Positions 1-64,000 of a stretch of DNA of 64,000 nucleotides are shown here, one piece after another. The stretch is from contig NZ_CP024808.1 in NCBI RefSeq assembly GCF_002787055.1, positions 1,080,328-1,144,327 on the forward strand, written 5' to 3'. Each line of letters begins with the position of its first letter. Within the stretch, counting starts at the first letter, position 1. Origin of the DNA: Candidatus Nitrosotenuis aquarius (GTDB lineage Archaea; Thermoproteota; Nitrososphaeria; Nitrososphaerales; Nitrosopumilaceae). Both the position numbers and the translations under genes were made by a program. The notes below the pieces were generated by a model. The model was not told where the DNA came from, did no database searches, and saw only the letters and a list, made by a program, of their open reading frames with translations.

Positions 1-971
1 TTGGTACACAGAATACAATTACAGTATATACTGCAAAAAATATCAACGTTCAATCTACATTATACTTAATATCACTACTAGTAGGATTAGTTTCTTCCAT
101 CGCAATAATGATAATTTTTTACAGAATCGATGTAGTTTTGCTACTTTTTGGATATATAATAAACACATTAGCCATAGGAGAACTACTAGGGAGAAAAGAT
201 TACACGATTTATGCTAGATACACCCTGATACAAAAAGGACTTACTTTAGCACTTGGGATCGGATTTTATTTTGCTTTTGGAGCAAATGGGATAATTTTTG
301 CATTAGCACTTTCATACATAGGATTTTCCATTAGAATCTATAAAAGACTTAGAAGTAATAAGATAAATTTTTCATTGGTAAAACAACGATCTAGATTTAT
401 TGCAAATAACTATTTCCTGATTTTAGCTGGTGGACTTGCAGGTCAAGCTGACAAATTAGTTATAGCACCATTACTAGGGTTTGCTATTTTGGGTAATTAT
501 TCACTAGCAGTACAATTTTTTGGTGGACTCATGATATTTTCAAATATTATTTACAAATACATAGTTCCAGAAGATTCCTCAGGAAATTTAAACAGAAAAT
601 TAAAGATCTACACAGTTGTGATTTCTGTAATAATCACAACGCTGGGGATAACACTGCTTCCGTATCTGATACCAGCATTTTTCCCCAAATTTACATCAGC
701 AGTAGAAGCAATACAGATTATGAGTTTGGCCATAATTCCCACTACTATGAACATGATATACGTTTCAAAGTTTTTAGCTTCTGAGAATAGTAGAATTCTA
801 TTAATAGCATCAGTTGTTGCTTTGAGCGCAACAGTTTCAGGTACAATAGCATTTGGTCACATGTTTGGGACGCGTGGAGTGGCTTCTGCCTTTGTTCTTT
901 CTGCCTCGTTAGAAGTGATATTTTTGATTTTTGCAAACCACAGACAAGGCAAATTGCAACAAATGCAATGA
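1..971 (+). CDS. Polysaccharide flippase, Wzx/MATE-like (5' partial)
   Basis: The reading frame is open to the first base of the window, so the N-terminus is missing; the ATG at 108 is internal. The visible part, about 320 residues, is a chain of hydrophobic segments separated by short basic loops, as in the MOP superfamily of lipid-linked sugar exporters (Wzx/RfbX). Such proteins flip undecaprenyl- or dolichyl-linked oligosaccharides across the membrane. The neighbours downstream (methyltransferase, glycosyltransferases, sugar-nucleotide enzymes) fit that role. Family-level assignment rests on topology and context rather than a catalytic motif, so the substrate is unknown. Confidence 0.65.
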   Translation, partial: GTQNTITVYTAKNINVQSTLYLISLLVGLVSSIAIMIIFYRIDVVLLLFGYIINTLAIGELLGRKDYTIYARYTLIQKGLTLALGIGFYFAFGANGIIFALALSYIGFSIRIYKRLRSNKINFSLVKQRSRFIANNYFLILAGGLAGQADKLVIAPLLGFAILGNYSLAVQFFGGLMIFSNIIYKYIVPEDSSGNLNRKLKIYTVVISVIITTLGITLLPYLIPAFFPKFTSAVEAIQIMSLAIIPTTMNMIYVSKFLASENSRILLIASVVALSATVSGTIAFGHMFGTRGVASAFVLSASLEVIFLIFANHRQGKLQQMQ

Positions 972-1019
972 TCTACATGTAAATACTTAAAAGATGGATC
1001 ATAAGATTTTAAAATAAAA

Positions 1020-2135
1020 TTGTCATTTTCCAAAAATTTAGGGTTATTGTATTATTTGTTTCCGTTCATTTTTGTGACTAAAAATAAAATCTCATTAATT
1101 TTATCAATACTTCGTGGAGCAAAATACCATAAGATAAAACTGTTAGACGGCACAGTTGTAAAATTCCATTATTTGCAATTTAATACAATGCTTGCATTTC
1201 TTGGCATTTTGACATTTGCTAATTCTTATTCAGTAAAGCAAGACAGAAAATTAGAAGTGGTGTTTGGTAAGAGGAGTAAATTCACTATTCCGTTAGACAA
1301 CATGACATTTGAAGATAGTAATCTAATATTGACGTTATTTGGTTGCCTAAGACATGGTGCAGATTTTGTTACTAATGAAGAAGACTTTAGATATCGAAGA
1401 GATAAGACAATTAAGATAACAGAAGAAAATGGAAAGAAAATTCTTGAGCTTGCTAATGGAATAAAATTCTACATCGATTCCATTCATCCCGGAAATACGA
1501 TCACCGCAACATTTACCCAAGACATCCACACCATGAATAGAGAAAAAAATTGGTCTGGAAAAACAGTAATTGATGTTGGGCCGGAATGTGGAGATACTCC
1601 TTTGTATTACGCCAATTTGGGAGCTAGAGTATATGCATTTGAACCAATAAAGGCACATTATGATGCTATGATCAAAAACATTGAGTTGAATCCTCATTTA
1701 GCGGAACGAATAACTCCAATCAATGCAGCTATTGGAAAAGATGGTATGCTAACATTCTATCAAAATGCTAAAGCAAACATTGCGGAAATGGCATCATATG
1801 TGTACAATGTTCACGGGAAGGATGTTAAGACTACTCAAGTCAAAGGGTATAGTTTTAGATCATTATTTACGGAATTTAAAATTAGTCATGTAGATTTGTT
1901 CAAAATAGATTGCAAGGGATGTGAGTTTGAGCTTACCCCTGATGTTTTAGAAAATGTTGACGCAGTGAAGATCTCTAACACATATGATGAAAATCCAGAA
2001 CGCAGGCAAGAAAAACTTATTGATATGTTAGAGAGCGCAGGATTTAGATGTGTAGCATATAGAGTAAACCCCAATAGAGATCGTCAATCCACTAGCAAGA
2101 CAGCGCAAATTTATGGCATTAAAGTACCAAAATGA
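1020..2135 (+). CDS. FkbM-family SAM-dependent methyltransferase
   Basis: A 371-residue protein starting with TTG 48 bases after the flippase. Residues about 182-192 form the SAM-binding motif I (VIDVGPECGD), followed by the acidic motif II (YAFEP) near 209, and residues about 294-303 carry the FkbM signature KIDCKGCEFE. The first 170 residues are an extra N-terminal part not typical of minimal FkbM proteins. FkbM enzymes O-methylate sugars or lipids, and many sit in surface-polysaccharide loci, so methylation of a glycan hydroxyl is likely. The order flippase-FkbM-glycosyltransferase on one strand suggests a shared transcript. Confidence 0.8.
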   Translation: MSFSKNLGLLYYLFPFIFVTKNKISLILSILRGAKYHKIKLLDGTVVKFHYLQFNTMLAFLGILTFANSYSVKQDRKLEVVFGKRSKFTIPLDNMTFEDSNLILTLFGCLRHGADFVTNEEDFRYRRDKTIKITEENGKKILELANGIKFYIDSIHPGNTITATFTQDIHTMNREKNWSGKTVIDVGPECGDTPLYYANLGARVYAFEPIKAHYDAMIKNIELNPHLAERITPINAAIGKDGMLTFYQNAKANIAEMASYVYNVHGKDVKTTQVKGYSFRSLFTEFKISHVDLFKIDCKGCEFELTPDVLENVDAVKISNTYDENPERRQEKLIDMLESAGFRCVAYRVNPNRDRQSTSKTAQIYGIKVPK

Positions 2136-2187
2136 ATCTAAATATCTAGATTGACAAGTTAAAAGGCACCTAACAAAAAACAAAGAT

Positions 2188-3738
2188 ATGAATGCGTCGT
2201 ATGCAGTCCGAATTATAGAAAAAACATCACTGTTACTTTTACTTGCCATTGTTTGTGGATTAATTATTAGATTACTGTATTTTCCGTATAATATTCCAAT
2301 AATTTTGGATGGTTCATTGTATTTTTGGTATGCAATAGATACAAGTTTACTCGGTCAACTCCCTACAGGTTATGATTTTCCAAATAATGGCTGGCCTTCA
2401 TTTTTGGCCATATTTTTTTCATTTCTCAAATCACAGAATTTTTTGGATTTTATGCACTTGCAAAGAATTTTAACAGTTGTAATTTCATCACTTACCGCAA
2501 TACCAATTTATTTACTTGGTACGAGATTTTTTGAAAAAAAATATGCAATAATTGGAGCTTTTATCTTCATTATCGATCCAAGAATAATCATCAATTCATT
2601 GTTAGGTATCACCGATACCAGTTTTATTTTATTAGCAGTTTTATCATTGTTCTTCATTTTAGGTAAAGATACGAGATATTCCTTCATTGCATTTGGTTTA
2701 GCTGCCCTTGGAGCATTAACAAGATATGAGGGCATTCTTCTTCTTGTGCCACTTTCAATATCGTATTTTTTGAGATTTAGAAAAGAGAATAAACTTATTT
2801 TAAAATACTTTATTGCGATTGGAATTTTTGCAATTGTCTTACTACCAATGACATATGAGAGAGTTCAAACAATGGGCAAAGACGGTTTCATCAGCCATAT
2901 TTCAGCTGCAACAAAAGCTCACCAATACATATCAGAGTATCCCGAGAGTGGTTCAGATTACTACAAAAAAACTATCATACAGACGATTAAGATTTTTTTT
3001 AGTTATTTAGGATGGATAATGATACCTACTTTTGCATTTCTTGTTCCTGTAGGGATCATAATATTTTTCAGAAAAAAATTACAAAAGATAACAGATCTGA
3101 GAATTGTAACGATAATTCTATTTTGTATTGTAATGCTATTGCCTGCATTATACGCATATTCAAGAGGATATCATGAAACCAGATATCTGTACATAATTTT
3201 TCCAGTTTTATGCTTGTTATCCACAATTACATTAAGAGAATTAATTCATAAATTTACTAATCAAAAATTAATTGCCATAGTCATATGTAGCGGAATTATT
3301 GGTGCATCTATTGCATATTTGGATATTAGAGGGCCAAATACAGATCATGAGCGTGAGTCTTTTGAAATTGCACAAAAAATTTCAAAAGTATCAAGAGGAA
3401 TAAATCAATTTTCTGAAATTGAATATGTCAAATCCACATATATTTTGAATCAGAATTTCCCAACTATTAAAAAATCAGTTTTGGAATCACCAAAAATAAT
3501 TACATATAGTGATGAAGAAACCGTTTTAGAGTTTATTAAGAAAAATCAGAATAACGGATTAACACATATTGTTTCTGATGATTTGTTTGGAATTAATTCA
3601 AAAATAGAAAGATCATTAAATGATGTTTTCTTGCATGAAGAAAAATATCCATATTTGAAGAAAATTTATGACTCAGATCAAGAAGGATACCACTACAGAA
3701 TCAAAGTTTTTGAAATAGACTACAATGCACTTTCTTAA
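2188..3738 (+). CDS. GT-C fold membrane glycosyltransferase (GT39/PMT-like)
   Basis: A 516-residue integral membrane protein with roughly ten hydrophobic segments in the first 390 residues and a soluble C-terminal tail. An acidic residue in the first outside loop (ILDGSLYFWYAID, near residues 36-48) and the TRYEG sequence near residue 177 resemble lipid-phosphate-sugar-dependent GT-C enzymes such as ArnT and GT39 mannosyltransferases. These transfer a sugar from a polyprenyl phosphate donor on the outer face of the membrane. It lacks the WWDxG motif of STT3, so it is unlikely to be the oligosaccharyltransferase. Donor and acceptor cannot be read from the sequence. Confidence 0.7.
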   Translation: MNASYAVRIIEKTSLLLLLAIVCGLIIRLLYFPYNIPIILDGSLYFWYAIDTSLLGQLPTGYDFPNNGWPSFLAIFFSFLKSQNFLDFMHLQRILTVVISSLTAIPIYLLGTRFFEKKYAIIGAFIFIIDPRIIINSLLGITDTSFILLAVLSLFFILGKDTRYSFIAFGLAALGALTRYEGILLLVPLSISYFLRFRKENKLILKYFIAIGIFAIVLLPMTYERVQTMGKDGFISHISAATKAHQYISEYPESGSDYYKKTIIQTIKIFFSYLGWIMIPTFAFLVPVGIIIFFRKKLQKITDLRIVTIILFCIVMLLPALYAYSRGYHETRYLYIIFPVLCLLSTITLRELIHKFTNQKLIAIVICSGIIGASIAYLDIRGPNTDHERESFEIAQKISKVSRGINQFSEIEYVKSTYILNQNFPTIKKSVLESPKIITYSDEETVLEFIKKNQNNGLTHIVSDDLFGINSKIERSLNDVFLHEEKYPYLKKIYDSDQEGYHYRIKVFEIDYNALS

Positions 3739-3744
3739 TTTTTA

Positions 3745-4389
3745 TTATTCCCAAGCTAGGGCAACAGCTTGTCTTTTGACATCTTTTACAATATACCGTG
3801 TACCATGCCATGATTTTGGTGTAGATGGTGGGAAACACACTACAGAATTATCAAGATTATATGGCTCAAAGAGTATTGTGGATTCGTCTTCTTTTGAAGA
3901 GATGTAGGTTCCTCCTGGATCGCCTTTTTGCCAACCTTTGCTGAAATAAAGCAACATATTCAGTTTGACAGTTTTGTCTCCATCTATGTGAGGTAGTTGA
4001 AAATCTCCTTTACGCAGGAGAATAAAGCTAAAGTATTTTATTCTTTTAATCGGAATTCCACAGTATTTTTTTACATTGGCAGTAAATTCATCAGATATAA
4101 AATACCTCTTGATTTTGTTCCATTCCTTGCTCAATGTTGGATCATCTACTTGGTGTTCTGGCCCTACATAGAACGTATCATTAAAGCGTCTTCCGGCAGC
4201 AGAACGAGCAGGCTCATTGTTAACATACCAGTTTTTATCAAATTCCGGATATGTTTTGTATAATTTTTCATAAAACTTGCGCTCAAAAAACTCTTCCACA
4301 AATCCATATTTTATCGGTTTATTTTTTTTAAAAGTGGCAGAATTACTGTATAGAGTTTCCCAATTTACAAGATTGCTGAAATCTTCCAT
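3745..4389 (-). CDS. 2OG-Fe(II) dioxygenase
   Basis: A 214-residue protein with the iron-binding facial triad of the 2-oxoglutarate/Fe(II) oxygenase superfamily: H134 and D136 (PHIDGD) and H195 (SWHGTRY), with R206 placed to bind the 2-oxoglutarate carboxylate. The layout resembles the prolyl-4-hydroxylase-like branch. Such enzymes hydroxylate proteins, sugars or small molecules using O2. Its place in the glycan island, converging on the GT-C glycosyltransferase with 6 bases between stops, suggests hydroxylation of a glycan or surface component; a protein substrate is equally possible. Superfamily confidence is high, substrate unknown. Confidence 0.8.
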   Translation of the reverse strand: MEDFSNLVNWETLYSNSATFKKNKPIKYGFVEEFFERKFYEKLYKTYPEFDKNWYVNNEPARSAAGRRFNDTFYVGPEHQVDDPTLSKEWNKIKRYFISDEFTANVKKYCGIPIKRIKYFSFILLRKGDFQLPHIDGDKTVKLNMLLYFSKGWQKGDPGGTYISSKEDESTILFEPYNLDNSVVCFPPSTPKSWHGTRYIVKDVKRQAVALAWE

Positions 4390-4438
4390 CGTCAGATCAC
4401 CTTTGTTTTGTTATTTGAAATTATCGTAATTTTCATTT

Positions 4439-4879
4439 TTATTGTGCAAGTGCTTCTGTGTTCATTTTGTACAAGAGTCCAGTCAGAAATTGCCTATAGC
4501 TATTTTTTATAGGACTACTAAGAATTCTATACTTTAATGCAATTTTAAGATCAGCTGTTACTACAACTTTAGTTCCAGATTCCATTTTGTCATATAATAT
4601 ATACAGTATACTTCCTTTAAACGGTCCTTCAATAATTTTTGTTTCAAGTCGGTTTGGTTCAATGACTTTATGTATAGATTTTTGTTTTATTTCATGTTTG
4701 ATAAAGCTGGTAAATGTGAATATTTCTTGTGTTGTTGTTGTGGATTCATTTTTTTCAGAAATAGTTATTGACTTGATCAAATGGGGAAAATATTTTCTGA
4801 AATTTTCAAAATCAGTAGCTAATTTGAACAATTTAGTTGATTCTGCTGGAAGATTAATCGTAAACTCTAGTTTTGCCAT
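4439..4879 (-). CDS. SRPBCC / START-like domain protein
   Basis: A 146-residue protein with the pattern of the polyketide cyclase/COQ10-like SRPBCC fold: an N-terminal beta strand (LEFTINLPA), a helical stretch (LFKLATDFENFRKYFP, residues 17-32), central strands (ETKIIEGPFKGSILYILY) and a long C-terminal helix. The fold binds hydrophobic ligands in a deep pocket; some members act on lipids or quinones. It lies upstream of and on the same strand as the 2OG oxygenase, with about 50 bases between them, so the two may be co-transcribed. No catalytic residue is diagnostic. Confidence 0.6.
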   Translation of the reverse strand: MAKLEFTINLPAESTKLFKLATDFENFRKYFPHLIKSITISEKNESTTTTQEIFTFTSFIKHEIKQKSIHKVIEPNRLETKIIEGPFKGSILYILYDKMESGTKVVVTADLKIALKYRILSSPIKNSYRQFLTGLLYKMNTEALAQ

Positions 4880-4939
4880 TTATTCGACTGAATTTTGATT
4901 ATTATATAAAGTTAGTATAGAAAACCAATCGTATAACAA

Positions 4940-6277
4940 TCATGGAATTCCTATTGTCAAAAGCTTTGAGTTGTTAAAATTATTTTTGTTAAGAATATTT
5001 CTTCCGTCAAAGATAAGTAATGGTTTGTTTGCCTTTGAAAACGAAGATTCATCTAGTTTTGAATATTGTTTATGATCAGTAGATATGAAAATCAAATCGG
5101 CCTTGTGAATAGTCTTTCCAAGATCAGATGACAGTTCCACATTAGACGGTAGATCATCATCTTGGAGAATATATGGATCATGTACAGATACTCTTAGCTT
5201 CTTTTTTCTGAACTCATTAATCACTGCATATGATGGAGATAGTCTAGAATCAGTTACATCTCCCCTAAATCCCAATCCTAACACAGCAATTTTGAGATTT
5301 TTGGTTTTTTTGTTATTTTTTAAGAGTCGAATTGCATCTTTCACACATTGTATTGGCATATCATCATTAATTTTTCTTGCAAATTCTGTTATCTTCATAT
5401 TTTTACCTAGTTTTGCAGCCTGTTCAATTACAAATCTTGGATATACTGGTATACAGAGACCACCAACTCCGGTTCCAGGATAATGTAAATGACAGTATGG
5501 TTGGGAGTTTGCTGCTTTTCTTGCTTCCCAATAGTTTATTCCAACATCTTTACAGAAATCCACTAGCTCATTTGCAAGAGCAATATTGACATCACGGTAA
5601 ACTCCTTCAAACAATTTTTCTGCTTCTGCTGTTGCAAGTGATGACATTGTCAAGACTCCTTTTTTTGAAATTAAACTTAGCAAATTTTGGGCAAGATCAG
5701 TGCTTTTTTTGCCAAGCCCAGATACAATCGCAGGATAATTTTCTTCAATGTCCTGTAAAGCTCTTCCCTCATAGATTCTCTCAGGATTGTAGATCAGACA
5801 GAAGTCTTTCTCTCCCTTTAGTTTACTTTTTTCCAATATCGGCAGGATTATTTTTTCTGTAGTGCCTGGAGGTAAAGATGGACAAATTATCACCGTATCA
5901 TTTTTCTTCAGTCCCCGCGTAATGTTTTGTGCAACGGTAATAATGATACTAAGATCTATCTTGTTGTTTTTTAGTGCGACTGGTACCGCTACGATCTTTA
6001 TTTGAGAATCTTTTGATGCTTGAATTCCATCAGATGTTAAGGAAAGTTTGTTGTTTTTTAATGCAGTTGAAAAAATCTCTGATATGAATGGCTCTTTTTT
6101 GTGAGATTCTCCATTTCTTATTTCAGTAAGTAGTTTAGTAGATACATCAACGCCAATTACGTTAGCTCCCGCCCTTAGCCAAGCAGCTGCTAACGGCCCA
6201 CCAACATTTCCCAGTCCATACACCGCAATTTTTTTGTTTGTTATTATTGATGCAGGTTTTTTTTTAGTCAAAATCAC
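4940..6277 (-). CDS. UDP-sugar 6-dehydrogenase (UDP-glucose/ManNAc dehydrogenase family)
   Basis: Four-electron oxidation of a UDP-hexose to the UDP-uronic acid. The 445-residue protein has the N-terminal Rossmann motif GLGNVG (21-26) with an acidic residue at the end of strand 2 (GVD, 42-44), the NPER segment (164-167), the central dimerisation helix and the catalytic cysteine C275 in VGGLCIPVYP. The C-terminal UDP-binding domain begins near 330 (KIAVLGLGFRGD). The position after CIPV is Tyr where many homologues have Asp. It follows the epimerase at 6291-7184 on the same strand with a 13-base gap, so the pair likely acts on one sugar nucleotide. It is a distant paralogue of the gene at 17913-19292. 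Confidence 0.85.
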   Translation of the reverse strand: MILTKKKPASIITNKKIAVYGLGNVGGPLAAAWLRAGANVIGVDVSTKLLTEIRNGESHKKEPFISEIFSTALKNNKLSLTSDGIQASKDSQIKIVAVPVALKNNKIDLSIIITVAQNITRGLKKNDTVIICPSLPPGTTEKIILPILEKSKLKGEKDFCLIYNPERIYEGRALQDIEENYPAIVSGLGKKSTDLAQNLLSLISKKGVLTMSSLATAEAEKLFEGVYRDVNIALANELVDFCKDVGINYWEARKAANSQPYCHLHYPGTGVGGLCIPVYPRFVIEQAAKLGKNMKITEFARKINDDMPIQCVKDAIRLLKNNKKTKNLKIAVLGLGFRGDVTDSRLSPSYAVINEFRKKKLRVSVHDPYILQDDDLPSNVELSSDLGKTIHKADLIFISTDHKQYSKLDESSFSKANKPLLIFDGRNILNKNNFNNSKLLTIGIP

Positions 6278-6290
6278 AATCTTTCCTCCA

Positions 6291-7184
6291 TTATCGATGA
6301 TTATTCTTTAACCAAGAAATAGTTTTGTTTAATCCATCTTCAAGAGATGTACTTGGAGTCTTTCCAAAGGTTTTTTGTAATAATGTCGTGTCGGATACAA
6401 AATTACCAATTTCACCAGGACGTGAAGGTTGGAATTCTATGTTAGGTGATACTTGTAGGATTCTAGATATTGTATTAATAACATCCAATATAGTAGAGCC
6501 AACACCGGTTCCAAGATTGAACACTGAATTGTCTGCGTTGTTTTGCGACACAGCATAATCAAAGAAAGGAACAATGTCTTTTATGTATACATAGTCTCTG
6601 ATTTGATCTCCTTTGCCAAATACAGTCAGAGGCTCATTTTTGGTAATTTTTCCATATAACGAAGGAATGAGTCCGTTTTTTTGGTAGTCACCATAAATAT
6701 TGAAAAATCTAAAAACTACGAAAGGCAGTCCATAGAGTTCATAATATAATCGCAGATAGTGTTCTGAGGTAAGTTTTGTTATTCCATATGCAGTCTTTGG
6801 TTTTGTTACATGGGTTTCCGATACTTTGTAGGTTTGCGGCTCACCTACAAGTGATGATGCGGATGTAAAGATTATTTTCTTTACTTTGTTTTGTCTACAG
6901 GCTTCTAAAACATTGAGTAGTCCGATTATGTTCACTTGTGCGTTCTGGATTGTCTGATCAATTGATGATACAAGAGAATGTGCAACCAGATCAATTACGA
7001 CATCAACATCTTTGACGGTATTTTGGACACTTTTGTAGTCAGTAATGTTAAACTTGACATAGTTTTGATTTCGCGTGCTGTCAATTTGATCTGCAGCTGT
7101 AACGTCATATGATTTTCCCAGGTCTTGAACCAGATTGTTACCGACAAATCCTTCTGAACCCAAGATTAAAACTTTCAATGCCAC
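6291..7184 (-). CDS. NAD-dependent sugar-nucleotide epimerase/dehydratase (SDR)
   Basis: A 297-residue extended short-chain dehydrogenase/reductase. It shows the nucleotide-binding motif GSEGFVG (9-15), the catalytic serine region TSASS (107-111) and the YxxxK pair Y133/K137. The sequence FRFFNIYG (about 157-164) and the GKGDQIRDYVYIKDI segment are typical of UDP-glucose/UDP-GlcNAc 4-epimerases and related dehydratases. It is first in a two-gene minus-strand unit with the UDP-sugar dehydrogenase, and divergent from the DegT aminotransferase across 72 bases. Whether it epimerises at C4 or does something else cannot be settled from motifs. Confidence 0.8.
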   Translation of the reverse strand: MALKVLILGSEGFVGNNLVQDLGKSYDVTAADQIDSTRNQNYVKFNITDYKSVQNTVKDVDVVIDLVAHSLVSSIDQTIQNAQVNIIGLLNVLEACRQNKVKKIIFTSASSLVGEPQTYKVSETHVTKPKTAYGITKLTSEHYLRLYYELYGLPFVVFRFFNIYGDYQKNGLIPSLYGKITKNEPLTVFGKGDQIRDYVYIKDIVPFFDYAVSQNNADNSVFNLGTGVGSTILDVINTISRILQVSPNIEFQPSRPGEIGNFVSDTTLLQKTFGKTPSTSLEDGLNKTISWLKNNHR

Positions 7185-7224
7185 GAGTGAATACTGATAC
7201 TCTAAAAATGTTCGTGTCTTATAG

Positions 7225-7233
7225 TATTAATAT
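7225..7233 (+). promoter_or_regulatory. TATA-like box for the DegT aminotransferase gene
   Basis: TATTAATAT is centred 28 bases before the ATG at 7257. That spacing puts transcription start at or next to the start codon, as in leaderless archaeal mRNAs. Confidence 0.45.
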
Positions 7234-7256
7234 GAATAATCTAATAAAAAAATCAG

Positions 7257-8348
7257 ATGGCAAAAAAATTGATTCCACTTGCTGTACCAGATGTAGGCGA
7301 GGAAGAACTTGAAGAAATTCGCAAAGTTTTGGCAACTGGATTTCTGACTGAGGGTGTAACAACCCAAGAATTTGAAAAGAAAGTCGCTGAATATGTTGGA
7401 GTCAAACATGCAATAGCAATGACATCATGTACTACGGCCCTACATACGGTTTTGGAATGTCTAAATATCAAGGGTCAAGAGGTAATAGTTCCTGATTATA
7501 CATACCCTGCTACTGCTGAAGCAGTCATTTTGGCTGGCGGAAAACCTGTTTTGGTAGATGTTGATTCAGAAAGCATGAACATGACAACTGAGACACTAGA
7601 GCAGGCCTATGATAGTTCCATGACGGTCTTCATTCCGGTATCTTGGGCAGGAGTTCCACTAGAATCAAAATTATATAAGAAATCAAAAGAGCTTGGCCTC
7701 AAATGTTTGGAAGATGCTGCTTGTAGTTTAGGTGCTAAGATTGGTTCAGAATTTGTTGGAAAGATTGCGGATTATTCCTGTTTTAGTTTTCATCCAAGAA
7801 AGGTAATCACAACAGGAGAAGGCGGAATGATAACTACTGATGATGATTCAATGGCCGAAAAATTTCATTCATACAAACATTTTGGCGCAAAAGGAACTAC
7901 GTTTGAAACTATTGGGACAAATTACAAGCTTTCAAACATTTTAAGTGCGCTTGGAATAGTGCAGATGAGAAAAATTGAAAAGATAATACAGGTAAGAATA
8001 GAAAAAGCCAAAATCTACAATGAGTTATTGTCAAAGATTAATGGAATAAGACCAGCATATGTAGGAAGTGACACAAGACAGACATTTCAGACATATGCAT
8101 GTTATGTTGAAAAAGACGACTACAGAGATAAGATAAGAAAATCACTTGCAGATGAGAACATTCAGAGTCAAATTGGTACATACGCATTACATCTAGAACC
8201 AGCATATAGGAATTACAAGAGAATAGGTAAATTGAAAAACTCGGAGCTATTGTTTAGAAATGCTTTGTCTCTTCCACTACATAGGAGCTTGGAATTGGAA
8301 GATCAGAATCGCATATGCAAGATCATCAGTCAAACACTTAGTGAATGA
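7257..8348 (+). CDS. DegT/DnrJ/EryC1/StrS sugar aminotransferase
   Basis: PLP-dependent transamination of a keto-sugar nucleotide to an amino-sugar nucleotide. The 363-residue protein matches the family in length. The Schiff-base lysine is K182 in FHPRKVITTGEGG, the cofactor-pyridine aspartate is in EDAACSLG (152-159), and the N-terminus carries the PLVDEEE-like region (PDVGEEELEEI). It is divergent from the epimerase/dehydrogenase pair, which could supply its substrate. The next aminotransferase follows on the same strand after 40 bases. The sugar product (for example a 3-amino or 4-amino sugar) is not readable. Confidence 0.85.
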   Translation: MAKKLIPLAVPDVGEEELEEIRKVLATGFLTEGVTTQEFEKKVAEYVGVKHAIAMTSCTTALHTVLECLNIKGQEVIVPDYTYPATAEAVILAGGKPVLVDVDSESMNMTTETLEQAYDSSMTVFIPVSWAGVPLESKLYKKSKELGLKCLEDAACSLGAKIGSEFVGKIADYSCFSFHPRKVITTGEGGMITTDDDSMAEKFHSYKHFGAKGTTFETIGTNYKLSNILSALGIVQMRKIEKIIQVRIEKAKIYNELLSKINGIRPAYVGSDTRQTFQTYACYVEKDDYRDKIRKSLADENIQSQIGTYALHLEPAYRNYKRIGKLKNSELLFRNALSLPLHRSLELEDQNRICKIISQTLSE

Positions 8349-8388
8349 GATAATAACAAAGTTTTTTTCAATAACAATCACTTACATT

Positions 8389-9552
8389 ATGAGTGCAATG
8401 GGACAAGTAGAATCATTTTCCAAGGCAGTGATTGAGAGTTCTGAGGCCTTATCAATAAAATACAATACCATTGTTTACGAAAAACAAAGAAATGGGGAAG
8501 ACATAATAATTTTATCATTAGGAGAGGCTTTCTTCGATATACCGCTGTTCTCTTTTGAGCCCCTACCGCATTCCAAGATCTATCATTATTCCCATTCAAG
8601 AGGCATTCCTGAATTAAGAAGAAAATTATCAGAATATTATTTTCAGAATTATAACGTTAGTTCAGATTATGAATCTGAGATTTTAGTTACTGCAGGATCA
8701 AAAATTGGCATTCATATGTCACTTATGTGTATGTTAAATCCAAATGATGAAGTTTTGATTTACGAGCCTGCATGGGTTAGCTATACTGAGCAAGTAAAAT
8801 TATGTCACGGCATTCCTGTCCACATACCATACGACAAATCTGTTTTTGATTTTGAAAAATATATTACAAAAAGGACTAAGATCATAATAATAAACAATCC
8901 CAATAATCCAACTGGGAAAACTTATGAAAAAGAAGAGATGCTGCACTTGTATAATTTAGCAATAAAACATAATTTGATGATTTTATCAGATGAAGCATAT
9001 AGTGATTTTACATCAAAGGACAAGTTTTTTTCCATAGGCAATTTTGATGTGGGAAAAAACCACAGCATAATTATCAATTCAATGTCTAAGAATTATGGAA
9101 TGTCGGGTTGGCGTATTGGGTATGTAATCTCAAATCACAAATTCATATCACAGTTGTTGAAGGTCAATCAACATTTGATTACCTGTCCTGCTACAATTTT
9201 GGAATACTATCTGTCACACTACTTTAATGCCATAATTGACATAACTATTCCACAGATCAACAAATTACTTGAAATTAGAACACAAGTAAAAGATTACATG
9301 GATTCAATTTCTCTTGAACATTTACCAGGTAATGCAACGTTTTATTTTTTTATTTCAATTAGTGGCTCAAAATTATCATCTGATGAATTTGCTATGAGAT
9401 TATTAAATGAGTATAATGTCAGCGTTGTTCCAGGCATCGGTTATGGGAAAAGCTGTGATCAATTCATCAGAATATCAATAGGAACTGAGAGTTTAGAACG
9501 AATTAAGAGAGGGTTGAACACAATTAAAGAGTTAATTGTAAAAACATCGTAG
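8389..9552 (+). CDS. Class I/II PLP-dependent aminotransferase
   Basis: I place the start at the ATG at 8389, because an upstream extension to 8260 would overlap the DegT gene by about 90 bases and adds no conserved residues. The 387-residue protein is a fold-type I aminotransferase: NNPNNPTG (169-176), the cofactor aspartate D201 with Y204 (DEAYSDF), the Schiff-base lysine K234 (SMSKNYGMSGWRIGY) and the substrate arginine R242. It is in the aspartate/aromatic aminotransferase-like group, which also holds amino-acid decarboxylases. Its place inside the glycan cluster, followed by a methyltransferase, deacetylase-like protein and ATP-grasp ligase, hints at supplying an amino-acid-like decoration. 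Confidence 0.8.
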   Translation: MSAMGQVESFSKAVIESSEALSIKYNTIVYEKQRNGEDIIILSLGEAFFDIPLFSFEPLPHSKIYHYSHSRGIPELRRKLSEYYFQNYNVSSDYESEILVTAGSKIGIHMSLMCMLNPNDEVLIYEPAWVSYTEQVKLCHGIPVHIPYDKSVFDFEKYITKRTKIIIINNPNNPTGKTYEKEEMLHLYNLAIKHNLMILSDEAYSDFTSKDKFFSIGNFDVGKNHSIIINSMSKNYGMSGWRIGYVISNHKFISQLLKVNQHLITCPATILEYYLSHYFNAIIDITIPQINKLLEIRTQVKDYMDSISLEHLPGNATFYFFISISGSKLSSDEFAMRLLNEYNVSVVPGIGYGKSCDQFIRISIGTESLERIKRGLNTIKELIVKTS

Positions 9553-9579
9553 GAGGAATTTCGAGTCACAATTAACGCC

Positions 9580-10266
9580 ATGGACCATAACAGAGAAACA
9601 ATAGATAGATACAATAGACGTTTGATAAAATTTGGATATAATCCAAAAACATTAGGATGGATCAAAGGTAGACAGGGAATCAGATTCTCCGCCTTGATTT
9701 CTATTGGTAACATTAACAATTCCAGTGTTTTAGATATAGGATGCGGATTTGGAGATCTTTATGGATTTTTAAAGTACAAAAAACTTAGATTCAGTTATTT
9801 GGGTTTAGAACTGAATCCAAATCTCATAAAATATGGAACAGAGCAATATCCAAAAGCGGATTTTAGAGTTTTTGATATTGTAAAAGATGACATAGATAAA
9901 AAATACGATTGGGTAATTATCTCTGGATTATTTAATTTTAAAAGAAAATCACCATATCAGTTTATAGAATTAGTATTAAGAAAAGCATTCAATTGTTGTA
10001 GAAGAGGAGTTGCTACAGATTTTATGACAACCTATGTTGATTTTAAAAATAAAGATGCCAATTATGTAAATCCAGAGAAAATAATGAAAGTTTGTAAGCA
10101 AATTACTACAAGGATAACACTGAGACAAGATTACATGCCATATGAATTTTGCATTTATCTTTACAAGAACAATATAAAAACTCAAAATGGAGTGTATAGT
10201 GAACATTACTCATCATTAGATCCAGAAATTAGAACAAACAAGTGGCTCAATATGAAATCTGGATAA
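9580..10266 (+). CDS. Class I SAM-dependent methyltransferase
   Basis: A 228-residue protein with a clear motif I, VLDIGCGFGDLYGFL (near residues 47-61), an acidic end of strand 2 (GLELNP) and a motif IV-like stretch (YDWVIISGLFNF). It begins 27 bases after the aminotransferase and ends just before the deacetylase-like gene, so the three likely form one transcript. The substrate may be a sugar or a small metabolite made by the neighbours; nothing in the sequence narrows this. A GGAGG at 9552-9556 lies too far from the ATG to act as a normal ribosome-binding site. Confidence 0.75.
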   Translation: MDHNRETIDRYNRRLIKFGYNPKTLGWIKGRQGIRFSALISIGNINNSSVLDIGCGFGDLYGFLKYKKLRFSYLGLELNPNLIKYGTEQYPKADFRVFDIVKDDIDKKYDWVIISGLFNFKRKSPYQFIELVLRKAFNCCRRGVATDFMTTYVDFKNKDANYVNPEKIMKVCKQITTRITLRQDYMPYEFCIYLYKNNIKTQNGVYSEHYSSLDPEIRTNKWLNMKSG

Positions 10267-10289
10267 ATATTTACAATTCTTTATGGCGT

Positions 10290-11186
10290 ATGTGTTATAA
10301 ATTGAAAAATGAAATTCTTTTGGTTTTATCAGCAGATGTTTATTTTGACCAAGCGAACTCTCATTTCAAAGATGAGCATTCATTAGAAAATCTTGAACTT
10401 TTGCCCGATATTGCCAATACCGTCAGTCATGTACTAAATTCACACTGCAAACCAAAGATATGCTGGTTGGTGTCAAATAATGACATAATATTAAAAAATT
10501 TTATACAAAAAAAGGACGATGTTATGTTAAATAATGACGAAATTGGATTGCATTGTCTAATATCAAAAATGTTTGATATAAGCTCAAAATCCAAATTAGA
10601 AATTGAAAGATACATTGAGAATGCAGTAAGAATGATGAATAATTATGGACTGATACCACTTTCGGCTAGAATGGCAGGTTGTTCAATGAACAATAATTTG
10701 TTAGCGGCACTTCAGAAATATGGAATAAAAGTGGATTCTTCAGCATTACCAAAGCGTAAAAGAGATGAAACAATCAGTTTTGATTGGTCAGTAACAGAGT
10801 CCACACCATATTTTCCATCTGTTACAGATTATCGAATTACAGATTCAGATAAAACAAAATGTCATTCCATATTAGAAGTTCCATTGACTACAATTTCTAC
10901 TAAAGCACCTTATGACAAAGAATCAATCTTCAGATATCTAGATTTATGCTTTAAACCAAAAGTCATTGCAGATGAAATTACTAACATTGTAAAAGAAAAA
11001 GAAATTATTGTAACAATTATTCACCCTATGCAATTATTAAAGCAGGAAAATAAAAATGAGCTATTTGGAACCGGTATTGACGATTTTAAAACTAATTTAA
11101 TTCATCTTCGAGATAGTTGTGAAAAATTTGGTAGAAAAATAAAATGTGTTAGTTTCATGGATTTGTATAAATTATTTACAAATTAA
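10290..11186 (+). CDS. Polysaccharide deacetylase (NodB)-like protein
   Basis: About 298 residues from the ATG at 10290; a longer frame opens at 10242 and overlaps the methyltransferase by 25 bases. The order of elements resembles the NodB/CE4 deacetylase fold: an early acidic strand (LLVLSADVYFD), EIGLHCLI where canonical enzymes have an H-containing metal site, a middle arginine-rich segment (ARMAGCSMNN) in the place of motif 3, and a late His in TIIHPMQLL. Metal ligands are only partly conserved, so it may be a divergent amidohydrolase of the same fold. Context suggests N-deacetylation of an amino sugar. Assignment is moderate. Confidence 0.5.
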   Translation: MCYKLKNEILLVLSADVYFDQANSHFKDEHSLENLELLPDIANTVSHVLNSHCKPKICWLVSNNDIILKNFIQKKDDVMLNNDEIGLHCLISKMFDISSKSKLEIERYIENAVRMMNNYGLIPLSARMAGCSMNNNLLAALQKYGIKVDSSALPKRKRDETISFDWSVTESTPYFPSVTDYRITDSDKTKCHSILEVPLTTISTKAPYDKESIFRYLDLCFKPKVIADEITNIVKEKEIIVTIIHPMQLLKQENKNELFGTGIDDFKTNLIHLRDSCEKFGRKIKCVSFMDLYKLFTN

Positions 11187-11229
11187 ATCTTAACATAGTA
11201 ATATATTGTGATGATTTCCCTGTTCTTCA

Positions 11230-12420
11230 TTGCAAAAAAAGCTCTTGATTTTGGGTGGAGGGGTATCACACTTGGCAATAATCAATATTGCAAACAACAT
11301 GGGCTTACATACTGTTGTAATGGATAAGAATCCAGCTGCAAAAGGACTCAAAATAGCTAAAAAAGCAATTAATCTTGATGGAGGAAACAAAGAACAAGTT
11401 CTAAGCGTTGCCAAAGCTGAAAATATAGATGGGATTTTATCTACAGGTGATTATTCTGTGATTCCAGCTGCATATGCAGCAGAGAAAATTAACCTAGTTT
11501 CTTTAGGAAGTAAAACTGCAAATTTGGTAACAAACAAAGGCGAATTATTTTCTCGTTTTGCAAAACATGGTGTACCAATACCGCCAAGGAAAGTAGTAAC
11601 TAATTTTAAAGACGCATTAGGAGTTGTAAATAAAATAGGCTTACCTGTAATACTAAAACCTGAGTACAGTTATGGTGCAAGTCGTGGGGTGATAAGAGTC
11701 AACTCCATAGAAGAGTTTGAAAAGAAATTTAAATTCACACAGGGGTTTTGCCTAAAGAAAGGGATCATAATAGAGAAGTTTATCGATGGTTTAGAGCACA
11801 CAATTGAAAGTATTACCATAAACGGAAAAACTTCAGTATTAGCAATTTCAGATAAAATTCGAACAAGTAATCCATATTGTGTGGCCACAAGTTTGGATTA
11901 TCCATCAAAACAAAAAAAGGACATAGTAAGAAAATTGAAACTAGCTGCAAAAAAAGCAATAGCTGCATCAGGCATACGAAATGGAGCATCGCATATAGAA
12001 GCAATTTCTTTAAGCGGACAAGTATATGTTATCGATTTTGGCGGCAGAGGAGGTGCAGGTGGTTTCATACCTTCTGTCGTGGTTCCAAGGATAAACGGTG
12101 TGAACATGATGGAAGCTATGATCAAAATCGCTTTAGGAGAGAAAGTTGGATCATTGAAACCACAATTCTGGAATAGTGTGATTTATCGATTTTTTGTTGC
12201 TGAACCAGGAATTGTCAAAAGTATCAATGGAATTAGAAAAGCACAAAAAATTTCATGGGTAGTAGATCTAAAAATTCACGTCAAGAAGGGAGATCGTATT
12301 GAAGTACTGTCAAATCAGTTACTACGTCCAGGTTATTTTGTAGTGGTAGGTAAGAATAATCAAGAAGCGGAAAAGAGAGCAAAATTAATCCAAGAACTAG
12401 TGAAAATCAAAACAAAATGA
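11230..12420 (+). CDS. ATP-grasp family carboxylate-amine ligase
   Basis: A 396-residue protein starting with TTG. The N-terminal pre-ATP-grasp domain has LLILGGGVSHLA (residues 5-16). The ATP-binding part carries LPVILKPEYSYGASRGV (about 138-154), a glutamate-containing EKFIDG segment, HIEAIS and the metal-site loop VIDFGGRGGAGG near 273. In that loop Asp and Gly replace the usual Glu and Asn. Members ligate a carboxylate, through an acyl phosphate, to an amine or thiol (PurK/CarB/LysX-like). As the last gene of the aminotransferase-methyltransferase-deacetylase series it could attach an amino acid or other carboxylate to an amino sugar. The function is inferred. Confidence 0.7.
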   Translation: MQKKLLILGGGVSHLAIINIANNMGLHTVVMDKNPAAKGLKIAKKAINLDGGNKEQVLSVAKAENIDGILSTGDYSVIPAAYAAEKINLVSLGSKTANLVTNKGELFSRFAKHGVPIPPRKVVTNFKDALGVVNKIGLPVILKPEYSYGASRGVIRVNSIEEFEKKFKFTQGFCLKKGIIIEKFIDGLEHTIESITINGKTSVLAISDKIRTSNPYCVATSLDYPSKQKKDIVRKLKLAAKKAIAASGIRNGASHIEAISLSGQVYVIDFGGRGGAGGFIPSVVVPRINGVNMMEAMIKIALGEKVGSLKPQFWNSVIYRFFVAEPGIVKSINGIRKAQKISWVVDLKIHVKKGDRIEVLSNQLLRPGYFVVVGKNNQEAEKRAKLIQELVKIKTK

Positions 12421-12430
12421 AGATTCACGA

Positions 12431-13645
12431 TTATAGAATTGTCTTTGGACTAATTTGTTTTGTGATGAATAACTGATAGTATATTTCCAATGCTAAAATC
12501 GATACAATTTTACTCAAATATCTGATATCACCATCACTATCAACTCGGTCGAACGCGTTTAGTATCCAACCATAATTGATGATATTATTTCCATACACAT
12601 AGCTCTTCTTATCAAGAAGGATACGCTCAGCAATTTGTTTCCCATTTCTATTCCAATCCAGCAATAGATCTGGGCTGAATCCTTTTTTCTCATCGATATG
12701 TTCTACATTAAGTCGATTAGTTATTTTCCTCAACGTTAGCTTGCCTTTGTTGGAAACAGCATTGTATTTTTGGTCTAATCGTAAATGAAGTCCAAAATTA
12801 ACTACATTACTATCTAAAAATGGAGATATGCCAAGCAGGCCATAATGTTGTAGAATTTTTTGTCCAGTTGGAATAAAGTCATAGATTAGCTTTCCATTAA
12901 AATCTGCCAAAAATACTTGTTGAATTGGTTTTAATGAATTTCTAAAATAAGGTTTAAGATAATTATAGATCACATTCCAGTCAAACTTGATTTTTTTTCC
13001 AAAAATATTTTTTTGATCAGGAACCCAATCTCGATTATGACACTCCAGATAATGGATTACTTTAGTTTTCCAATCATCAGTTAATTTTGATAGATTAAGG
13101 AATTTATGATATCTGAATGTATAACCGGCAAAAACTTCGTCTGCACCATCACCATTTACAAGAATGTTGCTATATTTTTTAGCCTCTTTTGCAACATAGT
13201 GTTGATATGTGTTCCATCTTGGCTTTTTTGCAATTGATATCAATTCAGGCATATTTTTGAATATAGAATCCACAGTCACAATTTTAAATGTAGAATTAAA
13301 TTTTTTAGCTATTAATCTTGCTTGTTTTGATTCATCATAAGCATCTTTGAATACCACACATATTGAGATTAATTTTCTGGATGGAAAAATATGGCGTAAT
13401 AATCCTAAAGTTAGACTTGAATCAATTCCACTACTAAGAGATAGGGCAAGCGGTTCATCGTTGTCAGGTATTGATTTCTTAATTGCTTTTTTTAACAATA
13501 GTTCAGTTTTATGACCTCCAGGATCAGAATTTGTATTTAATAAATCAGATGATGGGATTTTTTTATGAATGTTAATTTCTTCCGGATTATATCGTAATGT
13601 CAAATAATTGTGGATTAATTTAGATGTAATTTTATAATTCAACAT
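12431..13645 (-). CDS. Asparagine-synthetase-like amidotransferase lacking the glutaminase domain (copy 1)
   Basis: A 404-residue protein corresponding to the C-terminal synthetase domain of AsnB. The PP-loop ATP pyrophosphatase motif is SSGIDSS (71-77), with Ser in place of the first Gly of the common SGGxDS, and NGDGADEVFAGY lies at 164-175. There is no N-terminal Ntn glutaminase domain and no Met-Cys start. AsnB-type proteins in glycan loci, such as WbpS of Pseudomonas, amidate uronic acids, so activation of a UDP-uronate carboxylate by adenylation is plausible. Ammonia would then come free or from another subunit. It shares length and layout with the gene at 16712-17926, its closest relative here. 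Confidence 0.75.
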   Translation of the reverse strand: MLNYKITSKLIHNYLTLRYNPEEINIHKKIPSSDLLNTNSDPGGHKTELLLKKAIKKSIPDNDEPLALSLSSGIDSSLTLGLLRHIFPSRKLISICVVFKDAYDESKQARLIAKKFNSTFKIVTVDSIFKNMPELISIAKKPRWNTYQHYVAKEAKKYSNILVNGDGADEVFAGYTFRYHKFLNLSKLTDDWKTKVIHYLECHNRDWVPDQKNIFGKKIKFDWNVIYNYLKPYFRNSLKPIQQVFLADFNGKLIYDFIPTGQKILQHYGLLGISPFLDSNVVNFGLHLRLDQKYNAVSNKGKLTLRKITNRLNVEHIDEKKGFSPDLLLDWNRNGKQIAERILLDKKSYVYGNNIINYGWILNAFDRVDSDGDIRYLSKIVSILALEIYYQLFITKQISPKTIL

Positions 13646-13693
13646 GATAAAATAATTTTGAAGATTAATAACCTTTAATTTTTATAAAGATGA

Positions 13694-14935
13694 TTGTTGG
13701 GCAAGACAAAAGTTTTAGCAATAGGTGACACTGCCGACAATATCTTTACTCTCAAAAAGTTTGTAAAAAATGTAGATATTCATTTGATTAATTTTCCCCG
13801 AAAACAAAATGCGTTATTAACATATTCAGAAGAGGGAGTAGAGTTTTTTGATTCATTATTAATCTCTAAACAAGTTAAAATGATCAAAGAAATATGCACT
13901 AAATTTGATTTATGCTTGGCCATGTCTTGGGCAGGAGCAAGAGTAGCATATCTGGCAGGATTAAATTACATAATGTATTTTGTTGGTGGTGATATAGCAA
14001 CTCCTCCCTTTCTAAAAAAGTCTAGAGATCCTTTTACAAACACCATAGTTTATGATTTGAATTTTATCGAGCGCTCATTCTATAAAAGAGTCTTCGATAC
14101 CGCATTAACATGTATTGGAGGACAAATCGAATACAATTATTTGATAAAGTATAGGAAAGACGCAATAAGATTGGACAGGGTAATTGTTGATACAACACTA
14201 TTTAATCACGAGATAAAACCTGTAAATCTTAAAAAAGAGAAATTCACATTTTTGTCGGCCCAGCGTTTTGGTCTTGCAAAAGGATTCGACATAATTTTGG
14301 AGGCATTAAGACTATGCAAGACAGACTTTAAGGTCTTACAAGTAAAATGGTTTATTGAGAATTCCGAGGAAGAGAAAAGAATCAATAGAGAATTAATAGA
14401 TAAATGCCCAAAACAAGTTGAGTTCATTCCACTAATAAAGCGCAAAGAATTAGGTAGTTATTTCACGTTCGCTGATGCAATACTAGGTCAGATGCGTATC
14501 GGTGCACAAGGAGCGATAGAGCGAGATGCTGCATTTTGTAAAAAACCAGTAATTTGTTTTACCGATCAAAATAAACCCATGATAATAGATGGTAAGGAAG
14601 TTGTGCCACCGTTTTTACCCAAAACACAAGATTCTCATGATCTTGCAAATCTAATTGATTCCATAGTACAATCAAAAGAATTTAGAGATAAATTAGTAGA
14701 AGAACAATATTCTTATATCAAAAAACTTTCGGATCCTGATGAGGTTGTAAAAGAATGGGAAAGAATTTTTGAGGCCATGACTAGAAAAAATAAAACAATA
14801 AAACGAAAGTCAAAAACAATAATATTTGAAAATTTGTTAGCAGTGTTATCGGAAAGACTGATTTATTTACGAAAAATGAGAATGAGGAATATTAAATCAT
14901 GGGGAAAAGAAGAATATGAAAGGCTTACTAAATGA
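13694..14935 (+). CDS. Glycosyltransferase, GT-B fold (GT4-like)
   Basis: A 413-residue protein starting with TTG, divergent from the asparagine-synthetase-like gene. The C-terminal half shows the GT-B nucleotide-sugar-binding layout: LSAQRFGLAKGFDIILEAL (about residues 188-206), a VEFIPLIKRKELGSYFTFAD stretch and IGAQGAIERDAAFCKKPV, where the conserved acidic residue before the last helix is E/D. The C-terminus (about 375-413) is highly basic, which could attach it to the membrane surface. It ends exactly one base before the convergent membrane-protein gene. Donor and acceptor are unknown. Confidence 0.7.
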   Translation: MLGKTKVLAIGDTADNIFTLKKFVKNVDIHLINFPRKQNALLTYSEEGVEFFDSLLISKQVKMIKEICTKFDLCLAMSWAGARVAYLAGLNYIMYFVGGDIATPPFLKKSRDPFTNTIVYDLNFIERSFYKRVFDTALTCIGGQIEYNYLIKYRKDAIRLDRVIVDTTLFNHEIKPVNLKKEKFTFLSAQRFGLAKGFDIILEALRLCKTDFKVLQVKWFIENSEEEKRINRELIDKCPKQVEFIPLIKRKELGSYFTFADAILGQMRIGAQGAIERDAAFCKKPVICFTDQNKPMIIDGKEVVPPFLPKTQDSHDLANLIDSIVQSKEFRDKLVEEQYSYIKKLSDPDEVVKEWERIFEAMTRKNKTIKRKSKTIIFENLLAVLSERLIYLRKMRMRNIKSWGKEEYERLTK

Positions 14936-15430
14936 TCATTTTACTTTGTCGGTCTTTTCTCTGTGACTTCCTACATATCCACCTTTTACCAATAAATTAA
15001 TTTTTTCTTCAATGGATTTGATTATAGAAAGCTCTTCATCAGTGATTTTTTCATTTTTTGAGATTTTTACAAGTAATTGTGCTATGATCCCATATAACGG
15101 GAAGACAACTTCTCGTGTCCATCCTGGCTGTAGCTTGTAAAAATATGGATATGATTCTACATTAATGTCAGCTTCAGCAGAATATGCTGAGCTTCGTTTG
15201 TAATGCACATATCCTACGAAGACAAGAAATGGTATACCAAGCCCAGCAATCACACTCACATATATGAAAAAGCTTGGAAATACAGTTTTTAATGCAGGGA
15301 TATTTTCTATTGCCAAATAATATGTTGTAACCATAGTATTTACTGCCGCGAAGATGAAAGCAAAATACGTAGTCCAGCCTTGTCTGAAATAAAACCAAGC
15401 ACGAAATCCTAATTTTCTTCTAGCAATCAA
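14936..15430 (-). CDS. Conserved membrane protein of unknown function
   Basis: A 164-residue protein with two hydrophobic segments (about residues 19-43 and 52-74), a polar middle (SSAYSAEADINVESYPYFYKLQPGW) and a charged helical C-terminus (about 120-164). The N-terminus is basic (RRKLGFRAWFYFRQGW). I do not recognise a family. It sits inside the glycan island but shows no enzyme motif. Its stop codon abuts that of the plus-strand glycosyltransferase in the palindrome TGATCA. Confidence 0.6.
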   Translation of the reverse strand: MIARRKLGFRAWFYFRQGWTTYFAFIFAAVNTMVTTYYLAIENIPALKTVFPSFFIYVSVIAGLGIPFLVFVGYVHYKRSSAYSAEADINVESYPYFYKLQPGWTREVVFPLYGIIAQLLVKISKNEKITDEELSIIKSIEEKINLLVKGGYVGSHREKTDKVK

Positions 15431-15654
15431 CAGATAGATCTAAAATAGTATAAAGGTAAATGTGATTGTGAAGACAGGTTAATTAATTAATCAAAATTAT
15501 GTTTGTTTTTGATGTATTTGTTTCATTCCTAGTTTTTTGAAAGTAATTTTCACGTTTTATTACTAATTACAAATGAATTCATGTGATAAAATCATAGGAG
15601 AAATTCATAACCATAACACGTTTAATATAATCAGTTGAATATTAAAATTCAAAA
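15431..15654. other. Non-coding gap of 224 bases
   Basis: A very AT-rich stretch between two divergent genes. It holds the TATA-like box for the downstream glycosyltransferase and a short TTAATTAATTAA run at 15480-15491. No convincing ORF, tRNA or structured RNA was seen. Confidence 0.5.
15621..15629 (+). promoter_or_regulatory. TATA-like box for the glycosyltransferase at 15655
   Basis: TTTAATATA is centred 30 bases before the TTG start at 15655, consistent with a leaderless transcript. Confidence 0.45.
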
Positions 15655-16707
15655 TTGAGATTGCTTATTGGTGGAGCTAGTAGTAAGTTTTTTCATCTTA
15701 AGGAATTTAATGATTCTTTAGAGAGACTTGGTGTAGAAACAAAACTAGTTTTAGATTCAGAAATTTACGATGGTTTTCCAAGCAGAAATCTCAATAACTG
15801 GTTTCAGACTAGAAGAAAATTTAAAAAACTAATTGGTGATTTTAAACCCGAGTTAATTTTTGTAGATAGACAAAGGCATTTTTCTGTTGCTGCTGTTGAG
15901 TCAAAAATACCTACACTAGTACACCTACGGGGAGATTTTTGGAGTGAAATACAATGGGCAAGAGAAACAACATACAAGTCATTTGTAAAAGGTATTGTTC
16001 TTTCCGAATGGGAAAAAATGGGAAAGAAATGCTTTGAGTCATCAAGTGCAATTTTGCCAATATGTGAGTACCTTGCAGACATTACCAAAAAACATTATCC
16101 TTCAAAGAATATACATGTTTTACGACAGGGAATAACACCATCAAGGTGGTTTCAAACAGACAAGCTCAAGCTCAAACATCCCTGTGTCGGATTCTTACAA
16201 AGTGCAATTATTTGGGGAAAGGCAAAAGAGATGCTAATTTTACCCCGGATATTAAAATCAATGCCAAACATTATGTTTTATTGGGTAGGTGATGGCCCTT
16301 ACAGAGAACAAATTCTAAAACCTCTAAGAAAATTTGAAAATTTCAAGTGGTTGGGCCCAATGAAATATCCAGACGAAGTAAGAGACTATCTTTCAGAGAT
16401 AGATATCTATGGACTAATGAGTGGGATTGATATGTCCCCGTTAACATTACAGGAAGCTCAGCTTATGAAAAAACCAGTCATAGCAACAGATGTGGGAGGA
16501 ATACCAGAAGTGATGGTAGACGGTAAGACTGGATTTTTAGTAGAAAAGGAAAACCCTACAGACTGGATTGATCGAATTAACCTCATACTTGAAGATAACG
16601 ACAAAGCAAAGAAAATTGGAATGGAAGGAAGAGGGTTCATCGAATCCAACTTTAATATGGATAAAATAGCTAAAGATTTTTTATCAATTGCAAATAATTA
16701 TATTTAA
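15655..16707 (+). CDS. Glycosyltransferase family 4
   Basis: A 350-residue GT-B retaining glycosyltransferase starting with TTG. The C-terminal domain has GFLQSAIIWGKAKEMLILPRI, WVGDGPYREQI (about 212-222), and the GT4 EX7E-like region in LTLQEAQLMKKPVIATDVGGIPEVMVDGKTGFLV, where the two acidic residues contact the donor sugar. N-terminal GGASSKFFHL is the start of the acceptor domain. It is transcribed alone, followed by a convergent asparagine-synthetase-like gene four bases away. Donor sugar unknown. Confidence 0.85.
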   Translation: MRLLIGGASSKFFHLKEFNDSLERLGVETKLVLDSEIYDGFPSRNLNNWFQTRRKFKKLIGDFKPELIFVDRQRHFSVAAVESKIPTLVHLRGDFWSEIQWARETTYKSFVKGIVLSEWEKMGKKCFESSSAILPICEYLADITKKHYPSKNIHVLRQGITPSRWFQTDKLKLKHPCVGFLQSAIIWGKAKEMLILPRILKSMPNIMFYWVGDGPYREQILKPLRKFENFKWLGPMKYPDEVRDYLSEIDIYGLMSGIDMSPLTLQEAQLMKKPVIATDVGGIPEVMVDGKTGFLVEKENPTDWIDRINLILEDNDKAKKIGMEGRGFIESNFNMDKIAKDFLSIANNYI

Positions 16708-16711
16708 AATT

Positions 16712-17926
16712 TTAAACAAGTCTTGTTGAATGTTTCAATTCTTTAGTGATAAACAATTTATACCAGATTTCAAATGCTAACAGTCCATATAATTTGTTAA
16801 CAGTTCTTGCATCAGTATCTTTTATTTTCAATTTTTTTCTTATCCATTCTCTATTGATCCAGCCATCTTGTATAATTCTAGCATCATAAAGATAATAGTC
16901 GCAGATTTCTTTACCATATGACTTCCATAGATTTACAGTATCTATAGAGAATCCTTGTTTTCCTTGTGAAACAAATCTTTCCAAGTTTTCTTTCTTAATT
17001 ATTTGTCGTAATATGATCTTGCCAGTTTTGCTCTGTTTATCGTATTTCATATTTGATGGAATATGGGTAGCATATGAGATCATTTCTTCTGACAGCAATG
17101 GTGTTAATGTTTTAATCCCAAAATGTTTGTTAATTGCTGTGTTTACTACTGAGAAATTATGTCTTAATTTACCGTTAAAATCAGCTAGGAATACTTGATT
17201 TAGTGGATTTAATGGATTGCCAAAGTATGGTTCTATGACATTATAGATTTCTTTCCATGAGAAGTTCGAGTTTTTACCAAAAACTCTTGGCTGATCCGTA
17301 ACCCAATCACGTTCATGACATTTTAAATAGGATAGAATTTTGTTCTGTTTAGTTGTATTTTTTTTAATCAATGAGAGGAATTTTTTGTAACGGAATGTGT
17401 AGCCTCCAAATAGTTCATCTCCACCATCTCCAGACACTATGAATTTGGAAATAGAGCTTGCTTTTTTTGCCACATGATACCAATGTAAATCCCATATGGG
17501 AAGTTTTACTATACTTATTGCTGCTGGCAAGTTTTTAAGATAATTCGATACGAAAATAATTTGATTATCAACGCCTAATCTTTCTGCAAGTTTAGAGGAT
17601 TGTTTTGTCTCATCAAAACTTTCAGCAAATTTTACAGACAGGGTCTTTATTTTCACATTTGGTACAGCCCTGATTAAAGAGCTTAAAACTAATGTTGAAT
17701 CTATTCCACCACTCAACGCCAATGCGATTTTATTTCTAGCAGAATTTTCGATGTTATCTTTTACATAACTAATGATTATTTTTTCTACCTGATCAGCAGA
17801 TATGTTCTGCTCTTTTTCAACGAAATCTTTCCAAGATAACTTCGGAATTTTTGATTTGATTTCAGTCGAGTATCGTAATGTCAGAATATGTTTGATTAAT
17901 TTCGGGTTTACTCTAGATCTTACCAC
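16712..17926 (-). CDS. Asparagine-synthetase-like amidotransferase lacking the glutaminase domain (copy 2)
   Basis: A 404-residue paralogue of the protein at 12431-13645, exactly the same length. It has the canonical PP-loop SGGIDS (72-77) and SGDGGDELFGGYTFRY (165-180). Both copies begin with a similar KLIxxxLTLRY segment in place of a glutaminase domain. Its start overlaps the end of the nucleotide-sugar dehydrogenase gene by 14 bases, so the two are translationally linked. The dehydrogenase makes a uronic acid and this enzyme could convert that carboxylate into an amide. The ammonia source is not encoded in the protein. That reaction is inference; the domain loss is directly visible. Confidence 0.75.
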   Translation of the reverse strand: MVRSRVNPKLIKHILTLRYSTEIKSKIPKLSWKDFVEKEQNISADQVEKIIISYVKDNIENSARNKIALALSGGIDSTLVLSSLIRAVPNVKIKTLSVKFAESFDETKQSSKLAERLGVDNQIIFVSNYLKNLPAAISIVKLPIWDLHWYHVAKKASSISKFIVSGDGGDELFGGYTFRYKKFLSLIKKNTTKQNKILSYLKCHERDWVTDQPRVFGKNSNFSWKEIYNVIEPYFGNPLNPLNQVFLADFNGKLRHNFSVVNTAINKHFGIKTLTPLLSEEMISYATHIPSNMKYDKQSKTGKIILRQIIKKENLERFVSQGKQGFSIDTVNLWKSYGKEICDYYLYDARIIQDGWINREWIRKKLKIKDTDARTVNKLYGLLAFEIWYKLFITKELKHSTRLV

Positions 17927-19292
17927 GGCCTAATCCTCTAAATATCAGATTTGCTTTTTTTGCTGCATGTCTATCCACTACACCCCTAGAGTCAACAAGT
18001 ATAGGAGTTCTCATTCTTGTAGCTAAAAATATTGGTTCCAAATCATGAAATTCTTTATGTGCAGTCACTATAACTATAGCATCAGTATTTTTTAATGCAT
18101 CAACAAAATTACTTTCTGTGTGTATTCCATATACGTTTGTAGATTTGTAATACGGATCATAGATTTTTACTTTGGCCTCACCCGCAAGCAATTTTTCTAC
18201 GATATGTTTCGCAGGGCTTAGCTGGATATCTTTTACATCCGGTTTGTACGATATGCCAAGGATTAGTATTTCTGAACCTTTGATGCTCTTATTGGCCTCT
18301 AAAAATCCATCATTTAGTAGGCCTATTACATGATCAGGCATCGATTCGTTAGCAATACGACCAGCTTTAACAATATTTAGATTTCCATTAACACGTTTTG
18401 CAAGATTAAGCATTTGGTAAGAATTAACTGGAAGACATGGCCCACCTACTCCCGCTCCAGGATAATGAACTTGAAAATTGTATTTTGTTTTTGCAGCTTC
18501 GAGTACTTTCATAATATCGACGCCTATTTTTTCAAACAATATCGCGAGCTCATTTACAAAAGCAATGTTAATGTCACGAAAAACATTCGTGGTAAGCTTT
18601 ACTGCATTAGCAGTCTTACAATCAGGCATCGGAATTAGATCAACAGTGAACACATGCCTATAGATCTTTGTAATGATGTTGGCAATTCTATCATCAATTG
18701 CACCTACAAGTCTTGGCAATCTTTCAAAATCATTAAGAATTTGTCCTGGGTTTGCAGTTTCAGGACATACTCCTATTCCAAAGTTCTTTCCTGCTTTCAG
18801 TCTGGTTCCATCCCCTTCTATTATAGAGATCAGTTCATCTTCCACAAATCCCGGTTCTATTGTACTTTCTACAATAACAAGTGATCCGGGAGTAAGCAGT
18901 TCATGTAGTTGTTTGCCTACAGATTTCAATGCAGAATAATTAGGAATGTTGTTTTCATCCATTGGGGTTGGAAGTGATAATAGTATCACGTCAGATTTTG
19001 GAACACCTTCCTCGATCTTCGTAGTTGCAGAAAAATTTTTTTCTTTCATTACATTTTCAAATATTATGTCATAACCAGGCTCATCTTTAAGGGGAAATTC
19101 ACCCGAGTTAATGGAGGCAACTAGGTCTGAATTGATATCCACTCCAATTGTTGAGAGGCCAGAATTTGCAAAGGATAGTGCAGTAGGCAATCCAATTCTC
19201 CCCACACCAATAACACAAACCTTGAGATTGTTGCTCTGAATCGCTTGAATAAGCTCCTGTGAACTCATCTCCATTATTGAATTGGTCATCAA
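17913..19292 (-). CDS. Nucleotide-sugar dehydrogenase (UDP-ManNAc/UDP-glucose dehydrogenase family)
   Basis: A 459-residue protein with Rossmann motif GVGRIG (29-34), acidic GVD (50-52), the ESTIEPG loop (142-148), VCPETANPG (175-183) and catalytic cysteine C286 in GVGGPCLPVN. The C-terminal UDP-binding domain starts around 345 (ILILGISYKPDVKD). ATG codons at 19292 and 19289 are both possible starts, followed by a short hydrophilic N-terminal extension (SMEMSS-like) before the fold. It oxidises a UDP-sugar to the uronate using two NAD+. It is the first gene of a two-gene minus-strand operon with the asparagine-synthetase-like gene and divergent from the epimerase at 19366. Confidence 0.85.
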   Translation of the reverse strand: MMTNSIMEMSSQELIQAIQSNNLKVCVIGVGRIGLPTALSFANSGLSTIGVDINSDLVASINSGEFPLKDEPGYDIIFENVMKEKNFSATTKIEEGVPKSDVILLSLPTPMDENNIPNYSALKSVGKQLHELLTPGSLVIVESTIEPGFVEDELISIIEGDGTRLKAGKNFGIGVCPETANPGQILNDFERLPRLVGAIDDRIANIITKIYRHVFTVDLIPMPDCKTANAVKLTTNVFRDINIAFVNELAILFEKIGVDIMKVLEAAKTKYNFQVHYPGAGVGGPCLPVNSYQMLNLAKRVNGNLNIVKAGRIANESMPDHVIGLLNDGFLEANKSIKGSEILILGISYKPDVKDIQLSPAKHIVEKLLAGEAKVKIYDPYYKSTNVYGIHTESNFVDALKNTDAIVIVTAHKEFHDLEPIFLATRMRTPILVDSRGVVDRHAAKKANLIFRGLGRGKI

Positions 19293-19365
19293 TGCATCAA
19301 CTAGTTTGATTTTCGATGATCATTCTTTATTTAGTTTTGTCTAGTTTTGCTCAAGACTTAAAGAT

Positions 19366-20289
19366 ATGACAAATTTATCACGTCATGTGAAATTTGCTGT
19401 AACCGGTGGGGCTGGTTTTGTTGGAAGCTATTTGGTAAAAAGATTAATCAAAGAAAATCACGATGTGATTGTAATAGATAACCTTTATCGAGGTAAGCTA
19501 GAAAATCTAAAAGAAGTTTTTGATAAAATACAATTTCAAAAAATCGATATCAGAGATTTTGATTCTATGAGAAATATCATAAAAAATACAGACGGTGTGT
19601 TTCATGAGGCAGCACTTACAGACGTACAAGAGTCATTTACAAAACAAGACGAATATGTAGATGTAAACGTCAAAGGTACTGAAAATGTATTCAAAATAGC
19701 AAGGGAATTCGGGACCAAGATAATTTATGCTAGCAGCTCTAGCGTTTATGGTAATCCAGAAAAAACTCCAATCGCCGAAGATAGTAAACGTACCCCGATC
19801 AATCCGTATGGTAACACGAAACTAGAGGACGAATTTTTGGCCGAAAAATATGTTGAAAATGGTGTTTCAATAATTGGCCTCAGATACTTTAACATCTATG
19901 GAAAAGGCCAGACTGGATCTTATGCAGGAGTAATAACCAAATTCATCAACAATCTAAAAGAAAAAAGGCAGCCAGTGATTTTTGGTAACGGTGAACAAAA
20001 AAGGGATTTTATTTTTGTAGAAGACGTTGCAAGAGCAAACATTGCAGCCATGAAGAGTAATGTCAAAAACGGATTTTTCAATGTAGGAACCGGTATGGTC
20101 ACTTCCATAAAACAGCTGGCAGATCAGATGATTGAGCTTTCTGGATTAGAACTAGAACCAAAATATGAGAAACCATTAGTTGGAGATGTATTCACTAGTC
20201 AAGCCGACACAACTCTAACAAAAAAACTACTCAATTGGGAGTATCAAACCGAACTAAGCGATGGCTTGAAAATATTTTTCTCATTGTGA
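19366..20289 (+). CDS. UDP-glucose 4-epimerase-like SDR
   Basis: A 307-residue extended SDR with GGAGFVG (14-20), acidic strand-2 end (VIDN, 36-39), the YASSSSVYG segment (121-129) supplying the catalytic serine, and Y148/K152 (NPYGNTK). LRYFNIYGKGQ and GNGEQKRDFIFVEDV are the substrate-domain signatures of GalE/WbpP-like epimerases. It is divergent from the UDP-sugar dehydrogenase, with 73 bases between, and likely feeds or drains the same nucleotide-sugar pool. Its stop is directly adjacent to that of the convergent glycosyltransferase. UDP-GlcNAc or UDP-glucuronate are equally possible substrates. Confidence 0.85.
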   Translation: MTNLSRHVKFAVTGGAGFVGSYLVKRLIKENHDVIVIDNLYRGKLENLKEVFDKIQFQKIDIRDFDSMRNIIKNTDGVFHEAALTDVQESFTKQDEYVDVNVKGTENVFKIAREFGTKIIYASSSSVYGNPEKTPIAEDSKRTPINPYGNTKLEDEFLAEKYVENGVSIIGLRYFNIYGKGQTGSYAGVITKFINNLKEKRQPVIFGNGEQKRDFIFVEDVARANIAAMKSNVKNGFFNVGTGMVTSIKQLADQMIELSGLELEPKYEKPLVGDVFTSQADTTLTKKLLNWEYQTELSDGLKIFFSL

Positions 20290-21234
20290 TTATTTTAAGA
20301 GTTTTTTATAAAATTCAATATATTTTGGAAGCCAGATAGTCCATGTCATGTTTTTGTTTACAAAGTCAAATGCAGCATCAGTCAGTTTTTTTATTTGCTC
20401 TGAATCGTCTAATAACGAGTTGATTTCAGACAATAATGTTTGAGGTTCTTCTGGTGGAACTAGAATGCCTGTTTTTTTGTTAGTGACTAGTTCTGGTATT
20501 CCACCAACATTTGTTGCAATGACAGGGATTTTCAGATAAAATGCCTCTTTGATTACAGTAGGTAAACTTTCCATTCTTGACGGTACAACCAATACTCTTG
20601 AGGATTTGAGTGTGGACATTGCCTTTTGCCAAGGAAAGTCTATACAATAAACGACATTGCCTTTGATTTGTGATTCTATTCTGCGAAGAATATCAATTCC
20701 TTTCTCGTAACTATCTCTGCCAGCATAGATAACTTGGTTGTCTTTTTTTTCTGTGTCTGGAATATCATCTAGTTTTTCCGTATCAATTGGGCTTGGTAGA
20801 TACTCGAAATCCAGTCCTAGTTTTTCTTTGTAGGCTTTTTGTGTGATTTTTGAGTCAGTTGTTAGCATGTTTGCCCATCTGAGAGCGCTTTCTTCGGTGG
20901 TTTTGGCAACTTTTCCCAGAGCACTTGAATGTAGAATGTTTACCTGATCACTGAAAACACCATGAATTGAGAGTACTCTTTTTTTTGCACATGCTGTCCG
21001 CATCGCAAAAGCAGACGGCACATTGAACGCATGCACTATATCATAACTACCCTTAAAGAAACTCGAGATGGAGCTGGTAACTACAAAGCTTGGATTTTTA
21101 AAATTTTTAATTGGAATTTTTGGAGGATCAAGAAAATCAACATGAAATCCATGTTTTCGTAGTTGGTCTGCAAGCATAGCTGCATGGCCACCTATACCAC
21201 CAGAATACCTTGGAGAAATGAAAAGTAGTTTCAA
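20290..21234 (-). CDS. Glycosyltransferase family 4
   Basis: A 314-residue GT-B enzyme, short for the family. The N-terminal domain opens with LLFISPRYSGGIGGHAAMLADQL (first 25 residues; the glycine-rich loop binds the donor phosphates). The C-terminal domain has VIYAGRDSYEKGIDILRRI, VLVVPSRMESLPTVIKEAFYLKIPVIATNVGGIPELV with the conserved Glu residues, and TGILVPPEEP. It is the last glycan gene of the island; base composition rises immediately upstream. Sugar donor is unknown. Confidence 0.85.
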   Translation of the reverse strand: MKLLFISPRYSGGIGGHAAMLADQLRKHGFHVDFLDPPKIPIKNFKNPSFVVTSSISSFFKGSYDIVHAFNVPSAFAMRTACAKKRVLSIHGVFSDQVNILHSSALGKVAKTTEESALRWANMLTTDSKITQKAYKEKLGLDFEYLPSPIDTEKLDDIPDTEKKDNQVIYAGRDSYEKGIDILRRIESQIKGNVVYCIDFPWQKAMSTLKSSRVLVVPSRMESLPTVIKEAFYLKIPVIATNVGGIPELVTNKKTGILVPPEEPQTLLSEINSLLDDSEQIKKLTDAAFDFVNKNMTWTIWLPKYIEFYKKLLK

Positions 21235-21278
21235 TGAATCAAAATTAAATTTATGATTTTAAAAGGTCTTGGATTAAT

Positions 21279-22943
21279 TTACACTAATGCTTGAGATGCT
21301 GCATGCATCATCTGGCTTTTTGCACAACCAGCTGCGAGCTCGTCTCCTTTTCCTCTTCTCATTAGGCCTCTATACAAGCCGTCTTCTAGTTTGACACCTT
21401 CTCTTTGCTCCCATTCTTCCACTGTAATGGAATATTTCTTTTGGATTCTGTCCCTGTACCATTCTGGAATGACATTGAATGCGCAGAATGGAATGATTCT
21501 AAGATCTGGAGTCAAATAGTGTATATCACATCTTTGTAGTCTTTCTAGGTCTTCATTGTACTTGTCTTGAAAGTGCATCATGCCCAAGAATAATCCCTTG
21601 ACGTGCCAAGAGCCTACTGCATCAAATGATCTCTTCATTAGAATATTGCCAAACATCTTTGCCAAGTCTAGGCCTGCTGGTTGCTTCTTTTTGTCAACGA
21701 AACTAGAAAGCTTTCTTACAACCTCTAGCATGGTAAAGTACTTGTTTTTACCAGAACGGATTTCTTCTGCTTTGTCTTCGAATAATTCCAACATTCCTTG
21801 AATGTCTGCAAATCTTGGCAGTGGGACGAATTTCTTTGTCTCTGCGTCTTCGAAGACATAGGTGCCTGCACCACATGCAAAATGAATTGATAATTCGTAT
21901 TTTGGTTTGCTAGAGAATGCCTCAATTACGTTAGTCAACGGCATGCAGCTTGGAACTGGGAACCAGTCATCAACTGTAACCTCGCCATTTGTCTGCTCTT
22001 CGATTCTTTGGATGCAATCAGGAATGGTGATTCTGTATTTTTCACGTTCTGCTTTACCCATTCTACCAGTTAGTGATACTGGTTGGAAGTTTACTGCGTG
22101 AACTACGTCCATGTTCTTTTGGGCATATCGAATGATACCGCCTAGTTCATGGTCGTTGATTGATTTGATAACTGTCGGAACAAAAACTACTGTTGTGCCT
22201 GTCTTTCTGCAGCTATCCAGAGCATATGGGATCTCCCAGTGGTTCTTTGGATTTGTTCTTGCAGTGACACCGTCAAAGCTCAGGTACAGGTTATTGCAGC
22301 CTGCCAGTCTTACCTCTCTTGCCGCTTCTGGGTCCATTGCATGTCTGATGCCGTTTGTATTCATCTGGACATGGTCAACACCTTCTTGTTTCATTATTTT
22401 GATAATATCGGTAATGTCATCTCGCAGCATTGGCTCACCGCCAGTGATTTGGATAGAGTTGCCCGGAATTGGTCGCTCTGCCTTTAGGGTCTTCATCATT
22501 GCACGAACTTGGTCGTGTGACGGCTCGTACATGTATGCTCCTTCAAGGCCCTTCTTTACGTAAAAGAAGCAGTACCAGCATGTCAGGTCACACCTGTTGG
22601 TTACGATCATGTTTGCAAGACCGCTGTGTGATAGGTGATTTGAACATAAACCGCAGTTATTCGGGCAAGAACATTTCTCGATCATTACGTTTGGTGCATG
22701 TGCGCCCTTGCCGTCAGCCCAATAGGTGCTGAATTTTTTGTACATTTCATAGGAACCAAAGTACAATTCTTCACATTCGCCATGTGTTGGGCATGTTTTG
22801 CTCATAAAGACGCGTCCGTCTCGCTCAAAGACCTCTGCATCCAGAATCATGTTACAGTCAGGGCAGATGCTCTGGGTGAATCTGATTGTGGATTTCTTTC
22901 CAAGCGTCTTTGTCGAGTTTCTTGAGAGCTGAATTAGCGACAT
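21279..22943 (-). CDS. tes: Radical SAM protein, tetraether lipid synthase (Tes)-like
   Basis: A 554-residue radical SAM enzyme. The SAM-cluster motif is C118-x3-C122-x2-C125 (NRCDLTCWYC), with ITGGEP near 165 for SAM binding. Additional cysteines precede it: C27/C30 and C51 in a zinc-ribbon-like N-terminus, and C91, C93, C97 and C100 in EKCSCPNNCGLCSNH. That layout matches the MJ0619/MA_1486 family, shown to join two archaeol chains by sp3 carbon-carbon coupling into tetraether lipids, and archaea of this phylum make tetraether lipids (crenarchaeol). Other radical SAM methylases share the core, so exact activity is inference. It is divergent from a TrmB regulator across a 115-base gap. Confidence 0.7.
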   Translation of the reverse strand: MSLIQLSRNSTKTLGKKSTIRFTQSICPDCNMILDAEVFERDGRVFMSKTCPTHGECEELYFGSYEMYKKFSTYWADGKGAHAPNVMIEKCSCPNNCGLCSNHLSHSGLANMIVTNRCDLTCWYCFFYVKKGLEGAYMYEPSHDQVRAMMKTLKAERPIPGNSIQITGGEPMLRDDITDIIKIMKQEGVDHVQMNTNGIRHAMDPEAAREVRLAGCNNLYLSFDGVTARTNPKNHWEIPYALDSCRKTGTTVVFVPTVIKSINDHELGGIIRYAQKNMDVVHAVNFQPVSLTGRMGKAEREKYRITIPDCIQRIEEQTNGEVTVDDWFPVPSCMPLTNVIEAFSSKPKYELSIHFACGAGTYVFEDAETKKFVPLPRFADIQGMLELFEDKAEEIRSGKNKYFTMLEVVRKLSSFVDKKKQPAGLDLAKMFGNILMKRSFDAVGSWHVKGLFLGMMHFQDKYNEDLERLQRCDIHYLTPDLRIIPFCAFNVIPEWYRDRIQKKYSITVEEWEQREGVKLEDGLYRGLMRRGKGDELAAGCAKSQMMHAASQALV

Positions 22944-22968
22944 GTACTAGTTGCAGTTTTTCAAATTG

Positions 22969-22976
22969 ATATTTAA
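22969..22976 (-). promoter_or_regulatory. TATA-like box for the Tes-like gene
   Basis: On the minus strand TTAAATAT lies centred about 30 bases before the start codon of the radical SAM gene. Confidence 0.4.
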
Positions 22977-23026
22977 TGTATTTCCCACTCTGCCCCGTTG
23001 TATTCAGTAGATTGATCGGTTCTGTG

Positions 23027-23034
23027 TTTAAATA
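23027..23034 (+). promoter_or_regulatory. TATA-like box for the TrmB regulator gene
   Basis: TTTAAATA is centred 28 bases before the ATG at 23059, so the transcript is probably leaderless. Confidence 0.5.
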
Positions 23035-23058
23035 CTGAAAAACCACGCATAAGATCGG

Positions 23059-23826
23059 ATGAGTATTTCTGATAATACGCGCAAGTCGCTTGAAAAGATT
23101 GGCCTGACAAGCTATGAGATCAGGACGTATTCTTCTTTGCTAAAAGGAGGCGAGCTTACCGCGTCTGATCTGAGTCAAAAGTCGGGCGTGCCATATTCCA
23201 AGATTTATGAGGTGCTCGGATCGCTTGAGGAAAAAGGCTGGATCGGCTCTGATGATTCCAGGCCCACAAAATATTTTGCAAAATCCCCAGCAACTGCGCT
23301 AGAGGCAACAAAGCAAAAGATAGAATCCGATTTTAAGGAAAATGAAAATGTTGTTTTGCGGGAACTGGTGCCATTATACGAGAAAAGTGGTGTAAGTGAG
23401 AGGCCAGACATTTGGGTTTTGTCCGGCATAATGAATATTGCATCAAAAATCCTAGAAATGGTTGATTCGTGCAGAAACGAGGTTCTGATCGCCCTGCCAA
23501 AGGCAAACGAGATGCTCGTAAAGCAGGCATTGCCGAAATTGCGCCAGCTGCATGACAAGGGTGTTGTAATTACCATATTGATGTCAGATGAGATGGACCG
23601 AGAATCGCTCAAGGCTTTGGCCAGAGTATCCACAGTCAAGGTCAAAAAAGGACTGTTTGGAGGAGGAATAATTTCGGACAAGCGCTATGTAGTGATTTTG
23701 CTTGGTCCAATTAATGATGCCTCGGAAGGAGAGGCAGTTGCAATTTGGGCAGACCATGCAGGTTTGGCTGTCTTTGCAAGAGAATACTTTGAATATTTGC
23801 TCAAAGATGCAAAGGATGTATCATAA
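23059..23826 (+). CDS. TrmB-family transcriptional regulator
   Basis: A 255-residue protein. Residues 9-75 form the TrmB winged helix-turn-helix (LEKIGLTSYEIRTYSSLL, then SGVPYSKIYEVLGSLEEKGWI). The rest is a ligand-binding-like domain with a predicted alpha/beta core (NEVLIALPKANEMLV). TrmB proteins act as repressors or activators of sugar and energy metabolism genes. Its stop overlaps the start of the DtxR-like gene by one base (TAATG), so the two regulators are co-expressed. It faces the Tes-like gene divergently and may control it. Effector unknown. Confidence 0.8.
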   Translation: MSISDNTRKSLEKIGLTSYEIRTYSSLLKGGELTASDLSQKSGVPYSKIYEVLGSLEEKGWIGSDDSRPTKYFAKSPATALEATKQKIESDFKENENVVLRELVPLYEKSGVSERPDIWVLSGIMNIASKILEMVDSCRNEVLIALPKANEMLVKQALPKLRQLHDKGVVITILMSDEMDRESLKALARVSTVKVKKGLFGGGIISDKRYVVILLGPINDASEGEAVAIWADHAGLAVFAREYFEYLLKDAKDVS

Positions 23827-24272
23827 TGGATTCGATAAATGATGAGATACTGTTCGTTGGAACTGCCGAAGCAGAACATGTGGAGATGTACCTAAAAGCA
23901 ATCTGGCACATCAAGGAGAGAAACGAGCCAGTCAAGATTAGTACAATTGCCAAGATGCTAAATGTCAGACAGCCAAGCGTAGTCCAGATGTTAAAAAAGC
24001 TAAATGAGCAGAATCTGGTAAATTACAGCAAGGCAGGTGTATCTCTGACAGAGGGCGGAGAAAAGGTAGGTTCTAGCATGATGCGAAACAGTAGACTGCT
24101 TGAGGTCCTTATGGATAGCGCGCTAAAGGTCGAAATCGATGAGGAAATGGTCTGTGGAATAGAACACCACATGAGCAAGCAATTCACAGACGCATTATGC
24201 ACAATGCTAAAGCATCCACGCAAGTGCCCACACGGACATGCTATTCCACCAGGCTCTTGCTGCTCTGCGTAA
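23826..24272 (+). CDS. DtxR/MntR-family metal-dependent regulator
   Basis: A 148-residue protein with an N-terminal winged helix (residues about 15-75; VKISTIAKMLNVRQPSVVQML) and the DtxR dimerisation/metal domain. C110, E113, H114 and H115 in VCGIEHHMS match primary-site ligands. The usual RKHR/RHR histidine of the ancillary site is absent (MRNSRLLE, 86-93). The C-terminus HPRKCPHGHAI-PPGSCC adds cysteines and histidines that could bind metal. There is no SH3-like third domain. It probably senses Fe, Mn or Zn. A Cys-rich small protein follows after 30 bases, which fits a metal-homeostasis unit. Confidence 0.85.
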   Translation: MDSINDEILFVGTAEAEHVEMYLKAIWHIKERNEPVKISTIAKMLNVRQPSVVQMLKKLNEQNLVNYSKAGVSLTEGGEKVGSSMMRNSRLLEVLMDSALKVEIDEEMVCGIEHHMSKQFTDALCTMLKHPRKCPHGHAIPPGSCCSA

Positions 24273-24302
24273 AGTTATATCATAGAATGTAAAACTTCTA
24301 GC

Positions 24303-24467
24303 ATGGCATGCTTTTGCGGATGCAAGACATTTGTCAAAGATGAATATGGATTCAAGGTAGGTTGTGTCAACTGTACACATGGTCCGCAAAACCATGATGA
24401 TGAATTTCGATTGGCCTCTCGCAAAAACGAAAGCGCCAGTCAGAAGCGAGACGCAGATTTCGGATAA
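24303..24467 (+). CDS. Cys-rich small protein (54 residues)
   Basis: A short gene beginning at ATG 24303. The protein has six cysteines and several histidines: CFCGC (3-7), C21 and C24 (GCVNCTHG), H26, H31. The spacing suggests a single zinc or iron site, in a ribbon or a small metallothionein-like arrangement. The C-terminal 20 residues are highly charged. It follows the DtxR-like regulator on the same strand, and its stop abuts that of the convergent yjbQ gene. Codon use looks native. Function is unknown; metal binding is inferred. Confidence 0.65.
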   Translation: MACFCGCKTFVKDEYGFKVGCVNCTHGPQNHDDEFRLASRKNESASQKRDADFG

Positions 24468-24887
24468 TTATTCTCCGATGATTTTGACTAGAACTCGCTT
24501 TGGTCGCATCCCATCAAATTCTCCATAAAAAATTTGTTCCCAAGGCCCAAAGTCCAGATCGCCATTAGTTATTGCTATTACGACTTCGCGCCCCATGATC
24601 TGTCGCTTTAGGTGTGCATCTGCATTGTCTTCTCCTGTGTCATTGTGTTGGTATTGGTTTACTGGATCATGTGGTGCTAGTTTTTCCAGCCATTTTGCAT
24701 AGTCTTTGTGAAGACCGGATTCGTTGTCGTTGATGAAAACACTTGCGGAAATATGCATTGCATTGACAAGACATAGGCCTTCTTTGATTCCGCTTTTTTT
24801 GACTAGTTGACGCACCTGTGGTGTAATATGTACAAATTCTAGTCTCTTTTTTGTGTTAAATGTCAGATATTCGGTTAGGGATTTCAT
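24468..24887 (-). CDS. yjbQ: YjbQ/UPF0047 family protein
   Basis: A 139-residue protein of the secondary thiamine-phosphate synthase enzyme family (YjbQ). Conserved elements are [23 protein letters not shown] (about 37-59), with the histidine and aspartate/asparagine cluster, [19 protein letters not shown] (about 81-99), and [13 protein letters not shown] near 113-125. The fold is a trimer with a metal or phosphate site. YjbQ can make thiamine phosphate from HMP-PP and HET-P in some organisms, though its natural role is often unclear. Length is normal. It is monocistronic, converging on the Cys-rich small gene. Confidence 0.85.
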
Positions 24888-25017
24888 TATTCTTAGAAAA
24901 CAAATTTTGGATTAAATCTTTTAGCAAAAATGCAGGCTCAGAACTCAAGATCTATATCATTTTAGAATCAATGGGATAAGGTCATCAACGCCTACTATAC
25001 AATATAGCAATGAGGGA

Positions 25018-25027
25018 TTTTTAAAAG
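25018..25027 (+). promoter_or_regulatory. TATA-like box for the gene at 25045
   Basis: TTTTTAAAAG is centred about 23 bases before the ATG at 25045, in the 157-base gap downstream of the divergent yjbQ start. Confidence 0.4.
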
Positions 25028-25044
25028 AAGCTTGATAAGGCGCA

Positions 25045-25470
25045 ATGCCAGTGCTAAAGAAAATGGTTGCAATTGACGCTCCAGCCTCACTTGAAAGCTT
25101 TAGACGATTCATCATAGCAAGCACATGCAGCTCATACATGCCCCGAAGCTATCTTGAAGACCCGGAGGTATTTCCAGAGCGAGAAGAATCGCTGGGTTCC
25201 ATCTACGTAGAGGCAGCAGACAAGGTAACGCTAAAGAAAATTCGCGACATTACGTTTGTAAATGCGCGCGATGTCTTGGGCATAATTTACAATTCAAAGA
25301 GCGGCAATACAACACTCAAGTGGAGGCAGCTTAGAAGAAGGGGCGGCAAAGTGACTGGCGAGGCATCATCGAATTCGCTTGTCAATTTGGCAGAAGGCGG
25401 GGTAATCACGCCAGACTGGGTTGATAATTATCTGAAAAAGAAAAACATGGAAAGCACCAGTACTGTATAA
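25045..25470 (+). CDS. Conserved hypothetical protein upstream of pelota
   Basis: A 141-residue soluble protein of unknown family. It has a serine/cysteine-rich segment (FIIASTCSSYMPRSYLEDPEVF, about 20-41), a central strand-rich part (GSIYVEAADKVTLKKI) and a basic patch (KWRQLRRRGGKV, about 93-104) that could bind RNA. It has no signal peptide or membrane segment. It precedes pelA on the same strand by 24 bases, so the two are probably co-transcribed, which gives a weak link to ribosome rescue or RNA metabolism. Confidence 0.6.
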   Translation: MPVLKKMVAIDAPASLESFRRFIIASTCSSYMPRSYLEDPEVFPEREESLGSIYVEAADKVTLKKIRDITFVNARDVLGIIYNSKSGNTTLKWRQLRRRGGKVTGEASSNSLVNLAEGGVITPDWVDNYLKKKNMESTSTV

Positions 25471-25494
25471 TATCGCTCTACACAATACCACTCC

Positions 25495-26547
25495 ATGATT
25501 ACAAAGATTATCGATGACAGTACTGTGTCGTTTTTAGTCGAAGAACCAGATGATTTGCTGGTATTGCGCAGAATTATAAAAAATCAGGATACCATAATCT
25601 CAGACACTACACGCGTAATAAAACAGGACAAGGATTATTCTAGGCCCGACAGAGGTGAGCGAATCAAGATTCGCATAGCACTGGAGGTTGAGAAAATAGC
25701 GCTGGATGCAGTTTTTGACAAACTGCGAATCCATGGCACCATTACAGAATCAACAAATGAGGCAGTATCAAAAGGACTTCATCATTCAATTCTGGTAAGA
25801 ATTGGGGATTCGTTTAACGTTGTAAAAAAGAAATGGCAGCCGCTTGAGCTAAAACTGATAAAGACGAAGGACGAAAGTCTTGGGTTTGTCTTGGTTGCAA
25901 TAGACAGGGGAGACTGCGGAATAGGCAAGCTAAAAGGGACTCACTTGGAGCTGATGCAAAACATGTATTCTGGCTCCAGTGGAAAACAATACAAGACTAG
26001 CTTCAACATTCAGACATTTTTTGAAAGTGTCGCAAAGGCGCTAAACACAACACTCAGAGAAAACGACAGTCTAGTGATTTTTGGCCCTGGTGAAACAAAA
26101 AGACAGTTTGCCAACTTTTTGGCAAAAAGCCCCATCTCAAAGGCCCACAAAATAGAGATAGTTGACGGAATCGATTCTGGAGGAGAAGATGGGATTTACA
26201 CGTTTATCAAGTCAAAGGTAATGCAACAAATACTGAGCCAGAGCAAGCTTGCCAAGGTCTCATCCATACTAGAAGAAATAATGATCAGGGCAAACAACAA
26301 GAGTAGAAAATTCACAATGGGTTTTGAGGAGACAAAAAAGGCAAACGACCTTGGCGCAGTAGAATCGCTGGTTTTCTCAGAGAAAATAATCCAGACTCAT
26401 GATGAAAACCAAATAATACAGTTCCTAAACGATGTTGAGTCCAAGGGAGTCAAAGTCTACGCATTGGATGCGTCAACAGACATAGGCCTCCAAGTATCCG
26501 GCCTTGGTGGAATTGTATCCCTTCTTAGATTTGCAGTGGATGTCTAG
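25495..26547 (+). CDS. pelA: mRNA surveillance protein pelota (Dom34)
   Basis: A 350-residue protein matching archaeal pelota. The N-terminal Sm-like domain (about 1-130) carries RPDRGERIKIRIALEVEKI, the middle domain (about 131-260) holds the long helix with KGTHLELMQNMYSGSSGKQY, and the C-terminal eL30-like domain (about 265-350) ends with SGLGGIVSLLRF. Pelota enters the A site of stalled ribosomes and, with ABCE1, releases them. The GGQ motif of release factor aRF1 is absent, as expected. Its stop codon overlaps that of cutA in a CTAG palindrome. Confidence 0.92.
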   Translation: MITKIIDDSTVSFLVEEPDDLLVLRRIIKNQDTIISDTTRVIKQDKDYSRPDRGERIKIRIALEVEKIALDAVFDKLRIHGTITESTNEAVSKGLHHSILVRIGDSFNVVKKKWQPLELKLIKTKDESLGFVLVAIDRGDCGIGKLKGTHLELMQNMYSGSSGKQYKTSFNIQTFFESVAKALNTTLRENDSLVIFGPGETKRQFANFLAKSPISKAHKIEIVDGIDSGGEDGIYTFIKSKVMQQILSQSKLAKVSSILEEIMIRANNKSRKFTMGFEETKKANDLGAVESLVFSEKIIQTHDENQIIQFLNDVESKGVKVYALDASTDIGLQVSGLGGIVSLLRFAVDV

Positions 26548-26855
26548 CCAGTAGAGTCAATCAGCCATTGTAGATATGGCTTGTTTAGATCAGCTAGTGT
26601 TATTTCTGCAATTTCTGGGACTTTGTACGGGTGCGTGAGCTTGATCTGTGCTTTTAGCTTTGATTTGTTTTTTTGTGTAGTTTTGAATACTGCCAAGATT
26701 TCATCTGTGTTTTCTATTTTGCCTTGCCAGGAATATACCGAAGATATCCTAGTCATGTTTACGCATGCTGCAAGTCTTGATCGTACAAGCTTGTTTGCTA
26801 TTTTTTGAATTGACTTTTTGTTCGGATATGTGGATAATATCACTACCCCTTTCAT
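26544..26855 (-). CDS. cutA: CutA-like divalent cation tolerance protein
   Basis: I choose the ATG at 26855 (MKGVVILSTYPNKKSIQ); a longer frame to 26930 would run into the promoter of the divergent protease. The 103-residue protein has the CutA1 ferredoxin-like fold with VILSTYPNKKSIQKIANKLV, AACVNMTRISSVYSWQGKIENTDE (the signature YxWxGxIE) and the C-terminal LTHPYKVPEIAEI. CutA trimers bind copper and other divalent cations. The gene converges on pelA, sharing a four-base overlap at the stop codons. Confidence 0.9.
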   Translation of the reverse strand: MKGVVILSTYPNKKSIQKIANKLVRSRLAACVNMTRISSVYSWQGKIENTDEILAVFKTTQKNKSKLKAQIKLTHPYKVPEIAEITLADLNKPYLQWLIDSTG

Positions 26856-26898
26856 AGCAAACGATAAATGGGCGTCATTAAAAAAAGTAGCAATTAAT

Positions 26899-28101
26899 TT
26901 GAACTTGGATTTTTTATCACAGAACGCCATAATCTATGTTTTAATGGCTTGGGGAATCATACTTGGATTAACCAAAGCACTCAAGCTGGAAAAGCACGGA
27001 TTTGAGGTAAAACCGTACAGCCTGACATACAAGAACACTCAGGTTCAGGTAGCACTTACCAAGATGCTCGGCAGAACTAGGCGAGGCATACGTGTGTTTG
27101 CCGATGTAAGTGTGGTTGCAGGTTTTATCATGATGGGTTTTGGATTTTGGTTTTTGATAGACAATGTAACTAAATTCTTTGACAAGCCGGAAGAATTCTC
27201 AGAGCTTACAGTGCTGATCCCAGGTGTCACACTGACATCGTCTTCTGCAATTTTGTATTTTCTGTTGTCAATTCCAATTGTACTGGTGATACATGAGGGG
27301 GCCCACGGCATAGTTGCAACTCTGGAAAAGATCCGAATCAAGACGGGTGGATTTGCCATATTCATTGCAATGTTTGCCGGATTCGTAGAACCAGACGATG
27401 AAGAATTCAACAAGGCAAAAAAGATCTCAAAGCTTCGAGTAATTGGTGCAGGAGCTACTTCAAATGTGATATTTGCACTGGTGCTTGGCGCCATTTTACT
27501 GACAAACCCGTTCTTTGCAATTGTTGTGCCAGAGCCAATACGAAGTACGTTCTATGAGACCCCGCAAGGAGTAAACATACTGGGCATAATGCCTGGCGGA
27601 GGTGCAGAAAAGGCAGGACTACAAATCAATGATGTCATAACATCAATTAACGGCATTTCGGTGGTAACGCCTCTTGATTTTACCAAGGTAAAGCTTGTAC
27701 CGGGAGAGATTGCCAAGGTCACAGTACTTCGAGACGGAGTCAGCATCGATCACCAAGTAGAGGTAATGCCTTCTCCTGATGATCCCACCAAGGGTTTGAT
27801 AGGGATAACACGCGACAATTCCATATCATACAAGCCAATCTACAACTTCATAGAATGGAAGAGTCCTGAGCTGTCAATGTTTTTGCTGTGGCTTTGGATG
27901 ATCTCATTTTTCATAGGAATAATCAACATGCTTCCATTGCCAATCCTTGATGGCGGCAAGTTCATCCACAGCATAATTGACAAAAAGCTTTCAGATTCAA
28001 TGGTAAATCGCACAATGTGGGCAATCTACGGCTTTACCTTTGCCTTGTTTGGCCTAAACATCGCGCTATCATATCTAAAATCAGGCTGGTTTACAATCTA
28101 G
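26899..28101 (+). CDS. Site-2 protease family zinc metalloprotease (M50) with PDZ domain
   Basis: I choose TTG 26899 as start, giving about 400 residues; an upstream ATG-like start at 26818 would overlap cutA. The protein has a first membrane segment (YVLMAWGIILGL), the zinc motif HEGAH near residue 132, a PDZ domain around 215-300 (PQGVNILGIMPGGGAEKAGLQINDVITSING) and NMLPLPILDGG near 344, which provides the third zinc ligand. Site-2 proteases cut transmembrane segments of regulators or clear membrane protein remnants. The exact start is uncertain. Confidence 0.85.
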   Translation: MNLDFLSQNAIIYVLMAWGIILGLTKALKLEKHGFEVKPYSLTYKNTQVQVALTKMLGRTRRGIRVFADVSVVAGFIMMGFGFWFLIDNVTKFFDKPEEFSELTVLIPGVTLTSSSAILYFLLSIPIVLVIHEGAHGIVATLEKIRIKTGGFAIFIAMFAGFVEPDDEEFNKAKKISKLRVIGAGATSNVIFALVLGAILLTNPFFAIVVPEPIRSTFYETPQGVNILGIMPGGGAEKAGLQINDVITSINGISVVTPLDFTKVKLVPGEIAKVTVLRDGVSIDHQVEVMPSPDDPTKGLIGITRDNSISYKPIYNFIEWKSPELSMFLLWLWMISFFIGIINMLPLPILDGGKFIHSIIDKKLSDSMVNRTMWAIYGFTFALFGLNIALSYLKSGWFTI

Positions 28102-28140
28102 AGTAATTATCGTTAAATTTGGGCTACTGGCACCAAAGCC

Positions 28141-29046
28141 ATGAAATGCGACAGATGTCAAAACACCGCAGCCTATTCTAGGAAATATTCCGGTGAGAGC
28201 CTATGTTCTGAATGCTTTTCAAATTCCATATTGCGCAAAACTGCAAGGACCATTTCAAAATACAACATGATCCAAAACGGTGAATTGGTTTGTGTGGCAG
28301 TCTCTGGAGGAAAAGACTCACTTGCATTGTTACACGTATTATCAAAGATGGCAAAAAATCACAATTTCAGAATTCACGCAGTGACAATAGATGAGGGGAT
28401 TCCCGGATATCGCGATGAAGCATTGGACATAGTAAGGGATTTTTGTGTAAGGCTTGGAGTAGAACACACCATATATCCATACAAGGACTTGTTTGGTTTA
28501 ACATTGGATGAATCTCTAAAACAAAACGAAGATGACAGATTGTCATCGTGCTCCATTTGTGGCACATTTAGAAGGCGTGCAATGGATCATGCAGCAATGC
28601 AAATTGGGGCAGACATTATTGCGACAGGTCACAACCTAGATGACACACTACAGACATTTGTCATAAACACGTTATCTGGAGACACCAACAAAATTGGTTG
28701 GATGGATCCAGACACCTCCAATAACACCCTGCGAAAGATAAAGCCGTTTTGCGAAATTTACGAGTCAGAAATCGTCTTTTATGCATTCACAAATAATTTG
28801 CCATTCCAGACTGAACCATGTCCCCACACGAATGAAGGAATTCGGACAGAGATTCGCGAGTTTTTGAACAAATTAGAAAACAGCCATTCAGGAATAAAGA
28901 ATAACATGTACCGATCTGTTCTAAAAATATCACAAACCATGAAGGATGCCAACCATAAAGAAAAGATCAAGTGTGCAAATTGCGGCGCAGAGTGCACAGG
29001 CAAGGTTTGTTCTGTGTGTAAGATGATTGTAGATCTGCGTGACTAA
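28141..29046 (+). CDS. tRNA 2-thiouridine synthase, TtuA/Ncs6 family
   Basis: A 301-residue protein with an N-terminal zinc site (C3, C6, C22, C25), the PP-loop SGGKDS (55-60) that adenylates the target uridine, a central CSICGTFRRR motif (near 139-148) and GHNLDD (near 160-165), then a C-terminal zinc ribbon (CANCGAEC, CSVC). This is the TIGR00269 layout. The enzymes thiolate uridine in tRNA, either U34 (Ncs6) or U54 (TtuA), using a ubiquitin-like sulfur carrier or sulfide. Which position is modified here cannot be told. The gene ends 38 bases before the SRP RNA. Confidence 0.88.
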   Translation: MKCDRCQNTAAYSRKYSGESLCSECFSNSILRKTARTISKYNMIQNGELVCVAVSGGKDSLALLHVLSKMAKNHNFRIHAVTIDEGIPGYRDEALDIVRDFCVRLGVEHTIYPYKDLFGLTLDESLKQNEDDRLSSCSICGTFRRRAMDHAAMQIGADIIATGHNLDDTLQTFVINTLSGDTNKIGWMDPDTSNNTLRKIKPFCEIYESEIVFYAFTNNLPFQTEPCPHTNEGIRTEIREFLNKLENSHSGIKNNMYRSVLKISQTMKDANHKEKIKCANCGAECTGKVCSVCKMIVDLRD

Positions 29047-29056
29047 ACCTTAATGC

Positions 29057-29065
29057 ACATATAAC
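29057..29065 (+). promoter_or_regulatory. TATA-like box for the SRP RNA gene
   Basis: ACATATAAC is centred about 24 bases before the inferred 5' end of the SRP RNA at 29085. Confidence 0.5.
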
Positions 29066-29084
29066 ATTGTATCGTAACCATATT

Positions 29085-29401
29085 TGGTAGTAGGTAGGAT
29101 CGGGGCGCTAGCCGTGCCCTTTTCTGAAACCGGCTCTATGCAGAGGTCAGTAACTGCTGGATAAACTTCCAGATGGATAATTCCCGCTTGATGTACTGAA
29201 ATGAAATCACGCCGAAGCGGGTGGATACAGGCACGTGATTGCTCGAAGGAGTAATCTTAGTGTCGAATTGCCGAAATGGATGAGGTCCGGGAGGGAGCAA
29301 TCCTAAGGCAAAGTATTCACGCTACTTCGTCAACGTGGCGGATCTTGTGCATCTTGAGATGGGGTTACTTGTCGGGATCGGAACTAGCAGATCTACTACC
29401 A
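29085..29401 (+). ncRNA. Archaeal signal recognition particle RNA (7S)
   Basis: A 317-base non-coding RNA. The ends pair perfectly: TGGTAGTAG at 29085-29093 with CTACTACCA at 29393-29401 (helix 5/1). Helix 8 is clear around 29268-29312: TTGCCGAAA, TGAGGTCCGGGAGGGAGCA and CCTAAGGCAA, with the conserved GGAG tetraloop and asymmetric loop that bind SRP54. Helix 6 is seen in CCCGCTT with AAGCGGG, between about 29184 and 29220, the SRP19 site. A TATA-like box precedes it. A 65-codon frame inside is only a by-product. End positions are inferred from pairing. Confidence 0.9.
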
Positions 29402-29435
29402 CTTGAATTATTTAGTATTATACCAGCTCACAAAC

Positions 29436-29765
29436 ATGGACGGATTGTCTTTGGGGCCAAAAAGAAACTATGAGGACTTCAAAAAACAGATACCAAAATC
29501 ACTATTTTTCATGTTTGACTCACTAAGGGAGTATTGTCTTTCACTTGGAAGCAATGTTGTAGAAGATGTTCGTGCACATAGAATAGTGTTTGGCAAGTCG
29601 CTTTCATTTAGGTGGTTTGTGGACCTCGAGCCAGAGGGAAACTCCATAATTGTCAAGATACAACGAGACAGAAAGGAGTCGTTCCAGACCAAAACAATAA
29701 CAAACGAACAGGAATTGGATGCGCTCAAGGCTACAATTTCTGATGCCTATAACACCATACACTAG
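29436..29765 (+). CDS. Conserved hypothetical protein (DUF5655-like, 109 residues)
   Basis: I place the start at ATG 29436, since the SRP RNA ends at 29401. The 109-residue protein is soluble with an alternating pattern of helix and strand: a helical first half (KNYEDFKKQIPKSLFFMFDSLREYC), strands (HRIVFGKSLSFRWFVDLEP, SIIVKIQRDR), and a final helix. It resembles small proteins annotated as DUF5655, whose function is unknown; that similarity is from memory of the pattern and not firm. Its stop overlaps that of acyP on the other strand within CTAG. Confidence 0.6.
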   Translation: MDGLSLGPKRNYEDFKKQIPKSLFFMFDSLREYCLSLGSNVVEDVRAHRIVFGKSLSFRWFVDLEPEGNSIIVKIQRDRKESFQTKTITNEQELDALKATISDAYNTIH

Positions 29766-30040
29766 TACAATACTTCAAACTTGGCAAACTCACCTTTGAA
29801 TTTTTCATTTCGTATTTCTACGTCTTCTACTCGTGCATTTGCAGGGCCTGCGTGGCACCACTCCACCACATTACTGACATCAAGATCTTCGCCTTCGATT
29901 ATTGCCTCGACTCGGCCGTCCTTTAGGTTTCTAACCCAGCCTGTTGCGTGATTCTTTTTTGCAGTCACCTTCATTGCCTGGCGAAAAAAAACGCCCTGCA
30001 CTTTGCCCTTTATGAAAAGATGAACACGCTGTTTTGCCAT
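29762..30040 (-). CDS. acyP: Acylphosphatase
   Basis: A 92-residue protein of the small acylphosphatase family. It shows the signature GKVQGVFFRQAMKVTAKK (about 12-29), with the catalytic arginine in the VFFRQ loop, and GWVRNLKDGRVEAIIEG (about 35-51), with the catalytic asparagine in VRNL. The enzyme hydrolyses carboxyl-phosphate bonds such as acetyl phosphate. Length and motifs are complete. It lies between L2 and the hypothetical gene that it converges on. Confidence 0.93.
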   Translation of the reverse strand: MAKQRVHLFIKGKVQGVFFRQAMKVTAKKNHATGWVRNLKDGRVEAIIEGEDLDVSNVVEWCHAGPANARVEDVEIRNEKFKGEFAKFEVLY

Positions 30041-30095
30041 TTAGGAATTGATCTTGTCTTGGTCTTAATCAATTTTAGGGTGCAGAAAAATTGGA

Positions 30096-30827
30096 TTATG
30101 CTCTTTCTTTGACTCGAGATCGTCCAGTCTTTCTTGCCGCAATGCTTCCTACCTTTGCTCCTGGTGGTGCATCTCTTGCGACTGTTCCTCCACCACCCAT
30201 GTGTTGGTGTCGTCCTCCTCCGTGTGGATGGACATATGCTGCTTGGGCTACACCCCTGACTATTGGATATTTGTGGCCCTTTGATCTGTATCTTCTCCAT
30301 TTGTTTCCTGCATTAAGGAATGGTCTGTCTCCAGCTCCTCCTCCTGCCAGTACTCCAATCATGGCGCGATTCTTTGGGTTTAGTGTAGTAAATGCTCCAG
30401 ATGGTAGTTTTATGATAACACCGTCTGTACCATGCGAGAATACGGTTGCAGAGCCGCCTGCGCTCTTTGCAATTGCTCCACCGTCGCCAAAGTGCTTTTC
30501 AACGTTGCACACGACGGTTCCGTCTGGAATGTTTTGAATGCTAATTACGTTTCCTTGCTTGAGATCTGCGTTTAATCCAAATTTGATAGTACTGCCAATG
30601 GATGTTCCAAGAACCGCTGGAATCATGGAAATGGATCCGTTTTCAAAGCGGACTCGTGCAAGCGGTGTGTCCCGGCCGCTCTCATGGACAAGATCGACTA
30701 CTGTGCCGGTGTGATCTTCTGCCAAGTCAAAATACGGGTATTTTGCTGGTGAGATCTTGCTAGTTGCGGCTGCTCTGAATTGCATGCCTCCCCGGCCACG
30801 TCTTCTAACTAATGGTCGCTTACCCAT
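30096..30827 (-). CDS. rpl2: 50S ribosomal protein L2 (uL2)
   Basis: A 243-residue archaeal uL2. Near the C-terminus the conserved peptidyl-transferase loop region is GVAQAAYVHPHGGGRHQHMGGGG with the key histidines; the N-terminus begins GKRPLVRRRGRGGMQFRAAA. It binds 23S rRNA near the peptidyl-transferase centre. The gene stands away from the usual S10/spc ribosomal operon and is divergent from cdc48 with a 93-base gap. A TATA-like box (30852-30859, minus strand) lies about 29 bases upstream. It ends in a basic tail. Confidence 0.95.
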   Translation of the reverse strand: MGKRPLVRRRGRGGMQFRAAATSKISPAKYPYFDLAEDHTGTVVDLVHESGRDTPLARVRFENGSISMIPAVLGTSIGSTIKFGLNADLKQGNVISIQNIPDGTVVCNVEKHFGDGGAIAKSAGGSATVFSHGTDGVIIKLPSGAFTTLNPKNRAMIGVLAGGGAGDRPFLNAGNKWRRYRSKGHKYPIVRGVAQAAYVHPHGGGRHQHMGGGGTVARDAPPGAKVGSIAARKTGRSRVKERA

Positions 30828-30851
30828 TTTTGGTGATGGTTGGGACTTTGG

Positions 30852-30859
30852 ATTTTAAG
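30852..30859 (-). promoter_or_regulatory. TATA-like box for rpl2
   Basis: On the minus strand CTTAAAAT is centred about 29 bases before the rpl2 start at 30827. Confidence 0.4.
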
Positions 30860-30890
30860 CTTTGTTTTATGTGGATCAAAAAGGCCAAAG

Positions 30891-30900
30891 ATATAAAAAA
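30891..30900 (+). promoter_or_regulatory. TATA box for cdc48
   Basis: ATATAAAAAA is centred 26 bases upstream of the ATG at 30921, a strong archaeal TATA box with a near-leaderless spacing. Confidence 0.55.
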
Positions 30901-30920
30901 TACGCTGAGATGTTAAACCT

Positions 30921-33125
30921 ATGAGCCAGAGCGCCCTTTCTCTCAAAGTTCTTGAAGCATACACCCGAGATGTTGGGCGCGGGGTGGCAAGAATTGACTA
31001 TGATTCTATGGATACGCTAAATGCCTCAACTGGTGATGTTATCGAGATTAAGGGAAAAAGAAGGACAGTTGCAAAATGCCTTCCGTTATACCCATCAGAT
31101 GAGGGAAAGGGAATCATACGAATTGATGGCTTGGGTAGAAACAATGCTGGCATTGCGATTGGCGATACCATTACTGTTAGAAAGATAAAGGCGGTGGCTG
31201 CCGAAAAAGTAGTAGTTGCGCCACTAGAGGCAATTCCTCCAATTGATGAGAGGTATTTGGCTGATGCTCTAGAAAGCGTTCCACTAATCAAAGGTGACAA
31301 TGTAATGGTGCCGTATTTTGGCGGACGATTGACATTTCAAGTAATTGGTGTTACTCCAGCAGCTGATGCAGTACTGGTGACACAGAAAACAGTTTTCCAT
31401 ATTGCAGAAAAAGGAGAAACACTAAGAGGAGTACCACAGGTAACATACGAAGACATTGGCGGGCTCACTGATGAAATCAAAAAGGTTCGCGAAATGATCG
31501 AGTTGCCACTACGACACCCAGAGATATTTGAAAAACTCGGAGTCGAAGCGCCAAAAGGCGTGCTTTTGTATGGTCCACCAGGAACTGGAAAGACATTGCT
31601 AGCAAAGGCAGTAGCAAATGAAAGCAATGCTCACTTTATCAGCATTTCAGGTCCGGAGATAATGAGCAAGTTTTACGGTGAAAGCGAAGCAAGACTCAGA
31701 GAAATATTCAAGGAGGCCAGAGAAAAGGCACCATCAATAATTTTCGTAGATGAAATAGATTCTATTGCGCCAAAAAGAGAAGAAGTAACTGGCGAAGTAG
31801 AACGACGCGTCGTATCACAAATGCTATCATTAATGGACGGACTGGAAGCAAGAGGTAAGGTAATTGTAATTGCCGCAACAAACAGACCAAATGCAATCGA
31901 TCCAGCGTTAAGAAGACCTGGACGATTTGATCGAGAAATCGAAATCAAAGTACCAGACAAGAAAGGCCGAAAAGACATTCTCAACATTCACACAAGAAAC
32001 ATGCCGCTTGTAACAGAGGAAAATGACGCAAACTATGTCAATATTGACAAAATTGCCTCAGTTAGTCACGGCTATGTGGGCGCAGACTTGGAATATCTCT
32101 GCAAGGAAGCAGCAATGAAGTGCCTTCGAAGACTATTACCAGAGCTAAACCTAGAGGATGAAAAGCTACCACCGGAAACACTAGACAAGCTTATTGTGAA
32201 CAATGATGATTTCCAAAAAGCACTCATCGAAGTAACCCCATCTGGAATGCGAGAGGTATTCATTGAAAACCCAGACGTAAAATGGGACGACATTGGCGGA
32301 CTAAAGGAAGTAAAGCAGCAACTCCAAGAGGCAGTAGAGTGGCCAATGAAATATCCAGCACTATACGACAAGCTTGGCCATCGAATGCCAAGAGGAATTC
32401 TATTGCACGGAGCAAGTGGTGTTGGAAAGACATTGCTAGCAAAGGCAGTAGCAACTGAGAGTGAGGCAAACTTTGTCTCAGTAAGAGGACCAGAATTGTT
32501 ATCAAAATGGGTTGGAGAATCAGAGCGAGGGATCAGAGAGATATTCCGACGTGCAAGACAGGCATCACCATGTGTTGTGTTTTTCGATGAAATTGATTCT
32601 ATTGCACCAATTAGAGGAGCAGGTGCAGAAACGGCAGTAACTGAACGAGTAGTAAGTCAGCTTTTAACAGAACTGGACGGAATGGAAAACATGCATGGAG
32701 TAATTGTTCTTGCCGCAACAAACAGGGCAGATATGATAGATCCAGCATTGCTAAGACCAGGACGATTTGACAAGATTATACAGATTCCAATGCCAGACAA
32801 GGACAGCAGGCGACAAATTCTGGAAATCACCGCAAAGAGCATTCCTGCAGTATCTGACAAAAACCAACTTGACTATGTCAACTTGGACAAGATAGCAGAA
32901 ATCACGGACGGAATGAGTGGAGCAGATGTGGCTGCAATTGCAAACACTGCAGTATCCATTGTAATTCACGAGTATCTAGACAAGCACCCAACAAAGGAAG
33001 AGCTTGAAAAGGCGTCGACTGATGCCAAAGTAACCATGAGACACTTTGAGGAAGCAGTCAAAAAGGTAAAGACCCAAAAAGACCTCAAGATTGGTCAAAA
33101 GATAGCAGTGCCGTACTATAGATAA
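30921..33125 (+). CDS. cdc48: Cdc48/VAT-type double-AAA+ ATPase
   Basis: A 734-residue unfoldase. The N-terminal double-psi beta barrel (about 1-180) is followed by D1 with Walker A GPPGTGKT (about 218-225) and Walker B FVDEID, and D2 with Walker A GASGVGKT (about 497-504) and FFDEID. Arginine fingers are in RRPGRFD and LRPGRFD. The extreme C-terminus is PYYR, which fits the hydrophobic-Tyr-X motif that opens 20S proteasome gates. Cdc48 extracts and unfolds proteins for degradation. Full length, with its own promoter, divergent from rpl2. Confidence 0.95.
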
Positions 33126-33157
33126 CTAAAATAACAACAAAACTTAGTTTTTCGTAA

Positions 33158-34441
33158 ATGTCAGAATATAGAGGCTACAATGGCAGAGCCCTAGAATTCC
33201 TAAAACAAAACAAGGTCAAAGTAGGAGACACTGTCAAAATTATAACGGATTTTGAGCAGACGGCCACAATAATGCCAAGATATGAACACAGCGATGATTC
33301 GCATATTGTTGTAAAATTCAAGAGTGGTTACAATGTTGGCTTGGGACTAGACAAGATAAAAAAAATCGAGTGTCTATCCAATGCTTCGTCTACTTTAGAA
33401 AGTAACAATATCATAAAACACAATCCGGCATTGCCAAAAATTTTGTTGCTGTCCACGGGTGGAACAATTGCAAGTAGAATTGACTATAGAACAGGCAGTG
33501 TCACACCAGCACTAACTGCGCAAGAGCTAAATGCATCCGTGCCAGAACTGGCGGAAATTGCAAATATTGATGCTGAGGTGTTGTTTTCTGAATATTCAGA
33601 AAACATTACACCAGAACACTGGATAAAAATTACGCAAAAACTAGACTCGCTTGCAAAATCCGACTATAAGGGAATTCTGGTTGCGCATGGAACTGACACT
33701 ATGCAATACACTGCAGCATTTTTGTCGTTTGCACTGGCTGGCTTTCCAAAGCCCATAGTTCTAGTTGGCTCGCAGAGATCATCAGACAGGCCGTCATCCG
33801 ATGCCGCACTAAACCTAATTGGTGCTACAAAATTCATTGTAAAATCAGGCGCCAATGGGGTCTTTGTTGCAATGCACAATTCTGAGAATGATGACGATAT
33901 TGCATGTCATCTTGGAACGCGTGTGCGAAAAAACCACACTAGCAGGAGAAATGCCTTTGAGACAGTTGGTGCAAAACCTGCATTTGTTGTATCTGGTGAT
34001 TCAGTAATTCAGAACTTTGCTAGACCATATTATAACCAAAAAGACTATACCCCAAAGATAGGCCTAGATTCCAAAGTGGCGCTGGTAAAGTATCATCCTG
34101 GATATGATTCAAAACTAGTCGAAAATCTTCTAGACAGTGGATACAAGGCAATAATCTTTGAAGGAACAGGCCTTGGACATGTCGGCAGAACAATGTATGA
34201 TGTTATAAAAAAAGCAAAACAGCGAGACGTTTTTTTGGGAATGACATCGCAATGCTTGGATGGCCAGGTAAACATGGCAATCTATGAGAGTGGAAGGGAT
34301 CTGATGCATTTTGGCGTGGTTCCTTTGTCTGATATGATTTCTGAGATTGCACTTGTGAAAGCAATGTGGTCACTAGGCACAAATGCCAAAAACATCAAAG
34401 ATATTATGCTAAAAAATATCGCATCTGAATTTAGGGAATAA
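33158..34441 (+). CDS. gatD: Glu-tRNA(Gln) amidotransferase subunit D
   Basis: A 427-residue archaeal GatD. The N-terminal part (about 1-90) is the GatD-specific domain. The asparaginase-like catalytic core begins with LLLSTGGTIAS (97-107), providing the first threonine nucleophile, and continues with VAHGTDTM (near 173-180), the second catalytic Thr-Asp pair. It hydrolyses glutamine and channels ammonia to GatE, which converts Glu-tRNA(Gln) to Gln-tRNA(Gln). It is followed directly by gatE, 29 bases away, as one operon. Confidence 0.95.
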   Translation: MSEYRGYNGRALEFLKQNKVKVGDTVKIITDFEQTATIMPRYEHSDDSHIVVKFKSGYNVGLGLDKIKKIECLSNASSTLESNNIIKHNPALPKILLLSTGGTIASRIDYRTGSVTPALTAQELNASVPELAEIANIDAEVLFSEYSENITPEHWIKITQKLDSLAKSDYKGILVAHGTDTMQYTAAFLSFALAGFPKPIVLVGSQRSSDRPSSDAALNLIGATKFIVKSGANGVFVAMHNSENDDDIACHLGTRVRKNHTSRRNAFETVGAKPAFVVSGDSVIQNFARPYYNQKDYTPKIGLDSKVALVKYHPGYDSKLVENLLDSGYKAIIFEGTGLGHVGRTMYDVIKKAKQRDVFLGMTSQCLDGQVNMAIYESGRDLMHFGVVPLSDMISEIALVKAMWSLGTNAKNIKDIMLKNIASEFRE

Positions 34442-34470
34442 GATTTAAGGCAATCGCAGTTAGGTTTTGT

Positions 34471-36357
34471 GTGGAGCCTCAAATAGACAAAATCGGCCTA
34501 AAGATAGGCCTTGAGATACACCAGCAACTGGCAACCAACAAAAAACTATTTTGTGGCTGCAGGCAACTAGAACTAGAAGAATATCCACTCCGATTTACAA
34601 GAAAATTGAGGCTGGCAAAAAGCGAGCTTGGCAAATACGACCCAGCCGCGCTCTTTGAATCATCAAAGTCAAAGCAAATCCAGTATTTTGCAAATCCACA
34701 AAGTAGTTGCCTTGTGGAATATGATGATGAACCCCCCCACAAGCTGGACCAAGACGCAAAAGACACTGCGTTGATCATTGCTTCTGCATTAAAATCGGAT
34801 ATTTTTGATGAAAGTTATGTTATGAGAAAAATAGTAATCGATGGCTCCAATACATCCGGATTTCAGAGAACCATGCTAGTATCACAAGGCGGACACATCA
34901 GAGTAGACGGCCAAGATGTTGGTGTCCAGACAATTTGCCTTGAAGAGGATGCTGCAAAACTGCTCAAAGATACAGATAGTACTAGAGAATATGCACTTGA
35001 CAGACTTGGAGTACCGCTTGTAGAAATCGCACTAGAGCCAGTTGAAGGCAATCCAGTATTTGTGAAAAAAATCGCACTGACCCTTGGGAGACTGCTCAGA
35101 GTGACTCGTAGAGTGACTCGTGGAATAGGATCAATCAGGCAGGACGTAAATGTCTCAGTGTCTGGTGGTGGAATTGTAGAGGTAAAAGGAGTCCAGCAGC
35201 TAGACCAGCTTGAAAAAGTGATTTTGTATGAGGCAAAACGACAGCATGGATTACAGATAATAGCACAGAAGCTGGAAAAAATAGATCTTGACTCTATATC
35301 AAGGGAGCAGAGTGTTGATGTTACGTCATTTTTTGCAGATTGTAAATCAAAGATAATTCAGAAATCAATCAAGGACGGCTATACCATCAAGTCGCTGGGA
35401 ATCAAAAATTTTGCGGGCATGTTTGGATATGAGCCGTATGAAGGAATACGATTAGGAAAAGAGCTTGGGCAACAAGTGCGATTTTTTGGAATTGGGGGAA
35501 TTTTCCATTCTGATGAGCTGCCAAACTATGGCATAGAGCAAGACTATGTTAACAAATTGCGTGCACTACTAAAGTTAGAAAAAAATGACGGATTTTTCAT
35601 AATTGCAGGTCCAAAAGACAAGCTAGAGTTTGCGTTAGATGCAGTAATTAACAGAATTAAAGCTGCAAAAAACGGAGTTCCTGCAGAAACCCGCGCTGCA
35701 ACAAATACCGGTGAGACGGTATTTTTGAGGCCGAGGCCTGGCTCATCACGAATGTATCCAGAAACAGACATTCCTCCAATACTAGTAAGCAAGCAAGAAC
35801 TTGAATTTGCACAAAGAAACGTTCCAAAATCTTGGGATGAAACAATAGCAGATCTACAAAAAAAATACGGACTAAACTTGCAGTTAGCAGAACAAATCTT
35901 TGATTCTGATTATTTAGAATTGTTCGAGTCAGTTTGCACAAAATACAAGAACCCAAATTTTGTGGCATCCGTCTTGTGTTCTACTATAACTAATCTGCAA
36001 AGACAGGGGCTAGATCAGATGTTGCTCAAGCCAGAACACATTACAAGAACATTTGAGTTATTATCAGATAATAAAATTGCAAAAGAGTCAGTCGAAATTA
36101 TCTTTGAGAACATAATGTCTGGCAAAATAAAGTCGCCGGACGAATTTGCACAGAACCAATCTTCCTTTGACGATCTGGAACTAGAAAAATTCCTAGACAA
36201 TCTGGTTCAGAACAACATCGGCATAATACAAAAACAAGGCACTCATTCTACAGGCATGCTCATGGGAATGGCAATGAAATCGCTTCGCGGCAAGGTTTCA
36301 GGCGAAAAAATAAGCAAATCCCTAGAGTCAAAAATTGCAAAAATATTAGAAAAATAA
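34471..36357 (+). CDS. gatE: Glu-tRNA(Gln) amidotransferase subunit E
   Basis: A 628-residue protein starting with GTG. It opens with GLKIGLEIHQQLATNKKLFCGC (about 5-26), the GatB/E signature with kinase-like active-site residues, then FQRTMLVSQGGHIRVDG and SIRQDVNVSV. A GAD-like insertion domain (about 280-410) and a C-terminal YqeY-like tail (about 470-628) complete the archaeal form. GatE phosphorylates the glutamate on tRNA(Gln) and replaces the phosphate with ammonia from GatD. The organism therefore appears to use the indirect Gln-tRNA route. A tRNA-Gln gene lies about 6 kb downstream. Confidence 0.95.
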   Translation: MEPQIDKIGLKIGLEIHQQLATNKKLFCGCRQLELEEYPLRFTRKLRLAKSELGKYDPAALFESSKSKQIQYFANPQSSCLVEYDDEPPHKLDQDAKDTALIIASALKSDIFDESYVMRKIVIDGSNTSGFQRTMLVSQGGHIRVDGQDVGVQTICLEEDAAKLLKDTDSTREYALDRLGVPLVEIALEPVEGNPVFVKKIALTLGRLLRVTRRVTRGIGSIRQDVNVSVSGGGIVEVKGVQQLDQLEKVILYEAKRQHGLQIIAQKLEKIDLDSISREQSVDVTSFFADCKSKIIQKSIKDGYTIKSLGIKNFAGMFGYEPYEGIRLGKELGQQVRFFGIGGIFHSDELPNYGIEQDYVNKLRALLKLEKNDGFFIIAGPKDKLEFALDAVINRIKAAKNGVPAETRAATNTGETVFLRPRPGSSRMYPETDIPPILVSKQELEFAQRNVPKSWDETIADLQKKYGLNLQLAEQIFDSDYLELFESVCTKYKNPNFVASVLCSTITNLQRQGLDQMLLKPEHITRTFELLSDNKIAKESVEIIFENIMSGKIKSPDEFAQNQSSFDDLELEKFLDNLVQNNIGIIQKQGTHSTGMLMGMAMKSLRGKVSGEKISKSLESKIAKILEK

Positions 36358-36368
36358 GAAAAATTAGT

Positions 36369-36623
36369 TTATTCTAACTTTCTTCTTCCTGTTCCTCTAC
36401 CCATTGAAACGTAGCGACCCTTTGCAGAAGGTTTCTCAGTTTCTGGAGTATCACCAAGTTTTCTTTTGCCTGTACCACGGCCAGACACAACATATTCGTC
36501 CGCTGCTTTTTCCTTCATTTTTTTCTGGTATTCTCTGAACTTTTCGCCAGCCCATTTTTCATCGTCGGATTCTGCTTCTCTTCGTGATGTGCCCCTGCCG
36601 CCAACTTTAATGATTTTTCCCAT
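36369..36623 (-). CDS. Small GRGT-repeat protein of unknown function
   Basis: An 84-residue, highly charged protein with three copies of a short motif: GGRGTSRRE (8-16), SGRGTGKRKL (47-56) and MGRGTGRRKLE (74-84, the C-terminus). Between them are lysine- and glutamate-rich helical spacers (KWAGEKFREYQKKMKEKAADEY). There is no membrane segment or cysteine. The repeated Gly-Arg-Gly-Thr-x-(R/K)-(R/K) units look like nucleic-acid- or nucleotide-binding patches, or modification sites. I do not recognise a family. It is transcribed alone, just before the tRNA-Leu gene on the same strand. Confidence 0.6.
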   Translation of the reverse strand: MGKIIKVGGRGTSRREAESDDEKWAGEKFREYQKKMKEKAADEYVVSGRGTGKRKLGDTPETEKPSAKGRYVSMGRGTGRRKLE

Positions 36624-36688
36624 TGGGAAACATTAGAACTAACTATGGTTTAAAGTTGTTCATAGTTTTGGTTTAGTTTTATGATTTA

Positions 36689-36773
36689 TGCGGGAGGTGG
36701 GATTTGAACCCACGAACTCCTAGGAGATAAGGATCTGAACCTTACGCCGTTGACCGGGCTTGGCGACTCCCGC
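36689..36773 (-). tRNA. tRNA-Leu (anticodon CAG)
   Basis: On the minus strand the acceptor stem GCGGGAG pairs with CTCCCGC, and the discriminator base is A. The D arm is GCCAAGCCCGGTCAACGGC, the anticodon stem is TAAGG/CCTTA with loop TTCAGAT (anticodon CAG), there is a long class II variable arm (TCTCCTAGGAG), and the T arm is GTGGGTTCAAATCCCAC. The long variable arm and A73 fit leucine. No intron and no encoded CCA end. Confidence 0.95.
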
Positions 36774-36836
36774 AAACAATGGTCTTTGCATCCAAAATAA
36801 AAGTCATTTATTAGCAGCACATCTGGACAGGTACAA

Positions 36837-36998
36837 TTGGAATTCAAGGAGATATACTGCAATAACTGCAAAAAAACACTAGGGCGCTATAACATCAGGT
36901 ATTTTTCTGACGCCAAGATTGCCGAGCTGATAAAATCAACACATACAACCCATTATAGAAACGGCCACCAAATATCAATAAGAAAGATCAGCAAATAG
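36837..36998 (+). CDS. Small zinc-ribbon-like protein (53 residues)
   Basis: A short gene starting with TTG at 36837. The protein begins MEFKEIYCNNCKKTLGRYN, with one CxxC pair (C8, C11), and has histidines at 36, 39 and 44 (THTTHYRNGH) that could complete a metal site. The rest is basic. It is not a full zinc ribbon with two CxxC pairs, so metal binding is inferred. It sits between tRNA-Leu and the end of dnaJ, one base away on the other strand. Confidence 0.55.
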   Translation: MEFKEIYCNNCKKTLGRYNIRYFSDAKIAELIKSTHTTHYRNGHQISIRKISK

Positions 36999-36999
36999 A

Positions 37000-38088
37000 T
37001 TATTCGAAGGTTTTACCGAGTTTTTCTAGCAATTCCTTTTGCTGCTTGTTCAGTTTTGTCGGTATGTCTATTACCAGTCTGACATACTGATCACCTCTTC
37101 CCCTAGAATTCATGTATGGAAGGCCTTTGCCCTTTAGCTTTGTAATTGTATTTGGCTGTGTTCCTTCCTCGACTTTGACTTTTTCTGGCTTTTCTAGCGT
37201 GGGCACTTCGATTGTTTTGCCAAGACATGCATCGACTATAGAGATCTTGGCATCATAGAAAATGTCTGCGCCATCCCTCTTGAAATATGGGTGTGGTTGA
37301 ACTCTGACTCGAATTACAAGATCGCCATTTTGGCCGTGTGGTATTGATTCACCCTCGCCAGAGATCACATAATCGCCGTTGTCAATTCCTGGCGGGAGAT
37401 CAAATGAAATATGTTTGGTACCGCGAGTTTTTCCAGATCCCTTGCATCCAGAGCAAGGCTTTGAGATGAATTTTCCTTCGCCATGACACTTTGAGCACGG
37501 CTGAACAGTAACAAATGTGGAGAATCCCATGTTACGTGTAATTCTTACTTGGCCTTGACCCCTACAAGTAGAACAAGTTTCCGGTCGTGTACCTGGTGAA
37601 CAGCCAGATCCGTTGCAGTCCTTGCAGTCAACATTCTTTTTGATGTCGATTTCTAGCTTTCTGCCCCTAAATACATCATCAAGCGATACTGATATTTCGT
37701 GCAAAAGGTCTTGGCCGCGTTGTCTTGAAAATCCGCCAAATCCTCCGCCACGTCCAAACAATGACTCAAAGATGGAATCAAAGCCGCCTGCACCGAAATT
37801 AGAAAATACTTCGTCAAAGTTTCCTCGCGCCCCAGAGAAAATATCCTCTGTAGAGTATTTGCCGTCAACTCCGGCATGGCCATATTGGTCATAGAGCTTT
37901 TTCTTTTCAGGATCAGAAAGCACTGCATAGGCTTCCGAGATTTCCTTAAAGTGTTCTGCAGCCTCAGGGGACTTGTTTCTGTCAGGATGGAATTTTAGTG
38001 CCAGCTTGCGGTATTGCGATTTTATGGTATCTGTGGAATCAGATTTGGATACTCCCAATACCTCGTAATAGTCTCGTTTTGCAGACAT
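37000..38088 (-). CDS. dnaJ: Chaperone DnaJ (Hsp40, type I)
   Basis: A 362-residue type I J protein. The J domain (1-70) has HPD in LKFHPDRNKS; a Gly/Phe-rich linker follows (GGFDSIFESLFGRGGGFGGF). The zinc-finger domain (about 135-210) has four repeats: CKDCNGSG, CSTCRGQG, CSKCHGEG and CSGCKGSG. The C-terminal substrate-binding domains complete it. It delivers clients to DnaK and stimulates its ATPase. It is last in a minus-strand operon UGD-like - grpE - dnaK - dnaJ. Confidence 0.95.
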   Translation of the reverse strand: MSAKRDYYEVLGVSKSDSTDTIKSQYRKLALKFHPDRNKSPEAAEHFKEISEAYAVLSDPEKKKLYDQYGHAGVDGKYSTEDIFSGARGNFDEVFSNFGAGGFDSIFESLFGRGGGFGGFSRQRGQDLLHEISVSLDDVFRGRKLEIDIKKNVDCKDCNGSGCSPGTRPETCSTCRGQGQVRITRNMGFSTFVTVQPCSKCHGEGKFISKPCSGCKGSGKTRGTKHISFDLPPGIDNGDYVISGEGESIPHGQNGDLVIRVRVQPHPYFKRDGADIFYDAKISIVDACLGKTIEVPTLEKPEKVKVEEGTQPNTITKLKGKGLPYMNSRGRGDQYVRLVIDIPTKLNKQQKELLEKLGKTFE

Positions 38089-38115
38089 TTCTTATTGTAA
38101 TGGATTGATTAGTAA

Positions 38116-39942
38116 TTAGTTTGTAGGGCCTTTATTCTGCGTGTTTTGTTCAGATGGGCCTGACTGTTGTTCTTGTTGTGGTGGCTGTTGGACATTTTTG
38201 TATAATTCGGTTGTGATTTGGTTTACCAGAGTTTTTAGTGTCTCAAGTTTTGGTTTGATTTCATCTGGGGTTTTATCCAAGACTTCTTTGAGCTCCTTGA
38301 TAGACTCGGAGATTTTGATTCCTTGTTCTTGCGTCAGCTTGTCTTTGAGGTCTTGGGTCAGAAGCTTTTCAGTAGTATAGACAAAGCTTTCTGCCTCGTT
38401 TTTGATGTCGACTGATTCTTTTTTCTTTTTGTCTTCTTCGGCAAACTTTTCCGCATCTTGTTTTAGCTTATCAATTTCTTCCTTGGATAGTTTGGTGCCT
38501 GCCTGGATTGTTATTTTTGCTTCCTTTGATGTGCCTAGATCTTTTGCTGTGACATTTATGATTCCGTTTGCATCAATGTCGAACTTGACCTCGATTTGAG
38601 GAATTCCTCTTGGTGCGGGCGGGATTCCGGCAAGATTGAAGCTGCCAAGCGATACATTGTCCGCTGCCATAGGTCGCTCGCCTTGAACTACATGAATGGT
38701 AACTGCCGTTTGATTGTCTGCTGCTGTTGTAAAGACTTTGGTTTTTGAGGTAGGAATTGTTGTGTTCCTTTCAATTAGTGGCTCTCGCAGGCCGCCTAGT
38801 GTTTCAACTCCTAAGGTTAACGGGGTTACATCCAACAATACAATATCGCTGGTAACATCACCTGCGATTATTCCTGCCTGTATTGCGGCACCCATTGCAA
38901 CTGCCTCCATCGGATCCACGCCAGACTCTGGGCTCTTGCCAATGACGTCACCTACGAATTTTTTGACCATTGGGATTCGTGTAGGACCGCCAACCAGTAC
39001 AATCTTTGAGACATCTGTTGCAGAAAGCTTTGCATCGCGCAATGCGTTATCAATTGAGGTTCTGCATCGCTCTACAATTGGTCTGATTAGTTCTTCAAAT
39101 TTTGCTCTAGTGAGTTTTAGCTCTAGATTTTTTGGACCTGATGACTGATCATATGAGATAAACGGCAAGTTAATGTCAGTTTCCATTACTGTGGAGAGTT
39201 CTATCTTTGCTTTTTCCGATGCCTCTCGAATTCTTGTCATTGCAGTACTGTCTTTGGTCAGATCAATTCCGGTCGTTTTGCGAAATTCGTTTACGACATG
39301 ATCAATTAGGACTTTGTCCATGTCTGTTCCGCCCAATTGTGTGTCTCCTGATGTGCTCAGTACTTCAAAGACGCCACCGCCCATTTCCATTATTGTGACA
39401 TCTAATGTTCCTCCTCCAAGATCAAACACAAGAATCTTCATGTCTTGGCCTGCCTTGTCTAGGCCAAATGCCAATGATGCCGCTGTTGGTTCATTGATGA
39501 TCCTTACAACATCAAGGCCTGCAATTGTTCCTGCATCCTTTGTTGCCTGTCTTTGGTTGTCATCAAAATATGCAGGAACTGTAATTACTGCTTTGGTTAC
39601 CGGTTCGCCTAGGAATGCCTCGGCGTCTTTTTTGATTTTTTGTAAAATAAATGCAGAGATTTGTTGTGGTTTGTAGTCTTTGCCCTGTACTTTGAAGATA
39701 TGATCAGATCCCATCTTTCTTTTTGCCGCAATTATGGTATTGTCTGGATTTGTGACTGCCTGTCTTCGTGCTGGCTCGCCTACCAGTAGTTGGCCTTCCT
39801 TTGTAAAGGCGACAACAGATGGGAATGCTTTTCCACCTATTGAGGTGCCTTCGGCAGCTGGAATCAAGGCTGGCTTGCCTCCCATCATTACAGCTGCCGC
39901 AGAGTTACTCGTTCCAAGATCTATTCCAATTATTTTTGCCAT
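38116..39942 (-). CDS. dnaK: Chaperone DnaK (Hsp70)
   Basis: A 608-residue Hsp70. The actin-like ATPase domain has [11 protein letters not shown] (5-15), [14 protein letters not shown] and VGGPTRIP; the substrate domain starts near 365 and the lid ends in a proline/glutamine-rich tail ([14 protein letters not shown]). The sequence is of bacterial type, which in archaea is generally thought to have been acquired by transfer. It folds and protects proteins in an ATP cycle with GrpE and DnaJ. It lies 20 bases after grpE and 27 bases before dnaJ. Confidence 0.96.
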
Positions 39943-39962
39943 TTTTTCACCATTTGATTATT

Positions 39963-40463
39963 TTATTGCGATTTTTTTGATATTTCGACTAGTGTCGGTC
40001 TAAGCGTCCTATTATGAGAAATATATCCTTTCCTTAATTCTTTTGTAATTGTGTTGTCATCCAGAGAATTATCGTTTATGACAGCAATTGCCTCATGCAG
40101 ATTTGGATCAAATATCTCTCCTAGTGCATTAATTGGCGTGACGCCATAGCTTTCCAAGAGCGAATCAATGTTTTTTAGAATTCCATCTAGGCCTTGCGCT
40201 TCTGGGTTTTCCTTTTTTAGGACTTCCTTTGCACGCACTAGATCATCATATATTGTTAGGAATTGTATCATGAATTTGTCTAGTTTTTCTGCAATACCGT
40301 TTTGTATGTCAGACTTGGTCTTGCGCTCTAAATTGATATAATCAGCAAGCGATCGCTTAAGTTTGTCTTCGCAGTTGGTCAGGCTTTGTTTTAGCTGCTC
40401 AATTTCATTGTTTAGGGTTTGCTCTACAGAAGAAGCAATTTGATCTTCATTTTGTTCTGACAC
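39963..40463 (-). CDS. grpE: Nucleotide exchange factor GrpE
   Basis: A 166-residue GrpE with a long N-terminal coiled coil (about 5-60; EQTLNNEIEQLKQSLTNCEDKLK), a four-helix region and the C-terminal beta-wing (IFDPNLHEAIAVI, about 118-130; ELRKGYISHNRTLRPTLVEI at the end). It releases ADP from DnaK. A TATA-like stretch (TTTTATT on the plus strand, about 40483-40489) may give it its own promoter besides that of the upstream gene. Confidence 0.92.
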   Translation of the reverse strand: MSEQNEDQIASSVEQTLNNEIEQLKQSLTNCEDKLKRSLADYINLERKTKSDIQNGIAEKLDKFMIQFLTIYDDLVRAKEVLKKENPEAQGLDGILKNIDSLLESYGVTPINALGEIFDPNLHEAIAVINDNSLDDNTITKELRKGYISHNRTLRPTLVEISKKSQ

Positions 40464-40489
40464 GACAAATGATTTTTTGTATTCTAGTT

Positions 40490-41650
40490 TTATTCTTTGT
40501 GCGATATTTCACACAGCGGATTTCCTTTTATTATTATGAGATCGTTGTCTTTCTTTTTGCGCAAATGCTCATAGTCCGCTTTTGAACATATGACAAGAAT
40601 TGTTGTTTTATCATTATGGAATAGATCCAGATTTGGATCCTCATATGCTTCCACATCTCCGATATAGTCGCGCAGTTTAGTGATCAGACTTTGTAGCATC
40701 TCTATTTTGTCTCCTCGCATTTCATGTTGGTCCAATGACCACGACAGTGCAATCTTTGTTCTGCTTGCCTTCAGATCGTTTTTCTTCAGAGTTGCACGGA
40801 TTTCATCTATCAATCTTTTTATGTAGCCATCGATTCCCTTTAGGCTTCCATTAATTAGATACATCAGCGTGTTTGCGCCTTCAAATGAAGTGCCAAGTGA
40901 GCGCAGATCATAGAGTCCATTTACCATGTCGTCTAAGAACAGGTTTTGAAAATCGTCTGATTGTAGGTCTGTCTTTGTGATATCGTCTTGTGCGAACTTG
41001 CATACCTCAAGAACGCTACAAAGAGTGGAAAATCTTGAGAGCACGTTTATTGCATGGAAATGTTCTGATGATGAAATTCCTACAAACGACAGTTCTTTTT
41101 TGGAATTGGTAAGAAGATTTGCAAGGACAGGATCTGATTTGTTGTTAAATGAGCCTATTACCTTGGGTGGTTGATTTCCCCCTCCAAGTGGATAATAATA
41201 ATACGAAATTGATTTTCCTACTTCAAGCCCAGTTACGTGTTCTAGTAATGAAATGTTTTCACCATTACCACCAATTCCAGTCGGTAGAGTATAGACGACA
41301 GAGCTGCCCTTTTTGAGCGACGATGTAGCGTCTTTGAATTTGGAGTGAACTTCGGTTTTTGTTTCCTGGCCTGTCTTTCTTATTCTTGGTGCAAAAAATA
41401 GGTATTGCGCCTTGGATATTGCAATGTCAATTGGCTCCATTGCAAGCAATGGCTCGTCTTCTTTTAGCGCAGAAACATTAGGATAGGTCTTGGCAATCTC
41501 TGCCTTGAGCGAAATTGCAGACTGGGAAGACTCGTCAATGATAAAGACATTAGCTCCATTTATTGCCATTTGACATGCAATAGAGTAGCCTTCTGTACTC
41601 AAACCATAAACTACTACTCTATCAGATGCCAATTCAATGGGACTAGGCAC
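40490..41650 (-). CDS. Degenerate nucleotide-sugar-dehydrogenase-like protein
   Basis: A 386-residue protein with the three-part layout of UDP-sugar dehydrogenases: an N-terminal Rossmann domain with VVVYGLSTEGYSIACQMAINGANVFIIDE (13-41), a central helical domain, and a C-terminal alpha/beta domain (KIALSWSLDQHEMRGDKIEML). The catalytic GGxCxP motif is missing and no cysteine sits in the matching region. It is probably not an active 6-dehydrogenase and could bind a nucleotide sugar or NAD for another purpose. It is first in the operon with grpE, dnaK and dnaJ, and divergent from the DUF354 gene. Confidence 0.6.
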   Translation of the reverse strand: MPSPIELASDRVVVYGLSTEGYSIACQMAINGANVFIIDESSQSAISLKAEIAKTYPNVSALKEDEPLLAMEPIDIAISKAQYLFFAPRIRKTGQETKTEVHSKFKDATSSLKKGSSVVYTLPTGIGGNGENISLLEHVTGLEVGKSISYYYYPLGGGNQPPKVIGSFNNKSDPVLANLLTNSKKELSFVGISSSEHFHAINVLSRFSTLCSVLEVCKFAQDDITKTDLQSDDFQNLFLDDMVNGLYDLRSLGTSFEGANTLMYLINGSLKGIDGYIKRLIDEIRATLKKNDLKASRTKIALSWSLDQHEMRGDKIEMLQSLITKLRDYIGDVEAYEDPNLDLFHNDKTTILVICSKADYEHLRKKKDNDLIIIKGNPLCEISHKE

Positions 41651-41697
41651 AAGACTAAGAAAAACTTATTGTATCAAAACTCAGCAGATTTGATGTC

Positions 41698-42717
41698 TTG
41701 AAGATTTGGTTTGACATTTTGACACCAAAGCAAATCTTGTTTTTTGATCCAATGATCAAACAATTGAGGAAGAACAATCCTATCTTGTGTACAACTAGAA
41801 ACTATCGTGAAGTAAACGAGCTTTCAAAACTAAAGAAAATGAAGTTGACAGTAGTAGGAAAACACGGTGGAACTACAAAGCCCGGCAAACTAGATGCCTC
41901 ACTAAAAAGATGTATCAGTCTTGGTGCGATCATAGAAAGATTCAAGCCAGATCTTACCATAAGCTTTTGTTCCCCAGAAGCCTCACGTGTGGCATTTGGC
42001 CTTGGAATCAGGCATGTTGCCTTTTGCGATTCACCGCATGCAGAAGCAGTAATGAAACTATCAATACCTTTTGTCGATAAGCTGCTAATTCCATGGATAA
42101 TACCAAAAAAAGAATTTACAAGATATGGGATTGCGCAAAAAGACATCATTCCATACAAGGCAATTGATGCAGCGATTATTGTTAAAAATGCAATAAGAAC
42201 AAAGATAAGAAAAGACAAGGAAAAAACGATCCTAATCAGAGTAGAAGAAGAACAAGCTGCATACGTACAAAAAAACAATCACACAATCCAGATGATTCAA
42301 AAAATCTCTAATAATCTTCCACAGTACAAGATATCGGTGCTTCCAAGATACAGATCCCAAATTGTTAAACTCAAAAAAACACTAGAGAATAGAGTTCAAA
42401 TTCTAAATAAAACCATGATCGGCAGCGAATTATTGCAAAATGTGGATGTCTTTGTTGGATCCGGAGGAACTATGACTGCGGAATCTGCTCTGATTGGAAT
42501 TCCAACAATATCATACAATGCGGCACCAAACTTGGTCCAAGACTATCTTGTGAGAAAAAAACTCGTCGTGCTTGAATCAAATCCAGACAAAATAATTTTG
42601 CAAATTGAAAAATTCCTGTCATCAGATAACAAATCTTTGCAAAAAAATGCGCAAAAAACTTTGGCATCAATGGAAGATCCTTACAAAAAACTGATCCAAA
42701 CAATCAGAAAGCAATAG
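41698..42717 (+). CDS. DUF354 family protein (GT-B fold)
   Basis: A 339-residue protein starting with TTG. The features MKIWFDILTPKQILFFDPMIKQLRKN (first 26 residues), ISFCSPEASRVAFGLGIRHVAFCDSPHAEA and VFVGSGGTMTAESALIGIPTISYN (about 250-273) are those of archaeal DUF354, related to UDP-GlcNAc 2-epimerases and MurG-like glycosyltransferases. The GSGGTMTAESALIG part resembles the nucleotide-binding loop. Activity of the family is not established. It faces the degenerate sugar-dehydrogenase-like gene across 47 bases. Confidence 0.75.
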   Translation: MKIWFDILTPKQILFFDPMIKQLRKNNPILCTTRNYREVNELSKLKKMKLTVVGKHGGTTKPGKLDASLKRCISLGAIIERFKPDLTISFCSPEASRVAFGLGIRHVAFCDSPHAEAVMKLSIPFVDKLLIPWIIPKKEFTRYGIAQKDIIPYKAIDAAIIVKNAIRTKIRKDKEKTILIRVEEEQAAYVQKNNHTIQMIQKISNNLPQYKISVLPRYRSQIVKLKKTLENRVQILNKTMIGSELLQNVDVFVGSGGTMTAESALIGIPTISYNAAPNLVQDYLVRKKLVVLESNPDKIILQIEKFLSSDNKSLQKNAQKTLASMEDPYKKLIQTIRKQ

Positions 42718-42758
42718 AAAATATCAATAATAGGGGTTTTTGAGGAGTCATTACAGGA

Positions 42759-42831
42759 AGCCCGGTAGTGTAGCGGTCAAGCATAGGGGCCTTTGGAGCC
42801 CTTGACCCCAGTTCGAGTCTGGGCCGGGCTA
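42759..42831 (+). tRNA. tRNA-Gln (anticodon TTG)
   Basis: The acceptor stem AGCCCGG pairs with CCGGGCT, the discriminator is A, and the first pair is A1:U72. The D arm is GTGTAGCGGTCAAGCAT, the anticodon stem GGGGC/GCCCT with loop CTTTGGA (anticodon TTG), and the T arm CCCAGTTCGAGTCTGGG. There is no intron and no encoded CCA. It would be charged with Glu first and amidated by GatD-GatE. Confidence 0.95.
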
Positions 42832-42838
42832 CTTGGTT

Positions 42839-43600
42839 TTACAAATCTAATTTTGTGAGAAGCTTTATTGCAACTATGAACAAAATTGTTGCAACACTGA
42901 CTAGTACTGCCATCTCAAGCATGACAAATTCGTCAAATGTCCCAAAGATTCCCGCACGAATGATATCAACTAGATACGTCAGTGGGTTTAGGTAAAAGCC
43001 GGTTGCCAGAGGCTCTGGCGCTCCTTGTGCTGGATAAAATGCGGTGCTCACAAAGGCAAAAAACAGAAAAACCGTGTTGATTATTACGTTGAATCCCTCA
43101 CTTGATCGAAGCCTAGTTGAAATTATTGATGCAATGGAGCCAAACAGAATAGAGCCAACAATAGAAGCAAAAACAAGAAATGGAATGGTAAACAAGTTGA
43201 ACTGGACTGATTTGAAAAATAATGGAAAACCAATTGACGTGATCAGAGCAGCACTGATCAACCCAACAATAGCTATTGTGCAGACATTGCTCAAAATGTA
43301 ATGGCTGCGCTTGAATGGCCCAACCAAAATTTGCTCAAACATTCCATGTTTTCTGTCATTCCAGATTATGATTCCAGAAACCAATGTACTGTTCATTATG
43401 TTAAAGCCAATCATGCCAGACGCGATGAACGCTGGATAATCCAGTGACATTTCCCCAAATTGGACAGAATCGATTAATGCGGTATAGGCAAATCCTGCCA
43501 CAAAGATATACACAATAGGGAATATTACCTGCCACACTAGGAATCCAGGATTCAGAGATATTGTCAGGTTTCTGTTTACTAGCCTAATTGTTGGATTCAT
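42839..43600 (-). CDS. ABC-2 type transporter permease
   Basis: Start chosen at ATG 43600 (MNPTIRLVNRNLTISLNPG), leaving 253 residues; a longer frame runs to 43636. It has six predicted membrane segments, and a LKFNLFTIPFLVFA-like region between them. The signature in the middle (WNDRKHGMFEQILVGPFKRSHYILSNV) is typical of ABC-2 permeases (drug or lipid/polysaccharide exporters). It is translationally coupled to the upstream ATPase gene, whose end it overlaps by 17 bases. Substrate unknown. Confidence 0.85.
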   Translation of the reverse strand: MNPTIRLVNRNLTISLNPGFLVWQVIFPIVYIFVAGFAYTALIDSVQFGEMSLDYPAFIASGMIGFNIMNSTLVSGIIIWNDRKHGMFEQILVGPFKRSHYILSNVCTIAIVGLISAALITSIGFPLFFKSVQFNLFTIPFLVFASIVGSILFGSIASIISTRLRSSEGFNVIINTVFLFFAFVSTAFYPAQGAPEPLATGFYLNPLTYLVDIIRAGIFGTFDEFVMLEMAVLVSVATILFIVAIKLLTKLDL

Positions 43601-44522
43601 TTGTATCCCTGACCATTTTAAGAAAGATCTCCTCAAGCGTAGTCGGCATTGCAGAAAGGTCCTCTATTGCAATATTGTTTTCAATTAGAATCGATAATAC
43701 TTGCGACAGTACAATTTCCGCCTTGCTTGACTGTATTATGATGTCCGTTCCGGTGTTAAAGTCAATGGTGCACCCAGAGATTCCCGATAATAGATATGAT
43801 AGCCTGTCGTGTCTGTCCAGAAGATGGATTTTGATAGTTTTTTCCTGTCCAAACGTTGCTTTGAGTTGGTCTGGTGTGTCTACTGCCAGAATTTTGCCCT
43901 TGTTAATTACTGCAATTTCATCGCAGAGATACTCTGCCTCGGTTAAAACATGCGTAGTATAAAATATGGTCAAGCCTGCATTTGCTTTTTCTTTTAGATA
44001 GTTCAAGAGCCTACGTCGCGCGCTAGGGTCCAAGCCTACTGTTGGCTCGTCCAAAAACAACAGTTCCATTTCGTGCATGAATTCACGAGCTACCTGAACG
44101 CGCCTGCGCTGTCCAATTGAGAGATCTTCATTCTTTTTCTTTCTTATTTCTCCCAAGTCAAACACATCGATTAGCTCCTCTGTTCTTTGTTTTCGGGTTT
44201 TTTTATCCACGTCCCACATCATGCCATATTTTTCCAGAGACTTTTCCACGGACAAGTTTGGCTCATAGCTAGGTTGTTGCAGTACAACTCCTATCTTTTT
44301 TCTTACGTCAAGAGGATTTTTGATCGCATCTACTCCCAAAATTTCAATTGTTCCACTTGTTGGCGGAATCAAAGTTGTGAGCATTTTGATCGTAGTTGAC
44401 TTTCCTGCTCCGTTTGGTCCCAAAAATCCAAACACCGCACCTGGTTTGATGTCAAGATCTATTCTATCCACTGCCACTAGATCTCCATATGATTTGAAAA
44501 GCGATCTGGTTGTAACGGACAC
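43584..44522 (-). CDS. ABC transporter ATP-binding protein
   Basis: A 312-residue protein starting with GTG. It has Walker A GPNGAGKST (about 35-43), Q-loop, signature LSIGQRRRVQVAREFM (about 132-147), Walker B LLFLDEPTVGLDP (about 151-163) and the H-loop (YTTHVLTEAEYLCDEIAV). The C-terminal part (about 215-312) is the DrrA/YadG-type extension. It energises the exporter permease encoded just downstream. Drug- or lipid-export is likely, but the substrate is unknown. Confidence 0.9.
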   Translation of the reverse strand: MSVTTRSLFKSYGDLVAVDRIDLDIKPGAVFGFLGPNGAGKSTTIKMLTTLIPPTSGTIEILGVDAIKNPLDVRKKIGVVLQQPSYEPNLSVEKSLEKYGMMWDVDKKTRKQRTEELIDVFDLGEIRKKKNEDLSIGQRRRVQVAREFMHEMELLFLDEPTVGLDPSARRRLLNYLKEKANAGLTIFYTTHVLTEAEYLCDEIAVINKGKILAVDTPDQLKATFGQEKTIKIHLLDRHDRLSYLLSGISGCTIDFNTGTDIIIQSSKAEIVLSQVLSILIENNIAIEDLSAMPTTLEEIFLKMVRDTNESNN

Positions 44523-44597
44523 TGATCTGATGTGATCTCATCTCTTAATTTACATTAGTGAAATTCTTATTAGTACATCAAACTATGGTAGATCAAA

Positions 44598-45992
44598 TTG
44601 TCTGAATTTGATGCACTACTTTCCAAATTGCTGGAGCTAAAACCAGATCTCTCAAAATCTGATGTGGAGGCCCTGATCGCAAAGAAAAAAGAAAAGATCG
44701 GTGCTGGCTACCTTACAGACCAGGGCGCATTATTTCTGGTAGCATCCGATCTAGGCATTACAATCTCAGAACCACCAAAAAGTGAGATTGCAATTAAGGA
44801 CCTGCATGCAGGGGCAAAAGAAGTAACACTGCAGACGCGCGTACTCAACGTATCACCAAAAAAACAGTTCTCAAGAAAGGACGGGTCTCAGTTTTACCTT
44901 CGAAACATGACTGTATATGACAAGGACTCGGCAGTAGTTGTAAAGCTCTGGGATGAAAAGGCAAACCTGCCAGAGATGACAAATCTAAGTCCAGGCGACC
45001 TAATAAAGATAATCAAGGCATATATCAAGTCCGATCTCAACGGTCAGCTTACAGTCAACATTGGCTCTGGTTCTAGTATAGAAAGAACAGAGACAGAAAG
45101 CGCAATTCCATCCATTGATTCCATTACTAAGGATGTTTCTGAGCTAAAAGAGGGAGACAACAATGTAGTAGTGTCTGGAATGCTAGATGGACCAATTACA
45201 TTTTCAGAATTTACAAACTTTAAAGGAATGCCTGGAACTGCCTTGCGCCTAAGACTAAAGGGAAAAGACGGTCGCTCCATACGAGCAGTACTGTGGGGCA
45301 AGACAGATTCAGAGATGCCAAAAGTCATCCCATCGGGAACCAAGGCACGACTCATTGGTGTCAAGGCAAAGACAAACCAGCAGGAACTTGAGATTCATGG
45401 AAACGAATCAACAACGTTAGACATTCAGGCAGAAAAACAAGTAGAACCGCTAGTAATCAGGATTCTTTCTTCAAATAAAAATGAAAATGGGCAAAAAATG
45501 ATTCTGGGCGTAGACAAACAAAAACAACTATACAACATTGTCGACACTGCAAACATAACAGAGTCGTTTTCACAGGAGGATGTACTAGAATGCATGCCAT
45601 CCAAGCTTTATGGAAACAATGTTACAATAGACTCTGAATCATTTGTTAGAAAAATTGACGAGGACTTGCCAAAGCTTGCGGATCTTCGAACCAAGATTAC
45701 CGATATCAAGGCGGACAACAACACATACTGCATAGAAGCAATTATTCTAAAGGCACCAGAGAGAAGAAACGTACAAACAAAGACAGGAGAAACAATAACG
45801 CTTTCTGAAATGTATGTAGAGGACGACACTGCACAAATTTGGCTCAAAGGGTGGAGAAACCAAGCACGATTACTGGATGAGTGCACCATAGGCGAGATAA
45901 TCTCAGTTACAGGAGTTACCGCAAAGCAAGGCTTGGAGGGAAGAACTGAGCTGTTCTTGACTCCATACTCAAGCATAAAGAAGAAAAACTAG
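44598..45992 (+). CDS. rpa: Replication protein A (single-stranded DNA-binding, OB folds)
   Basis: A 464-residue protein starting with TTG. The N-terminal helical part (1-60) is followed by several OB folds (about 70-180, 185-275, 365-460), with RPA-like sequences SRKDGSQFYLRNMTVYDKDSAVVVKLWDEKA and LRLRLKGKDGRSIRAVLWGKTD. It binds single-stranded DNA in replication and repair. No zinc finger is seen, unlike euryarchaeal RPA-like proteins that have one. Its stop overlaps that of the convergent Lhr helicase gene in CTAG. Confidence 0.85.
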   Translation: MSEFDALLSKLLELKPDLSKSDVEALIAKKKEKIGAGYLTDQGALFLVASDLGITISEPPKSEIAIKDLHAGAKEVTLQTRVLNVSPKKQFSRKDGSQFYLRNMTVYDKDSAVVVKLWDEKANLPEMTNLSPGDLIKIIKAYIKSDLNGQLTVNIGSGSSIERTETESAIPSIDSITKDVSELKEGDNNVVVSGMLDGPITFSEFTNFKGMPGTALRLRLKGKDGRSIRAVLWGKTDSEMPKVIPSGTKARLIGVKAKTNQQELEIHGNESTTLDIQAEKQVEPLVIRILSSNKNENGQKMILGVDKQKQLYNIVDTANITESFSQEDVLECMPSKLYGNNVTIDSESFVRKIDEDLPKLADLRTKITDIKADNNTYCIEAIILKAPERRNVQTKTGETITLSEMYVEDDTAQIWLKGWRNQARLLDECTIGEIISVTGVTAKQGLEGRTELFLTPYSSIKKKN

Positions 45993-48736
45993 TCCCAAAA
46001 CCCTCGCGTAGTCACATACTGGCGTTCTGCCTCATAGATTTGCCGATATAGTGTTTCCTCATCAACCATATTTCTTAGGATTCTTGATGCAGTGTCAACC
46101 CCCACTCCATATCCAGACAGAACTATGAGTGCAGTTTTTCCAAAATTTTCCAAAAGCGACGCCGCCTTCCATGCACGGGAAAATCTGCGATTCTCATCTT
46201 GGGTGATCTTTTTTCCTGCGGACTTTTTTTGTATGATTTTTGCTAGATCATAGTCAGAATAAAACGTCACAGCTACCTGTCTTGCTTTGCAATATGGGCA
46301 GATTGGAATGTTTTCTATTTCATTTGTTTTCATTACTCGTTCCCATTTCCCACATCTGGCACAGATGAACCTGTGTGAGGTTTTGAAGAGGCGTGCTTTT
46401 ACCAAATCAAGTATTCCTTTGTCAATACTAGTGGGCGATGAGTAGTACTTTGCAGTATGATCCAGAATTGGTTCGGCAAGCTTGGAGAATTTGTTTTGCT
46501 CAAGCCAATGGATTTGAATATTTTGGGATTTAATGTCAGTCAGAATCTGTGTTGTCTTTTCCAGATCATATTTGTCATGGAATAATTCTCGCAAGGCTTC
46601 CTTGACAAGAGGAGTTTTGATGTATCTCTCAAAGAGAAATCTTGCCGATTTTTTTTCATATACGGCGCCTCGCCCAACAACTCCGAATTTTTTTGCCACA
46701 TTCCAGGTTCGCCAGCTTACATTATGTGTTCCACCTAATGACGCAGTGACTATTTCGTATAGATCGTATGTGTCTGCAAGAATTTGCTTTACGTGATTTT
46801 CCAGAATTCTCCCCTTGGATGACAAGACAATTCTATACGCATCTGATCGTGCATCTACCTGTAGTCCTGTCTTGGAAGAAAGCATTGATGAGAGTAGTGT
46901 GGCCAAAGTAGAGTTTGTCTTTGTGCCAAAGCAGCTATGAATCACTATCATTCCCTGGCCGCGCACAGATTCGACTACAATTGTTTTGTCATCAGGAATT
47001 ATTGGCAGATCAAGCTGAGTGATAACATTGTCAGGCAGAACTAGCGAGCCTACACGTATCTTGCTTCGGAACTTGCCCACCTTCGACGCGGTTTTGTAGT
47101 CGACTGGAATGTTTTCTCCCTCCCAATAAGGTACCGTGATTCCACCTGAGCGAATTGGTTCCACGTTTACTTTTAGTGAGGATTCATCTACATTGATGAT
47201 TCTCCACTGGGAGCCACGCAAGACAAATACATTTCCAGGATCGCCAAAATCCCCTACAAATCTCTGATCAAGGCTTCCGATTATCTTTTTTGACACAGTA
47301 TCGATTACCTTGAATTTTAGAATGTCAGGTATAGTGGACAGATTTTCAAAATAATATCTATAGCACTTGGAGGTTTTCTTAAAGGTCATCTTTTCCTTGT
47401 CAAAAAATATCAGATAGTTAGATTCCAGCAGCTCAAGGACGCCAACCAGATCATCTAGTGTGAGGTTTCTGAAGAGGAATGAGTTTCTGAAGAGATCCAG
47501 TGCATCACTAACAGACATGGAGCCAAGCTGCATCGATAGTCCCACCAAGTGATGTGCGAGGACATCAAGGGATCCATCATGGATCAGTTGATCCTCAATA
47601 GATCCTTCATGAATTCGCTCCAGAATTGCTTTTGTTTCTAGTTCGTCATCCACATTGTTTGTTACGATCAGGCCTTTTGCGGAAGAATGTTTGTTGTGTT
47701 TGCTTCGGCCTATTCTTTGCATAAATTTGGAGACCTGCCTTGGGGAGCCATAGTGTATCACAAGCTCAACTGAGCCAATGTCCAGTCCAAGCTCAAGAGA
47801 TGATGTGCATACGACTAGTCGCGATTTGCCGGACTTGAGGTTGTCTTCTGTCTCTTCACGTACTTGTTGTGACAAAGAGCCATGGTGTAATTCAACTGAG
47901 ACGGGGGATTTTTCACGCAAAACTGATGCTAAAAATTCCGCTTCGCCACGCGTGTTTGTAAAAAGCAACACGGGAGAATCTAGATTCAGTTTGGCAAGAT
48001 ATTCTACTATAAAATCAGCCACATCGCTAATGGTTCCATTTACGTGCTTGATCTCTACATCATATTTTCGAATGGTGTTGTCACGGATTATTTGGTATTT
48101 CCTTTTGGTTCCAACTAGGAATTTCGCCGCATCATCAGTATTGCCAACTGTTGCGGAAAGGCCTATCCTTGTGATTGGATGATTTGTGTTTATTTGCAGT
48201 CTCTCAAGACTAAGCGACAGCTGAGATCCCCTTTCATTGGATAGCAAATCATGGATTTCATCAATTATGACCCATTCCAGCTCTGATAGTGCATTTAGCA
48301 TTTTTTCCTGCGTCAGTAAAATCACCAATGTTTCTGGTGTAGTAATCAGAATGTCTGGAGGCAGAGCAGTTATTCTTTTTCTGGCTGCCTGTGATGTGTC
48401 ACCATGGCGAATCTCTATTGACAGGTTTTCTGATTCTGCATACCTGATTATTCTTTTGAATACATCTCGATTTAATGCCCTAAGCGGAGTAATGTATAAT
48501 GCCTTTATCTTGCCTGTCTGCCTACTTGATGATACAAACGAAAATACTGGGATCACGGAACACTCGGTTTTTCCAGAACCCGTTGGCGCTATGATTAATG
48601 AGTCTTTTTTCTGAATGATTAGTGGTACTGCCTTTTTTTGGATCTCCGTTAGATGCGTAAAACCTAGGCTATGGAATTTGTCTAAAACAGAGTCAAGTAG
48701 TTTGTTGTGTGTTTTTTCTTGACTTTGCTCGCTCAT
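45989..48736 (-). CDS. lhr: Lhr-type superfamily 2 DNA helicase
   Basis: A 915-residue helicase. RecA1 has Walker A PTGSGKT (51-57), ITPLRALNRD, TTPETL, DEIHDLL (159-165) and LSATVGN; RecA2 ends with FMQRIGRSKHNKHS (motif VI). A winged helix and Lhr core domain follow, and the C-terminus has a four-cysteine zinc site (FICARCGKWERVM, CPYCKARQ). The archaeal Lhr family acts in 3'-5' DNA unwinding and replication-coupled repair. The gene begins inside a small upstream membrane-protein frame. Confidence 0.9.
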   Translation of the reverse strand: MSEQSQEKTHNKLLDSVLDKFHSLGFTHLTEIQKKAVPLIIQKKDSLIIAPTGSGKTECSVIPVFSFVSSSRQTGKIKALYITPLRALNRDVFKRIIRYAESENLSIEIRHGDTSQAARKRITALPPDILITTPETLVILLTQEKMLNALSELEWVIIDEIHDLLSNERGSQLSLSLERLQINTNHPITRIGLSATVGNTDDAAKFLVGTKRKYQIIRDNTIRKYDVEIKHVNGTISDVADFIVEYLAKLNLDSPVLLFTNTRGEAEFLASVLREKSPVSVELHHGSLSQQVREETEDNLKSGKSRLVVCTSSLELGLDIGSVELVIHYGSPRQVSKFMQRIGRSKHNKHSSAKGLIVTNNVDDELETKAILERIHEGSIEDQLIHDGSLDVLAHHLVGLSMQLGSMSVSDALDLFRNSFLFRNLTLDDLVGVLELLESNYLIFFDKEKMTFKKTSKCYRYYFENLSTIPDILKFKVIDTVSKKIIGSLDQRFVGDFGDPGNVFVLRGSQWRIINVDESSLKVNVEPIRSGGITVPYWEGENIPVDYKTASKVGKFRSKIRVGSLVLPDNVITQLDLPIIPDDKTIVVESVRGQGMIVIHSCFGTKTNSTLATLLSSMLSSKTGLQVDARSDAYRIVLSSKGRILENHVKQILADTYDLYEIVTASLGGTHNVSWRTWNVAKKFGVVGRGAVYEKKSARFLFERYIKTPLVKEALRELFHDKYDLEKTTQILTDIKSQNIQIHWLEQNKFSKLAEPILDHTAKYYSSPTSIDKGILDLVKARLFKTSHRFICARCGKWERVMKTNEIENIPICPYCKARQVAVTFYSDYDLAKIIQKKSAGKKITQDENRRFSRAWKAASLLENFGKTALIVLSGYGVGVDTASRILRNMVDEETLYRQIYEAERQYVTTRGFWD

Positions 48737-48812
48737 ACACCATTATTCCGACAACTCCAATTGCAAACAGCACCACAGAAATTATAGGTATGGAGTCGAA
48801 AATTCCTGCCAT
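48693..48812 (-). CDS. Small single-span membrane protein (39 residues)
   Basis: A minus-strand frame from ATG at 48812 encodes MAGIFDSIPIISVVLFAIGV-VGIMVYERAKSRKNTQQTT: one hydrophobic span (about 8-25) and a basic, positive C-terminus, as in small membrane subunits. It overlaps the Lhr start by 44 bases, so it would sit upstream in the same transcript. There is no other obvious coding content between Lhr and the RecA-like gene. It could still be a chance frame in the Lhr leader. Confidence 0.4.
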   Translation of the reverse strand: MAGIFDSIPIISVVLFAIGVVGIMVYERAKSRKNTQQTT

Positions 48813-48843
48813 GGTTTGTAGATATATGCCAGAGTTAAATAGC

Positions 48844-49494
48844 TTAAGGCAGATCAGACAAGCCTTGTTTTGTTATTGTATATAGAAAATGATTTTTTTT
48901 CATCGGGTTAATTACTTGGCCTTCATAGTTTGCTTGCTTTCTAGCAAGCTTGATCTTGATGTGCGTGTATAATGATATAATGGAATCCATGTTTTCTTGT
49001 TCAAGTTCGTCAACTTTGCGCATCATGTTTGTAATTACAATTGGAATTTTTGTTTGCGATGTAATTTGAGATAGTTTTTTCATGTATGTGGAAAATTGTA
49101 TTGTCTTTTCGAGAATTTGTTCCTCTTTTGGATATTCAAACGAGAACAGATCAGTAACATTGTCAATTATTATTAGGGAAAAATCAGATTCCTGAATTTT
49201 ATCAAGACTGTTTTGTTGTTCCATTACATTTGTTATTCTTCCAACAGTAATTTTATCAAGAAAGTCTGCGTTCATTTCTTTGCATTTTGCCATTTCCACT
49301 AATCGTTCGGGCCGAAAGTTTCCCGTTGTGTCTTGATAGAAGACTTTGTTGTTCTCAGACATAGAGTTTAAGATAATTTGTAGTGCAAGCTGGGTTTTGC
49401 CTGTTCCACTTGCACCAAAAATATCAGTAATTGTCGAGCTTTTCAATCCGCCACCAAGAATTTGATCCAATTTTTCAAGTCCGGTTCTGATCAT
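48844..49494 (-). CDS. RecA-superfamily ATPase (RadA/RadB/KaiC-like)
   Basis: Start at ATG 49494 (MIRTGLEKLDQILGGG), 216 residues; an upstream extension to 49539 adds unconserved hydrophobic residues. Walker A is GASGTGKT (27-34) and Walker B is SLIIIDNVTDLF (about 108-119). The protein has only the core and lacks the N-terminal HhH domain of RadA, so it is a paralogue like RadB or a KaiC-type protein. It may act in recombination or signalling. It is alone, divergent from the LSm gene. Confidence 0.75.
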   Translation of the reverse strand: MIRTGLEKLDQILGGGLKSSTITDIFGASGTGKTQLALQIILNSMSENNKVFYQDTTGNFRPERLVEMAKCKEMNADFLDKITVGRITNVMEQQNSLDKIQESDFSLIIIDNVTDLFSFEYPKEEQILEKTIQFSTYMKKLSQITSQTKIPIVITNMMRKVDELEQENMDSIISLYTHIKIKLARKQANYEGQVINPMKKNHFLYTITKQGLSDLP

Positions 49495-49604
49495 GCCAAT
49501 AAAATCTACAAAAATACAAAAAATAAACGAATCCAGCATTTTTGCTATAAAATAGGCAAGGCTTTTATTCTGGTTACCAAGCTAGCAACTCAAGAGAACA
49601 ACCA

Positions 49605-49847
49605 TTGTCACAAGTAAGCGCAAAAAGACCTTTAACAACACTACAAAAAAGCACTAAAAAGAAAGTCACCGTACGACTAAAGAACGAAGTAGAGTACAAA
49701 GGCAAAATGGACAATGTCGATTCATACATGAACCTGATTATGACTGATGCTGAAGAACTACACGACGGCAAAATTGTTGCAAATTACGGCAGAGTCATAG
49801 TTAGAGGAAATAACGTACTATTCATCAAACTAGAAAACGACCTGTAG
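49605..49847 (+). CDS. LSm/Sm-like RNA-binding protein
   Basis: An 80-residue protein starting with TTG. It has the two Sm motifs: KKVTVRLKNEVEYKGKMDNVDSYMNLIM (Sm1, about 19-46) and GRVIVRGNNVLFIKLEN (Sm2, about 62-78). A basic N-terminal tail (SQVSAKRPLTTLQKSTKKK) precedes it. Archaeal LSm heptamers bind U-rich RNA. It is nine bases ahead of metK on the same strand, so the two are probably co-transcribed. Confidence 0.92.
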   Translation: MSQVSAKRPLTTLQKSTKKKVTVRLKNEVEYKGKMDNVDSYMNLIMTDAEELHDGKIVANYGRVIVRGNNVLFIKLENDL

Positions 49848-49856
49848 GTAATCTCA

Positions 49857-51014
49857 ATGGCACGAAGTTTCCTTTTTACTTCTGAATCAGTAACAGAAGG
49901 ACATCCTGACAAGATTTGTGATAAGGTTTCAGATGCACTGCTTGACGAGTTTTTGCGACAGGATCCAAACTCACGAGTCGCAGTAGAAACAATGACTACA
50001 ACAGGAATTGTAGTAGTTGCAGGCGAGGTAACAACCAAAGCAAAATTCGATATTCAAGATGTGGTCAGAAGAACAATTAAAGAAATTGGATACGACAAAC
50101 CGGAATATGGTTTTGATGCAGACACATGTAGCGTCATGGTTTCAATCCATGCACAAAGCCCAGATATTTCACAAGGAGTAACCGCAACTGAAAACAAGGA
50201 CCAAGGCGCAGGAGACCAGGGATTGATGTTTGGTTATGCAGTAAACGAATCAAATGAACTAATGCCACTGCCAATACTACTTGCACACCAGCTTACGCGA
50301 AGACTATCTGAGTTGAGAAAAAGCAAGGAATTACCATGGGTAAGACCAGACGGCAAGTCCCAAGTCACAGTAGAATATGAGGACGGCAAGCCAAAAAGAA
50401 TAGAGGCCATAGTGATTTCGACTCAGCATGCCCCAGAAGTCAGCAATGATGAGATAAGAAAGCAAATCATTGAAAAGATCATCAAACCAGTTTGCGGCAA
50501 ATGGTGGAACGACAAGATCAAAATTCACATAAATCCAACAGGACGATTCGTAATCGGAGGCCCACCTGGGGATTCCGGCCTAACAGGAAGAAAAATCATA
50601 GTAGACACATATGGTGGTGCTGGTAGGCATGGTGGTGGAGCATTTTCTGGCAAAGACCCCTCCAAAGTAGATAGATCAGCTTGCTATATGTGCAGATACA
50701 TTGCAAAAAACATTGTTGCCGCAGGCTTGGCTGAAAAATGCGAAGTCCAAGTTGCATATGCAATTGGTGTTGCAGAGCCAGTCTCCTTAATGGTAAATAC
50801 TTTTGGCACAAGCAAAATTCCAGAGGAAGAAATCGAAAATCTAGTGCGTAAGCATTTTGACATGAGGCCGGCAGCAATCATTTCCCAGTTAGATCTAAAG
50901 CGACCAATCTACAAGGACACTGCAGCATTTGGTCATTTTGGAAGAACCGATGTTGCCTTGCCATGGGAAAAAACTGACAAGGCAGATACTCTCAAAAAGG
51001 CAGCAGGCCTATAA
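49857..51014 (+). CDS. metK: S-adenosylmethionine synthetase (bacterial/eukaryal type)
   Basis: A 385-residue MetK. Signatures are [16 protein letters not shown] (7-22, with His16 and Asp18 binding ATP phosphate and Mg), [38 protein letters not shown] and [17 protein letters not shown]. This is the bacterial/eukaryal family, not the archaeal-type MAT found in many archaea. It makes SAM from methionine and ATP. It is coupled to the LSm gene upstream. Confidence 0.95.
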
Positions 51015-51845
51015 TACAGGAAATTCTAGTTTTATTCCAGAGAGCTTTTCGAGTTTTTTGTGACTAGACGTAAAGTCGCCAATCATAATATTGAGATCAT
51101 CAATTCCATATGGGATCTTTTTTGGGTTATTGAGTGCGGCAAAATAGGCCTCTTCCAGAGGGATTTTTTTGATTTTAGCTTTTTTACCTCTGATAAACTT
51201 TTTTACATAGCTTTCAAAGCTGATTGTCCTTGGGCCAACCAGATCAACTATTTGGCGTGAGAGTTTTTTGTTCGTAACACAATTAAAAATTATTTTACAG
51301 ACATCACGTATTGCGATAGGCTGTAGCCTATACAGTCCAGAGCCAGGTATTTGTATCGTCCCTTGCTTGATTTGCTTTGAGAGGTTTTTTGTCAGAGGAT
51401 CATCCGTCCCAACAATATATGATGCTCTAAGAATTGTGTAATCAAGGCCTGATTTGATGATTAGTTGTTCTGCCTTTAGCTTTGATATGAAATATCCAAA
51501 TGTTGTAGAATCGCTAACGCCTAGGCCACTTATGTAAACAATTTTGTGTATGTGCGATCTTTTGCACAAATCAACAATTTTTTGTGTTTGCCTGACATTA
51601 ACCAGTTCATAATTGGCATCCTTGGTTTGAGCACCGATGCCAATTAAGTGAATTAGTGCATCACATTTTATTTTTGGAATATCATCCAAATCTGAAAAAA
51701 CAATGTTTTTTTCTGATTTGAAATGCTTGTGTTTTTTTCTAGACAAGGAAATTACCGAAATGTTTTGATCTGCGAGGAATTGTCTGAGATTTTTCCCTAC
51801 AAATCCAGTAGAGCCAGAGATCGCAATTGTGAGTTGTTTTGCCAC
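51009..51845 (-). CDS. NAD(P)-binding SDR-like protein (complex I NDUFA9 type)
   Basis: A 278-residue atypical SDR with [13 protein letters not shown] (11-23), conserved IHLIGIG (about 65-71) and [26 protein letters not shown] (about 99-124), lacking the normal YxxxK geometry but with K117. The later part ([15 protein letters not shown] and LQPIAIRDV) matches NDUFA9/NAD(P)H-binding YcfH-type proteins, which carry a cofactor without much catalysis. It might support respiratory-complex assembly or quinone chemistry; that is inference. Its stop overlaps that of metK by six bases. Confidence 0.75.
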
Positions 51846-51898
51846 AAACTTGGAAAATCAAATATAATTTTAAATGTTAAATCAGACTAGAACACACA

Positions 51899-52339
51899 TT
51901 GAATGTAGCTCAGTGCTATGAAATTCTTGAACTACAAAAAGATGCATCGCACAAGGAGATAAAGCAAGCGTATAGAAAACTATCACTTAGGTATCACCCG
52001 GACAGAAACAAAAACAGCGATGCTGAGAAGAAATTCAAGGAAATAACGCACGCATATCAAATCCTAAAACTAGAGCAGAAAAAGAGCAACTCTACACATA
52101 AAGACGTAGAAACAGCGCAGGCCGAGTTTTGGAAATATTATGACAAAAAGACCTCTGAAGAAGTCCATTTTGGCTATGAGGCATATAGAGAAGGGCTCAA
52201 ACGTAATTTTGGAGTCAACGTCGACGAGTTAAGAGAGGCGCAAGAGAGGCCGGTATCACACAAGATGACTCATTTGCTGCTATATGGAGGTCTTGGCGCA
52301 ATAGCAATATGGATAATCATTTCAGAGATACTCAAATAA
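51899..52339 (+). CDS. Membrane-anchored J-domain protein
   Basis: A 146-residue protein starting with TTG. Residues 3-65 form a J domain with HPD in RYHPDRNKN (about 33-41). The rest has a charged linker and one C-terminal hydrophobic span ([20 protein letters not shown], about 122-143), so it is a tail-anchored J protein. It would recruit DnaK to the membrane face. It is a second J protein beside the DnaJ encoded at 37000, with no Gly/Phe or zinc-finger regions. Confidence 0.8.
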
Positions 52340-52378
52340 TCCAACAAGAGTTATTATCCAAAAATAGAATTATTCATT

Positions 52379-53470
52379 GTGAGTGAGACAGAAAAGCCTC
52401 GCCAAAAACTGAGAACGGGTTTTACTACAGGCACATGTGCAACAGCAGCTGCAAGGGCAGCACTGATATCAATAATTACAAAAAAGAAGATCAATTCCAT
52501 CAAGGTTTCACTGCCAAAAGAAAAAGAAATAACAATCAATGTTGCAAGCTGCAAATTTAGCGATACCACATCAAGATGCTCTGTAATTAAGGATGGGGGA
52601 GACGATCCAGACGTTACACATGGTGCAGAAATATTTGTCGATTTGGAAATTACAGATAACATAGGCCAGATCGAAATTGACGGTGGAGATGGGGTTGGGC
52701 GGGTGACAAAGCCAGGACTAGGCCTCGAAATCGGTTCTGCTGCAATAAACCCCACACCGAAGAAAATGATAATTCAAAATTTGACAGAAGTTGGAAAGGA
52801 AGTTTTGCGAAAAAATGGAATTAGGGTTGTGATTTCTGTTCCAAAGGGAAAAGAGATCGCGCCAAAGACAGACAACCCAAGACTTGGAATTATAAATGGA
52901 ATATCGATTCTTGGCACCACTGGAATAGTAATTCCATATTCTACAGCATCGTTTGCTGCTTCAATACGTCAAAGCCTTGATGTCACCATTGCAATGGGAG
53001 ACAATACCGTAGTTCTGACAACAGGTGGAAGATCTGAGGATTTTGCGAAAAAAGAGATCAAACTGCCAGACCATTGTTTTGTTCAGATGGGTGATTTTTC
53101 CGGATATACAATTCAGCAATGTGCCAAAAAATCAATCAAAAAAGCACATGTTGCTGGATTCATAGGTAAGCTAACCAAGATCGCAATGGGTGTAAAGCAG
53201 ACTCATGTAAAGGGCTCCAAAGTAGACATGGATTTTTTGGCAAAAATGGCGCAGAAATGCAATGCAGGCCAGGAAGTCATACAAGAGATAAAAAAAGCAA
53301 ACACCGCAAGACATGCCCAAGAAATCATAATCAAAAACAAGATAGATGGCTTTTTTACTGCCATTTGCAAGGAGGCCCATGAGCAGATGCGTGCTCACTC
53401 TGAAAATAAAGTTGAGATTGACGTAATTCTCTTTGACTTTGATGGTTGCGCACTAGGTAGATATCCCTAG
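52379..53470 (+). CDS. cbiD: Cobalt-precorrin-5B C1-methyltransferase
   Basis: A 363-residue CbiD starting with GTG, with the signature RTGFTTGTCATAAARAAL (about 12-29), the GGDDPDVTHG segment (76-85), DGGDGVGRVTKPGLG (about 100-114) and PKGKEIAPKTDNPRLGI (about 157-173). It transfers methyl to C1 in the anaerobic (early cobalt insertion) corrin route. It starts the plus-strand cobalamin operon cbiD-cbiG-cbiX-cbiC. No cobalamin riboswitch fits in the 39-base gap upstream. Confidence 0.95.
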   Translation: MSETEKPRQKLRTGFTTGTCATAAARAALISIITKKKINSIKVSLPKEKEITINVASCKFSDTTSRCSVIKDGGDDPDVTHGAEIFVDLEITDNIGQIEIDGGDGVGRVTKPGLGLEIGSAAINPTPKKMIIQNLTEVGKEVLRKNGIRVVISVPKGKEIAPKTDNPRLGIINGISILGTTGIVIPYSTASFAASIRQSLDVTIAMGDNTVVLTTGGRSEDFAKKEIKLPDHCFVQMGDFSGYTIQQCAKKSIKKAHVAGFIGKLTKIAMGVKQTHVKGSKVDMDFLAKMAQKCNAGQEVIQEIKKANTARHAQEIIIKNKIDGFFTAICKEAHEQMRAHSENKVEIDVILFDFDGCALGRYP

Positions 53471-53506
53471 CAAGAAATTTTATCTAGCAACAAAAAACGG
53501 CAAGAC

Positions 53507-54562
53507 ATGGACAAGGTTGCAATTTTGGCAATTACAAAAAACGGCATCAAAATTGCATCTACAATCAAACAGCTTTTTCCAGGCTGGGAAATCTTGGCGC
53601 CATCAAAATTCCAAGACAGCGCCATTTCTGCGACATGGTATGAAGAGCAAACGTCAGTCAAGATGGCAGAACTTTTTAGGAAATTCGATGGACTGGTTTG
53701 TCTATTTTCCCTTGGTGCAGTAATAAGGCTGATCGCGCCATTTCTCAAGGACAAAAAAACAGACCCGGCGGTAATAGTAATTGATGACAAGGCAAGCTTT
53801 GTGATTTCCGCCTTGTCCGGCCACCTAGGGGGGGCAAACGAGCTAACAGAAGAGATTGCCAAAAAGATTGGCGCAACACCAGTAGTAACTACGGCAGCAG
53901 ATGTAAACAAGACCATACCAGTAGACTTGGTTGGCCGAGAGTTTGGCTGGGAAATAGAAGACGACTCTAATGTTACCAGAATCAGCGCTCTTATGGTAAA
54001 TGAGGAAAAAATCGGAATATACCAAGATGCTGGAGAGAAAAACTGGTGGAAGTCAGAGCTACCAAAAAACGTCACAATCTACCAATCAATCGAACAACTC
54101 ACGCAATCAAATTCCAAGGCATATTTGATCATATCAGACAGAATAATAGACGAGGTTATTGCAAGAAATTCTGTAATATACAGACCCAAGACACTTGTTG
54201 CCGGCATCGGGTTACATGGAGACACCTCAAAAGAAAAGATCAAAGAATGTCTGAGCCTTACTCTGGCAAAACACAATCTTGGTGCAAAATGCATAGCAAG
54301 ACTTGTTTCAATCAAAAAACCAAAAGACGTTCAGGGATTAGTTGATGCTGCAAAAGACATGCAAGTACCACTAGAATATTTTGATAGGGAGGAGCTTGCC
54401 AAAGTTACCATTCCAAACCCCTCACAGATGGTGGAGGCCTATGAGGGAACCCCAAGCGTATCAGAAGCTGCTGCAATCAAGAGCTCAGGTGGAAGACTAG
54501 TCGTTGAAAAGCAGAAATTCCCACCAGATCTTACAATTGCAATAGCAAGGATTGAAAAATGA
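53507..54562 (+). CDS. cbiG: Cobalt-precorrin-5A hydrolase
   Basis: A 351-residue CbiG with N-terminal (MDKVAILAITKNGIKIA), central (LSGHLGGANELTEEIAKKIGATPVVTTAAD, about 104-133) and C-terminal domains (VAGIGLHGDTSKEKIKECL, about 229-247, and YEGTPSVSEAAAI near 307-319). It removes the C20 two-carbon unit as acetaldehyde and opens the ring lactone. It is 36 bases after cbiD and overlaps cbiX by four bases (ATGA). Confidence 0.95.
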   Translation: MDKVAILAITKNGIKIASTIKQLFPGWEILAPSKFQDSAISATWYEEQTSVKMAELFRKFDGLVCLFSLGAVIRLIAPFLKDKKTDPAVIVIDDKASFVISALSGHLGGANELTEEIAKKIGATPVVTTAADVNKTIPVDLVGREFGWEIEDDSNVTRISALMVNEEKIGIYQDAGEKNWWKSELPKNVTIYQSIEQLTQSNSKAYLIISDRIIDEVIARNSVIYRPKTLVAGIGLHGDTSKEKIKECLSLTLAKHNLGAKCIARLVSIKKPKDVQGLVDAAKDMQVPLEYFDREELAKVTIPNPSQMVEAYEGTPSVSEAAAIKSSGGRLVVEKQKFPPDLTIAIARIEK

Positions 54563-55311
54563 AGCGCGGACTATTACTAATTGACAGAGGAAGTAGGGAA
54601 CAAGAGGCAAAGGACGAGCTAGAATACATTTGCAAAAAGGTCCAGCAAAAGGGAAACTATGTCTTTGTAAATTATTGCTTTTTGGAGGTGGTTCCGCCGT
54701 TTATTGAGGAAGGAATCACAAACTGTCTCAAAGAAGAAATCGATGCACTGACTATAGTTCCATATTTTCTATATCCAGGAAAAAAAGTCAAAATTGCAGT
54801 AACAGAGGCAGCAAAACTCCAGGCAAAGACCAAGGTCAAGTTCGCAGTGACAAAACCAATGAGCATGCACAAGACCATGGTAGACATTGTCAACTCCAAA
54901 ATAGAATCGGCCTTGAAGAAAAACAACATTACACTATCAAACAATAAAGTAGATGTTTTGGTGATAGGCCATGGCAGCAAGGACCCAAACGCCCAGATAT
55001 CAATGAAATACGTAATTGATAATCTCAAGCCAAGCTACAGAAATGTCGAATATTGTTTTTTGGAAATAGAAGAGCCAAACATTGCGCAGGGAATACAAAA
55101 ATGCGACAAGAACAGTCCAGAAGTCCTAGTAATTGTGTTTTATTTCCTGCACGAGGGCGCACATGTAAAAAGAGACATTTACCAAGATCTCAATCCGGCA
55201 CTGGAAAAATCCAGTCTGAGAAAAACCATCATAACAGAACACATTGGAACAGACGACAAGATGATCGATTTTGTTTTAGAGCGAGCACGTGAGGTAGAGA
55301 ATGCAAACTAG
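54559..55311 (+). CDS. cbiX: Sirohydrochlorin cobaltochelatase, two fused CbiX domains
   Basis: A 250-residue tandem CbiX protein. The C-terminal half keeps both expected metal-handling histidines, H138 (IGHGSKDPN) and H202 (FLHEGAHVKRD). In the N-terminal half both are lost: R10 (IDRGSRE) and K76 (FLYPGKKVKIA) sit in the matching places. Thus the first half is probably structural and the second half active. The enzyme inserts cobalt into sirohydrochlorin, the entry step of the anaerobic cobalamin route. It overlaps cbiG by four bases and cbiC by eleven. Confidence 0.9.
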   Translation: MKRGLLLIDRGSREQEAKDELEYICKKVQQKGNYVFVNYCFLEVVPPFIEEGITNCLKEEIDALTIVPYFLYPGKKVKIAVTEAAKLQAKTKVKFAVTKPMSMHKTMVDIVNSKIESALKKNNITLSNNKVDVLVIGHGSKDPNAQISMKYVIDNLKPSYRNVEYCFLEIEEPNIAQGIQKCDKNSPEVLVIVFYFLHEGAHVKRDIYQDLNPALEKSSLRKTIITEHIGTDDKMIDFVLERAREVENAN

Positions 55312-55930
55312 GAAAGGCCAGTCTATAGAAGACGAAAGCATGGAGATAATAGAACGTGAGATCGGCCCTCATCCCTACAAAGGACACGAGTGGAAAATAG
55401 TGCGCAGGGTGATTCATTCTACTGCTGACTTTGACTTTGCAGGCAAAAATGGATTGGTGTTTCATAAAGATGCGGTATCGTCGGGTCTTGACGCCCTAAG
55501 GTCAGGCAAGAACATCATAGTTGATGTAAATGGAATAATCGGCCTTCTCAACAAGCAAAACCTGACTGACTTTAAGACAAATGTAATTTGTGACATTTCA
55601 AATCCAGACGTTGTAAAAGAAGCAACAAGACTGGACAAGACTCGTGCCCAGACAGCCATGCGAATTAGGGCAAAAGAGATGAACGGTGCAGTGGTGGTGA
55701 TCGGTAATGCCCCTACTGCCCTCCTAGAAGTAATTCAGATGATAAAAGAAGGAATAACAAGTCCGGGCCTAATAATTGGCGTACCAGTCGGATTTGTCTG
55801 TGCAGCAGAATCCAAGGATGATCTGCAAAAGATAGACATTCCGTTTATTACAAACAAGGGTAGAAAAGGTGGAACTCCTTGTGCTTCTGCAATTGTCAAT
55901 GCCCTCTTCAAGATAATTCGAGAAGGTTAG
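55301..55930 (+). CDS. cbiC: Cobalt-precorrin-8 methylmutase
   Basis: A 209-residue CbiC/CobH protein with IEDESMEIIEREIG (9-22), VRRVIHSTADFDFA (about 34-47), the catalytic histidine in IHST, TRAQTAMRIRAKEMNGAVVVIGNAPTALLEV (about 110-140) and GVPVGFVCAAESK. It moves the C11 methyl to C12, giving cobyrinic acid. It ends the plus-strand operon, and its stop overlaps that of cbiA on the other strand (TTAG). Confidence 0.95.
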   Translation: MQTRKGQSIEDESMEIIEREIGPHPYKGHEWKIVRRVIHSTADFDFAGKNGLVFHKDAVSSGLDALRSGKNIIVDVNGIIGLLNKQNLTDFKTNVICDISNPDVVKEATRLDKTRAQTAMRIRAKEMNGAVVVIGNAPTALLEVIQMIKEGITSPGLIIGVPVGFVCAAESKDDLQKIDIPFITNKGRKGGTPCASAIVNALFKIIREG

Positions 55931-57282
55931 GTTCTAGAAAATTTCACGCAATTATTTACAAAGTTTTGAGCATGTGCTGCCCTATCAAAATAAAGGTGCA
56001 TGTATGACGCCAGAGTATTATCTTGAATCAGTCCGTCTTTTTTGTTTTTGATTCCAACTCCAATTGAAAGATCATATGCAAATTTGGCATCCTTTGGTAT
56101 TGAGCTTATCTCGGAATAATGGAATTCATGGCCAAACAGCCTTGTCGCACTTTTTGCAATTACACAATTTGAGATTACATTTGCCCTAGTATAGTTTAGT
56201 GTCATTTTCTTTTCCATGCTTGTTGTGGCGTCAAATAGGCCTACCATTGGATATTTTTTAGAATCATATTCAATTGATTTTGTAAGATACATCAGTCCTC
56301 CACATTCGCCGTATATCGGCATGTTTTGCTCTGCCAGTTTTTTTATTGATTTTTTCATTGATTGGTTTTTTGCAAGTGGCTGCCCTAGCACCTCTGGAAA
56401 TCCTCCGCCAATGTAAATTCCAGAACATTCCGGTGGAGAATCATCAGAAATTGGGCTGAAAAACTCTATTTTTGCTCCATTTCTGCGCAGCGAATCAAAA
56501 TTATCATAATAATAGAAATTAAACGACTTGTCAAGGGCAACGGCGACTGTCACCTTGGGCTTTTGCGGTTTTTGCCTAGATGGGTTTGATATTGCGCCGG
56601 CACGATTTGCAATGGAAATTATCTTTTCAATGTCCAGATTAGCACAGATTGTCTTTGCTATTTTTGTGATTTTCTGCTTGAGATGTGCTTGCTCTACTGC
56701 AGGAATTAATCCAAGATGACGTGACTCTAATGATAGTTCGGAATTTTTTGGAATGCAGCCAAGAATTGGGATTTTTAGTGGTCCAAGTGCTGCCTTGCAC
56801 ATGTCTTCGTGTTTTTTGCTTCCAAGCTTGTTAAGGATTAGTCCCGCAATTCTAGAGTTTTTATGAAATTTGACATAGCCTAACACAGTTGCCGCAATAG
56901 AGCGAGCCGTCCTGCTTGTATCCAATACCAGAATAACTGGAGATTCCAGAATTGTTGCAATGTGATGAGTGCTGGACTGGTTTGTTGTCCCGGAAAAGCC
57001 GTCATAATACCCCATCACCCCCTCTATAACAGAAACATCTGATTGGGAATTTTTTGCAAAACTCTCAAGTGTTGCATCCTCTCCCATTATCCAAGAGTCC
57101 AAATTTCTTGCAGAATTGCCTGATATTGCGGAAAGATATGTCGGATCGATGTAATCTGGGCCAACCTTGAACGGTTGGACTGAATATCCCTTTTGTTTGA
57201 TTCCATAGATAATTGAACATGTAATCGAGGTCTTGCCAACACCACTTGTGGCACCCGCAATTACTATTCTGGGAATATTCAT
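55927..57282 (-). CDS. cbiA: Cobyrinate a,c-diamide synthase
   Basis: A 451-residue CbiA/CobB with P-loop GATSGVGKT (10-18), VGPDYIDPTYL (about 41-51) and a class I glutamine amidotransferase domain (about 240-451) with YIGGGFPEV and the nucleophile in YGECGGLMYL near 325. It amidates the a and c side chains of cobyrinate with glutamine and ATP. It is divergent from cobO by 62 bases and converges on the cbiC operon. Confidence 0.93.
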   Translation of the reverse strand: MNIPRIVIAGATSGVGKTSITCSIIYGIKQKGYSVQPFKVGPDYIDPTYLSAISGNSARNLDSWIMGEDATLESFAKNSQSDVSVIEGVMGYYDGFSGTTNQSSTHHIATILESPVILVLDTSRTARSIAATVLGYVKFHKNSRIAGLILNKLGSKKHEDMCKAALGPLKIPILGCIPKNSELSLESRHLGLIPAVEQAHLKQKITKIAKTICANLDIEKIISIANRAGAISNPSRQKPQKPKVTVAVALDKSFNFYYYDNFDSLRRNGAKIEFFSPISDDSPPECSGIYIGGGFPEVLGQPLAKNQSMKKSIKKLAEQNMPIYGECGGLMYLTKSIEYDSKKYPMVGLFDATTSMEKKMTLNYTRANVISNCVIAKSATRLFGHEFHYSEISSIPKDAKFAYDLSIGVGIKNKKDGLIQDNTLASYMHLYFDRAAHAQNFVNNCVKFSRT

Positions 57283-57344
57283 TTTCTTTCCCTTAAAGTT
57301 GGAACTATACCAATCTTTTTCTAGCCTAAAATGGTTTTTCGATT

Positions 57345-57875
57345 ATGGATGAAGGTCTTGTTATTGTATATACAGGCAAGGGTAAGGGAAAAACCACTGC
57401 CGCACTAGGCATGGCACTAAGAGCAATAGGCCACGACTATACAATCTGCATGATCCAGTTCATCAAAGGATCTTGGCATTATGGCGAGATGAGCTCATCA
57501 AAAAGACTAGAACCAGAGTTTGAACTAACGGCGGTAGGAAAGGGCTTTGTCGGTATTTTGGATGACAAGACACCAAAAGAGGTACACCAAAAAATAGCAA
57601 AAGAAGCAATAGAGATTGCCAGGCAAAAAATTCTCTCAGAAAAATACAACATCATAATTCTGGATGAGATCAACTATGCAGTAAACTTGGAACTAGTCGA
57701 TGTGGATAATGTGTTGGATTTGATAAGAATTAAGCCACAAAAAGTAACCTTGGTGCTGACTGGAAATCATGTAAAACAGCAGATAGTTGATGCAGCAGAC
57801 TTGGTGACCGAGATGAGAGAAATCAAGCATCCGTTTCAGAAAGGAATTCGCGCAAAAAAAGGCATTGACTTTTAG
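57345..57875 (+). CDS. cobO: Cob(I)yrinic acid a,c-diamide adenosyltransferase
   Basis: A 176-residue CobO/CobA-type protein with P-loop YTGKGKGKTTAALGMALRA (9-27), IQFIKGSW (about 37-44) and ILDEINYAV (near 104-112, the Walker B). It attaches the 5'-deoxyadenosyl ligand to cobalt. It is divergent from cbiA, which acts just before it. Length is typical. Confidence 0.93.
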   Translation: MDEGLVIVYTGKGKGKTTAALGMALRAIGHDYTICMIQFIKGSWHYGEMSSSKRLEPEFELTAVGKGFVGILDDKTPKEVHQKIAKEAIEIARQKILSEKYNIIILDEINYAVNLELVDVDNVLDLIRIKPQKVTLVLTGNHVKQQIVDAADLVTEMREIKHPFQKGIRAKKGIDF

Positions 57876-57911
57876 ACAACATTAAATTATGTAGCCCAAG
57901 CCAGAGCTGCA

Positions 57912-58712
57912 TTGGTCACTCAAACTCAGGAGCTTCCAGAAACAGGCGAGATTGTTCTTGCAACAATCACCAAGCTGACTGATCACGGTGCATACGTAAC
58001 CCTAGACGAATACGACAATATGCAGGGCTTTTTGCACGTATCTGAGATTGCTCCAGGATGGGTTCGTTCTGTTAGCAAGTTTGTGCGTGAGGGCGAAAAA
58101 AAGGTTCTCTTGGTAAAAAAGGTAAATCCAGGCCGATCCGAAATTGATCTTTCACTAAAACAGGTATCAAAGGAACAACAAAAGAAAAAGCTCCTTGAGG
58201 TAAAAAGAATTGAAAAAGGGAAAACACTGCTGGATGCGGTAAAGACATCGGCAGAGCTAACAGACAAGGACATTGAAAAGCTAGAGGATGCGATTTTCTC
58301 AAAATATGATTTTGTTTATGACGCGTTTTTGGATGTAGCAACAAAGGGAATTACTGCATTAGATGAGCTCAAGCTGGCAAAAAAGACCGCATCTGCAATA
58401 CAAGAGACAAGCTCCAAGATAAAGCCGCCATCTGTTGAGATACGCGGAATTTGCGAGCTGACATGCAGCCAGCCAAACGGTGTTGAAGTAATCAAGAACG
58501 CAATCTTGGATTCTATTGGTGACCAGACAGCAAGTATTTCTGTTACCTACATTGGCGCGCCAAAATACAGACTAAGTGTCACAGGTCCCGACTTTAAGAC
58601 AGTAGAAAGAATGCTCAAGCCGGTTCTTGACAAAATTCAGAAGATCATAGAAAAGAGCAACGGCACGTTTAGCTTTACCAGGGAAGAGTCAAAAAAGACC
58701 AGGGAGGGTTAA
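57912..58712 (+). CDS. eif2a: Translation initiation factor aIF2 subunit alpha
   Basis: A 266-residue aIF2 alpha starting with TTG (the N-terminus LPETGEIVLATI is close after the start, so no earlier start fits). The S1/OB domain (about 10-85) has LTDHGAYVTLDEYDNMQGFLHVSEI; the helical (about 90-170) and ferredoxin-like C-terminal domains follow (GICELTCSQPNGVEVIKNAI, PKYRLSVTGPDFKTVE). It forms the aIF2 complex that delivers initiator tRNA. It lies just ahead of nop10. Confidence 0.95.
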   Translation: MVTQTQELPETGEIVLATITKLTDHGAYVTLDEYDNMQGFLHVSEIAPGWVRSVSKFVREGEKKVLLVKKVNPGRSEIDLSLKQVSKEQQKKKLLEVKRIEKGKTLLDAVKTSAELTDKDIEKLEDAIFSKYDFVYDAFLDVATKGITALDELKLAKKTASAIQETSSKIKPPSVEIRGICELTCSQPNGVEVIKNAILDSIGDQTASISVTYIGAPKYRLSVTGPDFKTVERMLKPVLDKIQKIIEKSNGTFSFTREESKKTREG

Positions 58713-58713
58713 C

Positions 58714-58872
58714 TTGAAGTTTCAGCTTCGCAAGTGCCCAGAGTGCAAAAAATACACACTAAAGGAAGAATGTCCCGCTTGTCAGGCAAAAACCGTGACG
58801 GCTCATCCTGCCAAATTCTCGCCAGACGACAAGTACGCTCGCTACAGAATAATGAACAAATTCAAGGACTAG
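58714..58872 (+). CDS. nop10: H/ACA RNP protein Nop10
   Basis: A 52-residue protein starting with TTG 58714. It has the two-CxxC zinc ribbon CPECKKYTLKEECPACQ (8-24), then HPAKFSPDDKYARYR (31-45), the Nop10 signature. It joins Cbf5, Gar1 and L7Ae in RNA-guided pseudouridylation. It follows aIF2 alpha by one base, the usual archaeal pairing, and its stop overlaps that of the convergent aglB fusion in CTAG. Confidence 0.95.
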   Translation: MKFQLRKCPECKKYTLKEECPACQAKTVTAHPAKFSPDDKYARYRIMNKFKD

Positions 58873-61529
58873 GAAATTCTAATACTCTTAATTCGTGCCG
58901 CCTCAAAGTCAACCGGCCTATCATTTAGATCAGTTTGTAGTGATGCTATTTTGTCAACTACTTCTTGGCCTTGGATAACTTTACCAAATATCGTGTACTT
59001 GCCATCTAGGAATGGCGCATCGCCAGTCATGATAAAGAACTGCGAGCCTGCGCTGTTGATGTCGGTTCCACGCGCCATCGACACTACATATTTTGTGTGC
59101 TTGAGATTACTGATTTCTGCATCGATGGTATAGCCAGGTCCGCCTGTTCCCCATGTTCCCGGTGGCTGGTCCTTTGTGTTTGGATCTCCTCCCTGTATTA
59201 CAAATGTGGATATGATTCTGTGAAATAGGGTTCCGTCATAGAACTCCGAGTCGGCCAATTTTACAAAGTTTGCAACCGTGTTTGGCGCAATTTCTGGATT
59301 TAGCTCAACTACAATATCACCAAAGTTTGTAGATATTGTCGCAATTGGATTAGTTGATTCTGTAGTTTCAGTTGGGGCTACTGGCGTCGTGGCCGGTACG
59401 GCTGGAGCTTCTGACGACACATAGTTCTTGTTTATTTCATAAATCAGAACACCATTGATTGCCCCAGTTTCCTTTATGAAAAAGCCAGGAGACATGTATG
59501 CTAGCTTTAATGGGCCATTTCCTTCTTTTGGATACTTCATGTCATCAATATACACTGGTGTGAATCCTGAAACATAAGCGTCGGCTTGTCTTTGGCTTGC
59601 AAGATCAACATAGCCATATACGGTAAATGGAATCATTCTACCAAGTAGAGTGTTATTCCAAAACTCTGGGGTAGAGCTTACACCATCATCGTACAGGAAT
59701 TGTTGTACATCGAAACCGCCAATTCTCATAAACCATTGTTTTTTGCTCTCATCTCCACCACCATTTACAAAGAACAGTGGAGGATCTTCCGTGTTGATTC
59801 TCTGTGCTGCTACATAAATCAGGACATAGTCTGCGTCCATTTCTTGCAGTATCTTCCATCCTTGGTCAGGCGTGCTCAAAAACGCCTGAGCCATCTGCTC
59901 TATTCTCCAGTCAATCAAAGTAGCATTGTCTGCAATGGATCTTCTCTCGCCTAGTGTCGTAATCCAATAACCATAATCCCACCACGACGCCACAACTGCA
60001 TCATCTGGAGTGTTTTCCCTAAGCCAGGCCATGGCATCAAGCCAGTCACTTGTTGCAATGTTGTAGTTGCTTCCGCCGTTCAGTATTGTTGGCGGTGCCT
60101 TTCCACCGTTTATCCAATTTGCGCTTGCCGGCACCATCATTGGTGTGATCAGAAATATTGTAATTACAACCAAAAATGAAATCTTGATTGTTTTTGGATG
60201 AGATTTGACTAGTTTTTTGCTTTCCTGCCTTGTGGGTTTGAAGATTTCTTTTGTCAATAACGCAAGGCCTACAGAACCCAATATCACAAGTGCAAGAGAT
60301 GAGAACAATTCCAGTCTGATAAATGCGGAGCTAATGTATACGCCAAGCAGGCCAAAGATCAGTGCAAATACTTGGACGTCTCTTCTCTGGTTTGCGTCAT
60401 TTGTGAGATTCTTAAAGACAAGCCAGACTCCGATTCCAGCAAACACCATAAAAACAGAATTGAACAAAAATGACTGAAATACCGTGGTTGTGGCGTGCTC
60501 TGCTACAGAGTCAGTTAACGGATCAAGTGTGGTCAAAAACGGATTTACTGCATTAAGGTATCTAAAGCTAGGCAGGCCAAACACGTTTGCAGAGAGTATT
60601 CCAATTCCGGCAAGTATTATTGCAATTAAAAACAACGCAGTATAGCGTCGCGCCTTTTGCTCACCAGTAATTTTTTGGATAAATGACGATGCTATCAGGA
60701 ATAATGTCGGGCCGATTATCATAAGGCCGCTTGCCTTGCCAAAGAACCCAAGGCCTGGTCTTTCAAGAGGTGCAAGTGAGATCGCCAGGCCCAATATGAA
60801 TAGAGGTATTGCCCATCTCAGAAAATTGGTATCCTTTCTGGTAAATGGCAATGATAAAATGAAAAGTCCTATTGGAAGGACAAAAAAGTCGGTTCCGCCC
60901 CACGCTGAAAATGCAAAGCCAAGAAGTATTCCTCCGCCAACTAGTTTTGCTGCGGCTATTTTGTGCGAGGATGATTTTATTCCGCTCAAAAATAGGTATA
61001 CCGCAAGCAATCCATAGAACAGTCCCAATGGTTCAGACTTGAACCAGCCAAGCGAGCCCCTTGAGATTATTGGCAACGATACAGAATACATAAGTGACGC
61101 AAACAAGCCAGCGGTGGTTCCGCCAATTACCCGAACAAGTGCAAATACGACAATCGCAGTAAGCGAGCCAACAATCAGAGGAAACACAATTGTAAATCCA
61201 TACAAATCCCCGCCAAACGCGCCATAAAGCACTGCAGTGGTTATATGCAACATGACCTGGGATGTTCCTGCAACATCTCGTCCAAACGGATACCAGCTCA
61301 TGTCGTCGTGCCATTCAAAATATGCAGGGATTCCGTTTTCTACTATAAACTGGGTTGCCCGGTAGTTGAAATACGGATCAAACTCGTTTAGCTGAAACCC
61401 ATAGTCTGCTGGCTGGCCTCGAATCATTGCAGATATGGAAAACGATAATGACAAAACTCCAATTATGAGTAAATGGTGTAGGTAAAACTCAAAGCTGCCT
61501 ACAGAAAACAGTCTTTTGTTAGAAAGCAA
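58869..61529 (-). CDS. aglB: Oligosaccharyltransferase AglB/STT3 fused to a cyclophilin domain
   Basis: An 886-residue fusion. The first ~460 residues are a multi-span membrane domain with the STT3 features NEFDPYFNYRAT (about 47-58) and SWYPFGRDVAGTSQVM. WWDYGYWI, the acceptor-binding motif, lies near residue 517. A spacer rich in Pro/Thr/Ala (about 705-725) leads to a complete cyclophilin-type peptidyl-prolyl isomerase (about 725-886) with FHRIISTFVIQGGDP, MARGTDINSAGSQFFIMTGDAPFLDGKYTIFGKV. The catalytic-site Arg, Phe and Gln are kept, while the Trp and His positions are Phe and Tyr. The isomerase would sit on the outer face, beside the glycosylation site. Confidence 0.9.
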   Translation of the reverse strand: MLSNKRLFSVGSFEFYLHHLLIIGVLSLSFSISAMIRGQPADYGFQLNEFDPYFNYRATQFIVENGIPAYFEWHDDMSWYPFGRDVAGTSQVMLHITTAVLYGAFGGDLYGFTIVFPLIVGSLTAIVVFALVRVIGGTTAGLFASLMYSVSLPIISRGSLGWFKSEPLGLFYGLLAVYLFLSGIKSSSHKIAAAKLVGGGILLGFAFSAWGGTDFFVLPIGLFILSLPFTRKDTNFLRWAIPLFILGLAISLAPLERPGLGFFGKASGLMIIGPTLFLIASSFIQKITGEQKARRYTALFLIAIILAGIGILSANVFGLPSFRYLNAVNPFLTTLDPLTDSVAEHATTTVFQSFLFNSVFMVFAGIGVWLVFKNLTNDANQRRDVQVFALIFGLLGVYISSAFIRLELFSSLALVILGSVGLALLTKEIFKPTRQESKKLVKSHPKTIKISFLVVITIFLITPMMVPASANWINGGKAPPTILNGGSNYNIATSDWLDAMAWLRENTPDDAVVASWWDYGYWITTLGERRSIADNATLIDWRIEQMAQAFLSTPDQGWKILQEMDADYVLIYVAAQRINTEDPPLFFVNGGGDESKKQWFMRIGGFDVQQFLYDDGVSSTPEFWNNTLLGRMIPFTVYGYVDLASQRQADAYVSGFTPVYIDDMKYPKEGNGPLKLAYMSPGFFIKETGAINGVLIYEINKNYVSSEAPAVPATTPVAPTETTESTNPIATISTNFGDIVVELNPEIAPNTVANFVKLADSEFYDGTLFHRIISTFVIQGGDPNTKDQPPGTWGTGGPGYTIDAEISNLKHTKYVVSMARGTDINSAGSQFFIMTGDAPFLDGKYTIFGKVIQGQEVVDKIASLQTDLNDRPVDFEAARIKSIRIS

Positions 61530-61556
61530 TTGTGTTTTTTGCCCAAAGTGTGTTTA

Positions 61557-62210
61557 TTACTCTTTTGTGGGTATTTGAACTTGGCATGTACTAACAAGTT
61601 TTTTGAACGACTCTGCATCATCTTTGTTTCCAATAATGCTTCCATAATGCATCGGTATTGCAAGCTTGGGCTTTACTCCAAGAACAGAGCTTGCCGCCTC
61701 CTTTGCAGTCATGACGTATGTTCCACTCACTGGCACAAAGAACACATCTGGTGCCAGTCCATTCATTTCAGGGATATAGTCAGTGTCTCCCGCATGATAA
61801 AACGTCGAATTGTTAATTGTTATTATGAATCCGACCTTTTTGTCCTGCTTTGGGTGAAACGGCTGGTTTGTTTGTGGGTTTATCTTGTCAAGATTGTACG
61901 CAGGAACAGCTCTTATCTTGATGCCTGAAACAGTCTTTTCCTCGCCTGGTTCTATTCCAATTATCTGATTGTTTTTTGCCTTGATTTGACCTAGGCATTC
62001 CTTTGCTGCAATGATTGTGGTTTTCTCGGTGGATATTTTTTTCAGATCGTCATTGCTTAGGTGATCAAAATGATTGTGTGATACTAGAACAATGTCAGCG
62101 TTGATTTTTTTTTCTAGCTGGTATGGATCAATGTAGATAGTCAGGCTGCTATATGATAATGTAAAGGTGTCATGGCCGTACCACTTGATTTGCACTCCAT
62201 TGTACTCCAT
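61557..62210 (-). CDS. Metallo-beta-lactamase-fold hydrolase (UlaG-like)
   Basis: A 217-residue protein of the metal-dependent hydrolase family with HNHFDH (45-50), GIKIRAVPAYN, FYHAGDTDYIPEM and HYGSIIG (C-terminal metal histidine). This is the COG2220 (UPF0173/UlaG-like) group, often of unknown substrate. It may act on phosphodiesters or lactones. It lies 27 bases after the aglB fusion start, on the same strand. Confidence 0.85.
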   Translation of the reverse strand: MEYNGVQIKWYGHDTFTLSYSSLTIYIDPYQLEKKINADIVLVSHNHFDHLSNDDLKKISTEKTTIIAAKECLGQIKAKNNQIIGIEPGEEKTVSGIKIRAVPAYNLDKINPQTNQPFHPKQDKKVGFIITINNSTFYHAGDTDYIPEMNGLAPDVFFVPVSGTYVMTAKEAASSVLGVKPKLAIPMHYGSIIGNKDDAESFKKLVSTCQVQIPTKE

Positions 62211-62229
62211 GGGTATTATTCTGGAATAA

Positions 62230-62613
62230 TCAAGTTAAACCTTTGCTGGCTTCAAGCACTATTCTGTTGTTTGCTATGGATATGACAGAGCCGCCGTGGT
62301 TTTTTATTTTGTGTTTTAGGGCCTTGTCTATTGTTGCGATTACTCCACCTGTATCTTTGACATAAGACAAAATAGAGTCATCTGCAAAACTTCCGCCAAT
62401 TTTGATTGTCTGGAAATTCCTGATGTATTGTATGGTAGCGGTTGCCTCCTTGGTCTTTTCTTCTTTTTTTGCTAGATTTTTTAGCTCTGCAAGAACAATA
62501 TCTGGCACCAAAAACTGGATTTCCCCAATGTCTGTATCAAGTGTGGCTAGATTTTTGATTCGGTGATTAGCTAGATGGATTAGAAAGCTCGTATCGCATA
62601 TTACCTTAACCAA
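62230..62613 (-). CDS. PIN-domain ribonuclease-like protein
   Basis: A 127-residue PIN domain protein with acidic active-site residues D7 (ICDTSFL), E43 (LAELKNL), D78/D79 (FADDSIL) and D96 (ATIDKAL). It belongs to the Fcf1/Utp24-like group of archaeal PINs found next to aIF2 gamma, not to a toxin-antitoxin pair: no antitoxin gene is present. It overlaps the end of the aIF2 gamma gene by eight bases, so the two are translationally coupled. A role in rRNA or mRNA processing is inferred. Confidence 0.8.
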   Translation of the reverse strand: MVKVICDTSFLIHLANHRIKNLATLDTDIGEIQFLVPDIVLAELKNLAKKEEKTKEATATIQYIRNFQTIKIGGSFADDSILSYVKDTGGVIATIDKALKHKIKNHGGSVISIANNRIVLEASKGLT

Positions 62614-63868
62614 CTATTCCTGCACCAATTAGTCTCCATCTGTCCTCTATTTTGCGGCTCAGTGCAACATTGCTTTTCTCAAAAAGGCATACTGGTCGCT
62701 TGAACTGGACCTCGATTTTTTCTGATTTGACTTTGGCTACTTTTGCCAAGACCGGGGCTGTGCCAATGTTTAATCGCAAGGATTCTCCTACCTGTATTGG
62801 CAGTACTTTGATGTCATTCATTGTTCCAACTGCAGAATCAAAGAGGCTTACCTCCAGTCGTGCATCGGATGCATTCTCTGGTAGTGTTTCTGGCTTGCCA
62901 ATAACGCTTCCGACAAACGAGTCGCTTCGCGTCATTGATGGATCAAGTTTTGTGCCAATTGCCACTAGGCCTCCAGGCTTTACATTATCTACAATTCCTG
63001 CAGCCGTGCCCAAAGAGATGATTTGGGTTCGGATTGGCTCGTAAGAGTTCTTTTTGGGATTAAGGATTCCTGGCTTTATCTCGATTTCATCACCTATTGA
63101 GAATGTTCCCTGTGTGAGGCTTCCTCCAATTACACCTCCTTTGATGTCTTTTATTTTGGTTCCAGGCTTGTTTACATCAAATGATCTTAACACGTGCATT
63201 ACCGGCTCTTTGGATTCTGCCCTAGCCGGAGTAGGAATTGTTTCCTCTATTGCGCCAATTAAAGCATCAATGTTTAGTCTTGATTGGGCAGAAATTGGAA
63301 TTATTGGGGACTTTGCTGCCTTGGTTCCCTTGACAAACTTTACAATGTCGGCATAATTTGCAGTCGCATCCTGATATGATATTAGATCAACTTTGTTTTG
63401 AATAATGACAATTTGCTGGATTCCAAGAATTTGCAATGCTAGGAGGTGCTCTTTTGTCTGGGGCTGAGGGACCTTTTGGTTTGCCGCAACTAGCAATAGT
63501 GCGCCATCCATTAGTGCAGCGCCAGAGAGCATGTTTGCCATGAGGCTTTCGTGTCCAGGACTGTCCACAAAACTGACTACTCGGGACAGCTCGCTTTCCT
63601 TTCCGCAATTTGGACAGGTCGGCGTTGTGGAATAGCCTAGCGGCACCTCGCACTTTTTGCACTTGTAAAATGCTGCATCGGAATAGCCAACGCGAATAGT
63701 GATTCCTCGTTTTAGTTCTTGACTGTGAACGCTAGTCCACTGACCTGTAAGTGCCTGGATTAGCGTTGTTTTGCCGTGATCTACATGTCCTGCAGTGCCA
63801 ATGTTGACACATGGTTGGTAACCATATTTTTTTACATACCAATCAGGTAAAGTTTCACGCCAATGCAA
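62606..63868 (-). CDS. eif2g: Translation initiation factor aIF2 subunit gamma
   Basis: A 420-residue GTPase. The G1 motif is GHVDHGKT (27-34), with a zinc knuckle C70/C73/C85/C88, DSPGH (G3), NKVD (G4) and SAQ (G5). The following beta-barrel domains match aIF2 gamma/EF-Tu. With the alpha and beta subunits it carries Met-tRNAi to the small subunit. It follows the S6e gene and precedes the PIN gene on the minus strand. Confidence 0.96.
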   Translation of the reverse strand: MHWRETLPDWYVKKYGYQPCVNIGTAGHVDHGKTTLIQALTGQWTSVHSQELKRGITIRVGYSDAAFYKCKKCEVPLGYSTTPTCPNCGKESELSRVVSFVDSPGHESLMANMLSGAALMDGALLLVAANQKVPQPQTKEHLLALQILGIQQIVIIQNKVDLISYQDATANYADIVKFVKGTKAAKSPIIPISAQSRLNIDALIGAIEETIPTPARAESKEPVMHVLRSFDVNKPGTKIKDIKGGVIGGSLTQGTFSIGDEIEIKPGILNPKKNSYEPIRTQIISLGTAAGIVDNVKPGGLVAIGTKLDPSMTRSDSFVGSVIGKPETLPENASDARLEVSLFDSAVGTMNDIKVLPIQVGESLRLNIGTAPVLAKVAKVKSEKIEVQFKRPVCLFEKSNVALSRKIEDRWRLIGAGIVG

Positions 63869-63899
63869 TGAAAAACTTCGAAAACTGTACTATGTTAAG

Positions 63900-64000
63900 T
63901 TATGCCTTGTTTTCTGCCGGAGGTGCTTCTTCTATTTTGAGCTCGCCATCATAGGAGCAGTTCAGCTGATAGATCTCTTCGGAAATTGTGTTTCCTCGCA
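63900..64000 (-). CDS. rps6e: Ribosomal protein S6e (C-terminal end, partial)
   Basis: The minus strand at the right edge reads 33 codons to a TAA at 63900-63902. The residues RGNTISEEIYQLNCSY match the conserved C-terminal part of eS6 (RGNxIxxEIxQxN), followed by an acidic/proline tail. The rest of the gene lies beyond the window. S6e-aIF2 gamma-PIN is a common archaeal order. The call rests on about 16 residues plus gene order. Confidence 0.8.
   Translation of the reverse strand, partial: RGNTISEEIYQLNCSYDGELKIEEAPPAENKA

Follow-up and report, generated by a model that had tools for sequence, protein, structure and literature searches.

Two glutaminase-free asparagine-synthetase-like proteins of a Candidatus Nitrosotenuis aquarius glycan locus as predicted uronate amide ligases

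We propose that two related proteins of Candidatus Nitrosotenuis aquarius, both asparagine-synthetase-like and both without a glutaminase domain, convert sugar carboxylates into amides: copy 2 would amidate a uronate just after the dehydrogenase that forms it, and copy 1 would do likewise on a second uronate, with ammonia as the donor. We put the probability of this reading at roughly two in three (0.68). Judged from sequence and gene context, the part that concerns copy 2, its role as a predicted uronate amide ligase, is the firmer one, and confidence in copy 1 is lower. The window, that is, the whole stretch of DNA analysed (64,000 nucleotides), contains the following features:

4940-6277, (-) strand: second NDP-sugar dehydrogenase, of 445 aa, which may supply copy 1 with its uronate (TIGR03026, E 4.8e-105)
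7257-8348, (+) strand: sugar aminotransferase of the DegT type, near copy 1 (PF01041, E 1.7e-90)
12431-13645, (-) strand: copy 1, asparagine-synthase-like amide ligase paralogue (predicted), 404 aa, ATG start (PF00733, E 2e-31)
13694-14935, (+) strand: GT4-like glycosyltransferase between copies 1 and 2 (PF00534, E 6e-9)
15655-16707, (+) strand: GT4 glycosyltransferase, convergent with copy 2 (PF00534 / PF13692; cluster 5, in 37 loci)
16712-17926, (-) strand: copy 2, predicted uronic-acid amidating ligase, asparagine-synthase-like and glutaminase-less, 404 aa, GTG start (PF00733, E 1.6e-35)
17870-17902, (-) strand: KLIKHILTLRY segment of copy 2, probable interdomain-linker relic (hhalign against full-length homologues)
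17913-19292, (-) strand: NDP-sugar 6-dehydrogenase, 459 aa, upstream partner of copy 2 (TIGR03026, E 1.2e-109; adjacency kept in relatives)
19366-20289, (+) strand: SDR-family NDP-sugar epimerase/dehydratase, divergent from the dehydrogenase and copy 2 pair (PF01370, E 1.3e-60; position kept in most relatives)
20290-21234, (-) strand: GT4 glycosyltransferase of the conserved locus (PF00534, E 2.7e-23; cluster 3, in 41 loci)

The two copies share 38% identity and score 110 and 124 bits against Asn_synthase (PF00733; gathering score 21), with other Pfam matches being weak and to related pyrophosphatase-fold families. A sequence-only reading of this DNA had held that both proteins are exactly 404 residues long, keep the ATP pyrophosphatase loop and have lost the Ntn glutaminase domain, and all of this stands: the gene coordinates give 404 residues twice, and the Pfam search finds no glutaminase domain in either copy. 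The identical length is a coincidence, because relatives span about 399-430 aa. The pyrophosphatase loops of the SGGxDS type (LSSGIDS / LSGGIDS in the two copies) are followed by NGDGADEVFAGY / SGDGGDELFGGY and then by KYNAVSNKGKLTLR / KYDKQSKTGKIILR, and the SGGxDS, GDGxDE and KxxxGKxxLR motifs are complete in both. The mid-protein region is specific to the family and carries conserved RDWVPDQ and QVxLADFNGK motifs, and LExRxPFLD, present in glutaminase-bearing homologues, is missing from all 32 family rows checked. AlphaFold2 models have mean pLDDT values of 94.1 (copy 2) and 94.0 (copy 1), and the best Foldseek matches of copy 2 are the hydroxyamidotransferase TsnB9, carbapenam synthetase (CarA), beta-lactam synthetase, human ASNS and Escherichia coli AsnB (TM 0.46-0.58, normalised to query length). 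A phmmer search of PDB sequences with copy 1 alone returned no match, while a profile search did.

An N-terminal KLIxxxLTLRY segment common to both copies (SKLIHNYLTLRY / PKLIKHILTLRY) had been read as a replacement for the glutaminase domain, an idea that the alignments overturn. Aligning a profile of 28 family members to one of four archaeal homologues that bear the glutaminase (hhalign, E 2e-37) sets VNPKLIKHILTLRY against VSKTALHNYLSFRY of a 605-aa homologue in genome G006, and the segment falls on ALHNYLSFRY, the normal glutaminase-synthetase linker of a full-length homologue. The segment is thus best described, on alignment grounds, as a leftover of the interdomain linker and not a new domain. 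Its position on the linker makes it most likely that the family had a two-domain ancestor and retained the linker helix.

The locus offers evidence for a sugar substrate. The 3' end of the dehydrogenase gene and the start of copy 2 overlap by 14 nt, as had been noticed from the letters alone. Copy-2-like genes lie directly downstream of an orthologous dehydrogenase on the same strand in 36/57 cases, 29 of these 36 pairs overlap by 4-32 nt, and the exact value of 14 nt recurs in 10 pairs, including that of the window, so the overlap is beyond chance. The partner dehydrogenase resembles UDP-N-acetylhexosamine dehydrogenases most, with the archaeal UDP-ManNAcA dehydrogenase (4r16) as its closest solved chain. 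No dehydrogenase adjoins 21 family genes outside the copy 1 group or any of the copy-1 genes; some of these genes are at contig ends, and loci of this kind often still have the divergent SDR and the Tes/GT4 neighbours. Orthologues of copy 1 form a separate clade (support 100/100, five relatives besides) and lie in the same wider locus. Near them, in several genomes, are a second-type NDP-sugar dehydrogenase, a DegT aminotransferase, an SDR and a hexapeptide acyltransferase, a set that would fit a di-N-acetylated uronic acid. An ATP-grasp amino-acid-ligase-like gene adjoins copy 1.

Of 151 Nitrosopumilaceae genomes, 55 have full-length relatives at E < 1e-50. Full-length relatives are also present in many genomes of another family (Nitrososphaeraceae, judging from named loci), and a sample of 398 genomes from the phylum has a single case outside the class; a conserved-peptide scan of 84,980 species, biased to close relatives, returned almost only Nitrososphaeria. 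Copies 1 and 2 are therefore members of an accessory family of ~400 aa, nearly confined to ammonia-oxidising archaea. In a tree of this family with full-length and short archaeal homologues, several of whose branches are long, the family is separate from both. Two bacterial candidates, in a Nitrospina MAG (L129) and a Gammaproteobacteria MAG (L144), were rejected as probably misbinned, the L144 gene order (Tes, GT4, SDR, dehydrogenase, amide ligase gene) being thaumarchaeal. A 796-aa frame in G023 was likewise rejected as a distinct protein, since it consists of a normal family member plus an upstream open frame whose first half is arginine/proline-rich and out-of-frame-like.

The family and the partner dehydrogenase travel together: across the 151 genomes, 36 have both, 19 the family alone, 95 neither and one (G106) the dehydrogenase alone, its match stopping at a contig end. 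Among 101 genomes with completeness of at least 90%, any NDP-sugar dehydrogenase is present in 34/35 family-bearing and 14/66 family-free genomes (Fisher p 1.5e-14, shared ancestry ignored). G113 has the family with no dehydrogenase detected, and in G218, G205 and G219 the family gene is not beside a dehydrogenase. The closed genomes G046, G059 and G092, which we take to be Nitrosopumilus maritimus, N. piranensis and N. adriaticus, have neither. In G600, a genome that does not belong to the ammonia oxidisers' class, one contig reads dehydrogenase, Gfo/Idh oxidoreductase, and further on STT3/AglB, amide ligase, GT2 and, after other genes, an SDR, an order that makes a glycan destination likelier than general metabolism. 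For copy 2, the earlier proposal that uronate from the dehydrogenase is turned into uronamide is well supported by a conserved operon and by co-occurrence; the case is weaker where copy 1 is concerned, since this gene shares the region and has no adjoining dehydrogenase.

These observations bear directly on whether the enzymes are simply asparagine synthetases acting on free aspartate. Asparagine synthase is their top Pfam/NCBIfam match, yet a score of 88.6 bits falls far below the asparagine synthase cut-off of 267, the family is accessory and missing from complete ammonia-oxidiser genomes such as G046, and a short PF00733 protein of another kind occurs widely. The mid-region motifs, the absence of LExRxPFLD and the distribution argue against an aspartate substrate, and the place of the genes in a glycan locus with a dehydrogenase, the co-occurrence and the oligosaccharyltransferase neighbour in G600 together support a uronic acid instead. 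We consider the aspartate reading very improbable.

The nitrogen donor is a separate question. None of the genome's four PF00733 proteins, the two further ones of 249 aa and 317 aa (the latter with a C-terminal zinc ribbon) included, has a glutaminase domain, and the same holds for the PF00733 proteins in about 97 of the 101 relatives sampled; frames of glutaminase-bearing size occur, among the matches listed for the family sample, in G006, G025, G073 and G128 (the G023 frame excluded). Glutaminase loss is lineage-wide and not peculiar to the glycan locus, and because the genome's other PF00733 proteins share it, the absence of the domain alone cannot single out that locus. Matches to the Ntn-type GATase (PF13537) in the genome are limited to a GlmS-like and a PurF-like protein. 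Nine class I GATase matches were found, and those read by size, context or sequence as TrpG, CarA, GuaA, PyrG, HisH, PdxT and PurQ leave two orphans (180 and 227 aa) with no obvious pathway. The search for separate glutaminase partners, suggested by the sequence-only reading, thus shows two orphans in the genome, and none of the class I GATases lies near copies 1 and 2. Amidation fed by a glutaminase subunit in trans could draw on these orphans, and split amidases such as MurT/GatD exist (PMC6085368); against it, no GATase gene recurs among the neighbours in about 60 loci, and the lineage's other PF00733 proteins also do without the domain. We regard a subunit in trans as quite unlikely. With no fused or neighbouring glutaminase, free ammonia or ammonium is the most likely donor predicted for both copies.

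An amide-bearing glycan has been reported from one archaeon of this group: four residues of the Nitrososphaera viennensis N-glycan are assigned as Hex(NAc)2(CONH2) (PMC12153357). The reported residue, C11H17N3O6 (287.11), equals Hex(NAc)2 plus CONH; it is not a clean match to plain di-N-acetyl-hexuronamide (257.10), because it is heavier by CH2O. G218 (2,527,938 bp), presumably Nitrososphaera viennensis, has the family and one dehydrogenase, elsewhere in the genome, and the combination of the carboxamide with the presence of the family is suggestive only as a link to the amide ligases. A carbamoyltransferase origin of the CONH2 was considered and dropped, G218 having no match to Carbam_trans_N (PF02543). 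G059, the presumed N. piranensis, has neither family nor dehydrogenase, and no N-glycan could be detected in that species (PMC12153357). N. maritimus is glycosylated (PMC11153153), and since the presumed N. maritimus genome G046 is without both genes, N-glycans as such need no ~400-aa family.

The heavier residue is one of several points in favour of enzymes that join the uronate carboxylate to an amine other than ammonia (an amino acid or a polyamine, for example), a reading that we consider unlikely. Two members of the fold class, beta-lactam synthetase and carbapenam synthetase, work with an internal amine, and a methanococcal glycan sugar bears a threonine amide. The pocket differs, LExRxPFLD being absent and the family-specific QVxLADFNGK and RDWVPDQ appearing, and the ATP-grasp gene next to copy 1 points the same way. 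Weighing against it, the closest precedents of known function that pair with a dehydrogenase yield primary amides (PMC6025236, PMC7468200), and the viennensis group is described as CONH2 from both MS and NMR (PMC12153357).

Under the preferred reading, uronate amidation with ammonia, the NDP-sugar 6-dehydrogenase would oxidise C6 of a UDP-N-acetylhexosamine to a uronic acid, probably still at the UDP-sugar stage; copy 2 would then adenylate the uronate carboxylate with release of PPi, ammonia would attack the acyl-AMP to give a uronamide, and the uronamide would join a surface glycan, probably the S-layer N-glycan. Copy 1 would perform the same reaction on another uronic acid, probably a di-amino one, from the locus's other dehydrogenase. 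Genes of this kind are candidates for adding the amides of the N-rich N-glycan that has been reported in one ammonia oxidiser. Should ammonia be the donor, cells that live on very dilute ammonium would spend ammonium and ATP directly on neutralising surface carboxylates, with a bearing on how the S-layer handles ammonium. The wider idea, that lineage-specific, glutaminase-free amide ligases build N-rich surface glycans from ammonium in a lineage that dropped the glutaminase half from nearly all its asparagine-synthetase-type enzymes, is in our view an even bet; the lineage-wide loss is an evolutionary observation in its own right and easily checked.

Among known systems, the nearest working analogue is the WbpO/WbpS pair, with WbpS/WbqG proteins (eps_aminotran_1, TIGR03108) in Pseudomonas aeruginosa O6, E. 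coli O121, H. pullorum and P. gingivalis, the family including both WbpS and WbqG (PMC7468200). WbpO and WbpS produce HexNAcAN in the H. pullorum N-glycan (PMC6025236), and in P. gingivalis the glucuronamide formed by WbpS derives from a 2,3-diamino sugar, a wbpS mutant carrying the uronate instead (+1 Da; PMC7468200). The copies resemble these proteins in their PF00733-type synthetase domain, in the association with a UDP-HexNAc 6-dehydrogenase, a genomic link that the copy 2 family has in common with WbpS-type amidotransferases, and in the predicted step from uronic acid to uronamide. They differ in scoring 79.4 bits (copy 2) and 48.5 bits (copy 1) against TIGR03108, below its cut-off of 816.9, in matching only from position 208 of its 628 positions on, so that the upstream part with the glutaminase domain is missing, and in substrate-pocket motifs unlike those of glutaminase-bearing homologues. 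Asparagine synthetase B (E. coli AsnB, human ASNS) has the same fold and ATP-pyrophosphatase synthetase domain, whereas the copies lack its Ntn glutaminase domain and LExRxPFLD, score 80-89 bits against TIGR01536 (glutamine-hydrolysing asparagine synthetase; cut-off 267) and carry Asp at the position of human ASNS Glu-364, a catalytically required residue (PMC6748925). The short PF00733 proteins of the same genome (249 aa, 317 aa) are likewise without glutaminase, but they form separate clades, lack the mid region of the ~400-aa family and are also present in genomes that lack that family.

Copy 1, one of the two 404-aa PF00733 proteins without glutaminase in the window's glycan locus, is flanked by an ATP-grasp gene whose product might couple amino acids to sugars, and a tetraether lipid synthase gene adjoins the glycan locus in most relatives as well as in the window. 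The genome of the window (G000) encodes two further PF00733 types lacking glutaminase, both of which look widespread across Nitrosopumilaceae. The genes and ORFs of note are:

Window 10242-11186: 314-aa ORF in the glycan locus, no match in Pfam or NCBIfam
Window 11230-12420: ATP-grasp protein, C-terminal L-amino acid ligase domain (LAL_C2); a gap of ~10 nt separates its stop from copy 1's end
Window 14936-15430: 164-aa ORF, no Pfam match, conserved in the loci of 21 relatives
Window 21279-22943: Tes, the tetraether lipid synthase (NF045702, 697 bits)
G000 C1:1685.6k (locus L003:1465-2214): 249-aa PF00733 protein, adjoins an adenylosuccinate-lyase-like gene
G000 C1:358k (locus L004:976-1929): 317-aa PF00733 protein, C-terminal CxxC...CxxC zinc ribbon

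Relatives of the 249-aa protein in other Thermoproteota (loci L226, L227, and L229) are longer, at ~490 aa, and keep an N-terminal Ntn-like region, which starts with MGA or LGA and lacks the catalytic Cys, as if glutaminase activity had been lost first and the domain later.

No NDP-sugar 6-dehydrogenase (PF03721) was found in the marine strains G046, G059, and G092 or in other closed genomes of Nitrosopumilus size, so uronic acids should not be made by that route in these strains, judging from gene content. Outside the class of the ammonia oxidisers, an STT3/AglB oligosaccharyltransferase gene is followed directly by a gene of the ~400-aa PF00733 family to which copy 1 belongs (locus L215:7367-10859).
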